Source of the DNA: Parvularcula sp.
GTDB lineage: Bacteria > Pseudomonadota > Alphaproteobacteria > Caulobacterales > Parvularculaceae
Length of the DNA stretch: 38,004 nt
Direction: 5' to 3'
NCBI GenBank assembly: GCA_002704915.1
Contig: PAIP01000072.1
Span: 1 to 38,004, forward strand
Made by a program: the position numbers and the translations under genes. Positions 1 through 38,004 of the stretch are shown piece after piece (positions within the stretch are counted from its first letter, which is position 1; each line of letters begins with the position of its first letter). Below the pieces are notes generated by a model. The model saw nothing but the letters and a program-made list of their open reading frames with translations, made no database searches and was not told the origin of the DNA.

Positions 1-188
1 CCCCTCTCGGACGATGTGACAGAGATGCTTGTGCTGCACGAGATCTTGCCCTATCTCGACCACTCAAGCCTGTGTCATTTTGGCGAGGTAAACCGTGGAG
101 GCCGCGTGGCTAGCACGAGCGAAATGCTGTGGCTGCTCCTGGTGCGCGCGAGGCTAGGCGATGCGGGACGAAGGAGCAAGGCGCGGGG
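1..188 (+). other. Partial F-box-like coding sequence at window edge
   Basis: Read from base 1, the plus strand encodes a peptide that fits the eukaryotic F-box pattern: a Leu-Ser-Asp-Asp lead, HEILPYLDHSSL, a Val-Asn-Arg centre and a closing Met-Leu-Trp. F-box domains recruit Skp1 in SCF ubiquitin ligases. The similarity ends near base 165, and from 189 the same frame merely runs antisense to the phosphodiesterase gene. No bacterial gene structure is visible here. It may be a chimeric contig edge joined to eukaryotic DNA, or the end of an effector-like gene. The F-box resemblance is judged by eye; its origin is inference. Confidence 0.4.
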
Positions 189-1316
189 TTATTGCCGCTC
201 GGCGGCGTACTCGGCGCGCGCTTTAACCGCCGTGTCAGGAAAATCGGTGAAGAGGCCGTCGACGCCATCATTAAAAAATAAATCATACTCGACGAAAATA
301 AGGCCATCACCCATCTTTACCGGAGCCCATTCGAGAACATCGCCTGTTTCCTCAACTTCCGATGATGATTGACTATCTTCCTTGGCGTCAACTCGTATCG
401 TCGTTTTGCTCACAAACGGCCCCTTCAAATTGGGATTGCGCTGATCGGCTCTGAACGTCCATGGATGGATGACTAACCCAAATCCATGAGCGTTGGAAAC
501 AAAAGGCGTTAGCACCCCATTAGCAGCAAGTATCAAATCTTTCGCCGGCCCGACCCCATCCGCATAGTCCGCAATATCCGCAAGCGGAATATTCGGTCCG
601 GCGCCGGGCGTTTCCTCATAGACAAGCTGCACAAGTTTCGCGTCTGTCTTGCCTTTGAGGCGCTTGAGGATATCCGGCTCAAAGGACTGAATGAACACCG
701 GCCCCGCCTCGAAACCATCAAGCGCGGCAAGCAAGGGCTGTTCGAAATCCATGCCGATGGATTGAAAATAGCCGGGATGTTTTGTTTCCGGATAGACGCC
801 CACGGGACGGCCCGCCTCGTCCGCGCGCACAGACACAAAGGCCAGCACTTCCTTAAATGTCGGAATTTCATAGAGTCCGTCATAGTCTTTTGAACGCCCT
901 GGAAAGGGTTGCACCGCGCGCAGGGTTTTCAGCTCCGCCAGTGTGAAATCTTCGACCCACCAGTCGTCGCGCGGCGCATCGTTCGGGTCGGCGTTTGGCT
1001 TTTTACGGTCCGCGAATTCAGGGCGACCGGCGACATCCGTTGTCGTCGATAAATAGCGGTCGTGACGGGCGACAAGGACACCGTCTTTGGTGAACACGAG
1101 GTCCGGCTCGATCACGTCCGCACCCTGTTCTATGGCGAGACCATAGGCTTCCAGCGTATGCTCGGGCAGATAGCCGCTGGCGCCGCGATGGGCGATGATC
1201 AGCGGCGGCTTTCCATCGAGCGTAGACCAGATATTACCCTCTTCCGGCGCCTCGGCCGTTGCACATGCCGAAAGCGCCAGCAGCGGCGCAAGCCAGATCC
1301 ATTTTTTTCCGATCAT
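189..1316 (-). CDS. glpQ: Glycerophosphodiester phosphodiesterase, GlpQ-type lipoprotein
   Basis: Predicted to hydrolyse glycerophosphodiesters to sn-glycerol 3-phosphate and an alcohol in the periplasm. The N-terminus is a lipoprotein signal with lipobox LSAC (Cys18). The GDPD core starts with HRGASG (His43); Glu70 and Asp72 lie in the ADVIEPDL segment and the second catalytic His is His85 in ARHD. This is the standard GDPD set, and about 375 residues matches periplasmic GlpQ. The ATG at 1316 is chosen because GAGAGG lies 5 nt upstream; a GTG one codon earlier would sit too close to it. The gene follows the Sel1-like lipoprotein by 53 nt on the same strand, so cotranscription is possible. 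Confidence 0.9.
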   Translation of the reverse strand: MIGKKWIWLAPLLALSACATAEAPEEGNIWSTLDGKPPLIIAHRGASGYLPEHTLEAYGLAIEQGADVIEPDLVFTKDGVLVARHDRYLSTTTDVAGRPEFADRKKPNADPNDAPRDDWWVEDFTLAELKTLRAVQPFPGRSKDYDGLYEIPTFKEVLAFVSVRADEAGRPVGVYPETKHPGYFQSIGMDFEQPLLAALDGFEAGPVFIQSFEPDILKRLKGKTDAKLVQLVYEETPGAGPNIPLADIADYADGVGPAKDLILAANGVLTPFVSNAHGFGLVIHPWTFRADQRNPNLKGPFVSKTTIRVDAKEDSQSSSEVEETGDVLEWAPVKMGDGLIFVEYDLFFNDGVDGLFTDFPDTAVKARAEYAAERQ

Positions 1317-1369
1317 CACCGCCTCTCGCCCGTTTGCAGGAACGAGACTGCGGACTTCACATCAGAGTT

Positions 1370-2074
1370 TCAAGGCCGCGCCGTTTCAATTTGCCGCCGC
1401 GGCGGACGCCTGCGGCCTTCCGGACGGCCTTGCGGCCCGCCTGTATTCTGCGCCATGGGCGGCGCGACAAACGCCTCCATCTTCACGCGTGCAAATCGTT
1501 CGGCCTTCGCATAAGCGCTTTCCGACGCCGCTTCAGAAATAACGTTCTTCAGATGATCACTTACCGGCGAGGGAACCGGCCGCAAGGCGTATGTGTCGCG
1601 CGCGCCGTTCGACATATAAATGATGGACCACATCAGCGCGGCTTCAGGATCGGGAGCAATGTGAGACGCGGCAAAGCCTGGCGCGCCGCTCAAGGCTTCT
1701 GCGAGTTTTCCTTGCGCCCGCGGATCGCCGGCCCATGCTGCGCGGCTGAGCCAGAAGACGCCCTCCTGCCGGAAAAGTGCGGTTTCCGCGTCATTCGCGC
1801 CTGTCATTTCAAGGAGACAGGCCCCAAGTTCATATTGCGCGATTTCATAGCCCTCGCCATAGCTCGCCACCATGCGATAGGCGGGAGCGGCTTTTGCGCA
1901 ACCTTGCGTCGCTAGCTGTTCGCGCGCCGCAGCCAATAACGATGAAGGCCGGTTAATCCCAACAGCGCGCCGGGCGCCGAACTCGGCGCCCGGCCCTCCG
2001 CGTTTCGACGGCGCACAGGCGGTAATGAGAATTGCGGTTATGGCAATCAACGCTATGTGCAATATCGTTTTCAT
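1370..2074 (-). CDS. Lipoprotein with Sel1-like repeat, unknown role
   Basis: A 234-residue protein with a lipoprotein signal (LITAC, Cys near residue 20). The middle, roughly residues 75-125, has the alternating Ala/Gly/Leu helix-turn-helix pattern of Sel1/TPR-like repeats, including FWLSRAAWAGDPRAQGKLA. These repeats usually mediate protein-protein contacts. The C-terminal 35 residues are Pro/Arg/Gly-rich and probably disordered. It lies just upstream of the phosphodiesterase gene on the same strand. The specific function is unknown; the Sel1 call rests on pattern alone. Confidence 0.75.
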   Translation of the reverse strand: MKTILHIALIAITAILITACAPSKRGGPGAEFGARRAVGINRPSSLLAAAREQLATQGCAKAAPAYRMVASYGEGYEIAQYELGACLLEMTGANDAETALFRQEGVFWLSRAAWAGDPRAQGKLAEALSGAPGFAASHIAPDPEAALMWSIIYMSNGARDTYALRPVPSPVSDHLKNVISEAASESAYAKAERFARVKMEAFVAPPMAQNTGGPQGRPEGRRRPPRRQIETARP

Positions 2075-2269
2075 GGGGCGCCTGTGCGATGCAAAGGGAG
2101 GAAAACTGTCCGGTGTCTCTCCAACGGACCATCACGCAAATTCCGTCGCAAAAAAATCTAAGAAAAGAGCGCCGGAATTTTTAGCGGCTCACGTTTCACC
2201 TGTGTCCGCGCGCCGATCCCGTTAGCGCCCCGATGCATGGGATCAAAGGTGCGGATCGCCCTTGGGCCT

Positions 2270-2313
2270 CCGCCGCAGCGCCTCCCCTCGTCCCTGAGCT
2301 GAAGCTGCGGCGG
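2270..2313 (-). repeat. 10-bp inverted repeat downstream of the M20 peptidase gene
   Basis: CCGCCGCAGC (2270-2279) pairs perfectly with GCTGCGGCGG (2304-2313) around a 24-nt loop, about 30 nt past the peptidase stop. There is no T-tract on the minus strand, so it is not a canonical intrinsic terminator. It could be a 3' stability hairpin. The rest of the 268-nt gap (2075-2342) shows no gene and presumably holds the promoter of the Sel1-like lipoprotein gene. Confidence 0.35.
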
Positions 2314-2342
2314 GCGCTCCCTACCGTGTCATTTCTCCGGCC

Positions 2343-3890
2343 CTAGTCAGCCGCCATGGTCAGAACAGCAGCATAGGCGTCGACGCCGTAGAAAAGATTG
2401 CCGAGGCGGATGTTTTCGTCCGCCGAATGCTGGTTGTTGTCGTAATTGGCGATGGGCAGGATGACGATGGGCGCGTCGGAAACGCTTTCGAACATATAAA
2501 GCGGCAGCGACCCGCCAAGGCTCGGATTGAGGATCAGACCGTCGTCCGCAGCCTCTTTCAATGCGGAGATCAGCGGCGCGACGCGCGCATCTTCCATATC
2601 GCTGCGCATGGCGGGATAGCCGCCGCTGCGACGCACTTTGGCGATCAGGGGATAGCGCGTGCGGATTTCGGCGTCCGGGTCTTCACGGACAATATGATAG
2701 CCCTGCCGCTCAATATGCTTTTCAACGAGGGTCAGCATTTCCTCCGGATCATTGCCCTTAACGAGCCGCAGCCCGATCGACGCGGTTGCTGTAGGCGGAA
2801 TGACATTGCGAGAAAGCGCGCCGATTTCAGCGCTTTTGAGGCCTTTGAGGTTGAGCGCCGGCAATAGCAGCCTTTCGCCCAGCGGCGCATTGTTCATTTC
2901 CGTTTCCGCAAGACCGAAGGTTTCGCGCAGCTTTCCGTCCGTATCGGGCATGGCGGCGATGGCGGCGCGCTCCGCCTTTGAAATCGGCGCGGCGGATGTG
3001 TAGAAATCTTTGATCAGTACCCGTCCCTTTTCATCTTTCATGCTCGCAAGGAGCTGCGCCAGGCGCCAGCCCGGACCCGGCGCCCAGTTGCCGTAATGAC
3101 CGCTGTGAAGACCGCGATTGGGTCCGTAAACCGTAACTTCAAGCCCTGTGACGCCGCGCACGCCGAAGACGAGCTGTGGCCGCCCGCTCTGATGGGTCGG
3201 GCCGTCGCAGAACAGCCAGAGATCCACATCGGCGAATTTGTCCGGATGCTCGCCGAGATAATCGTCAAGATAGTCCGATCCCGCCTCTTCCTCGCCATCG
3301 AAGACCAGCTTGATGTTTGAGGTAAAACCGATGCCCGCTTCATCGAGCGCATCGATCGCGGCGAGCAGCGCGGGTATCGGCGCCTTGTCGTCGCTCGCCG
3401 AGCGGGCATAGATCCGCCAGTCTTCATTGATGGCGTCGCCGTCTTTTGGAAACGCAATTTCTTCCCCGCCCTCGCTCATGGCGCGCGAATAAAGCCGCGG
3501 ATCAAAAGGCGGATGCGTCCATTCGGCAGGCTCCGTCGGCTGGCCGTCATAGTGAACATAGATGGCGATGGTGCGCGTCGCGCCGGGCGTTTCGCGCAGA
3601 CCATAGATCAGCGGCGGCGCCTCCTCGCTCTCCAGCAGCTCCATCTCGAAGCCGCGTTCGGCGAATAGTGCGCCGATATAATCGGCGTTGCGGCGAATGT
3701 TATCCGCATCATTGGCGTCGTTCGGCAAGGAAAGCAGATCCATAAATCCTTGCAGCATCTTAGCGCCATGTTCGCCTTTCCATGCCTGCGCCGCCGCCAC
3801 CGCAGTCGCGGGTTTATCCGCAGGCGGCTGCGCCGCAGCCCCTGTCATGATCGCCGCTGTCGCCAGCGCCGCCGCCGCAAGATATTTCAT
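2343..3890 (-). CDS. M20 family metallopeptidase, exported
   Basis: A 515-residue zinc peptidase of the M20/M25/M40 family, probably a periplasmic di- or aminopeptidase. An Ala-rich signal peptide covers about residues 1-20. Metal and catalytic features are visible: His113 in YVHYDGQP, the DGEEEAGS acid cluster near residue 200, a Cys-Asp-Gly-Pro motif soon after, the lid-domain segment GLHSGHYGN and the last ligand region near the C-terminus, NNQHSADEN. The start is the ATG at 3890, preceded by AAGGGG with 6-nt spacing and followed directly by the signal peptide; the longer reading frame upstream lacks these. A terminator separates it from the upstream gene, so it is probably transcribed alone. 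Substrate cannot be told from the sequence. Confidence 0.88.
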   Translation of the reverse strand: MKYLAAAALATAAIMTGAAAQPPADKPATAVAAAQAWKGEHGAKMLQGFMDLLSLPNDANDADNIRRNADYIGALFAERGFEMELLESEEAPPLIYGLRETPGATRTIAIYVHYDGQPTEPAEWTHPPFDPRLYSRAMSEGGEEIAFPKDGDAINEDWRIYARSASDDKAPIPALLAAIDALDEAGIGFTSNIKLVFDGEEEAGSDYLDDYLGEHPDKFADVDLWLFCDGPTHQSGRPQLVFGVRGVTGLEVTVYGPNRGLHSGHYGNWAPGPGWRLAQLLASMKDEKGRVLIKDFYTSAAPISKAERAAIAAMPDTDGKLRETFGLAETEMNNAPLGERLLLPALNLKGLKSAEIGALSRNVIPPTATASIGLRLVKGNDPEEMLTLVEKHIERQGYHIVREDPDAEIRTRYPLIAKVRRSGGYPAMRSDMEDARVAPLISALKEAADDGLILNPSLGGSLPLYMFESVSDAPIVILPIANYDNNQHSADENIRLGNLFYGVDAYAAVLTMAAD

Positions 3891-3913
3891 CGCCCGCCCC
3901 TTCTTATCTGCAA

Positions 3914-3948
3914 TTAAAAAACCCGGACGGGATAAAACCACGTCCGGG
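3914..3948 (-). terminator. Rho-independent terminator for the Met-rich periplasmic gene
   Basis: On the minus strand CCCGGACG pairs with CGTCCGGG (3941-3948 with 3922-3929) around an 11-nt loop and is followed by six T residues (3916-3921). It lies after the stop at 3984 and before the M20 peptidase start at 3890, insulating the two genes. Confidence 0.85.
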
Positions 3949-3983
3949 CCGGTTTCGCAAAGCTGCGGGCGCGAACCCGCCGA

Positions 3984-4550
3984 TCAACTGTTAGCTTGTT
4001 CTTCCATATAGGCGTCGAGTTCGTCCTCGACCTCGGCAACAGCCTTCTTGTCTTCAGGAGAGACGTCGGCGACGGTTTCCATCATCGCCATCGCCTGCTC
4101 CATCTGGGCTTTCATTTCCGGCGGCATCATATCCATCATGGCCGGGTCCATCGCCTTCATCTGGGCCATGGCGCCCGGATTTTCCTTTTCCATTTTCAGC
4201 GCCATATAGGCGACCATCACCTTGTCGCCGGCCTCGCCCCAGCTTTCCGCGCTGAAGCCATGCGGCTTGACGGCGTTCGAAAGCCGTCCGTATTCGGAAG
4301 GATGCTTGGCTTTCAGCGCCTTGACCGCGCCGGAAAATGGCTTGAACGCCTCACCTGGTTTGGGCTGCGTATCGACGCGCATTTCATCGGTCTTGCCTTC
4401 GGCCTCCAGCTCCTCGCCGAGGCTTTCCACGGCCGGCAAAGACGCCACGAAGCGCTTCGCCGCGTCCGCCGTCAAGGCGTCATCGCCAGCGAAGGCAGGC
4501 CCCGCCGCGAAGATCAAAACGGCGCCGAGCGCCATCATCAGATTTTTCAT
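3984..4550 (-). CDS. Met-rich periplasmic protein, unknown function
   Basis: A 188-residue exported protein with a signal peptide ending AFA before Gly-Asp-Asp. The mature part is charged and helical, with a Met-rich run near residues 125-165 containing repeated Met-Met and Pro-Met-Met elements, then an acidic C-terminus. Met clusters can bind Cu(I), but no accompanying copper genes are present, so that stays a guess. The start is the ATG at 4550, with AAGGGGAG upstream; the longer in-frame ORF begins in the leader. No family was recognised with certainty. Confidence 0.75.
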   Translation of the reverse strand: MKNLMMALGAVLIFAAGPAFAGDDALTADAAKRFVASLPAVESLGEELEAEGKTDEMRVDTQPKPGEAFKPFSGAVKALKAKHPSEYGRLSNAVKPHGFSAESWGEAGDKVMVAYMALKMEKENPGAMAQMKAMDPAMMDMMPPEMKAQMEQAMAMMETVADVSPEDKKAVAEVEDELDAYMEEQANS

Positions 4551-4642
4551 GTCACAACTCCCCTTTGGTGAATCAGATAATGCATTTCGCATTCTAGGGG
4601 AGTTTCGAGCCTCGCGCGACCGGCTTACCGATAATTATAGGA

Positions 4643-5392
4643 TCAGCGCCCGCGTTCCTTGACCATCTCCGCCCGGTTCGGATTGATTTTTTCCGGCGCA
4701 TCATCGTCAGGAAACTTGAAATCCGCCTGCCGCACCACATCCGGCCATTTTTCATCAAATGCATAGCGCGCATAACTCCCGGCCCGGTCCACCCAATGCA
4801 TGAAGATATGCGCCGACCAGCGATTAGGGTTGGGATTTACGCGACCATGCAGGTAGTTGATGCCATTATAGATCACCGCGTCGCCGATCCCCATGGGCGC
4901 CCCATGGAGCTTGATATTGCCTTCTTCATTGGCGACATCCGCGGGGCGGCGCTCCTTGGCGTCGTAATACTTGTCGCTGATATTCAGCTCCCAGATCAAA
5001 TCGTTCGAATAGCCGAGCGTAAGCGACATCGCATGTTCGCAATTCTTCGCATCGCTGTGCAAATGACAAACATCGCCCTGACGATAGACGCGGAAATAAG
5101 CGTGTGACGGCAACAGGTCCTTGCCCACCACCGTCGACATATAGGACGTCATGCCCCATTGCAGCATCGCCATGGGCGAATAGTCGAAGGAGTAACATTC
5201 ATAAGCCTTTTGATCGGTCAAAAAGGTCTTGATGTAATCGCCCTGATAGCTCTCCCAGTCGCCGCCAAGCTCCTGCTGGATCTTGTAAAGCGTCGCATCG
5301 GCGACTTCGACGGGCATGGCCTTGCGCGCCAGCGTCCATCCCCGCTTTTCATATTCCGCCCGCTGCGTTTCAATCTGCGCCGCCCGATCCAT
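4643..5392 (-). CDS. Fe(II)/2-oxoglutarate dioxygenase, PhyH-like
   Basis: A 249-residue cytosolic protein with the facial triad of non-haem Fe(II)/2OG oxygenases. His112 and Asp114 lie in HLHSDA, His182 in NYLHGR, and Arg191 is placed to bind the 2OG carboxylate. The surrounding beta-strand pattern fits a double-stranded beta-helix. A hydroxylation or related oxidation is expected, but the substrate is unknown. No signal peptide is visible. A second, different Fe/2OG oxygenase lies 39 nt upstream on the same strand, suggesting an operon. Candidate substrates include proteins, peptides and small molecules. Confidence 0.7.
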   Translation of the reverse strand: MDRAAQIETQRAEYEKRGWTLARKAMPVEVADATLYKIQQELGGDWESYQGDYIKTFLTDQKAYECYSFDYSPMAMLQWGMTSYMSTVVGKDLLPSHAYFRVYRQGDVCHLHSDAKNCEHAMSLTLGYSNDLIWELNISDKYYDAKERRPADVANEEGNIKLHGAPMGIGDAVIYNGINYLHGRVNPNPNRWSAHIFMHWVDRAGSYARYAFDEKWPDVVRQADFKFPDDDAPEKINPNRAEMVKERGR

Positions 5393-5431
5393 AGTCTTTC
5401 TCTTTAATCAACCTCTTCAGACGAACTCTAG

Positions 5432-6154
5432 CTAAGCGTCTTCATCGACGCCAGCACGAAGCCAGCCGGTGATGGAAATCCGCACGGCGCCGGCGAAAGG
5501 CGAGACGAGCCCCACTGAATGGGCCGCCGGGACGGCGAACATGTTAAGGGTGTTGAAGGCAGGCATGAACGCGCCCTCAATATGTCCCTCCTCATCGAAA
5601 AAGTTCAGATAGCCGCCCCAGTCCTGGCGCCATTTCTTCGTCAGGTTCACCACAAAAGCCGCGCGGCGGTTTTTGCCTTCGACGGCGTCATTGTGGAGCG
5701 TGAGGAAGTGGCCGGGCCCGTAAAGCGTCGCCTGCGCATCGGCGAAGGCGATATCGTCAAAACCAGTGACGCGGCGCACGAAATTCAAATAGGGCTCGCT
5801 GTTCAGAAACGCGACGGCGTTTTTCAAGGGCGCGCTCAATTCGCTGTCGGCCTTCCAGCGGTCGTAGATCGGGATGTTCTCATAAAAATAGGAAAAGCCC
5901 TTTTGCGCGCCCGCGTGAATGATCTGTTCCGTGGTGCGCTTTTTCTCTTCGTCGAAATCGCGCCAGCCGGCGGCGTCTATGTCGAAATGGCGGCCATTGG
6001 CGAAAAACACGAGATTGCGCCGCGGCTCTTTCTCGATAGACTTGCACAGGGTTTCCGCATCCGCCTTGTCGAGAATTTTCGGAATCGAAATCCGGCCACG
6101 CCTCTTGAACCGCTCGTGAAGCGCATCGGGATCGAGTGTGGGGTTTAGCTGCAT
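5432..6154 (-). CDS. 2OG-Fe(II) oxygenase, prolyl-hydroxylase-like
   Basis: A 240-residue protein resembling the Ofd1/prolyl-4-hydroxylase-like 2OG-Fe(II) oxygenases. The iron site is His154 and Asp156 in TLHNDA plus His212 in AHSVG, and Arg225 in AVRISITGWL should bind 2OG; the arginine followed by SITGWL is typical of this family. Residues 1-30 may form an entry helix. The start is uncertain: the ATG at 6154 is given, but the in-frame GTG at 6163 has GGCGG upstream. It probably forms an operon with the second dioxygenase. Such proteins hydroxylate proline or related residues; the target here is unknown. Confidence 0.75.
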   Translation of the reverse strand: MQLNPTLDPDALHERFKRRGRISIPKILDKADAETLCKSIEKEPRRNLVFFANGRHFDIDAAGWRDFDEEKKRTTEQIIHAGAQKGFSYFYENIPIYDRWKADSELSAPLKNAVAFLNSEPYLNFVRRVTGFDDIAFADAQATLYGPGHFLTLHNDAVEGKNRRAAFVVNLTKKWRQDWGGYLNFFDEEGHIEGAFMPAFNTLNMFAVPAAHSVGLVSPFAGAVRISITGWLRAGVDEDA

Positions 6155-6238
6155 CGTCAACACTATCCGCCGCGGGCCTGAACACCGCGCCCATGGTTAC
6201 AGGACCGGCGGCGCAATTGGGAGGGGGGCGGAACGCGG

Positions 6239-6658
6239 CTAATCGCGCGCCACCTTCGCCCTGCCTGCTTTCAGCTCGCCGCGGCGGCGCTTTTCTTCCA
6301 CGCGTTTGCGTTTCTGATTGCGGGAGACCCTGGTTTTTACCCGCTTTTTCGGCGGCGTCGCCGCACGCTCGATCAGCGCGGCGAGACGCGCGCGGGCGTC
6401 TTCGCGGTTCTGTTCCTGCGTGCGGAAGCGCTTCGCCTCGATGATGAGCTCGCCCTCGCGGGTCATGCGCCGCCCGGCGATGGTTTTAAGGCGCGTCTTC
6501 ACGGGCTGAGGCAAGGACGGCGAATTTTGGACGTGGAAACGCAACTGCACCGCGCTCGCGACCTTGTTGACATTCTGTCCGCCGGGCCCCGAGGCGCGGA
6601 TGAAAGTCTCCACAAGCTCCCAGTCGGGAATCGTTATGTCGCCGATGGAAATCGCCAT
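6239..6658 (-). CDS. arfB: Alternative ribosome-rescue factor ArfB (YaeJ)
   Basis: A 139-residue class-I release-factor-like peptidyl-tRNA hydrolase that frees ribosomes stalled on mRNAs lacking a stop codon. The catalytic GGQ lies at residues 26-28 in GPGGQNVNK, followed by the usual fold. The C-terminal 35 residues are strongly basic (KKRVKTRVSRNQKRKR), as needed to occupy the empty mRNA channel. The start at 6658 has AAGG a few bases upstream and gives the canonical family length; the longer ORF to 6730 runs into the divergent gene. It is divergent from the DUF1244 gene across 56 nt. Confidence 0.93.
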   Translation of the reverse strand: MAISIGDITIPDWELVETFIRASGPGGQNVNKVASAVQLRFHVQNSPSLPQPVKTRLKTIAGRRMTREGELIIEAKRFRTQEQNREDARARLAALIERAATPPKKRVKTRVSRNQKRKRVEEKRRRGELKAGRAKVARD

Positions 6659-6714
6659 AAGCCTTGAATACACTTCAGGCTGATGAACGAAAACCGATTT
6701 TGAGGATAAACGCC

Positions 6715-7023
6715 ATGACCGAGATTTCACCGAAGCTGCAGGACAGGATCGACGCCGCGACGTTCAGGCGGCTCGTTTCGCATCTTCGTAACCGCCCGGA
6801 CGTGCAGAATATCGATCTCATGATCCTCGCCGATTTCTGCCGCAACTGCTTGGGCGACTGGCAGCGCGAGGCGGCGGAAGCCGAAGGCGTTTCGCTGACC
6901 AAGGAGGAAGCGCGCGAGCGCGTCTACGGCATGCCTTATTCAGAGTGGAAATCGAAATATCAAAAGGAAGCGACGCCGGCACAGATGGCGGCGTTTGAGA
7001 AGAGACGGAAGAGGAAGTTGTAG
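6715..7023 (+). CDS. DUF1244 family protein
   Basis: A 102-residue soluble protein with the DUF1244 signature ADFCRNCLGDW near its middle and a basic C-terminus ending KRRKRKL. The family is small and widespread in Proteobacteria; its function is not established, although the conserved Cys pair suggests metal or redox chemistry. The start at 6715 (MTEISPKL) is preceded by GAGGATAA and matches the family N-terminus. The gene is divergent from arfB and convergent with the AT-rich membrane-protein gene, whose stop lies 17 nt away. Confidence 0.85.
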   Translation: MTEISPKLQDRIDAATFRRLVSHLRNRPDVQNIDLMILADFCRNCLGDWQREAAEAEGVSLTKEEARERVYGMPYSEWKSKYQKEATPAQMAAFEKRRKRKL

Positions 7024-7039
7024 TCTAACCGACGGCACG

Positions 7040-8074
7040 TTAGACAACCCATACGTCATGGATCAGCTCGACCATCTTACCAATAAGAGTAACCAGAACA
7101 CCGAACATAAAGAACAATAAAGCAAAAACCACTCCAATTGCTTGCAGCGGCTTCTTATCCGTATCCAGCAATGATCTAGCGCGCGTTATAATGGAGTTCT
7201 TGCTAGCATACACAGCTCTTACAAGTGGTATACTTATAGCTGTAATCCAAAGCCATATTGATGTTAAAAATGTGGTGGCGAAAGATGCATAATAGAGCAC
7301 ATAGTCACTATCATCCATGTTCAAATAGTTTGCTTTCGCATACTCGTATGCGCCAAGGGGAGGAGAGGCATGCTTGCCATACCAATCTGAAATCGATGTA
7401 TTAAATAGGCCATCAATCAAAAATACCGAAAAATCCAGAGGGCTATAATAGTTCAATTCGCCTATACCCGGGACCAAATACGCAACAGTGATTTTAGCGA
7501 ATGTATACCCAAGCAAGACATAAAGCAGAAAAGTGAGCAGAGCATCCAAAAAAACATACCGCAACGCGATGCTATTTTTATCGTCCATGATTCTGAGGAC
7601 CAGCCGCGTTTGATATAAGGATGCAAAATCTGTCAAAATATTCATCAGATAGACTGCCAGCATAACCCCTAATGCGCCGCCGCCAGCAAAAGAAATTTCG
7701 CGTAACCACCCTTTGATAGAATGTGCTTGGTCAGACCAACCAAAATGAGACGTATGAAGAGTAAGAAGCCGATACAAAAACACAACAGTCAAAGCTACAA
7801 CGCTAACAAGCGCGCTACGTTTGAAGCACACCAACGTCCAGTGTTTTGAAGAGAAGGCGTCTTCGAATATCTGATTGAATATCTTGGGCGTACTTGGCGC
7901 CTTTGCAGACGAAGCGCCGCTGCCAAAAACTTTGCTTTTAATGGATTCTCTCAAATCAGGATGCAACATATGATCACCCCAAGAGAAAAGTGCAATTATC
8001 AGGGTAGAGAAGGCAACAAAAGGATCAATCTCTTGGGGAAGGGCACCACCTATAAACTCTAGCAATCGTTCCAT
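7040..8074 (-). CDS. Orphan multi-pass membrane protein, AT-rich
   Basis: A 344-residue protein with about six hydrophobic segments, near residues 18-34, 85-105, 130-152, 175-205, 258-285 and 312-335, and a soluble loop around 205-255. No family was recognised. The start at 8074 has a strong AGGGGGTAAG Shine-Dalgarno. The gene is clearly AT-richer than both neighbours, with AT-ending codons common (ttt, ata, aaa, aat), while rlmN and arfB use GC-rich codons. This suggests recent acquisition. No integrase, repeat or tRNA flanks it. Confidence 0.7.
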   Translation of the reverse strand: MERLLEFIGGALPQEIDPFVAFSTLIIALFSWGDHMLHPDLRESIKSKVFGSGASSAKAPSTPKIFNQIFEDAFSSKHWTLVCFKRSALVSVVALTVVFLYRLLTLHTSHFGWSDQAHSIKGWLREISFAGGGALGVMLAVYLMNILTDFASLYQTRLVLRIMDDKNSIALRYVFLDALLTFLLYVLLGYTFAKITVAYLVPGIGELNYYSPLDFSVFLIDGLFNTSISDWYGKHASPPLGAYEYAKANYLNMDDSDYVLYYASFATTFLTSIWLWITAISIPLVRAVYASKNSIITRARSLLDTDKKPLQAIGVVFALLFFMFGVLVTLIGKMVELIHDVWVV

Positions 8075-8136
8075 CGCTCTTACCCCCTAATTAGCGATTC
8101 AAATTATAAGCCTTAGTTTTAAAAAAATTGCCGGAG

Positions 8137-9330
8137 CTAAACACCCATCCGCTCCTTGCGGACTTCGCTCGCGCGTTTCTTGACGCTTTCCGATTTCAAT
8201 TGTCCGCAGGCGGCGAAGATGTCACGGCCGCGGGGCGTCCGGATCGGCGAGGCGTAGCCGGCGCGCGACAAGATGTCGGCGAAACCTTCAATGCGCTCCC
8301 AGCTTGAGCATTCATAGGGCGCGCCCGGCCACGGATTGAACGGGATCAAGTTGATCTTGGCGGGGACGCCTTTGAGGAGCCGTACAAGTTCCCGCGCTTC
8401 GGCGTCACTGTCGTTGACGCCTTTCAGCATGACATATTCGAAGGTGATGCGCCGCGCATTGCCGAGGCCCGGATAGGCGCGGCAAGCGTCCATCAATTCC
8501 GCAATCGGATATTTCCTGTTGATGGGCACCAGTTCGTCGCGCAACGGATCGTTGGTGGCGTGGAGCGAAATCGCCAGCATGGCGGATGTTTCCTCGCCGA
8601 GCCGCGTCATCTCCGGAACCACGCCGGAGGTGGATACTGTAATACGCCGGCGCGAGATGGAAATCCCGTCGCCGTCGGAAATGACGTCGATCGCCTTTGC
8701 GACATTGTCGAGATTATAGAGCGGCTCGCCCATGCCCATGAAGACGATGTTGGAAAGGCGCCGGTCTTCCTTGCCCGAGGGCCATTCCTGCAAGTCACCT
8801 TTGACCGCCATGACCTGATTGACGATTTCGGCGGATGTCAGATTACGGACGAGTTTCTGCGTCCCCGTATGACAGAAGGTGCAGGCGAGCGTGCAGCCGA
8901 CCTGGGACGACACGCACAGCGCCCCGGCGCGGCCCACATCGGGGATGAAAACGCATTCGACCTCGACGCCGGGCCCGAGGCGGATCAGATATTTGCGCGT
9001 GCCGTCGACGGAGACGAGGCGTTCGGTCACTTCCGGCCGCGCGACCTGGAAACGTTCGGCGAGCCCCGCGCGCATCTCCTTGGCGATATCCGTCATCGCG
9101 GCGAAGTCGGTCTGCCCGTAGTGATAGATCCAGCGCCAGAGCTGCGTCGCGCGCATCTTCGCTTTTTTCGGGTCGAGCCCGAAAGCCTCAGACAAAACAT
9201 CCGCAATCTCAGCCCGGGTCATCCCCGCGAGATTAACCAGCCCTTGTGTTTCCGGGCGTTTTGAGAGGTCGAGCGTCGTCATAAGGGGCGGGATATAGGC
9301 GCTGGAGCGCGTTCCCGCAATTGGCTGCAC
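8137..9330 (-). CDS. rlmN: 23S rRNA (A2503-C2)/tRNA (A37-C2) methyltransferase RlmN
   Basis: A dual-specificity radical SAM methyltransferase that makes 2-methyladenosine in 23S rRNA and some tRNAs. The radical SAM cluster motif CTLACTFC (C-x3-C-x2-C) is near residue 147. The mechanistic Cys is in [10 protein letters not shown] near the C-terminus, and the MGMGEPLYN and RRITVSTSG motifs are present. The start is uncertain. The GTG at 9330 has an AGAGG Shine-Dalgarno 6 nt upstream and lies just after the previous stop; an ATG at 9282 (MTTLDLSKR) would give a more typical N-terminus but has no visible ribosome binding site. Confidence 0.95.
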
Positions 9331-9339
9331 TCATCGCCT

Positions 9340-9837
9340 CTAACCACGGCGGGCGGCGTGGGCTTCTTTTGCGGTCTTGAGGCGGGCGATGCTTTCCTCC
9401 GGCCAGTATTCGCTCATCTTGTAATAGCCCTTCACCGCCGGCATGGCGTGAGAAAGCTCGACCCAGGGCTGTTTCGACGCGGTGTAGATCTGAATATCCG
9501 GCGGAAAGCGATCCGGCTCATCAAGGGTTCCGACGCGGATGAAGGCGATCGCGGGCCCCGCGCCGCCATAATGGCTCCACAGCGCCACATGGCAGCCCGG
9601 ACAGCGATGGATTTTCTGGCCGCGTCCGCTTTCCGACGGCGTGTCGATACATGCCGGCTCGTCGCCAAGCAGTTCCACGCACTCTCTTTCGATCATGGCG
9701 TTGAGCGCGAAGGCCGCGCCGGTCTCGCGCTGGCACCAGCGGCAATGACAGCAATGAACGAATAAAGGCGGCGCGGTGAGGCGATACCGCACCTTTGCGC
9801 ATGCGCAGCCGCCTTCGGCAGAAAAAGACCCGGTCAT
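9340..9837 (-). CDS. GFA/CENP-V family zinc protein
   Basis: A 165-residue protein of the glutathione-dependent formaldehyde-activating enzyme (GFA) fold. Zinc ligands appear as CAC near residue 11, CCHCRWC at 29-35 and CPGC near residue 79, matching the family's two zinc sites. Most members have no proven enzymatic activity, so formaldehyde activation should not be assumed. The start at 9837 has an extended AGGAGGGAGG Shine-Dalgarno. It ends 9 nt before the assigned rlmN start on the same strand, so cotranscription is likely. Confidence 0.88.
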   Translation of the reverse strand: MTGSFSAEGGCACAKVRYRLTAPPLFVHCCHCRWCQRETGAAFALNAMIERECVELLGDEPACIDTPSESGRGQKIHRCPGCHVALWSHYGGAGPAIAFIRVGTLDEPDRFPPDIQIYTASKQPWVELSHAMPAVKGYYKMSEYWPEESIARLKTAKEAHAARRG

Positions 9838-9991
9838 CGGCGCCTCCCTCCTGTTGCGATTATGAGCTTAGCGTCAGGACGGCGCGCCGCAAGACGCCCC
9901 AAAGCCGGCGCAAAGAGACCGTCGGGGGCGCCATTCGCAATTGCCATTGCAGCCGCAGCATGGTGAGTGAGGGTCTGGAGATTTCAGCCCC

Positions 9992-11287
9992 ATGACTTCA
10001 TCGGCGCCGCCGCCTGGCGCAACTGTCACAACGCCGACACAGCGCCGGATCGCCATTGCGCTCCTGCTCGTGGGCGCCGTCTGCGCCGGCATGGGCCAGA
10101 CCATCGTCTTTTCGGTGTTGCCGCCGCTGGCGCGGGAAATCGGCCTTTCGAATTTTCAGACCGGCTTCATCTTCACCCTGTCCGCCTGCGCCTGGGTTTT
10201 TCTGGGGCCGGTCTGGGGCCGGATGAGCGACCGGCATGGCAGGAAGCCGTTCATCATTGCGGGCATGATCGGCTATGCCGGCTCCATGACGCTGTTCGGC
10301 GGCTCAATTTATCTCGGCCTCGCCGGCGTTCTGTCCGGCCTCCCGCTTTATCTCCTGATCGTCGCAACGCGTAGCATTTACGGCCTTGTGGGCTCCGCCG
10401 GGCCGCCGGCGGCGCAGGCCTATATCGCCGACCGCACGTCGAAAAAGGATCGCACGGCGGGGATCGCCGGGTTTTCCGCCGCCTTCGGTTTCGGCGCCAT
10501 GCTGGGGCCGGGCTTCGGCGCCGCCGCTTCTCTTCTCGGGCGCGTCACGCCGTTTTTCGCCGCCGCCGCGCTCGGCTTTTTGATGATGTTCGCGGTTCTC
10601 GCCTTTCTCCCGGAACGCACGGGCCCGACGGAGCGCAAGACGCAAAAGAAGGTTCGCCTTCTCGACAGCCGGATCACGCCGTTTCTAGGCTTCGCCCTCG
10701 CCTTCTCCATCATCAACGCCATCCCGATCCAGACCATCGCGTTCTATTTCATCGACCGGCTCGGCTATTCGACGGCTCAGGCGCCGGGCTATGTGAGCAT
10801 CGGGCTGACCGCCGGCGCGCTCGCCTCCCTTTTCGCACAGCTTGTCATCGTTCAGCGCCTGCGCCTGCCGCCCGCGCGGCTGATGCGGATCGCGCCTGCG
10901 CTGATGCTCGGCGGGCACATGCTGATCTTGTTCTCCGACACGCTGTGGCCCACGGTGATCGGGATGATGGCGAGCGGCCTTGGTTCCGGAATGGCGATCC
11001 CGGCGGCGACGGCCGCGACCTCGCTTGCGGTCGAGCCCGACGAACAGGGCGGGGCCATCGGCCTTGCGGGCGCGGCGACGGCGTCGGGCTTCATCGTCTC
11101 GCCGCTGATTGCTTTTACACTGTACGCAGAAGCGCCGCAGGCGCCGTTCATCCTGTCTTCGGCGCTGGCGCTCGCTCTTCTCGGCTATGCATGGGTCAGC
11201 CGCAAGGTGGGCGGCGCCATTCCGCCCGATATGGACGAGGCGCCAGAAGAAGCCGTGAGCGAGCCCGCCGCGGCGCCCTATCAGTAA
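9992..11287 (+). CDS. MFS transporter, drug-efflux-like
   Basis: A 431-residue major facilitator superfamily protein with about 12 hydrophobic segments. The loop 2-3 motif A appears as GRMSDRHGRKP near residue 80, and a Gly/Pro-rich segment in TM5 (FGFGAMLGPGFGA) resembles motif C of drug:H+ antiporters. The C-terminus is a charged tail. Proton-driven export in the inner membrane is likely; the substrate is unknown. GGAG lies about 11 nt before the ATG. The gene is convergent with the Xre regulator gene, whose stop is 3 nt away. Confidence 0.85.
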   Translation: MTSSAPPPGATVTTPTQRRIAIALLLVGAVCAGMGQTIVFSVLPPLAREIGLSNFQTGFIFTLSACAWVFLGPVWGRMSDRHGRKPFIIAGMIGYAGSMTLFGGSIYLGLAGVLSGLPLYLLIVATRSIYGLVGSAGPPAAQAYIADRTSKKDRTAGIAGFSAAFGFGAMLGPGFGAAASLLGRVTPFFAAAALGFLMMFAVLAFLPERTGPTERKTQKKVRLLDSRITPFLGFALAFSIINAIPIQTIAFYFIDRLGYSTAQAPGYVSIGLTAGALASLFAQLVIVQRLRLPPARLMRIAPALMLGGHMLILFSDTLWPTVIGMMASGLGSGMAIPAATAATSLAVEPDEQGGAIGLAGAATASGFIVSPLIAFTLYAEAPQAPFILSSALALALLGYAWVSRKVGGAIPPDMDEAPEEAVSEPAAAPYQ

Positions 11288-11289
11288 TT

Positions 11290-11514
11290 CTAATCCGGCG
11301 ACGGCTTGCCGTCGTCGTCGAAGAAAAGAATGTCGCCCGGCTGGCAGTCGAGCTCCTTGCAGATCGCCTCGAGGGTCGAAAAGCGGATCGCTTTGGCCTT
11401 GCCGGTCTTAAGAATGGAAAGATTTGCGATTGTCACGCCCACACGTTCGGACAGCTCCGTCAGCGACATGCCGCGGTCAAGCAAGACCCGATCGAGTTTG
11501 ACGGAAATAGACAT
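11290..11514 (-). CDS. Xre/Cro-CI family regulator of a DUF2975 module (copy 1)
   Basis: A 74-residue protein that is essentially one Cro/CI helix-turn-helix, with the recognition region around VGVTIANLSILKTGKA and a conserved ending LDCQPGDIL. Its ATG overlaps the DUF2975 stop by one base (TAATG), indicating translational coupling. Small Xre proteins of this type are commonly encoded next to DUF2975 membrane proteins. Copy 2 (33831-34055) aligns along its full 74 residues without gaps. It probably represses its own operon; the TTATCGA repeats at 12641-12711 are candidate sites. Binding and partner are inference. Confidence 0.85.
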   Translation of the reverse strand: MSISVKLDRVLLDRGMSLTELSERVGVTIANLSILKTGKAKAIRFSTLEAICKELDCQPGDILFFDDDGKPSPD

Positions 11515-12032
11515 TAAACGGTGAGGTCCTGTTCTTCTTTCATGCGCGCGCCTTCACGGAACACTTCCGCAAGAACGAAAACGGTGACGATGGCGAGCCA
11601 GGATAGAAAAGTCATGTTGAGCTCGACATCGGCGTCGAAGATCAACGCCAGAAAGCCGAAAGCGAATTTCGCCCCCTCGCCCATCAGGAGCGCATAGCCG
11701 ATGCCGCGGAAGCGGTCGGCGTTTTCCTTCACGAAGGGCGAACCGAAGCGTAGAGCCTTCAGAATTTCGAGCAGCCTGTTCACCACGAACAACATGACCG
11801 CAAAAGTCACAAAGGCGCTCGACACCTTGATGAAATCTTCCGCGCCTACGAGACCGTCGCCGTCGAAAACCACTGCGTCGCCGCCAGCGAAGATGTCTGC
11901 GATGACTGGCGCGAAAGGAAGAATGATCAGCGCCAGTGTAACGGCGCCGAGCATGATCCATAAAATCACGCGCGTTATGTGAAGACCGATTGCGAGAATC
12001 GATGAAAGCGATCCCTTGCCTATGGCGCGCAT
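11514..12032 (-). CDS. DUF2975 membrane protein (copy 1)
   Basis: A 172-residue DUF2975 protein with four hydrophobic segments (about 16-42, 70-90, 110-130 and 140-160) and a charged C-terminal tail. An extracytoplasmic loop, about 48-65, carries an Asp/Gly-rich stretch (VVFDGDGLVGAED). The start at 12032 has GGAG upstream. It is the third gene of a four-gene minus-strand operon: a 44-aa peptide, a 51-aa peptide, this gene, and an Xre regulator overlapping its stop. The operon layout suggests the membrane protein senses a signal and influences the Xre protein, but this is inferred from context. Confidence 0.85.
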   Translation of the reverse strand: MRAIGKGSLSSILAIGLHITRVILWIMLGAVTLALIILPFAPVIADIFAGGDAVVFDGDGLVGAEDFIKVSSAFVTFAVMLFVVNRLLEILKALRFGSPFVKENADRFRGIGYALLMGEGAKFAFGFLALIFDADVELNMTFLSWLAIVTVFVLAEVFREGARMKEEQDLTV

Positions 12033-12083
12033 GGTGAAATCTCCGTCCTGGCGGGCGCCTGAAAAGGCCCTCTCGACTCGCCC

Positions 12084-12239
12084 TTAAAACAGGGCGATCA
12101 GGCAGAAGGCCTTTTCGCAGCTTTGCGGGATGTCGTCAGCCCCGCCTTCCGCCGGGGAGGCGACAGCGAGCGAGTAAAGGCTCGCCGCCGCGAAGGCGGC
12201 GAAAACCACCGCCGCCATTCTCTGGACAAGTCTGGACAT
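12084..12239 (-). CDS. 51-aa secreted peptide with two Cys, in DUF2975 operon
   Basis: A short ORF whose ATG overlaps the stop of the preceding 44-aa ORF as TAATG. Residues 1-27 form a clear Sec signal (basic SRLVQR, Ala/Val-rich core, AVA cleavage region). The mature part is about 24 residues, acidic then hydrophobic, with Cys41 and Cys46 four residues apart (CEKAFC) and the C-terminus LIALF. The Cys pair could form a disulfide. It is followed after 51 nt by the DUF2975 gene. No family is known to me; a secreted signal or an accessory subunit of DUF2975 is possible. Confidence 0.6.
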   Translation of the reverse strand: MSRLVQRMAAVVFAAFAAASLYSLAVASPAEGGADDIPQSCEKAFCLIALF

Positions 12240-12373
12240 TACGCCACTCCCGCGAAGGAACCGATCGCCGAGACATAACCGGCAGCGATGACGGTGACGG
12301 TGAGGAAGACAGCCAGTCCATTGACAAACTGGCCAAATTTATCGACACTGAAGTCTGAGTTTGCAAAGCGCAT
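12239..12373 (-). CDS. 44-aa single-span membrane peptide, first gene of DUF2975 operon
   Basis: A short ORF starting at the ATG at 12373 behind a strong AAAGGAG Shine-Dalgarno with near-ideal spacing. The N-terminal 19 residues are polar (RFANSDFSVDKFGQF), followed by one hydrophobic segment LAVFLTVTVIAAGYVSAIG at about 20-38 and a short tail. The stop overlaps the start of the 51-aa peptide gene. The ribosome binding site, coupling and membrane segment together support a real gene. Function unknown; it may be a small membrane partner of DUF2975. Confidence 0.62.
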   Translation of the reverse strand: MRFANSDFSVDKFGQFVNGLAVFLTVTVIAAGYVSAIGSFAGVA

Positions 12374-12421
12374 GGGTTTCTCCTTTTCTTTCCTGTGTTA
12401 GCGGCTCGTTTTGATCTTCTT

Positions 12422-12451
12422 GAGCGGCGGTTTTCCGCCGCTCTTTTTTTT
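12422..12451 (+). terminator. Strong Rho-independent terminator on plus strand, no obvious parent gene
   Basis: GAGCGGCGG (12422-12430) pairs perfectly with CCGCCGCTC (12435-12443) around a TTTT loop and is followed by eight T residues. It works only on the plus strand. The nearest plus gene upstream is the MFS transporter, ending 1.1 kb away beyond the minus-strand peptide operon. It may therefore end an antisense or small RNA running across that operon. Confidence 0.75.
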
Positions 12452-12640
12452 GTTTCACCGCTTTTTCGGCCGGTTTTCCCTTTTTGCGGGCGGGGCCGTC
12501 CTTTCCCCGGGGTTTCTCCGTTTTGGGCTCTTTTTCCGCCGGTATTCCGGTCTTTTCGGCCCTTTTTCTTTTCGCCCCGGGTCTGGTATTCCTCCGGCTC
12601 CGGGGCCCCGTGTTCGCGGCGTTTTCCGCCGTCTTGTTGA

Positions 12641-12711
12641 TTATCGATATACACTTATCGAAAAACAATACAAGAGGTTTTTGCCGAAAAACGATAATTT
12701 TTTTTCGATAA
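12641..12711. promoter_or_regulatory. Symmetric TTATCGA repeat array, candidate Xre operator
   Basis: TTATCGA at 12641 and 12655 form a TTATCGA-N7-TTATCGA direct repeat. At 12692-12711 the same arrangement occurs inverted (read on minus: TTATCGA-N7-TTATCG). The two blocks are separated by 30 nt that could hold core promoters. The right block ends at the rdgB Shine-Dalgarno AAGGGA. The same heptamer, as an 8-bp palindrome, lies before the second DUF2975 gene. Operator function and Xre binding are inferred. Confidence 0.5.
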
Positions 12712-12722
12712 GGGATAAAAAC

Positions 12723-13331
12723 ATGGGCGAAACTATGCGGAAATTAGGGCCTGGGCGGCTTGTGATCGCCTCTCACAATGATGGAAAAGTAAAAGAAATC
12801 AATGACTTGCTTTCCCCGCTCGGTATCGAGGCGGTCTCCGCAAAAAAATTAGGCCTCCCCGACCCCGAAGAGACCGGAACGACCTTCGCGGAGAACGCCG
12901 AATTGAAGGCGCTGGCCGCCGCCAAGGCGTCCGGCCTGCCCGCCCTCGCCGATGATTCAGGGCTTTCCGTGACCGCGCTCGCCGGCGCGCCGGGCATTTT
13001 TTCGGCCCGCTGGGCGGGCGAGCCCCGGGATTTCGGCATGGCCATGAAAAAGGTCGAGACGGCGGTCTTCGACACCGGGACCGAGGATTTCTCCGCCCGC
13101 TTCGTCTGCGCGCTCTCGCTCGCCTGGCCCGACGGGCATACGGAAACCTTTGAAGGCGAGTTGAAGGGCGTTCTTATTTTTCCGGGACGCGGCGACAAGG
13201 GATTCGGCTATGATCCGATCTTCGTTCCCGACGGCTATCATAAGACATTTGCGGAAATGGACCCGGAAGAAAAACACGCCATCTCTCACCGTGCGGATGC
13301 CTTCCGTAAACTGATGAAAGCGCATTTTTGA
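12723..13331 (+). CDS. rdgB: RdgB/HAM1 family XTP/dITP pyrophosphatase
   Basis: A 202-residue house-cleaning enzyme hydrolysing dITP, XTP and ITP to monophosphates, preventing mutagenic incorporation. It shows the family motifs [10 protein letters not shown] near the N-terminus, [21 protein letters not shown] and [11 protein letters not shown]. The ATG at 12723 is preceded by AAGGGA with suitable spacing; the longer frame upstream is the intergenic region. The stop TGA overlaps the ATG of the beta-lactamase gene (ATG begins on the last base of the stop), so translation is coupled. The repeat array ends at its ribosome binding site. Confidence 0.95.
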
Positions 13332-14104
13332 TGTTGAGAATTATTGCCGCTCTTTTTGCCGCGCTGTTCATTGTCTCTTGCGCATCGACACCAGAAACGC
13401 AGCAAGCAGAAAACAGACTGCCCGAACCGTCACTTGAAAAAATTGCAGACAATGTCTGGATTCATAAAAGCTATCGCGTCGTCGAGCCCTGGGGCCCTGT
13501 TCTATCTCAGGGCATAGTGGTCAGAACCGAAGGCGGTGTCGCGCTCGTTGATACGGCGTGGACGGACGAAGAAACGGAAACGCTTCTCAATCTCATCGCC
13601 ACGGAAACAGGAGAACTGCCTATACAAGCCATCGTCACGCACGCCCATGCCGACAAGATGGGCGGCATGGATGCGCTTCATGCCCGTGACATTGCAACCA
13701 TCGCGCATCAATTTTCCAATGAAGACGCACCCGCGCGTTCTCTATCGCCAGCGCGAACATCCATAGAAATGCGAGAGAAAGATAATATTATTGCGGCCGC
13801 ACAAGACTCCTCAATTGTGTACGAGCTATTTTATCCCGGCCCTGGCCACACACGCGACAATATCGTTGTCTATTACGCCCCGGCGAAGGTCCTCTTCGGC
13901 GGCTGCCTAATTCGCCCCGGCGATAGCGACAATCTAGGCAACACCGCCGATGGCGATGTGGGTTACTGGGCTGAGGCCGTGAGGAATGTCGCGGAAGCCT
14001 TTCCTGACGCCGAAATCGTGATCCCGAGCCATGGCCCCATGGGCGGACGGGAGCTTCTCGACCACACGATTGCACTGGCGGAACAGGCGGCCGCCAATCA
14101 GTGA
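13331..14104 (+). CDS. Subclass B1 metallo-beta-lactamase, NDM-like lipoprotein
   Basis: A 257-residue lipoprotein (FIVSC, Cys17) of the metallo-beta-lactamase fold with every B1 zinc ligand. Zn1 is bound by His104 and His106 (HAHADK) and His173 (GPGHTRDN); Zn2 by Asp108, Cys192 (GGCLI) and His234 (PSHG). Several stretches match NDM enzymes as I recall them: VDTAWTD, DKMGGMDALH, YPGPGH, FGGCLI and LGN followed by an Asp-rich segment. NDM is also a lipoprotein. Arg195 replaces the usual Lys after GGCLI, which could affect substrate binding. It overlaps rdgB upstream and hemW downstream. Carbapenem or other beta-lactam hydrolysis in the periplasm is predicted, not shown. Confidence 0.87.
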   Translation: MLRIIAALFAALFIVSCASTPETQQAENRLPEPSLEKIADNVWIHKSYRVVEPWGPVLSQGIVVRTEGGVALVDTAWTDEETETLLNLIATETGELPIQAIVTHAHADKMGGMDALHARDIATIAHQFSNEDAPARSLSPARTSIEMREKDNIIAAAQDSSIVYELFYPGPGHTRDNIVVYYAPAKVLFGGCLIRPGDSDNLGNTADGDVGYWAEAVRNVAEAFPDAEIVIPSHGPMGGRELLDHTIALAEQAAANQ

Positions 14105-15222
14105 CGAAGCTTTTCGGCGTTTATGTCCACTGGCCGTACTGCGCGCGCATCTGCCCCTATTGCGATTTCAACGTCTATAAAAACCGCGCTGTCGATGCGG
14201 ACATATGGGTTGCGGCGCTGACGCGCGATCTCGAAAAATACGCAACGCGGACGCGAGGCCGCAAACTGACCAGCCTTTATTTCGGCGGCGGCACGCCATC
14301 GCTCGCGCCGCTTCCCGTCATCGAAAGCGTCATCGAAACTTGCGAGCGCCTCTGGGGTTTCGCACCGAGCGCCGAGATCACACTGGAAGCCAATCCGACG
14401 GATGCGGAGCAATCGCGCTTCGAAGCGTTTGCAAAGGCGGGCGTCAACCGCCTGTCGCTCGGCGTGCAGAGCTTGCGCGACGATGCGCTGAAATTTCTCG
14501 GCCGCGACCACGACGCCGTAGCAGCCAAACGCGCCATCGCGGCGGCCCAAGCGGCGTTCCCGCGCGTCACCTTCGACTTGATCTACGGACGCCCCGGTCA
14601 AACGCTTCAAGACTGGCGCGCCGAACTATCGGAAGCGCTGGAACTAGGACCGAAACATCTCTCCCTTTACCAGCTCACGATCGAACCGGGCACGGCTTTT
14701 GGCGTCGCCGTGGACAAGGGCCGCTGGGCGCCGCCCGAAGACGATGTCACGGCGGACATGTATGATATCGCGCAGGAAATGACGGCGGTGGCCGGTCTTC
14801 CCGCCTATGAGATTTCGAACCACGCCGCCCCCGGCGAGGAAAGCCGTCACAATCTCGTCTACTGGACTTACGGCGATTATGCAGGCGTCGGGCCCGGCGC
14901 CCATGGACGCCTCACTGAGGATGGCGCGCGCATCGCCACCGAAACGCCGCTGGCGCCTCCGGACTATCTCTCGGCGGCCCCACACGAAGAAACCACGCTC
15001 ACACCCGCAGAAGCGGCCATGGAGCGGCTTTCCATGGGGCTGCGGCTGACAGCAGGCACGCCTTTCACCGAGGACGACGCCTTCTTTGCCGAGGCCGGCG
15101 CTCTGGAGCGCCTTGACCGGCTGATCGGCGACAAGCTTCTGCAATGGGACGGCCAAACCCTCGTCGCGACCGCCAACGGACGGCGCATTCTAAACCGCGT
15201 CCTTTACGAACTCTTCGCGTAA
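14101..15222 (+). CDS. hemW: HemW, radical SAM haem chaperone
   Basis: A 373-residue protein of the HemN-like radical SAM family, now assigned as the haem chaperone HemW. The 4Fe-4S motif C-x3-C-x2-C is at Cys14, Cys18 and Cys21 (YCARICPYCDF), followed by the glycine-rich FGGGTPSLAP and VNRLSLGVQS motifs. The N-terminal extension of true HemN coproporphyrinogen dehydrogenase is absent. The start is GTG at 14101, overlapping the beta-lactamase stop by 4 nt (GTGA). HemW commonly sits beside rdgB in alphaproteobacteria, so the intervening beta-lactamase gene is unusual. Confidence 0.93.
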   Translation: MTKLFGVYVHWPYCARICPYCDFNVYKNRAVDADIWVAALTRDLEKYATRTRGRKLTSLYFGGGTPSLAPLPVIESVIETCERLWGFAPSAEITLEANPTDAEQSRFEAFAKAGVNRLSLGVQSLRDDALKFLGRDHDAVAAKRAIAAAQAAFPRVTFDLIYGRPGQTLQDWRAELSEALELGPKHLSLYQLTIEPGTAFGVAVDKGRWAPPEDDVTADMYDIAQEMTAVAGLPAYEISNHAAPGEESRHNLVYWTYGDYAGVGPGAHGRLTEDGARIATETPLAPPDYLSAAPHEETTLTPAEAAMERLSMGLRLTAGTPFTEDDAFFAEAGALERLDRLIGDKLLQWDGQTLVATANGRRILNRVLYELFA

Positions 15223-15237
15223 GGCCACAACGGGAAC

Positions 15238-15684
15238 ATGAACGACCTCTCCGACATTGCTCACCTTGTTGAGCTTTCCGTGGCGCCGGTTTTCCTTCTG
15301 GCGGGCATCGGCGCGCTGTTGAATGTGGTGACCGCGCGCCTCGGCCGCGTTGTCGATCGGGCTCGCAATTTGGAAGAACGTCTCTATGCGCCGCGCAGCG
15401 ATGATGAAGCCGCGCGCATCCGCGCCGAACTCGGTTCGCTCGACCGGCGCATGCTGCTCGCCCAGCGCGCGATCTTCCTGTTCTCCACCGCAGCGCTGCT
15501 GATCTGTCTCGTCGTTGCGTCGATCTTTATTGGCGAGTTTGTCGACCTCGCCGTGCCGGCGCTTGTCGCCGTGATCTTCATCGCCACAATGTTTGCGATG
15601 ATCGCGGGACTAGCACTGTTCCTGATGGAAATTTCCATTGCCACGAAAGTGCTGCGCGTGCGCGCGGACCTGTTTGCGAAATGA
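15238..15684 (+). CDS. DUF2721 membrane protein
   Basis: A 148-residue protein with an amphipathic/hydrophobic N-terminal segment (about 11-30), a charged helical middle (about 33-75, Arg/Glu-rich) and two strong membrane spans near 78-98 and 103-130. This is the layout of DUF2721. Function is unknown. It follows hemW by 15 nt and its stop overlaps the next gene's start by 4 nt (ATGA), so it belongs to the same operon as rdgB-hemW-thiF. Confidence 0.82.
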   Translation: MNDLSDIAHLVELSVAPVFLLAGIGALLNVVTARLGRVVDRARNLEERLYAPRSDDEAARIRAELGSLDRRMLLAQRAIFLFSTAALLICLVVASIFIGEFVDLAVPALVAVIFIATMFAMIAGLALFLMEISIATKVLRVRADLFAK

Positions 15685-16451
15685 GCCCCGAAGAACGAGA
15701 ACGCTATGCAAGGCACATCCTGCTGAAGGAAGTCGGCGGACAGGGCCAGCAGAAACTTCTTGCCGCCCGCGTGCTGGTGGTCGGCGCCGGCGGGCTCGGC
15801 AGCCCGATCCTATCCTATCTCGCCGCGGCGGGCGTCGGGACAATTGGTGTCGCCGACAGCGACGTTGTTTCGCTATCGAACCTGCAACGTCAAACGCTGT
15901 TCCGCACGGAAGACATTGGACGCGAAAAAACCGAAGCCGCCAAAGATGCGATCAAGCGGCTCAATCCTCATGTGAAAATCATCATGCATCCGCGCATCGC
16001 TGATGAAAACGCGGCAGGCGTCATTGCGGATTATAATCTCGTTGTTGAAGGCGTGGACAATTTCGAGACGCGCTATGCGCTGAACCGCGCCTGCATCGTC
16101 GAAAAGAAACCGCTGGTCTCCGCCGCCGTGGGCCGGTTCGCAGGCCAGCTTTCAACCTTCAAGCCTTATGAAAAGCCGTGCGCCTTGCCCTGTTATCGCT
16201 GCCTTGTGCCGGAGGAGCCGCCGCGCGAGGAGCAAGTCAACTGCGCCGAGGAAGGCGTTCTCGGCGCCGTCACCGGCGTCATGGGCACGCTCGCCGCCAT
16301 GGAAGTCCTGAAAGAACTTCTCGGCGTCGGCGACAGTCTCGCCGGGCGATTGATGATCTATGACGGGCTGGGCGCATCATTCCGCACTATCGCGCTGCCG
16401 GCGGATCCGGCCTGCGCCGATTGCGGCGCCCAAACGCCTTCTGAAAGCTGA
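15681..16451 (+). CDS. ThiF/MoeB/HesA family adenylyltransferase
   Basis: A 256-residue E1-like enzyme that adenylates the C-terminal Gly-Gly of a ThiS/MoaD-type sulfur carrier. The nucleotide-binding motif GAGGLG is at residues 35-40, the SLSNLQRQTLF segment follows, and two Cys pairs (CYRC and CADC) form the structural zinc site. Whether it serves molybdopterin or thiamine synthesis cannot be told, since neither moaD nor thiS is nearby; MoeB-like length and no rhodanese domain are consistent with both. It overlaps the DUF2721 gene by 4 nt and is convergent with the DUF2141 gene, 6 nt away. Confidence 0.9.
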   Translation: MSPEERERYARHILLKEVGGQGQQKLLAARVLVVGAGGLGSPILSYLAAAGVGTIGVADSDVVSLSNLQRQTLFRTEDIGREKTEAAKDAIKRLNPHVKIIMHPRIADENAAGVIADYNLVVEGVDNFETRYALNRACIVEKKPLVSAAVGRFAGQLSTFKPYEKPCALPCYRCLVPEEPPREEQVNCAEEGVLGAVTGVMGTLAAMEVLKELLGVGDSLAGRLMIYDGLGASFRTIALPADPACADCGAQTPSES

Positions 16452-16457
16452 TGAAAA

Positions 16458-16988
16458 CTAGTCGTCGAGTGTGATGACGACGACGCTGCCGCGGGTTACT
16501 GAGACTTTGGTCTCGTCGAAGCGCGGCTTTCTGAGTTTCGGCTTCACGCCATTGGAGAACGCCACCGGCTCTTTCGGACGGCCAAGGACCTTGCCGCGAT
16601 TGAGTTTGCCGTCGCCATTCTCATCGAGATAGGCCGCGAAAGCGTATTCGCCGGGCTCTAGGCCGCCAAGCGGCAGCACCGCCACGCCGTCCTGATCGAG
16701 CGGCGCCTCAAACTTTGCGCGGGCCTGTTCCAGGAAAGCTTCTTCACTGTCATAAATGGTGAGGCGCACCGCCTGGCCCGGCGCGGCTGAAAATTCGGTT
16801 TTCACCGCGGCCACCACATGGGCGGGATCTGCATATTTTGCGAGAACCGGATCGGCCGGGACCGAATCCGCATGCGCGGCGCCGGCGGCCGCCAACAACA
16901 CCCCGATCCCCAAAATACGACGCACGCTACGCTCTCTTTCAGCCGTCAAAGCGGCTACGGAACTTTGGCTCTTCGCCCTTATGTTCAT
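16458..16988 (-). CDS. DUF2141 family exported protein
   Basis: A 176-residue protein with a signal region ending around AHA before DSV (residues about 27-41) after an unusually long polar N-terminus. The remainder is the DUF2141 beta-sandwich, including the calcium-loop-like DENGDGKLNRGKVLG segment and the usual PVAFSNG tail. Members are periplasmic or surface proteins of unknown role. The ATG at 16988 is chosen over the one at 17021 because the latter has no Shine-Dalgarno and overlaps the promoter region; a still shorter start is possible. Confidence 0.75.
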   Translation of the reverse strand: MNIRAKSQSSVAALTAERERSVRRILGIGVLLAAAGAAHADSVPADPVLAKYADPAHVVAAVKTEFSAAPGQAVRLTIYDSEEAFLEQARAKFEAPLDQDGVAVLPLGGLEPGEYAFAAYLDENGDGKLNRGKVLGRPKEPVAFSNGVKPKLRKPRFDETKVSVTRGSVVVITLDD

Positions 16989-17140
16989 GGTCAGGCGCTC
17001 TTCGCACCCGCACAAATTCATCTAATGCAAAATCGGCGCGGCGCAAGAGGCTTTACCGATCCTTAAGCCTTCCATGATGCGTCCGGAAACTTGCGATTCA
17101 ACTAAAATTGCGGATATCCGGCGTTAAGGTCTCGGAGATG

Positions 17141-17758
17141 TTACCCGGCGGCCACGCCCCCGGTCATATAGCCGGCGAATTTGGGCGCGCCCTTGGCATA
17201 ATGCTGATCCAGCCGATCGATTTGGAAGCCCGCCTTCCTGACCAACGCCGCCGGATCACGGTTCAGATGGCAACCGCCGGCGAGCTTCCCCCACAGGCCA
17301 TTGAGCCGGTTTTGCCATTTCGCGACGCCCGCATCGGGCGCGAGCCCATGCTCGAGAAAGACGAATTTGCCACCCGGCTTCAAGACGCGCCGCATGCCCG
17401 CAAGGGCGGCCTCGACATCGGGAATGGTGCAGAGCGTATAGGTGACGAGCACCGTATCCACCGAGGCGTCTGGCAAAGGAATCTCCTCACCGGGGAGATC
17501 GAGCCACTCGAGCGGAAAAGACAGCCCGCCAATGCGTTTCAGCGCCCGCTTGCGCATGACTGAGGACGGCTCCAGCGCATAAAGCCGGGTGATCGCCCTT
17601 TGATCGTAATAGGGCGCATTATGTCCTGAGCCAAAGCCGACTTCGAGCACATCGCCCGTCGCCTCGGGCACGATCTTCTCCCGCTCCCGGGAGATCGCCT
17701 TCATCCCGCACGCGCAAGAGACGATCGCCGGCTCAATGTGTTCGCTGTAAAATCCCAT
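17141..17758 (-). CDS. Class I SAM-dependent methyltransferase, METTL7-like
   Basis: A 205-residue methyltransferase. The SAM site appears as DVLEVGFGSGHNAPYY (motif I), with motif II acid in ALEPS, a VTYTLCTIPDVEAAL segment and post-motif RRVLKPGGKFVFLEHG. The architecture resembles the thiol/alkyl methyltransferases of the METTL7 group, small methyltransferases acting on lipids or thiols, but the substrate cannot be told. The ATG at 17758 lies a little far (9 nt) from AGAGGG, and an in-frame TTG at 17776 is possible. The gene is divergent from the LpxR-like gene. Confidence 0.85.
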   Translation of the reverse strand: MGFYSEHIEPAIVSCACGMKAISREREKIVPEATGDVLEVGFGSGHNAPYYDQRAITRLYALEPSSVMRKRALKRIGGLSFPLEWLDLPGEEIPLPDASVDTVLVTYTLCTIPDVEAALAGMRRVLKPGGKFVFLEHGLAPDAGVAKWQNRLNGLWGKLAGGCHLNRDPAALVRKAGFQIDRLDQHYAKGAPKFAGYMTGGVAAG

Positions 17759-17908
17759 GGCCCGCAACCCTCTCAAAACCTGATGGCAGCCTATCCTCTG
17801 TGCTCCGCGCGCATCTGCCGTCTTCTGTCATAAACAGCCGCTAACTTTCGTTATGACGGCGCCGGTGTTATGGGCCGGCGCATTGATCTTACTTTTCAGG
17901 AAAGCGCC

Positions 17909-18913
17909 ATGAAATCCAGGGCCGTCATCATCGCAAGCCTCGCTCTTTGCCTCGCCGCCGCCCCGGCGCGGGCGGAGGAGCCGCCGCTTGCGCCCGATGA
18001 TCGCGCTACCTGGTCATTCGTTTGGGAGAATGACTATTTCGCCAATACGGACCGCAATTACACAAATGGCGTCCGGATCGCTTATTTGTCAGGGCTGAAA
18101 CAGCCGGAGGGCGTGTCAAGCTTTCTCGCCCATGACCTTCTCGGCGCCGGGCAGGAAGCCGGCATCCGTCGCGGGTTCGCAGTGGGGCATTCGATTTTCA
18201 CGCCGGAAGACACGCTTGCGACGCAGCCGCTGCCGGATCAGCACCCTTATGCCGGCTGGCTTTATGGCGAATATTCCGTGGTCGTACAGCAACGCCAGCG
18301 CGTGCAGCAGATCACCCTGCAGGCGGGCGTCGTCGGCCCGGCGGCGCAGGGCGAATGGCTTCAGAACAACTGGCATGACCTCATCGGCGGCGATCCAGTG
18401 AATGGCTGGGACAACCAGATCGGCAATGAGCCGGGCTTCGTGCTTTCCTATGACCGCCAGTTCCGGTCGGTTTACGATATAGGCGACAACGGGTTCGGCG
18501 CCGACATCACGCCGACCATTGGCGCCTCTCTCGGCAATGTTGACACCCGCGCGCGCGGCGGCCTTACCCTGCGAATCGGCAATGATCTGCGTAATGATTA
18601 TGGCCCGCCGCGCGTTCGTCCCGCGCTGGCGGGGGCCGGTTTTTTCTCGCCGGTGGACGATTTCAGTTGGCACCTTTTTATCGGCGTCAATGGCAGCGCC
18701 GTCGCGCACAACATTTTTCTCGACGGCAGTCTTTTCCGCGATGGCGACCCGCAGGTGGACAAGAACGTGCTGGTGGGTGAAGTACAGGCGGGTCTCGCCC
18801 TGCAATTCCGGCGCGTGCAGATTGCCTACACCTTCGTGACGCGCACCAAGGAATTCGAAACGCAAAAGAGCGCCCAACAATTCGGCGCCGTCAGCCTGTC
18901 GGTCAAATTCTAG
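17909..18913 (+). CDS. lpxR: LpxR-like outer-membrane lipid A deacylase (DUF2219)
   Basis: A 334-residue outer-membrane beta-barrel of the LpxR family, which removes the 3'-acyloxyacyl chains of lipid A in a Ca2+-dependent reaction in some Gram-negatives. Signal peptide covers about residues 1-22 (ARA then EEP). The conserved N-terminal segment FVWENDYFANTDRNYTNG contains the Asn-Asp pair expected of the active region, and the His in HPYAGW is a candidate catalytic residue. The C-terminus ends in Phe (SLSVKF), as for barrel proteins recognised by BamA. The start is the ATG after AGGAAAG; the longer frame lacks a signal peptide. The activity here is inferred. Confidence 0.8.
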   Translation: MKSRAVIIASLALCLAAAPARAEEPPLAPDDRATWSFVWENDYFANTDRNYTNGVRIAYLSGLKQPEGVSSFLAHDLLGAGQEAGIRRGFAVGHSIFTPEDTLATQPLPDQHPYAGWLYGEYSVVVQQRQRVQQITLQAGVVGPAAQGEWLQNNWHDLIGGDPVNGWDNQIGNEPGFVLSYDRQFRSVYDIGDNGFGADITPTIGASLGNVDTRARGGLTLRIGNDLRNDYGPPRVRPALAGAGFFSPVDDFSWHLFIGVNGSAVAHNIFLDGSLFRDGDPQVDKNVLVGEVQAGLALQFRRVQIAYTFVTRTKEFETQKSAQQFGAVSLSVKF

Positions 18914-18956
18914 CCCTCGCGGCGCGTTTTATCCGGCCGCGGAAAAATCCTGCGCG

Positions 18957-19964
18957 CTAGCCCGCTTTCGGCAGGCGGCCGTCATCAAGACCGAGGATAA
19001 CGCGATCTGGCGGCTTATGCCCATCGGCGAACATCTTGATATTGATGATCATGCGCTCGCCCATTTCGATGCGGCTTTCCACTGTCGCTGACGCCATGTG
19101 CGGGAGCAGCACAACGTTGGGCGCCTTCAGCAGTTTTTCGCTGGGCGCGCCGCGTTCATAAACGTCGAGCCCGGCGCCCGCGAGGCGACCTTCTTCGATC
19201 ATGCTCGCCAGCGCGTCCTCATCGACGATTTCACCGCGCGAGATATTCACGACATAGGCCTGCGGTTGAAGGAGCTCGAGGCGCCTGCGTGACAACAAAT
19301 GAAAGGTTGCCGGCGTATGCGGACAATTAACTGAGACAATGTCGACGCGCGCCAGCATCTGGTCGAGGCTGTCCCAATAGGTGGCGCCGAGTTCTTCCTC
19401 AATATGCGGATTAATCGGCGTTCGATTGTGATAATGGATCGATAAGCCAAAGGCTTTCGCGCGCCGGGCGATCGCCTCCCCCACCCGGCCCAAACCGATA
19501 ATGCCGAGCTTCCTGCCGCGCACGCGCCGGCCCAGCATCCAGGTCGGCGACCAGCCGTGGAAATCGCCCGTTTCGAGCGCGCGCACGCCCTCCACCAGAC
19601 GGCGCGGCACGGCAAGTATCAACGCCATGGCCATATCGGCGGCGTCCTCCGCCAGCACCGAGGGCGTGTTGGTGACGGTGACGCCTCGCGCATTCGCCGC
19701 CGCGACATCGATATGATCGACGCCGGCGCCGAAATTCGCCACCAACCGCAACCGGTCCCCCGCGGCATCGAAAAAGGCGGCGTCGAGCCGGTCGCCAAGC
19801 GTCGGCGCCAGCACATCGGCGTCCCGTGCGCGCTGGACAAGTGCTGCGGGCGAGAGGGGCGCATCTCCGTCATGGAGGACGGCGTCGAAAAGATCGGAGA
19901 GCCGCGCCTCCACCGGCGCTGGCAATTTTCGCGTCACCGCGACCCTGATCTTTTTCGCCGTCAT
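18957..19964 (-). CDS. D-2-hydroxyacid dehydrogenase, glyoxylate/hydroxypyruvate reductase-like
   Basis: A 335-residue NAD(P)-dependent dehydrogenase of the GyaR/GRHPR group. The Rossmann motif appears as GIIGLGRVG near residue 155, the substrate-binding Arg in NISRGEIV, and the catalytic His in LPHMASAT, with the acid partner in LDVYERG. It probably reduces glyoxylate or hydroxypyruvate in the cytosol. It is divergent from the SH3 protein gene across 165 nt that contains the CtrA-like site, and ends 43 nt from the LpxR-like stop. Confidence 0.9.
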   Translation of the reverse strand: MTAKKIRVAVTRKLPAPVEARLSDLFDAVLHDGDAPLSPAALVQRARDADVLAPTLGDRLDAAFFDAAGDRLRLVANFGAGVDHIDVAAANARGVTVTNTPSVLAEDAADMAMALILAVPRRLVEGVRALETGDFHGWSPTWMLGRRVRGRKLGIIGLGRVGEAIARRAKAFGLSIHYHNRTPINPHIEEELGATYWDSLDQMLARVDIVSVNCPHTPATFHLLSRRRLELLQPQAYVVNISRGEIVDEDALASMIEEGRLAGAGLDVYERGAPSEKLLKAPNVVLLPHMASATVESRIEMGERMIINIKMFADGHKPPDRVILGLDDGRLPKAG

Positions 19965-20043
19965 ACGAAAATCCCGGTCATTTCAGCGCTGCGCGCAATT
20001 TCGCGGCTTGAAGTTTTCCACAAATCCGGAAATGAGCCCAAAG

Positions 20044-20070
20044 TTAACCTCAGGGTTAACCCAAGATTAA
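20044..20070. promoter_or_regulatory. CtrA-like binding sites, TTAA repeats
   Basis: Three TTAA boxes lie at 20044, 20056 and 20067. The last two are spaced TTAA-N7-TTAA and followed by C, matching the alphaproteobacterial CtrA consensus; the first two are spaced N8. They lie 60-86 nt before the SH3 gene and about 80 nt before the divergent dehydrogenase. Control by CtrA is inferred from the consensus. Confidence 0.5.
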
Positions 20071-20129
20071 CGGCTTTGCCGCCAAGTAAGGGTTTATTCA
20101 CCATCTTTGATTGTTTCGAGCGCCCGTAC

Positions 20130-20750
20130 ATGCCGCGTCAGTATTCTGTGTTGTTCATCAGCCTATTCGCCGTCCTCTATTTGACCGGAGCCGCCCTGAC
20201 GGCGCAAGGCGCCATGCAAGCCAATGGGGCGCAAGGCGCAAATACGGAAAATGCGGGGCGCCCCGCCGACATCGCCGCAGCCGACCCGGCCCCGGTGAAA
20301 TTGCGCCTCGACACCCCCTCCGGCCTGCCTGTGCCCCGGCTTGTGTCCCTGAAAGCCCAGAAGACCTTCTGCCGCTCCGGCCCCAGTTTCTCCCACCCAG
20401 TGCGCCTCACCTTCATGCGGGCGGGCCTGCCGGTCATGATTATCGCCGAAACCAAGGATCACTGGCGCAAGATCAGGGATGTTGAGGGGGACGAGTGCTG
20501 GACCCATAAATCCAAGCTTTCAGGGGAAAAAACGGCCCTGGTGCTGGAAGACGGGCTCGCGCTCAGGACGAAGCCGGACGCCGCGGCGCCGGCCCGGGCC
20601 CGGCTCGGGCGCGGGGTGATCGCCCGGGTCGAGGGCGACAAGGACGGCTGGCTGAAAGTCACCGCAGACGGGCGCAAGGGATGGGCCCGGGCCTCGGCCT
20701 TCTGGGGCGCAGAGGCGGAAGCGCCGCTGTCCGGCGTTGTTTATCCCTGA
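20130..20750 (+). CDS. Exported bacterial SH3-domain protein
   Basis: A 206-residue protein with a signal sequence (about residues 6-25, LFISLFAVLYLTGAALTAQG), a low-complexity linker to about 65, and two tandem bacterial SH3 units: one around KTFCRSGPSFSHPVRLTFMR... and one around LRTKPDAAAPARARLGRG, each ending in a Gly-Trp or Cys-Trp segment. Such domains bind peptidoglycan or cell-wall peptides; this one may act at the cell surface or in division. The ATG at 20130 is chosen because the signal peptide follows at once. No strong Shine-Dalgarno is visible. The CtrA-like site upstream fits a cell-cycle role. Confidence 0.8.
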   Translation: MPRQYSVLFISLFAVLYLTGAALTAQGAMQANGAQGANTENAGRPADIAAADPAPVKLRLDTPSGLPVPRLVSLKAQKTFCRSGPSFSHPVRLTFMRAGLPVMIIAETKDHWRKIRDVEGDECWTHKSKLSGEKTALVLEDGLALRTKPDAAAPARARLGRGVIARVEGDKDGWLKVTADGRKGWARASAFWGAEAEAPLSGVVYP

Positions 20751-20852
20751 ATGTTGCAACGCATAATTGACCCTGTGCAGGCGCGCCTTTACCAAGCGGC
20801 CACGGCGCGCGACAATCCTCCACGCGCGGACGATAAGTGAACGTAAGGGCGC

Positions 20853-21386
20853 ATGACCGAAAAGAAAAACAGTTTCAGCCGCGAGGAGCTTCTCGAATGC
20901 GGCTACCATGGACTTCGCGGGCCCGGCACGGCGCAACTACCCGTGCCCCCCATGCTCATGTTCGACCGGGTGACGACCATCACCAGCGATGGCGGCGCCT
21001 ATAACAAGGGCCGGGTCGAGGCCGAACTCGACATCAACCCGGATCTCTGGTTTTTCGACTGCCATTTCCCAGGCGATCCGGTGATGCCGGGCTGCCTTGG
21101 CCTTGACGCCCTCTGGCAATTGGTGGGCTTCTTTCTTACATGGTCGGGACATCCGGGCCATGGACGCGCCCTGGGCGCCAAGGATGTGCGGTTTTCCGGC
21201 ATGGTTGTGCCGTCCGCAAAGCGCGTGACCTATGAGCTGGATGTCCGGCGGATGATGTCGCGCCCGTTGATCCTCGGCATCGCCGATGGCGTCATGAAAG
21301 TCGACGACCGGAAAATCTACGAAGCGAAAGATCTTCGCGTCGGTCTTTTCTCTCGCGAGCAGCTCGACGCGGGTCTCGCGCTTTAA
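20853..21386 (+). CDS. fabA: 3-hydroxyacyl-[ACP] dehydratase/isomerase FabA
   Basis: A 177-residue hot-dog-fold enzyme that dehydrates 3-hydroxydecanoyl-ACP and isomerises the double bond to cis-3, starting unsaturated fatty acid synthesis. The active-site segment [19 protein letters not shown] carries the catalytic His near residue 70 and the downstream Asp. Length is canonical. It lies 44 nt before fabB, and its product is the substrate for FabB, as is usual in alphaproteobacteria. AAGGG lies before the ATG. Confidence 0.96.
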
Positions 21387-21430
21387 AACAGCGGCGATTT
21401 TGGTTTTCGGCGGAAAACGAAAGGGATTTT

Positions 21431-22645
21431 ATGCGGCGCGTAGTGATTACAGGGATGGGGGTCGTCTCTTCCATCGGCGCCAATGTGGAAGAAACCACCG
21501 CTTCCCTGCGCGAAGGCAAATCCGGCATCACCCGCTCGGAAGATTTCGCCGAACACGGATTTAAGTGTCAGGTCTGGGCGCGTCCGACCGTCAATATCGA
21601 AGAAGCGCTGGACCGGCGCACCCGCCGGTTCATGGGCGAAGGCGCCGCATGGAATTACATCGCCATGCAGGAGGCGATTGACGGGGCCGGTCTTTCCGAA
21701 GACGAAATCAGCAATCCCATGACCGGCATCATCATGGGCTCGGGCGGGCCGTCGACGCGCGCGATCGTGGAAGCGGCGGACAAAACTCGCGAAAGCGGCG
21801 GCACAAAAAAAGTCGGGCCCACCGTCGTTCCCAAAGCCATGTCGTCGACAAATTCGGCGACGCTTTCCGTTCCCTTTAAAATTCTCGGCGTGAACTACTC
21901 AATCTCGTCGGCCTGCACCACATCGCTGCATTGCATCGGCGCGGCAGCCGAACAGATCATGTGGGGCAAGCAGGACATCGTCTTCGCCGGCGGGGGAGAG
22001 GAATGCGACTGGACGCTCGCCAACCTCTTCGACGCCATGGGCGCCATGTCCACGAATTTCAACGACACGCCGCAAACAGCAAGCCGCGCCTATGACAAGG
22101 ATCGCGACGGCTTCGTCATCGCCGGCGGCGCCGGCGTTGTGGTGCTAGAAGAATATGAGCGCGCGAAAAAGCGCGGCGCGAATATTCTAGGCGAGATTGT
22201 CGGCTATTTCGCCAATTCCGACGGCTACGATATGGTGCAGCTTTCGGGCGAAGGCGCCGTCAGATGCATGCGCGGCGCGCTTGAAACCGTGCGCCAGCCC
22301 ATCGACTACATCAATCCGCACGGCACATCGACGCCGGTGGGCGACCAGAAAGAAACCCAGGCGATCCGCGACGTTTTCGGCTCGGAAATCCCGCCCTTTT
22401 CCTCAACGAAGTCTCTGACGGGCCATTCCCTTGGCGCCGTGGGCGCACAGGAGACGATTTACGGCCTCATCATGATGCGCGAGAAGTTCCTCGCCGCGTC
22501 CGCGCATATCGAAAATATCGACCCGGATTTCGCAGACCTGCCGATCATTCGCGAACGCGTCGACAACGCCAAGATCGACTGCTTCCTTACCAACTCCTTC
22601 GGCTTCGGCGGCACCAATGGCAGTCTCGTCGTCGCGCGGGTCTGA
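21431..22645 (+). CDS. fabB: Beta-ketoacyl-[ACP] synthase I FabB
   Basis: A 404-residue condensing enzyme that elongates the cis-3-decenoyl-ACP made by FabA, needed for unsaturated fatty acids. The catalytic Cys lies in SSACTTSLHC near residue 160; the His residues are in NPHGTSTPVGD and KSLTGHSLGAVG, and the C-terminal GFGGTNGSL is typical. AAAGGGA lies before the ATG. It is flanked by fabA and a small membrane-protein gene leading to fabI, forming one fatty-acid operon. Confidence 0.96.
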   Translation: MRRVVITGMGVVSSIGANVEETTASLREGKSGITRSEDFAEHGFKCQVWARPTVNIEEALDRRTRRFMGEGAAWNYIAMQEAIDGAGLSEDEISNPMTGIIMGSGGPSTRAIVEAADKTRESGGTKKVGPTVVPKAMSSTNSATLSVPFKILGVNYSISSACTTSLHCIGAAAEQIMWGKQDIVFAGGGEECDWTLANLFDAMGAMSTNFNDTPQTASRAYDKDRDGFVIAGGAGVVVLEEYERAKKRGANILGEIVGYFANSDGYDMVQLSGEGAVRCMRGALETVRQPIDYINPHGTSTPVGDQKETQAIRDVFGSEIPPFSSTKSLTGHSLGAVGAQETIYGLIMMREKFLAASAHIENIDPDFADLPIIRERVDNAKIDCFLTNSFGFGGTNGSLVVARV

Positions 22646-22648
22646 CCT

Positions 22649-22837
22649 TTGAATGAGAATGCGCTGATCGCCGGGCTCGTGGCGGCGCTGATCGCCAGCG
22701 CCGGACTCTGGTGGTTTCGCCTCATTCTGCCGGTCGTCAGAAAACAACCCAAGACAACCCGTTATGGCGTTTACGCCATTGTCTGGCTCGCCTATTTCAT
22801 ACTCACCATGGTCGTGATCGGCCAGAGCGGCGCGTAG
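22649..22837 (+). CDS. 62-aa membrane protein between fabB and fabI
   Basis: A small protein with two hydrophobic segments (about residues 4-28 and 40-60) separated by a basic turn (RKQPKTTRYG). The start is TTG 3 nt after the fabB stop, with no convincing Shine-Dalgarno, so coupled translation is probable. No family recognised. Its place inside the fab operon suggests a role linked to membrane lipid synthesis, but that is only an inference. Confidence 0.65.
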   Translation: MNENALIAGLVAALIASAGLWWFRLILPVVRKQPKTTRYGVYAIVWLAYFILTMVVIGQSGA

Positions 22838-22868
22838 CCGCCGGCTCAAAGCAAGGACGGAGATCTTC

Positions 22869-23687
22869 ATGAGCGACGAAACCGGTTTCCCAAAAGGCGA
22901 TCTGATGAAGGGCAAGCGCGGCCTCATCATGGGTGTCGCCAACAAAAACTCCATCGCCTGGGGCATTGCGCAGCAGCTCGCCGCGCAAGGGGCGGAGCTC
23001 GCCTTCTCCTATATCCCCGCCATGGAAAGCCGCGTGCGCCAGCTCGCGGAATCGATCGGCGTTGAATTTCTGGTGCAGGCCGATGTCACCAGCGATGAGG
23101 ACATGGATCGGGCTTTCGCCGAGATCAAAGACAAATGGGGCAAGATGGATTTTCTCGTCCATTCCATCGCCTTCACTGACAAGGAAGCTCTGAAAGGGTC
23201 TTTTGTCGAGAACACGACGCGTCAGAATTTCAAGGACACGATGGACGTCTCCGCCTTCTCCTTCGTCGACGCCGCGCGCCGGTCGGCGGAGATCATGCCC
23301 GATGGCGGCGCTATGATTACGCTGACCTATCTCGGCTCTGAACGTGTGGTTCCCAATTACAATGTGATGGGCGTGGCGAAAGCGACGCTTGAAGCGTCCA
23401 TGCGCTACATCGCCCGCGATCTCGGCCCCAAGGGCATTCGCGTCAACGCCATCTCGGCGGGACCGATGAAGACGCTCGCCATGGCCGGCATCACCGGCGG
23501 GCGCCAGCTTATGTCCACGGGCAAAGACTGGTCTCTGCTGAAAGAAGATACGGCCATGGAAGGCGTCGCCGGCGCAGCGCTCTATCTTCTCTCCGGCCTC
23601 GGAACATCATGCGCCGGCGAAGTGTTGCATGTAGACGCCGGCTTCCATGTCGTGGCCGTGCCGGATGTCGCAACGCACAAGGAGTAG
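22869..23687 (+). CDS. fabI: Enoyl-[ACP] reductase (NADH) FabI
   Basis: A 272-residue short-chain-dehydrogenase-like enzyme catalysing the last step of each fatty-acid elongation cycle. The nucleotide site is MGVANKNSIAWG near residue 21; the catalytic pair is Tyr164 and Lys171 (Tyr-x6-Lys) in NYNVMGVAK, with TYLGSERVVP just before, typical of FabI rather than general SDRs. It is the usual target of triclosan. It follows the small membrane-protein gene and is followed by the mscS-like gene 3 nt past its stop. Confidence 0.95.
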   Translation: MSDETGFPKGDLMKGKRGLIMGVANKNSIAWGIAQQLAAQGAELAFSYIPAMESRVRQLAESIGVEFLVQADVTSDEDMDRAFAEIKDKWGKMDFLVHSIAFTDKEALKGSFVENTTRQNFKDTMDVSAFSFVDAARRSAEIMPDGGAMITLTYLGSERVVPNYNVMGVAKATLEASMRYIARDLGPKGIRVNAISAGPMKTLAMAGITGGRQLMSTGKDWSLLKEDTAMEGVAGAALYLLSGLGTSCAGEVLHVDAGFHVVAVPDVATHKE

Positions 23688-23690
23688 CCG

Positions 23691-25508
23691 GTGAAAGAAG
23701 GGAGCTGCAGGCGGACGGGCGCTTTTTCATCTCTCTTCCTCGTTTTTCTGGCCTGCCTTGCGCTTCTCCCCGCTGTTTCGCACGCGCAAACTCCAGCGGG
23801 CGGCGGCAATGACGCGCCTGCGGAAAAGCCCGGCGCCTTTTCCGCCCTGATGGACGCCATCGATTCCGGCAGCCGGATGCTCATCGACCAGATTCAGCCC
23901 GGCAAGGAACGCGATCTTGTCGACAATCCCCGTTTCAATTCCCAGGAAAGTCCGCGTCACAGCCTGATGACGATTGTGGAAGCCATGGCGCTCGTCGCAC
24001 GCGGTCATGAGTCTGTCGGCTATGAACGAGCCCTGAGGAGCCTGCCCGAAGGCGCAAGCCGGGAGGACGCGCGCAACATTCACGAAATTCTTCTGCGGCT
24101 GGGCCCTCTCTCTGCGGTGCAATTGCCGGGGCCGCGACAGGTCGAGGAATCCGGCGATAGGCGGTTTGAATTTTTTCCGCGCGGCGCGGATCACGCCTGG
24201 GTATGGGAGGCGGCGGACCCGCCCGCGGACGCTGTCATTGCTCTGGCGACGGGAGCGGACGGACGGTGGACGATGACCGAGCGCACCATCGAAGGCGCCC
24301 CCGACCTCCTCGAATCTCTCGCCGCCCTGCCGCCGCGCTACGACCAGTCGGATAGCGGTCAGCTTTTCCTCGAAGTGTTCGCCCCGCTCATTCAGGAGAC
24401 AGGGATCATCGGCTGGATCGCTTTTATCGCTGTGACCATAGGCGCAATCGCCGCCGGTATTTTATTTTCCAAAGCGCTTCATTGGGCCGCAAGGCGCGCT
24501 GAAAATCTCGATCAGCGTTTTATGGCCTCGACGCTGCGCGGCCTCGGCGTTTCCGGCGGGCTTGTGGTGTTCACTGCGATCTTTACGGTGGCGATCGGCT
24601 TTCTGGAGCTTGGCTCGGTGCTGCGCGGCCTGCGCTACGAAATTCCCCGCGTCTTCATGATCATCGCCTCGGCGATGTTTATCATCTCGCTGATCGACGT
24701 CGTTTCCGCTTTCGTTCGCGAACGCGTCGGCGAGGATGGCAGCCATTACGACCGCATGGTCGTCACCATGATCCGCCGCATTCTGCGCATTTTCATCATC
24801 GCCCTTGTCCTGATGTTCCTGTTTCAGAACCTTCTAGGCGTGAATATCGGGGCGCTGCTCGTCGGCTTCGGTTTCGTGGCGCTCGCGCTATCGCTCGCGG
24901 CGCAGGACACGGTGAAAAATGTTTTCGGCGCAGTCTCTGTATTCATCAACCGACCGTTTGTCATTGGCGACTGGATCGTCTTCAAGGGAGAGGCCGGAGA
25001 ACATATCGGCGTTATCAAAGACATTCAGTTGCAGGCGACCAAGCTGCTCGATTTGAACGGCAATCTCATCACCCTGCCGAATATGCTCTTTATCGACCGT
25101 GAGGTGCAAAACCTCTCCGCCCGCGGCCATATCCGCCGCGAAGTGAACATCGCCGTCCCTTATGGCGGGACGGCGGAAGACATCGACAACGCGATGGAGG
25201 CGATGCGCGAAGCCTTTAACGATCCGGATGTGATCGAGGACGCCATGGCCAAGGATCGCGACGGCGAGCCTCATGTAAGCTTTTCCGATTTCAAGGAAAG
25301 CTGGCTGGCGCTACGCGGTTATCACTATTATTACATGGGCGAAGAAGCCGAAACGCAACGCGAGACGGATCGCGGTTGGTTTTCCTATCTCGATCACTGT
25401 TCGCTGGTAAACCGCAAGATCGTTGAGAAGTTTCAGGAACGCGGCCTTGAATTCGCCTTCCCGACGCAGACTGTGGTGCTCGAAAAAGACGACCCCGGTC
25501 CCGCCTAA
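23691..25508 (+). CDS. MscS-family mechanosensitive channel, long periplasmic N-terminus
   Basis: A 605-residue protein with a signal peptide (about 1-32, ending SHA), an exported N-terminal domain up to about 230, several membrane spans (about 235-400) and the MscS pore and beta domain (GALLVGFGFVALALSLAAQDTVKNVFGAV, FVIGDWIV). The C-terminal cytosolic domain follows. Start is GTG at 23691, with AAGGAG overlapping the fabI stop, so it is translated in the same operon as the fab genes. Such channels release solutes on membrane tension; the extended N-terminus may sense the envelope. Confidence 0.85.
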   Translation: MKEGSCRRTGAFSSLFLVFLACLALLPAVSHAQTPAGGGNDAPAEKPGAFSALMDAIDSGSRMLIDQIQPGKERDLVDNPRFNSQESPRHSLMTIVEAMALVARGHESVGYERALRSLPEGASREDARNIHEILLRLGPLSAVQLPGPRQVEESGDRRFEFFPRGADHAWVWEAADPPADAVIALATGADGRWTMTERTIEGAPDLLESLAALPPRYDQSDSGQLFLEVFAPLIQETGIIGWIAFIAVTIGAIAAGILFSKALHWAARRAENLDQRFMASTLRGLGVSGGLVVFTAIFTVAIGFLELGSVLRGLRYEIPRVFMIIASAMFIISLIDVVSAFVRERVGEDGSHYDRMVVTMIRRILRIFIIALVLMFLFQNLLGVNIGALLVGFGFVALALSLAAQDTVKNVFGAVSVFINRPFVIGDWIVFKGEAGEHIGVIKDIQLQATKLLDLNGNLITLPNMLFIDREVQNLSARGHIRREVNIAVPYGGTAEDIDNAMEAMREAFNDPDVIEDAMAKDRDGEPHVSFSDFKESWLALRGYHYYYMGEEAETQRETDRGWFSYLDHCSLVNRKIVEKFQERGLEFAFPTQTVVLEKDDPGPA

Positions 25509-25531
25509 TCCTTTGCGACAAGGAGCAATTC

Positions 25532-25954
25532 ATGACCGCCAGCGATATTATTGAGCGCCTGAAGCTGGAACCGCATCCTGAAGGCGGCTGGTTTCGGGAG
25601 ACCTGGCGGGCCGAGACGAAAGACGGCGCGCGCGCGAGCGGCACAGCGATCTATTATCTCCTGAAAGCCGGCGAACGCTCTCACTGGCACCGCGTCGACG
25701 CCGCCGAAATCTGGCATTACTACGCCGGCGCGCCGCTGAAGCTGTCGATTTCCGAGGCCGGTCATTCGCAGAAAGAGTTGATCCTCGGCCCCGATCTTTC
25801 CAAAGCCGAAGCGCCGCAACTGATTGTGCCGCCGCATGCCTGGCAGGCAGCGGAAAGTCTTGGGTCCTACACGCTTGTGGGCTGCACCGTCTCGCCGGCT
25901 TTTGAATTCTCCGGCTTTGAAATGGCGCCCGAAAACTGGGCGCCGGAGAACTAG
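25532..25954 (+). CDS. Cupin DUF985 family protein
   Basis: A 140-residue single-domain cupin (Cupin_5/DUF985). The N-terminus LKLEPHPEGGWFRETWR and middle segment HWHRVDAAEIWHYY carry the metal-ligand His residues typical of the family, with the closing PPHAWQAAE turn. Function is not established; members may bind a metal and small molecule. AAGGAG lies before the ATG. It is 23 nt after the mscS-like gene and its stop abuts the convergent DUF5694 stop. Confidence 0.87.
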   Translation: MTASDIIERLKLEPHPEGGWFRETWRAETKDGARASGTAIYYLLKAGERSHWHRVDAAEIWHYYAGAPLKLSISEAGHSQKELILGPDLSKAEAPQLIVPPHAWQAAESLGSYTLVGCTVSPAFEFSGFEMAPENWAPEN

Positions 25955-26803
25955 TTACTCGCCTGCCGCTTTTTCGAGATAGGGCAGCGGGTCGACGCGC
26001 GTGAAGCCCGGCGTGTTCTCGGCGAAATGGTCGAGCCAGAATTTATGACCTGCGCCGTAGACGATCACCACCCGGTCGCCCGGCTTCGTCACTTGCACCA
26101 GCTTTGAAAAGATCTTGGCGTTGCGCATGAACCAGTAAGCCTGCAGCTCGGCGCCCGGCTGCGCCTCGCCGCGATCGAAGTAAAATGTGCGGTAGTAAAA
26201 ATCGGGGCTCGATAATTCGCCACCCGAATTGAACATCATCAATAGCTCGGCGACGGAGTTGCCTTCTTGCATGCCACTGAAATCAGCCATCAACTGCTGA
26301 ATATCTTCGATTTGCGTTTGTAGCGCTTCACTCTGACCCGTGGCCTCGGCATGCGCCATCAACTCGCCAAACGGGAAATAATCGGGCTCGCCGTCGCTCG
26401 GCTGTTCATCGACGCCGTAAACGCGCGTCACGCCCAGCTCATTCGCCAGCCGGTAGCCGATCTGGGTGCGCTCGTCAGGATTTTCTTTCAGCATTTCCGG
26501 CGTGAAAGCCTGAAATTTCGGATCGATATAATCCGGCGCCTCGGTGATCCGCTCCACCGCGATGACCGTGGGTTTGAACTCGGCGAGCGCCTCGGCCACG
26601 GCGGCGATTTCCGCCTGACGCTTGTCCGTCAGCATGTTTTCGATCTCGGCGTTGGCCACATCCTGACCGGGATTGCCCATGTGAAAGGAGCCCAGCACCA
26701 TCACCTGCACGGTTTCGGGCTCGGCTATTGAACTTTCAACAGGCGCCTGCGTCGCACAGGCCGAAACGGCCGCGAAGACCAGCGCGGCAATAATCTTTTT
26801 CAT
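25955..26803 (-). CDS. DUF5694 lipoprotein
   Basis: A 282-residue lipoprotein (VSACA, Cys near residue 16). The core begins VMVLGSFHMGNPG, continues with TVIAVERI and RVYGVDEQ, and ends VVIVYGAGHKFWL, the DUF5694 pattern with conserved His/Glu residues that suggest a hydrolase-like, TraB/Tiki-related fold. Function unknown. The start is at 26803, with AAGGGG 8 nt upstream and a lipoprotein signal following; the longer frame has neither. It is 111 nt past the DUF885 gene's stop on the same strand. Confidence 0.8.
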   Translation of the reverse strand: MKKIIAALVFAAVSACATQAPVESSIAEPETVQVMVLGSFHMGNPGQDVANAEIENMLTDKRQAEIAAVAEALAEFKPTVIAVERITEAPDYIDPKFQAFTPEMLKENPDERTQIGYRLANELGVTRVYGVDEQPSDGEPDYFPFGELMAHAEATGQSEALQTQIEDIQQLMADFSGMQEGNSVAELLMMFNSGGELSSPDFYYRTFYFDRGEAQPGAELQAYWFMRNAKIFSKLVQVTKPGDRVVIVYGAGHKFWLDHFAENTPGFTRVDPLPYLEKAAGE

Positions 26804-26914
26804 CTCACGTCCCCTTCTTTTCGTGCTGATCATGTTCGCGCGGAGACATTTCTGCGTATAGAGCCGAATCGGCAAACTGCTCGGCTCGCGCGGCGACATG
26901 ATTTCAGGATTTGC

Positions 26915-28813
26915 TTAAGCGCCCTGTTTTTCCTTGATCCACGCCGAGATCTTGCGGTCGAGCACCGGCAGCGGCATGGCGCCGGTGAGCAGCACTTCAT
27001 CGTGGAATTCACGTATATCGAAGTCAGGACCCAGCGCCTCTTCCGCCTTGTTGCGCAATTCGTTTATCTTCAGCATGCCGAGCTTGTAGGCGCAAGCCTG
27101 ACCCGGCCACACGGCGTAGCGCTCGACCTCGCGCGTCACTGAATCGCGCGTATCGCCGGTGACGCCCGCCATATACTCGATCGCCTGCTCACGGCTCCAT
27201 TGTTTATGATGAAGGCCGGTATCGACCACGAGACGCGCCGCCCGGAAAAGCTCCGACTGAAGGCGCGCAAGGTCGCCCATGGGATCGTCCGCATACATGC
27301 CCATTTCCGACGCCACCTGTTCGGCGTAAAGCGCCCAGCCTTCGGAAAATTCCGAATAGCCGAGCATGGTGCGGATCAGCGGCAGGCCCGCAGACCTTTC
27401 AAGGGAGCGCTGGAAGTGATGGCCGGGCACCGCCTCATGATAGGTCAGGGTTTTCAGCGTGTGCTTCGGCCAGTCGGCGGTGTTTTTGAGATTGATCCAG
27501 AAAATGCCGGGCCGGGAGCCGTCAAGCGGCGCCGCGGAATAGTAGCCGCCGGGCGATGAATCCTGTTCATAGACAGGAATGCGCCGCACCTCGACTTGTT
27601 GCGCGGGCAAGGTATCGAACCAGTCGCCAGCCCGCGCCATGATCTCATCCACTTGCGCGTTGAGATCGACCAGCATCTCCGCTTTTGCTTCATCCGTGTT
27701 CGGATAACGCATGCCGTCGCGCGCGCCGATCGCTGCAAAACGCTCCGCAACCGTTCCTTCGGTCAGGCCTTGCGCTTTCAGGATGGCGTCCATCTCGCCT
27801 GAAATACGTTCGACCTCGGACAAGCCCAGCTCGTGAACTTCATCGCCGCTCATCCCTCCGGCGCCGTAAGAGGACAGCGCCAGCGCATAAAAGGCTGCCC
27901 CGTCATCGCCGAGGCGCCAGATCCCTGCATCGGCGCTCGCCTGAAATTTCAGGTTCTCCAGCGCCGCCGACAACCGCGCATAGGCTGGGTAGACATTGGT
28001 CTCCACCATCTCGGCGGCGCGAGCGACAAGCGCGGCGCGGTCGTCATCGGATAGGCTTTCAACCGTTTCAAGCTTGGCGGCGAATGTCGCCACCAGCGGA
28101 TTGTCCGCTGGCTCGGACGCCGTAAACCCGGCGATAGAGTTGATGGCGCCGTCGAGCGCGAAGACCGGCGGGGTGACGAGCTGCGCGCCGTCGCCGGTCA
28201 CGGTTTCAATGGTCTCGTCAAAGACGCGCGAGAATTCGGAAAGACGCGAGATATAATCTTCCGCATCCTGCCGGTTCTCAAGGCTATGCTGCGTCAACAT
28301 CAGCCGCGGCAGGAGAAGGTGCGGGCCCGAAAGCTGCGTGACGAGATAAGGGCTCGCCGAGGCGTAAGGCGCGGCGCCGCCAAACGGAAACTGGTTGCGC
28401 CGGGCCGCCGTCTGATAGGCATCGCGCAACACGTCATAGGTGACGCGCGCCTGACCGGAAAGCGCGTCCCGGTCGATGCTGCGAATATCCTGCAGAAATT
28501 GTTCGTTAAGCGCGCGCACTTCCTCGAAGGCCGCAAAGCCGTAGCCGCCAAGCCGCGCGCGATAGCCTTCGCCAGCGATATCTTCACCGACGCCAAGAAA
28601 TGTCGCCAGTTCGGGAGAGGTTTGCAAAACCGCCGCCGCATGACGCGCCGCCATGGCTTCCAGCTGTTCGTTCGCCGTCAGAACAGGCGCTGACGCTTCT
28701 TCGGCCGCCGGCGGCTGCGTGTCCGGCGCCGCTGTCCGCTCGCCGCAGGCGGAAAGACCCGCCAGGGCAATGCCGCCCATTATAGCAAGCATCGGTTTCC
28801 TGAGATCGCGCAT
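26915..28813 (-). CDS. DUF885 family lipoprotein, putative metallopeptidase
   Basis: A 632-residue lipoprotein (GLSACG, Cys near residue 23). The zinc-site-like motif HEAVPGHH lies near residue 460, followed by FSEGWALYAEQ, both typical of DUF885, which resembles M3/M32-type peptidases. A periplasmic or outer-membrane dipeptidyl-peptidase-like activity is likely but unproven. The ATG at 28813 is favoured because GGGAGG lies 7 nt upstream; an ATG two codons earlier sits directly on that site. It is followed by the DUF5694 gene. Confidence 0.85.
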   Translation of the reverse strand: MRDLRKPMLAIMGGIALAGLSACGERTAAPDTQPPAAEEASAPVLTANEQLEAMAARHAAAVLQTSPELATFLGVGEDIAGEGYRARLGGYGFAAFEEVRALNEQFLQDIRSIDRDALSGQARVTYDVLRDAYQTAARRNQFPFGGAAPYASASPYLVTQLSGPHLLLPRLMLTQHSLENRQDAEDYISRLSEFSRVFDETIETVTGDGAQLVTPPVFALDGAINSIAGFTASEPADNPLVATFAAKLETVESLSDDDRAALVARAAEMVETNVYPAYARLSAALENLKFQASADAGIWRLGDDGAAFYALALSSYGAGGMSGDEVHELGLSEVERISGEMDAILKAQGLTEGTVAERFAAIGARDGMRYPNTDEAKAEMLVDLNAQVDEIMARAGDWFDTLPAQQVEVRRIPVYEQDSSPGGYYSAAPLDGSRPGIFWINLKNTADWPKHTLKTLTYHEAVPGHHFQRSLERSAGLPLIRTMLGYSEFSEGWALYAEQVASEMGMYADDPMGDLARLQSELFRAARLVVDTGLHHKQWSREQAIEYMAGVTGDTRDSVTREVERYAVWPGQACAYKLGMLKINELRNKAEEALGPDFDIREFHDEVLLTGAMPLPVLDRKISAWIKEKQGA

Positions 28814-28923
28814 CCCCATCCCTCCCTTGGGCCTTCCTGGGCCAAGCCGCTGTTTGGGGCGAAGCTTAGCGCGCCCCGCGCCGTCGCCAAAGGCTTGCGA
28901 CTTTTATCGCGGGCCGAAAAACG

Positions 28924-28958
28924 AAAAGCGGCGCCCGTTTGCCACAGGCGCCGCTTTT
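28924..28958 (-). terminator. Rho-independent terminator after pnp
   Basis: AAAAGCGGCGCC (28924-28935) pairs perfectly with GGCGCCGCTTTT (28947-28958), an extended 12-bp stem with T residues on both strands, about 27 nt past the pnp stop. On minus the T-tract continues as cgttttt. It separates pnp from the DUF885 gene. Confidence 0.8.
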
Positions 28959-28985
28959 GCGTGATTTTTAAGGCGGCTCAAGCGC

Positions 28986-31100
28986 TTAATCGCGCTCAAT
29001 CTCCTTGCCGGTCTCCTGATCGACGACTTTCATGGAAAGGCGCACCTTGCCCCGGTCGTCAAAGCCCAGAAGCTTCACGAAAACCTCGTCGCCTTCCTTG
29101 ACGACATCGGTGGTTTTCTCCGGGCGGCCGTCGGAGAGCTGAGAAATGTGGACGAGGCCGTCGCGGGCGCCAAAGAAATTCACGAAGGCGCCGAAATCCA
29201 TGGTTTTCACCACTTTGCCCTTGTAAATCTCGCCCACTTCCGGCTCGGCGACAATGGAGTGGATCCACTTGTATGCCGCGTCGATCTTCGCCTTGTCGCT
29301 GGATGCGATCTTGATCAGGCCATCGTCATTGATATCGACCTTGGCGCCCGTCTCCTCGACAATCTGGCGGATGATCTTGCCGCCGGAGCCGATGACGTCG
29401 CGGATCTTGTCCTTGGCGATCTGCATCGTTTCGATGCGCGGCGCGTAGTCGCCGAGATCGGCGCGGGCGGAATCGAGCGCCTTGCCCATCTCGCCAAGGA
29501 TATGCATGCGGCCGTCTTTCGCCTGGGCGAGCGCGGTCTTCATGATCTCTTCGGTGATGCCGGCGATCTTGATGTCCATCTGCAAGGACGTAACGCCTTC
29601 GTCAGTGCCGGCGACCTTGAAGTCCATGTCGCCGAGATGATCCTCATCGCCGAGAATATCGGAGAGCACGGCATAACGGTCGCCTTCGAGAATGAGGCCC
29701 ATGGCGATGCCCGCCACCGGACGCTTCACCGGCACGCCCGCATCCATGAGCGCCAGCGAGGAGCCGCAGACCGTCGCCATGGAGGACGAGCCGTTGGACT
29801 CCGTAATCTCCGAAACGAGACGAATGACGTAAGGAAACTCTTCCTGGGTTGGAATGACGGCCTTCATGGCGCGCCAGGCGAGCTTCCCATGGCCGATTTC
29901 GCGGCGTCCGGCGCCGCCCATGCGGCCGACTTCGCCGACCGAATAAGGCGGGAAGTTGTAGTGCAGCAGGAAGCTTTCCTTGTAGGTTCCTTCGATGGCG
30001 TCGATGAACTGCTCATCCTCGCCCGTGCCGAGGGTTGCAACGACCAGCGCCTGCGTCTCGCCGCGGGTAAAGAGCGCCGAGCCGTGGGTGCGCGGCAACA
30101 CGCCGGCTTCCGCAACGATGGGACGGACCGTTTTCGTATCGCGGCCGTCAATGCGCTCGCCCGTGTCGAGAATGCCGCCGCGAACAATGTCGGACTCAAT
30201 CGACTTGAAAGCGCCCGCAACCGCCGATTTCGACGGCGCGTTCTCGTCTTCCTCGTCACAGAGCGCTTCCACCGCCTTCGCTTTCGCTTCGGCAAGCGCG
30301 TTCTGGCGATCCTGCTTCACGACAATCTTGTAGGCGGCCTTGACGTCCTCGCCGACAACGCCGCGAACTTTTTCTTCCAGTTCGGAATTGTCCGGCGGCG
30401 TGAAATCCCAGGGCTCTTTCGCGGATTCTTCGGCAAAGCCGATGATAAAATCGATTGCTTCTTTCGCCGCCTTGTGGCCGAAATTGACGGCGCCGAGCAT
30501 GACGTCTTCGGAAAGCTCTTTGGCTTCCGATTCCACCATCATCACCGCGTCCGCCGTGCCCGCCATGACCAGATCGAGCTGGGTTTCCGGCATCTCATCG
30601 TTCTGCGGGTTCAGAACATAATCGCCATTGATGTATCCGACCCGCGCCGCGCCGATGGGCCCCATGAAGGGAACGCCGGAAATCGTCAGCGCCGCAGACG
30701 CCGCGATCATCGCGACAATATCCGGATCATTTTCGAGATCGTGGCTCAGAACCTGGCAGATGACGTTGACTTCATTCTTGAAGCCTTTGACGAAAAGCGG
30801 GCGGATCGGACGGTCGATCAGACGCGATGTCAGCGTTTCCTTTTCCGTCGGACGACCTTCGCGTTTGAAAAAACCGCCGGGAATGCGGCCCGCAGCATAG
30901 AATTTTTCGATGTAGTGAACGGTAAGGGGAAAGAAATCCAGATTCGGGTTCGGTTCTTTCGCAGCCGTGACCGCAGCGAGCACTGTTGTATCGCCATAGG
31001 TGGCGAGCACCGCGCCGTCGGCCTGACGCGCCACGCGCCCCGTTTCGAGGGTCAGCGTGCGACCGCCCCATTCCATCGATTTTTTCGTGATATTGAACAT
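28986..31100 (-). CDS. pnp: Polyribonucleotide nucleotidyltransferase (PNPase)
   Basis: A 704-residue phosphorolytic 3'-5' exoribonuclease, part of RNA turnover. Two RNase PH domains are followed by a KH domain ([15 protein letters not shown]) and an S1 domain ([20 protein letters not shown]...). The active-site region is [18 protein letters not shown]. The ATG at 31100 with AGAGAAGAG upstream gives the canonical length; the reading frame upstream does not continue the fold. In most bacteria pnp directly follows rpsO; here an SDR gene lies between. Confidence 0.97.
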
Positions 31101-31171
31101 ATTTTCTCTTCTCTTTCGTGATGCGCTCCGCGCGGATCGCGAAACGCCGTTGCATGAAGCCGGATAGTTTG

Positions 31172-31194
31172 GCGCCGCCCCTTTCGGGCGGCGC
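31172..31194 (-). terminator. Possible hairpin terminator after the SDR gene
   Basis: GCGCCGCCC (31172-31180) pairs with GGGCGGCGC (31186-31194) around CTTTC, just past the SDR stop and before the pnp start. No T-tract follows on minus, so it may be a weak terminator or processing hairpin. Confidence 0.4.
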
Positions 31195-31200
31195 TTGCGT

Positions 31201-31962
31201 TTATCTCGGCTGCATTCTGATGGCTCCATCGAGCCGGATCGTTTCGCCGTTCATCATCGTATTGCGGCAAATCTCCAGTGCGAGGGAGGCGTATTCTTCG
31301 GGTTTCCCGAGACGTTTCGGGAAGGGCACCATGGCGGCAAGCGCGTCCTGAACCTTCTGGTCCATGCCCGCCATCATCGGCGTCCAGAAAATGCCGGGCG
31401 CAATCGTATTGACGCGCACGCCGATATTCATGAGGTCGCGCGCAATCGGCAAGGTCATGCCCACAACGCCGCCTTTGGAGGCGGAATAGGCGGCCTGGCC
31501 GATCTGGCCGTCGAAAGCCGCGACCGAGGCGGTGTTGATGATGACGCCGCGTTCGCCGTCAGCCTGCGGATCGTTTTTTTCCATTTCCGCGGCGACAAGG
31601 CGGATGCAGTTGAAGGTGCCGACGAGGTTGATCTCAATCACGCGCTTAAAATGGTCGAGACGGTGAACGCCATTCTTGCCGACCGTTTTTTCAGCCGTGC
31701 CAATGCCCGCGCAATTGACGAGAATCCATGGGGATCCGTTCGCCGCGACGGATTTTTCAAGCGCCGCCTTGACGCTGTCTTCATCGGCGACATTGGTCTT
31801 GCAGAAAACGCCGCCAATCTCCTTGGCGTGGGCCTCGCCCTTGTCTTCCTGCAAATCCCAGATCGCAACCTTGACGCCTTCACCCGCCAGCGCAGCGGCG
31901 GTAGCGCCGCCAAGCCCGGAGGCGCCGCCGGTGACAATGGCCGATGTTCCGGAAAATTTCAT
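31201..31962 (-). CDS. SDR family dehydrogenase, 3-hydroxyacyl-CoA dehydrogenase type-2-like
   Basis: A 253-residue classical short-chain dehydrogenase. The cofactor motif [11 protein letters not shown] is near residue 11, the catalytic Ser lies in TASVAAFDG and Tyr-x3-Lys in [15 protein letters not shown] follows. The overall pattern resembles the HSD17B10/3-hydroxyacyl-CoA dehydrogenase type 2 group, pointing to fatty-acid or branched-chain beta-oxidation. It lies between rpsO and pnp on the same strand with a terminator after rpsO, so it is probably transcribed from its own promoter within 31963-31990. Confidence 0.88.
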
Positions 31963-31991
31963 ACCCTATCGTCTCCTCGCCCGGTCTTATG

Positions 31992-32019
31992 AAAAGCGCC
32001 GCTCCTTTGGGAGCGGCGC
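31992..32019 (-). terminator. Rho-independent terminator after rpsO
   Basis: On minus, GCGCCGCTCC pairs with GGAGCGGCGC (31996-32005 with 32010-32019) around a 4-nt loop and is followed by TTTT (31995-31992), just past the rpsO stop at 32030. Confidence 0.8.
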
Positions 32020-32029
32020 CGGTCGCCTT

Positions 32030-32299
32030 TTAGCGGCGCAGACCCAGTTCCTGGATCAGCTTCTGGTAGCGCGCTTCGTCATTGCGCTTCACATAGTCCA
32101 GAAGCCGGCGGCGCTGAGACACCATTTTCAAGAGCCCGCGGCGCGAGTGGTTGTCCTTCTTGTGATCCTTGAAATGCTCGGTGAGGTTCGCAATGCGCTC
32201 CGACAGGATCGCGACCTGCACTTCCGGCGAGCCTGTGTCGCCGTCTTTGTTGGCAAATTTTTTGATGAGTTCAGCCTTACGGCCAGCCGTAATCGACAT
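32030..32299 (-). CDS. rpsO: 30S ribosomal protein S15
   Basis: An 89-residue S15 of canonical length. It binds the central domain of 16S rRNA early in small-subunit assembly. Family motifs [14 protein letters not shown] and [19 protein letters not shown] are intact. GGAGAAA lies before the ATG. S15 commonly represses its own translation. In many bacteria rpsO sits between truB and pnp; here both neighbours are separated from it. Confidence 0.97.
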
Positions 32300-32436
32300 C
32301 GCTTTCTCCGCGGCGCCCCTGGAAATGACGGCCCCGCCGGGACGCCGTCCAGCAGGGTCGGAAAAGATGGGCGGCTTATGGGGGAAAAGGGGGCGGGATG
32401 CAAGGGCGGCGACCCGCCCGGAGCGCTCAAATATCC

Positions 32437-33180
32437 TCAGAAAAACGAGCCTGAAAAGTTAATCACATTATGCCCGATTAGGGGGATAAGAACGCTGCCG
32501 GTGCGCTCTCGGACCCAGAGCAGGCCAAACCCGAAATAAGCAGTCACCACGATGAAAATCCAGCTCACGAAGGGCTTTCCGTCCTCGATCCCGACCCCAT
32601 GGCCGAGGCCGAAGAGCAGCGTCATCAGGAGCCCGGCGACGGTGATCCGCGCGCCCAGAAGGTTGAGTCCGCCTGAGGGGATCGCCGCCCCGAGCACAGC
32701 GAGAAACAGGCCTCGAAAGAACAACTCCTCATCGAGGCCCGGCATGGTCGCCTGATATAAGAGCCGCTCCGGCGACAAAGACCGTCCATCCGCCGCGAGC
32801 ATTTCCAGCCCGATTCCGCTCGCTGCCAGAAAGGCGATCATGATGAGCGCGGGAATGACTGACCCCGGTCGCTGACGCAGGGTGAAGCCGGCGCTTTCGA
32901 AGGAGACGGCTTTGGTCGCCATGGCGAGAACAGCAAACACGATAAGCGTCGTCGCAATCGCGGCGATCTTGCCGGCCCAGTTCCAGTCAAGCGCGCCCAC
33001 ATATTGCTCAAGCGGGATCAGCGGGCCGCCTTCCAGGATCGCAAGCGTGTAAGCCGCGTAAACGCCGATGGCCGTCAACAGCCAGCCGAAGCGAAGGCCC
33101 GAGACGCCAATAAGCCGGAAGAGCAGCGCCAACACGATTACCGGCGCCCACCACAGGGCAAGTGTCGCCGCAAGTTCCAT
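32437..33180 (-). CDS. CPBP intramembrane protease (Abi/CAAX-like)
   Basis: A 247-residue multi-pass protein of the CPBP/Abi intramembrane protease family. Its catalytic motifs are EELFFRG (motif 1), FGLGHG (motif 2) and [10 protein letters not shown] near the C-terminus (motif 3). About seven hydrophobic segments are visible. The ATG at 33180 with GGGAGAGG upstream is favoured over the longer frame. It is divergent from the second DUF2975 gene across 118 nt. Substrate and role are unknown; such proteases can process membrane peptides or bacteriocin-related proteins. Confidence 0.85.
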
Positions 33181-33251
33181 AAAGCCTCTCCCGCTGCATC
33201 GGGGCTTGCCAAGTCGGCGACGCCGCGTCACTGTCAAAAAGCGACATGAAA

Positions 33252-33280
33252 TTATCTAAATTCGATAATTTATTATCGAT
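33252..33280. promoter_or_regulatory. TTATCGA palindrome upstream of DUF2975 copy 2
   Basis: TCGATAAT-TT-ATTATCGA (33262-33279) is a perfect 8-bp inverted repeat, with a further TTATCT half-site at 33252. It lies 19 nt before the DUF2975 start in an AT-rich stretch and shares the TTATCGA core with the array at 12641-12711 upstream of copy 1. It may bind the Xre partner; this is inference. Confidence 0.5.
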
Positions 33281-33298
33281 TAAAGAAAGAAATGGCTT

Positions 33299-33820
33299 AT
33301 GTCAAGCACCCATGCCTGGCTGCAGCGAGCAAGCCTCGGCTTTCTCTGGCTGATACCGCTGATTGCCCTCTTCGCCCTCGCCCTGCCGGTCATTTATTGG
33401 GGGTTCGGCGGCTATAATTTCGGCGATAACACGCTGGTGCTGGCTGAAACCCCGCCGCGCGAGGACGCGCGGCTTTTAGGGTTTCTCGTCGGCGTTCCGG
33501 CAACGGCCGCCTGGCTCTACGCCCTCTACAGGCTGCAGCGGCTTTTCATGCAATTCCGCAAGGGCGAGTTTATCGATGCGCGCGGCGCACTTCATCTGCG
33601 AGCCTTTTCGCTTTTCACCATGCTCGCCGCCTTTTTCGACGTCGTCACATCGGGCGCGCGGCGCTGGGCCATGGGGGAGCATGACGCGCCCTTTTGGACC
33701 CATATCAACATCAACACCGAGCACATGTCTTTGATCTTCGCCGCAGGCGTCTTTTTCATGGTGTCGTTTGTGCTGGTGGAGGCGCAACGCTACAAAACCG
33801 AAACCGAGCAGTATCTTTAA
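33299..33820 (+). CDS. DUF2975 membrane protein (copy 2)
   Basis: A 173-residue DUF2975 protein with four membrane spans (about 13-33, 60-78, 103-120 and 142-162), of the same length and layout as copy 1 at 11514-12032 but clearly diverged. The loop between spans 1 and 2 is short and has GDNTLVLAE. The ATG at 33299 has only a weak AAGAAAG upstream. The Xre gene follows after 10 nt on the same strand. No short peptide genes precede it, unlike copy 1. Confidence 0.82.
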   Translation: MSSTHAWLQRASLGFLWLIPLIALFALALPVIYWGFGGYNFGDNTLVLAETPPREDARLLGFLVGVPATAAWLYALYRLQRLFMQFRKGEFIDARGALHLRAFSLFTMLAAFFDVVTSGARRWAMGEHDAPFWTHININTEHMSLIFAAGVFFMVSFVLVEAQRYKTETEQYL

Positions 33821-33830
33821 GGCGCGCAGC

Positions 33831-34055
33831 ATGGCGGTCGTCATCAGGCTGGATGTGATGCTGGCCTTGCGAAAAATGAAATCGAAAGAGCTCGCCGCCG
33901 CCATCGGCGCGACCGAGGCCAATCTTTCAAAGCTGAAATCCGGTGCCATGAAGGGCGTTAAATTCGAAACGCTCGATAAAATCTGCGAAGTTCTCGACTG
34001 TCAGCCCGGAGATATTCTCGTCCATATTCCGAATACTGAAAAGCATGAAGATTAA
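33831..34055 (+). CDS. Xre/Cro-CI family regulator of a DUF2975 module (copy 2)
   Basis: A 74-residue helix-turn-helix protein that aligns without gaps to copy 1 at 11290-11514; the conserved parts are ANLSxLKxG in the recognition region and LDCQPGDIL near the end. It follows the DUF2975 gene. It probably binds its own promoter, perhaps at 33252-33280. The N-terminal few residues (MAVVIRLDVML) may help dimerisation. Targets beyond its own operon are unknown. Confidence 0.85.
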   Translation: MAVVIRLDVMLALRKMKSKELAAAIGATEANLSKLKSGAMKGVKFETLDKICEVLDCQPGDILVHIPNTEKHED

Positions 34056-34116
34056 GGCCGGTTGATCCTGGCAGCGAGAACAGCGACACTCGCGCCTGTA
34101 AAAATCCGGGGATGTC

Positions 34117-34983
34117 ATGCGGCCTTTCGCCTTTTTACTGCTCGCTTTGAGTGCCGCCTGCGGCGGAGAAAAAGAAACGCCGGAAGCTGCGGGTATAGAA
34201 AGCACGCCGGACCTGGAAAAGCTTTGGATAGCAGAGGGCTTTTCCGCGCCGGAGGGCGTCGCCGCAGCGCCCGCCACCGGTGAGGGCGGGGGCCGTTTTT
34301 TCATCTCCAATGTCGCCGGCGAGCCGGACCGCAAAGACGGTGAGGGATGGATCTCTATCCTCTCCGATGACGGCGAGATCATCACAGAGAAATTCGCTGA
34401 GGGAATGAATGCGCCCAAGGGCATGGCTGTTTTTGGCGGTCGGCTTTACGTCACTGACATCGATCAGGTGCTTATTTTCGATGTTGAAAGCGGCGAGCCG
34501 CTTGGCGCCGTCGAGATCGATCGTGCGCAGTTTCTCAATGACATGACCGTCTGGCAGGGCGGGATCTTTGTGTCCGATTCAGGCGCAGGAAAAATTCACC
34601 GGATTGATGGCGATCAATCCATGCTCTGGCTGGAAGACGACCGTCTTGGCGGCGTCAATGGCGTGCTGGGCGACGGCGACACTCTTTACATTGCGACCAT
34701 GGCCAGCGGTTCGCTTTACGCCGCCGACACGCAAGGGACTCTGACCGAGATCGCCACGGACATGAAAAACGCCGACGGCATCGGTCTTGTTCCCGGCGGC
34801 GGATGGCTTGTGTCATCCTTTCCGGGGGTCATTTATTACGTCTCGCCCGAAGGAGAAGCCGCCAAACTCGTTGACACCCGCGAAGACGGCGTTCTCCAAA
34901 ACGATCTCACCATGTTCGGCGATCTCGTGATTGTGCCGAACTGGAATCCTGGGACAGTGACGGCCTGGAAAATCCGCCCATAG
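34117..34983 (+). CDS. Beta-propeller lipoprotein, NHL/SMP-30-like
   Basis: A 288-residue lipoprotein (SAACGG, Cys near residue 15). From residue 30 on it shows repeated beta-strand units with GMAVFGGRLYVTDIDQVLIFD, VWQGGIFVSDSGAGKIHRID and similar repeats, typical of six-bladed SMP-30/gluconolactonase or NHL-like propellers. It may bind a ligand or hydrolyse a lactone; no clear catalytic set could be assigned. It lies 61 nt after the Xre gene and could share its transcript, but its role in that module is unclear. Confidence 0.75.
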   Translation: MRPFAFLLLALSAACGGEKETPEAAGIESTPDLEKLWIAEGFSAPEGVAAAPATGEGGGRFFISNVAGEPDRKDGEGWISILSDDGEIITEKFAEGMNAPKGMAVFGGRLYVTDIDQVLIFDVESGEPLGAVEIDRAQFLNDMTVWQGGIFVSDSGAGKIHRIDGDQSMLWLEDDRLGGVNGVLGDGDTLYIATMASGSLYAADTQGTLTEIATDMKNADGIGLVPGGGWLVSSFPGVIYYVSPEGEAAKLVDTREDGVLQNDLTMFGDLVIVPNWNPGTVTAWKIRP

Positions 34984-35128
34984 GTCATTTCCGCATTCTG
35001 CTCGTTTCGCCGCAATCACGGCTCTGTCTGTCGACAATGCGACGAAGCGTATTTGTAATCCCGCCGCGGCAAGGCAAGCTGCCCGCGGGACTGGGGCTTT
35101 TGTTGACGTAAGTTGGTGTGCATAGCGC

Positions 35129-36154
35129 ATGACGATAGCGCCTGTTCAGTCTCCTTCTATGGCGGTGGGGAAGGACCCTGCAGTTCTGCCCGTAATGCTC
35201 GATCTGACACAGGATCAGGTTTTGCTGGCAAGGCTCTCGCTGAGAGACCAGGCGCAGGCGAGTTTTCTCGATGAACGGGCTGTCGGACCGTCCACGCCGA
35301 CCCAATGGCTTGCCTGGGCGGCGTTTCGCGATGCCTGCGCCACCGCGCCCGGCGGCGCCCCGCCATCCTACATTCTGCATGTAAGCCATTGCGGCTCGAC
35401 GCTGATCTCTCGGCTCGTTGAGGCCGCCTCCGGCGCGAGGAGCCTGCGCGAACCGTTGCCGCTTCGCACCTTTGCCGTTGAGGCTGTGCAAAGTTTTGAC
35501 GGCGGCGCCTTTTTAATGCGACAGGAACGGGTTGACCGCATCAGGATGTTCGAAAAGGCATGGTGCTGCGGCGCGCCAGTCGTGATCAAGGCCACCAGCA
35601 TCTGCAATGACATTGTGGATGATTTGTCCCCGAACGCGCCGGTGGCTTTCGTTTATGTCCGTCCGGAAACCTATCTCGCCACCGTTCTTGGCAGACCGCG
35701 CGTGAAAGGGGATTTGCGCGCCTACGGACAATTACGGTTGCGGCGCTGGAACGCGCGCTCCGGATGGCCCCAGCGCATGAGCGACCTGAGGCCGGGCGAA
35801 CTGGCCGCTTTGTGCTGGCTGACCGAAACCACGTCCATTGCTTTTGCTCAGCGGGATTTTTTCGAGATTGATTTCGACCGATTTCTTCGAAGCCCGCATG
35901 ACCAACTTGCAGCCCTATGCAGGCATCTCGGCGTAAGCGCGCCGATGGACCGCGTAGCGCGCGCTCTCTCTGGCCCCGTCACAAAGGTCTATTCTAAAAA
36001 TCCTGACCGAGCCTATGACGCCGCGGCGCGGGCGCAGATCCTCAATCATGGACGCAACGCCGCCGCAGAGGAAATCCGCGCCGGCCTCGCCTGGCTCGAA
36101 ACGGCGGCGAAAGCCTGGAGAACCGCCGAACTCGCACTTGCCCGTTATGGCTGA
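35129..36154 (+). CDS. Sulfotransferase-like P-loop protein
   Basis: A 341-residue cytosolic protein. Near residues 82-95, YILHVSHCGSTLISRL resembles the 5'-phosphosulfate-binding loop of sulfotransferases, followed by SLREP, which is common in this family. The later YVRPETYLAT and the FFEIDFDRFLRSP segment are consistent with the second PAPS-binding region. The substrate is unknown. It is preceded by a 145-nt gap with no gene; the gap has GC-rich inverted repeats near 35060-35090 that could end the beta-propeller transcript. A second possible start is at codon 11. Convergent with truB. Confidence 0.65.
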   Translation: MTIAPVQSPSMAVGKDPAVLPVMLDLTQDQVLLARLSLRDQAQASFLDERAVGPSTPTQWLAWAAFRDACATAPGGAPPSYILHVSHCGSTLISRLVEAASGARSLREPLPLRTFAVEAVQSFDGGAFLMRQERVDRIRMFEKAWCCGAPVVIKATSICNDIVDDLSPNAPVAFVYVRPETYLATVLGRPRVKGDLRAYGQLRLRRWNARSGWPQRMSDLRPGELAALCWLTETTSIAFAQRDFFEIDFDRFLRSPHDQLAALCRHLGVSAPMDRVARALSGPVTKVYSKNPDRAYDAAARAQILNHGRNAAAEEIRAGLAWLETAAKAWRTAELALARYG

Positions 36155-36165
36155 AATATCGCCTC

Positions 36166-37101
36166 TCAGGCGTTGAAAACGCGGTTCGGCTTCAGCTTGA
36201 GGCCGTCGAGCTCGCAAATCGCCACAGCGTCATCGTGGAGGACCGCAAGGACGCCCTCAATGACGCCCGCGGCGTCGCCGCGAACGCCTTTCGCCGTCGC
36301 CGGTGAGACGACCGCAGCCTGGCCGCGCCGGAGTTTGTCCGCCTGCGGACCGTCGATAACGGCCTGGGGCATGGCGGCAAGCGCATGGGTGATCGGCAAT
36401 AGCGCCGCATCGCGTTCTTCCACCGTTTCCATCGCTTCAAGAGCATCAAGCGTAATTCCGTCTTCGGCGCGCAAGGCCCCCACCGCAAGCCGGCGAAGTT
36501 CTGCAACATAACCTTCGGTCCCGAGCGCGCGAGCCATATCGCGCACCAGGGCGCGCACATAGGCGCCTTTGCCCGTCACAGCTTCGAATACAGTTTCATC
36601 ATCGGAGCGCATTTCAATGATTCTAAGATCGTGGATCATCACCTGACGCGGCTCAAGCTTCACTTTCTCGCCATCACGGGCGATGTCATAAGCACGCTCG
36701 CCTTGCACCTTGATCGCTGAAAATTGTGGTGGAATCTGTTCAATCTCGCCTGTGAACCGGGGCAACACAGCTTCAATCTCATCACGAGAAGGACGCTTGT
36801 CGGAGGTTGCAATCACATCGCCTTCCGCATCGTCCGTGGACCGCGCCTCGCCCCAGCGCGCCGTAAAACGATAGTGTTTTTGCGCATCCATGACAAAACC
36901 GGAGGTTTTTGTCGCCTCCCCGAAAGCGATAGGCAACACGCCCGTCGCCAGCGGATCTAACGTGCCCGCATGTCCGGCCTTTTGCGCCTGAAACAGCCAT
37001 TTTGCCTTGGAAACCGCTTCGGTCGAGCCGAAGTCATACGCCTTGTCGATGATCAGCCAACCGGAAACCGGCCGGCCTTTTTTATTGCGCCGTCTGCCCA
37101 T
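36166..37101 (-). CDS. truB: tRNA pseudouridine(55) synthase TruB
   Basis: A 311-residue pseudouridine synthase modifying U55 of the tRNA T-loop. The catalytic Asp49 lies in GHAGTLDPLATG, preceded by the N-terminal strand GWLIIDK. The central domain keeps QIPPQFSAIKVQGERAYD, and a C-terminal PUA-like domain ends the protein. AGGA lies before the ATG. rbfA and rpsO would normally flank truB; neither adjoins it here. It is followed downstream on minus by the plus-strand sulfotransferase gene. Confidence 0.95.
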   Translation of the reverse strand: MGRRRNKKGRPVSGWLIIDKAYDFGSTEAVSKAKWLFQAQKAGHAGTLDPLATGVLPIAFGEATKTSGFVMDAQKHYRFTARWGEARSTDDAEGDVIATSDKRPSRDEIEAVLPRFTGEIEQIPPQFSAIKVQGERAYDIARDGEKVKLEPRQVMIHDLRIIEMRSDDETVFEAVTGKGAYVRALVRDMARALGTEGYVAELRRLAVGALRAEDGITLDALEAMETVEERDAALLPITHALAAMPQAVIDGPQADKLRRGQAAVVSPATAKGVRGDAAGVIEGVLAVLHDDAVAICELDGLKLKPNRVFNA

Positions 37102-37190
37102 TTTATGAGGGTCCTGTTCTTTAATTCATCGCTATTCTGTCGCCTCATGCGCCGGATCGAACGGCGGCGAGGCCAGGAAGGCGCTTTCAA

Positions 37191-37995
37191 TCAGGTCGCC
37201 GCGCTTGCGTCAAGCGGCGCCTCAAGCACTGGCGCAAGCATATCCTTTACGTGCCGATCGCCGCGATCACCGCGGATGATCGTATAATCGTTGATGCCAA
37301 TAGCGTTCGAAAGCATCAAAAAGGCATTGTTCCACCAAGCGTCATCGACAATCTCCACAACTCGCCGGACGGGCCATCCTAGCGTGTTGTAGAAAGCAGA
37401 GCCATGATCGAAGATCACCGTTTCCGCCTCATGGGCGACCGCAGCGTAGCTCTCCGGCGAGGCTTCGCAGGTGCGGATAACCCGCCCGCCTGCCGCTTTC
37501 ACGAGATCTTCAACCAGAAGACTGGGGTAATGCCGTTCCGCGACATCGGAAACTTCTCCGTGACGCGAAAGATAAACAACACCGCCGGGACGGGCCGCAT
37601 AACGAGGTTCGCCGAAAATTCCGCGCAACAGCCGCGCCTCGTTTTCAGGAAAATGCACGAAGAACTTCTGTTGCCGGAGAATGCGCGCCTTCTCGATAAG
37701 CAAAGGGCGGTCAATCGAACGCCAGTCGACGCATAACCTCTCAAGATCGCGCTTCGCATAAAACTTCGCCGCGACCTTTGCCGGCATTAGCAAAGGCGCA
37801 GACAGGGGCGCCTCTCGCAAAACCGGTATCAGATATTCCGACACCCAGTCCCCGTAGGTGTCGTTATGAGCGCACTGAATGATGACGGCTTCAGGGAGCG
37901 TTTCTGTAAGCGTTCGGCGAAGAGCGCTGGTTGATCAGGCGGATTTCTTTTTTCGCGGTTTTCGGTTCCAGCGTTTTGCGAGGTAGGCGACGCAT
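37191..37995 (-). pseudogene. GT61-type glycosyltransferase (DUF563), probably frameshifted
   Basis: The C-terminal 217 residues (37191-37844, from a GTG) resemble DUF563/GT61 glycosyltransferases: YLSRHGEVSD, then IFDHGSAFYNTL, VVEIVDDAWW and a GND-like ending. The same frame remains coding-like upstream (LPEAVIIQCAHNDTYGDWV) but meets TGA at 37935-37937 with no start in between. A second frame from the ATG at 37995 (MRRLPRKTLEPKTAKKE...) leads in and would join it if one base were added in a GCGC run near 37924, giving NQRALRRTLTETLPEAV. This suggests a 1-nt deletion, real or a sequencing error. Confidence 0.6.
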
Positions 37996-38004
37996 ACTTT
38001 CAGG

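Follow-up and report, generated by a model that had tools for sequence, protein, structure and literature searches.

The chromosomal subclass B1 metallo-beta-lactamase ElBla2 of Erythrobacter litoralis HTCC 2594 (PDB 6v72, 6v73, and 6v3u) is described in PMC5770381 as an enzyme of a marine alphaproteobacterium whose gene lies neither in nor near a mobile element, with flanking genes that are conserved in relatives without ElBla2. According to the same paper, E. coli BL21 with ElBla2 showed raised MICs for penicillins and carbapenems and for several cephalosporins, while the MICs of cefepime and aztreonam did not rise. A second chain with solved structures, the metallo-beta-lactamase of Hirschia baltica (PDB 6v54, 6v5m, and 6v61), is carried as HBA in PMC10740994. 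In a B1 HMM screen reported in PMC5637372, 18 of 21 picked genes hydrolysed imipenem, whereas the other three predicted B1 enzymes were inactive. No report of the gene described below, or of the activity of its clade, was found in the open-licence PMC literature.

We analysed a window of 38,004 nucleotides, positions 1 to 38,004 of contig PAIP01000072.1 (Parvularcula sp., assembly GCA_002704915.1; forward strand), in which a B1 metallo-beta-lactamase gene, here called bla, lies between rdgB and hemW. The features, with positions of the window, are as follows.

12735..13331, + strand: rdgB (non-canonical purine NTP pyrophosphatase), upstream neighbour; PF01725; TIGR00042, 172.1 against a cut-off of 145.35
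13331..14104, + strand: B1 metallo-beta-lactamase gene (bla); 257 aa, ATG start, TGA stop
13331..13381, + strand: signal peptide with lipobox-like I-V-S-C and presumed lipid-anchor Cys17, read by eye from the translation
13640..13654, + strand: zinc ligands His104, His106, and Asp108 (H-x-H-x-D), intact in 13/13 same-site proteins
13847..13849, + strand: zinc ligand His173, in 13/13 same-site proteins
13904..13915, + strand: zinc ligand Cys192, and Arg195 at the substrate-carboxylate position, where NDM-1 and ElBla2 have Lys and FIM-1 and 6v54 have Arg
14030..14032, + strand: zinc ligand His234, in 13/13 same-site proteins
14101..15222, + strand: hemW (radical SAM haem chaperone), downstream neighbour; TIGR00539, 273.5 against a cut-off of 205.4

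A sequence-only reading of this DNA had placed the gene between two core genes with an overlap at either end. Both neighbours scored above their TIGRFAM cut-offs, the open reading frame, start, stop, and residue numbers given in that reading were all correct, and the overlaps were found as claimed: the rdgB stop and the bla ATG share 1 nt (TGATG at 13329-13333), the bla TGA and the hemW GTG start share 4 nt (GTGA at 14101-14104), and bla is the sole gene in the rdgB-hemW interval of this contig. A gene 52-68% identical to bla was present at the same site in 12 further genomes, indicating that bla is neither a chance reading frame nor a local assembly error. At all 13 of these loci, the bla stop and the closest in-frame start of hemW overlap by 4-11 nt; at 11 of them, the rdgB stop and an in-frame start of bla overlap by 1-8 nt. 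Alternative starts are possible at some of the loci. The exceptions to the rdgB-bla overlap are G014, with a 1-nt gap, and G039, where some 40 nt or more intervene. Such overlaps would fit co-transcription and coupled translation of rdgB, bla, and hemW. An Rfam scan of positions 12000-14500 gave seven matches, none of them at gathering score. Elsewhere in the window (9992-11287), an MFS transporter showed weak similarity to Tet(A)-type tetracycline exporters; at 82 bits against a cut-off of 475 it is not to be filed as Tet.

Judged by its sequence, the bla product is a subclass B1 metallo-beta-lactamase, as the sequence-only reading had proposed. It scored 232.3 bits with the generic subclass B1 model of NCBIfam (NF033088, curated cut-off 200) and 56 bits with PF00753 (cut-off 22.7). 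The second-best match to the B1 model in its genome (98.95% complete, 3.29% contamination) reached only 59.8 bits, so bla is the sole gene above the B1 cut-off there. Among the best 25 of the 54 named NCBIfam families that matched, FIM (NF000437; 186.3 against 590 bits), NDM (NF000259; 180.6 against 580 bits), and AFM (165.5 against 590 bits) all fell far short of their cut-offs. The top phmmer match among solved structures was the E. litoralis enzyme 6v72 (197.4 bits), followed by the H. baltica enzyme (190), an NDM-1-based chimera (181), FIM-1 (180), and variants of NDM (179 at most). Under the family criterion of 70% identity for B1 enzymes stated in PMC5637372, bla would count as a separate family when judged against the NCBIfam cut-offs and seven references (NDM-1, AFM-2, VIM-1, IMP-1, ElBla2, H. 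baltica, and FIM-1). The 13 same-site proteins apparently represent an unnamed B1 family of a known kind.

All six B1 ligands named in the sequence-only reading (His104, His106, Asp108, His173, Cys192, and His234) were present and were kept in all 13 same-site proteins. Other positions were compared across 50 aligned B1-like proteins, 47 of them from loci and 3 from PDB alignments; this set takes in all 41 matches of the order-wide search. Position 195 holds Arg in 40 rows, FIM-1 and H. baltica included; seven rows have Lys there, and the other three have His, Leu, or Val. The difference from the Lys of NDM that had been pointed out is real, but Arg at this position is ordinary among B1 proteins. 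Gln60 is a small signature of the clade, found in 12 of the 13 same-site proteins and in none of the 37 other rows, 32 of which have Asn. Asn204 aligns with the Asn of the NDM-1 LGN stretch and is kept in 12 of the 13 (Ser in G007). A Cys in the signal region occurs in nine of the 13 and is missing from G025, G022, G003, and G039; of the earlier statement that this protein and NDM are both lipoproteins, the lipobox-like signal of this copy, as read by eye, stands, whereas lipid anchoring is a weak trait to share. A predicted structure built from six sequences had a mean pLDDT of 67.3, with residues 105-107, 173-175, and 194-208 below 50. Its top Foldseek matches were the E. litoralis, H. baltica, and NDM-1 enzymes, and the overall fold was like that of B1 structures; since the model came from six sequences and was weak at the active site, including the ligand loops, it adds little beyond the fold. 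Three B1-like proteins elsewhere in the order, L107 (G274), L110 (G350), and L113 (G218), the last also below the B1 cut-off, lack two or more zinc ligands and are for that reason probably inactive or changed in function.

The core identity of the bla product was 41.9% to NDM-1, 43.3% to the H. baltica enzyme, 43.8% to FIM-1, and 44.7% to ElBla2, the highest value among the seven references. In a maximum-likelihood tree of the 50 proteins, the bla product fell among B1 enzymes whose activity or structure is known. A separate clade (support 97/92) united the 13 same-site proteins; the tree contains several long branches, and the point at which this clade attaches was not resolved in it. Like bla, ElBla2 is a chromosomal B1 gene of a marine alphaproteobacterium that encodes all six ligands, has flanks conserved in non-carriers, and is free of any mobile element. 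It differs in being 45% identical, in having Lys at the position of Arg195, and in its closeness to NDM-1 on another branch of the tree. The bla gene repeats the ElBla2 pattern in a different lineage. FIM-1 (PDB 6v3q) shares the Arg at 195 with bla, as well as the stretches FGGCLIRP, LGNTA, and IPSHGPM, but belongs to another branch, where its own place was not resolved. The H. baltica enzyme likewise has Arg at this position, and it groups separately, with other f2 genomes (98/90); G147, a genome of the same order, encodes a stretch identical to it.

Genomes that passed the B1 cut-off numbered 39 of 398 in the order and 3 of 385 drawn from the class, the own genome being counted in both. Comparison of the rdgB-hemW interval among relatives, a check that had been proposed along with the original reading, showed bla at the site in the 12 further genomes and a junction without bla in many others. 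The genus itself (28 genomes with the own one) has bla in 12, always between rdgB and hemW, and this patchy presence indicates that bla is dispensable. Another 12 junctions in the genus were readable: nine were empty, and one each held an AAA ATPase gene, a NUDIX gene, and a transposase-like ORF in which an rve integrase-core domain was recognised. The remaining four genomes (G001, G005, G011, and G026) were left unscored, with rdgB and hemW missing or on different contigs, and gave no B1 match at 1e-35. Of 100 genomes searched for rdgB and for hemW, two, G005 and G011, were missed by both searches. In genus g6, the eight junctions examined contained a B1 gene once and an AAA ATPase gene three times and were empty four times, and the junction of the one g5 genome was empty. 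The labels AAA, NUDIX, and rve each rest on a Pfam scan of a single example; the three remaining AAA cases were assigned by eye. Two more genomes of the family have a B1-like gene off the site: in G045 (L029) it shares its contig with rdgB, some 410 kb away, and encodes a product 51% identical to FIM-1, and in G043 (L114) it is on another contig, cut by the contig end, and below the cut-off at 193.9 bits. A single clade of these two with the 13 same-site proteins was weakly disfavoured (p-AU 0.043).

We consider it very likely that bla is an intrinsic chromosomal B1 lactamase, exported, with two zinc ions, and co-expressed with rdgB and hemW, which would shield its host against the beta-lactams of competitors and belongs to a family often lost or exchanged. 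The host would be an alphaproteobacterium congeneric with Marinicaulis flavus (a genus that current NCBI taxonomy places under Hyphococcus, Parvularculaceae). The product would be exported, probably as a lipoprotein, and would hold its zinc ions in a His/His/His and an Asp/Cys/His site, where a zinc-activated water would open the beta-lactam ring. Arg195 may take the part played by Lys211 in NDM-1, a residue with a role at the substrate position according to a passage of PMC5770381. Transcription would start from a promoter upstream of rdgB, with translation of bla coupled to that of rdgB and hemW, and the periplasmic shield would, under such an arrangement, probably be present at a low constant level. 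Its 12 homologues at the same junction would belong to a family repeatedly lost or swapped between relatives. The pairwise dN/dS values were 0.10-0.32 for pairs with dS under 2.5, most dS values being above 1 and near saturation, suggesting purifying selection on bla, which is probably a functional intrinsic beta-lactamase.

The location between housekeeping genes would also suit a B1-fold hydrolase with a non-antibiotic natural substrate, such as a lactone or a peptidoglycan fragment, and with little or no beta-lactamase activity. No beta-lactamase regulator was found among ten nearby proteins scanned (four of which matched no family), and the loss of ligands in the G218, G274, and G350 proteins shows that the B1 fold can drift. 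We nevertheless regard this explanation as improbable, as the bla product retains the six ligands, Arg or Lys at the substrate position, and also Asn204 in this copy, and its neighbours in the tree include known beta-lactamases. Still harder to sustain is the idea, in line with the NDM-like label of the sequence-only reading, that bla is a close chromosomal relative of NDM or stands for its source lineage. The stretches VDTAWTD, DKMGGMDALH, YPGPGH, and FGGCLI named in that reading are indeed present, and are the same in the NDM-1-based chimera chain 6c6i; NDM-1 further resembles bla in its B1 ligands, its lipobox-like signal, and 42% identity, and NDM chains rank among the best PDB matches. 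However, bla is about equally distant (42-45%) from NDM-1, FIM-1, H. baltica, and ElBla2, and NDM-1, a plasmid-borne enzyme of clinical genera with Lys at the substrate position, pairs instead with AFM-2 and ElBla2 (support 100/99), ElBla2 being 57.2% identical to NDM-1 over the core. Forcing the 13 same-site proteins together with NDM and AFM cost 60 log-likelihood units and was rejected (p-AU 0.00028), and all 2710 of the 2710 matched plasmid records were under 60% identity. NDM kinship was thus rejected by identity, by family cut-offs, and by the constrained tree. The value that had been attached to the bla lineage for tracing the immediate origin of NDM has to be corrected accordingly: it has little bearing on that question, for which ElBla2-type genes remain the closer lead.

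Arrival of bla in this one genome as a recent mobile resistance cassette is the other alternative to an intrinsic gene, and we find it very hard to reconcile with the data. The GC content of the own bla (13331-14104) is 6 points below the rdgB/hemW mean, the largest deficit among the 13 copies, and the trees of B1 proteins and flanks conflict among the 13 carriers. Each data set rejects the topology of the other (LG+G4), with p-AU 0.0029 for the flank topology under the B1 data and p-AU 4.8e-40 for the B1 topology under the flank data. The clearest conflict concerns G003, whose bla joins those of G022 and G025 before that of the own genome, whereas the flanks pair the own genome with G022 and G025. 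Against a fresh cassette stand the orthologues at the same site in 12 other genomes, a bla GC content that follows that of the flanks across the 13 genomes (r 0.92), and the lack of any additional gene between rdgB and hemW in the own genome; bla matched no phage record, and a viral-contig scan with a reach of close relatives only found nothing. Mapped onto an rdgB and hemW tree of 33 genomes, the B1 state requires no fewer than seven changes (13 of 500 shuffles were as low), at least four of which are forced by well-supported branches. The description of bla as inserted holds on one reading of this pattern, but a single gain with many later losses, or an exchange of the gene among relatives, would explain it equally well, the tree and GC data not separating loss from repeated gain. 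Taken together, the results favour a gene long resident at a single site, lost in places and to some extent exchanged among relatives, over fresh insertion. Exchange could possibly proceed by recombination in the flanks. A clade of the 12 genus copies without G039 was not rejected (p-AU 0.23), and transfer of the G039 gene between genera is therefore not demonstrated.

More speculatively, the rdgB-hemW junction might be a recurrent slot for one-gene cargo (a B1 lactamase with start and stop fused to its neighbours, an AAA ATPase, or a NUDIX hydrolase), swapped between species by flank recombination and with no mobile element; we offer this as a tentative suggestion that is rather more apt to fail than to hold. 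If it were true, a resistance gene could spread among chromosomes without a mobile vehicle. We have not seen descriptions of a single core-gene junction that serves bla as well as other genes, nor of the overlaps at both ends. The bla gene is ordinary in kind and mildly interesting in its place: a carbapenemase-type gene that lives between core genes, apparently under selection and not on a mobile element, in an apparently unnamed family whose 13 members, all chromosomal and all at one site, enlarge the environmental reservoir of such genes. The AAA ATPase found at the junction in L059, L066, L067, and L069 is about 394-401 aa long, and its carriers are scattered on the flank tree; the one example analysed matched AAA_16 and, weakly, mad8 in PADLOC (E 0.0002).

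Just upstream of rdgB, the non-coding positions 12630-12735 of the window contain repeated TATCG/CGATA boxes together with CGAAAAAC-type repeats. This stretch was strikingly conserved in all 30 aligned rows (the own genome and 29 relatives, with G008, G010, and G018 left out of the alignment), with or without bla. Of 62 genomes of the family, 25 contained its exact core pattern, each a single time, and these 25 fall in two of nine genera; the element is perhaps an operon regulatory region or a replication-related site.
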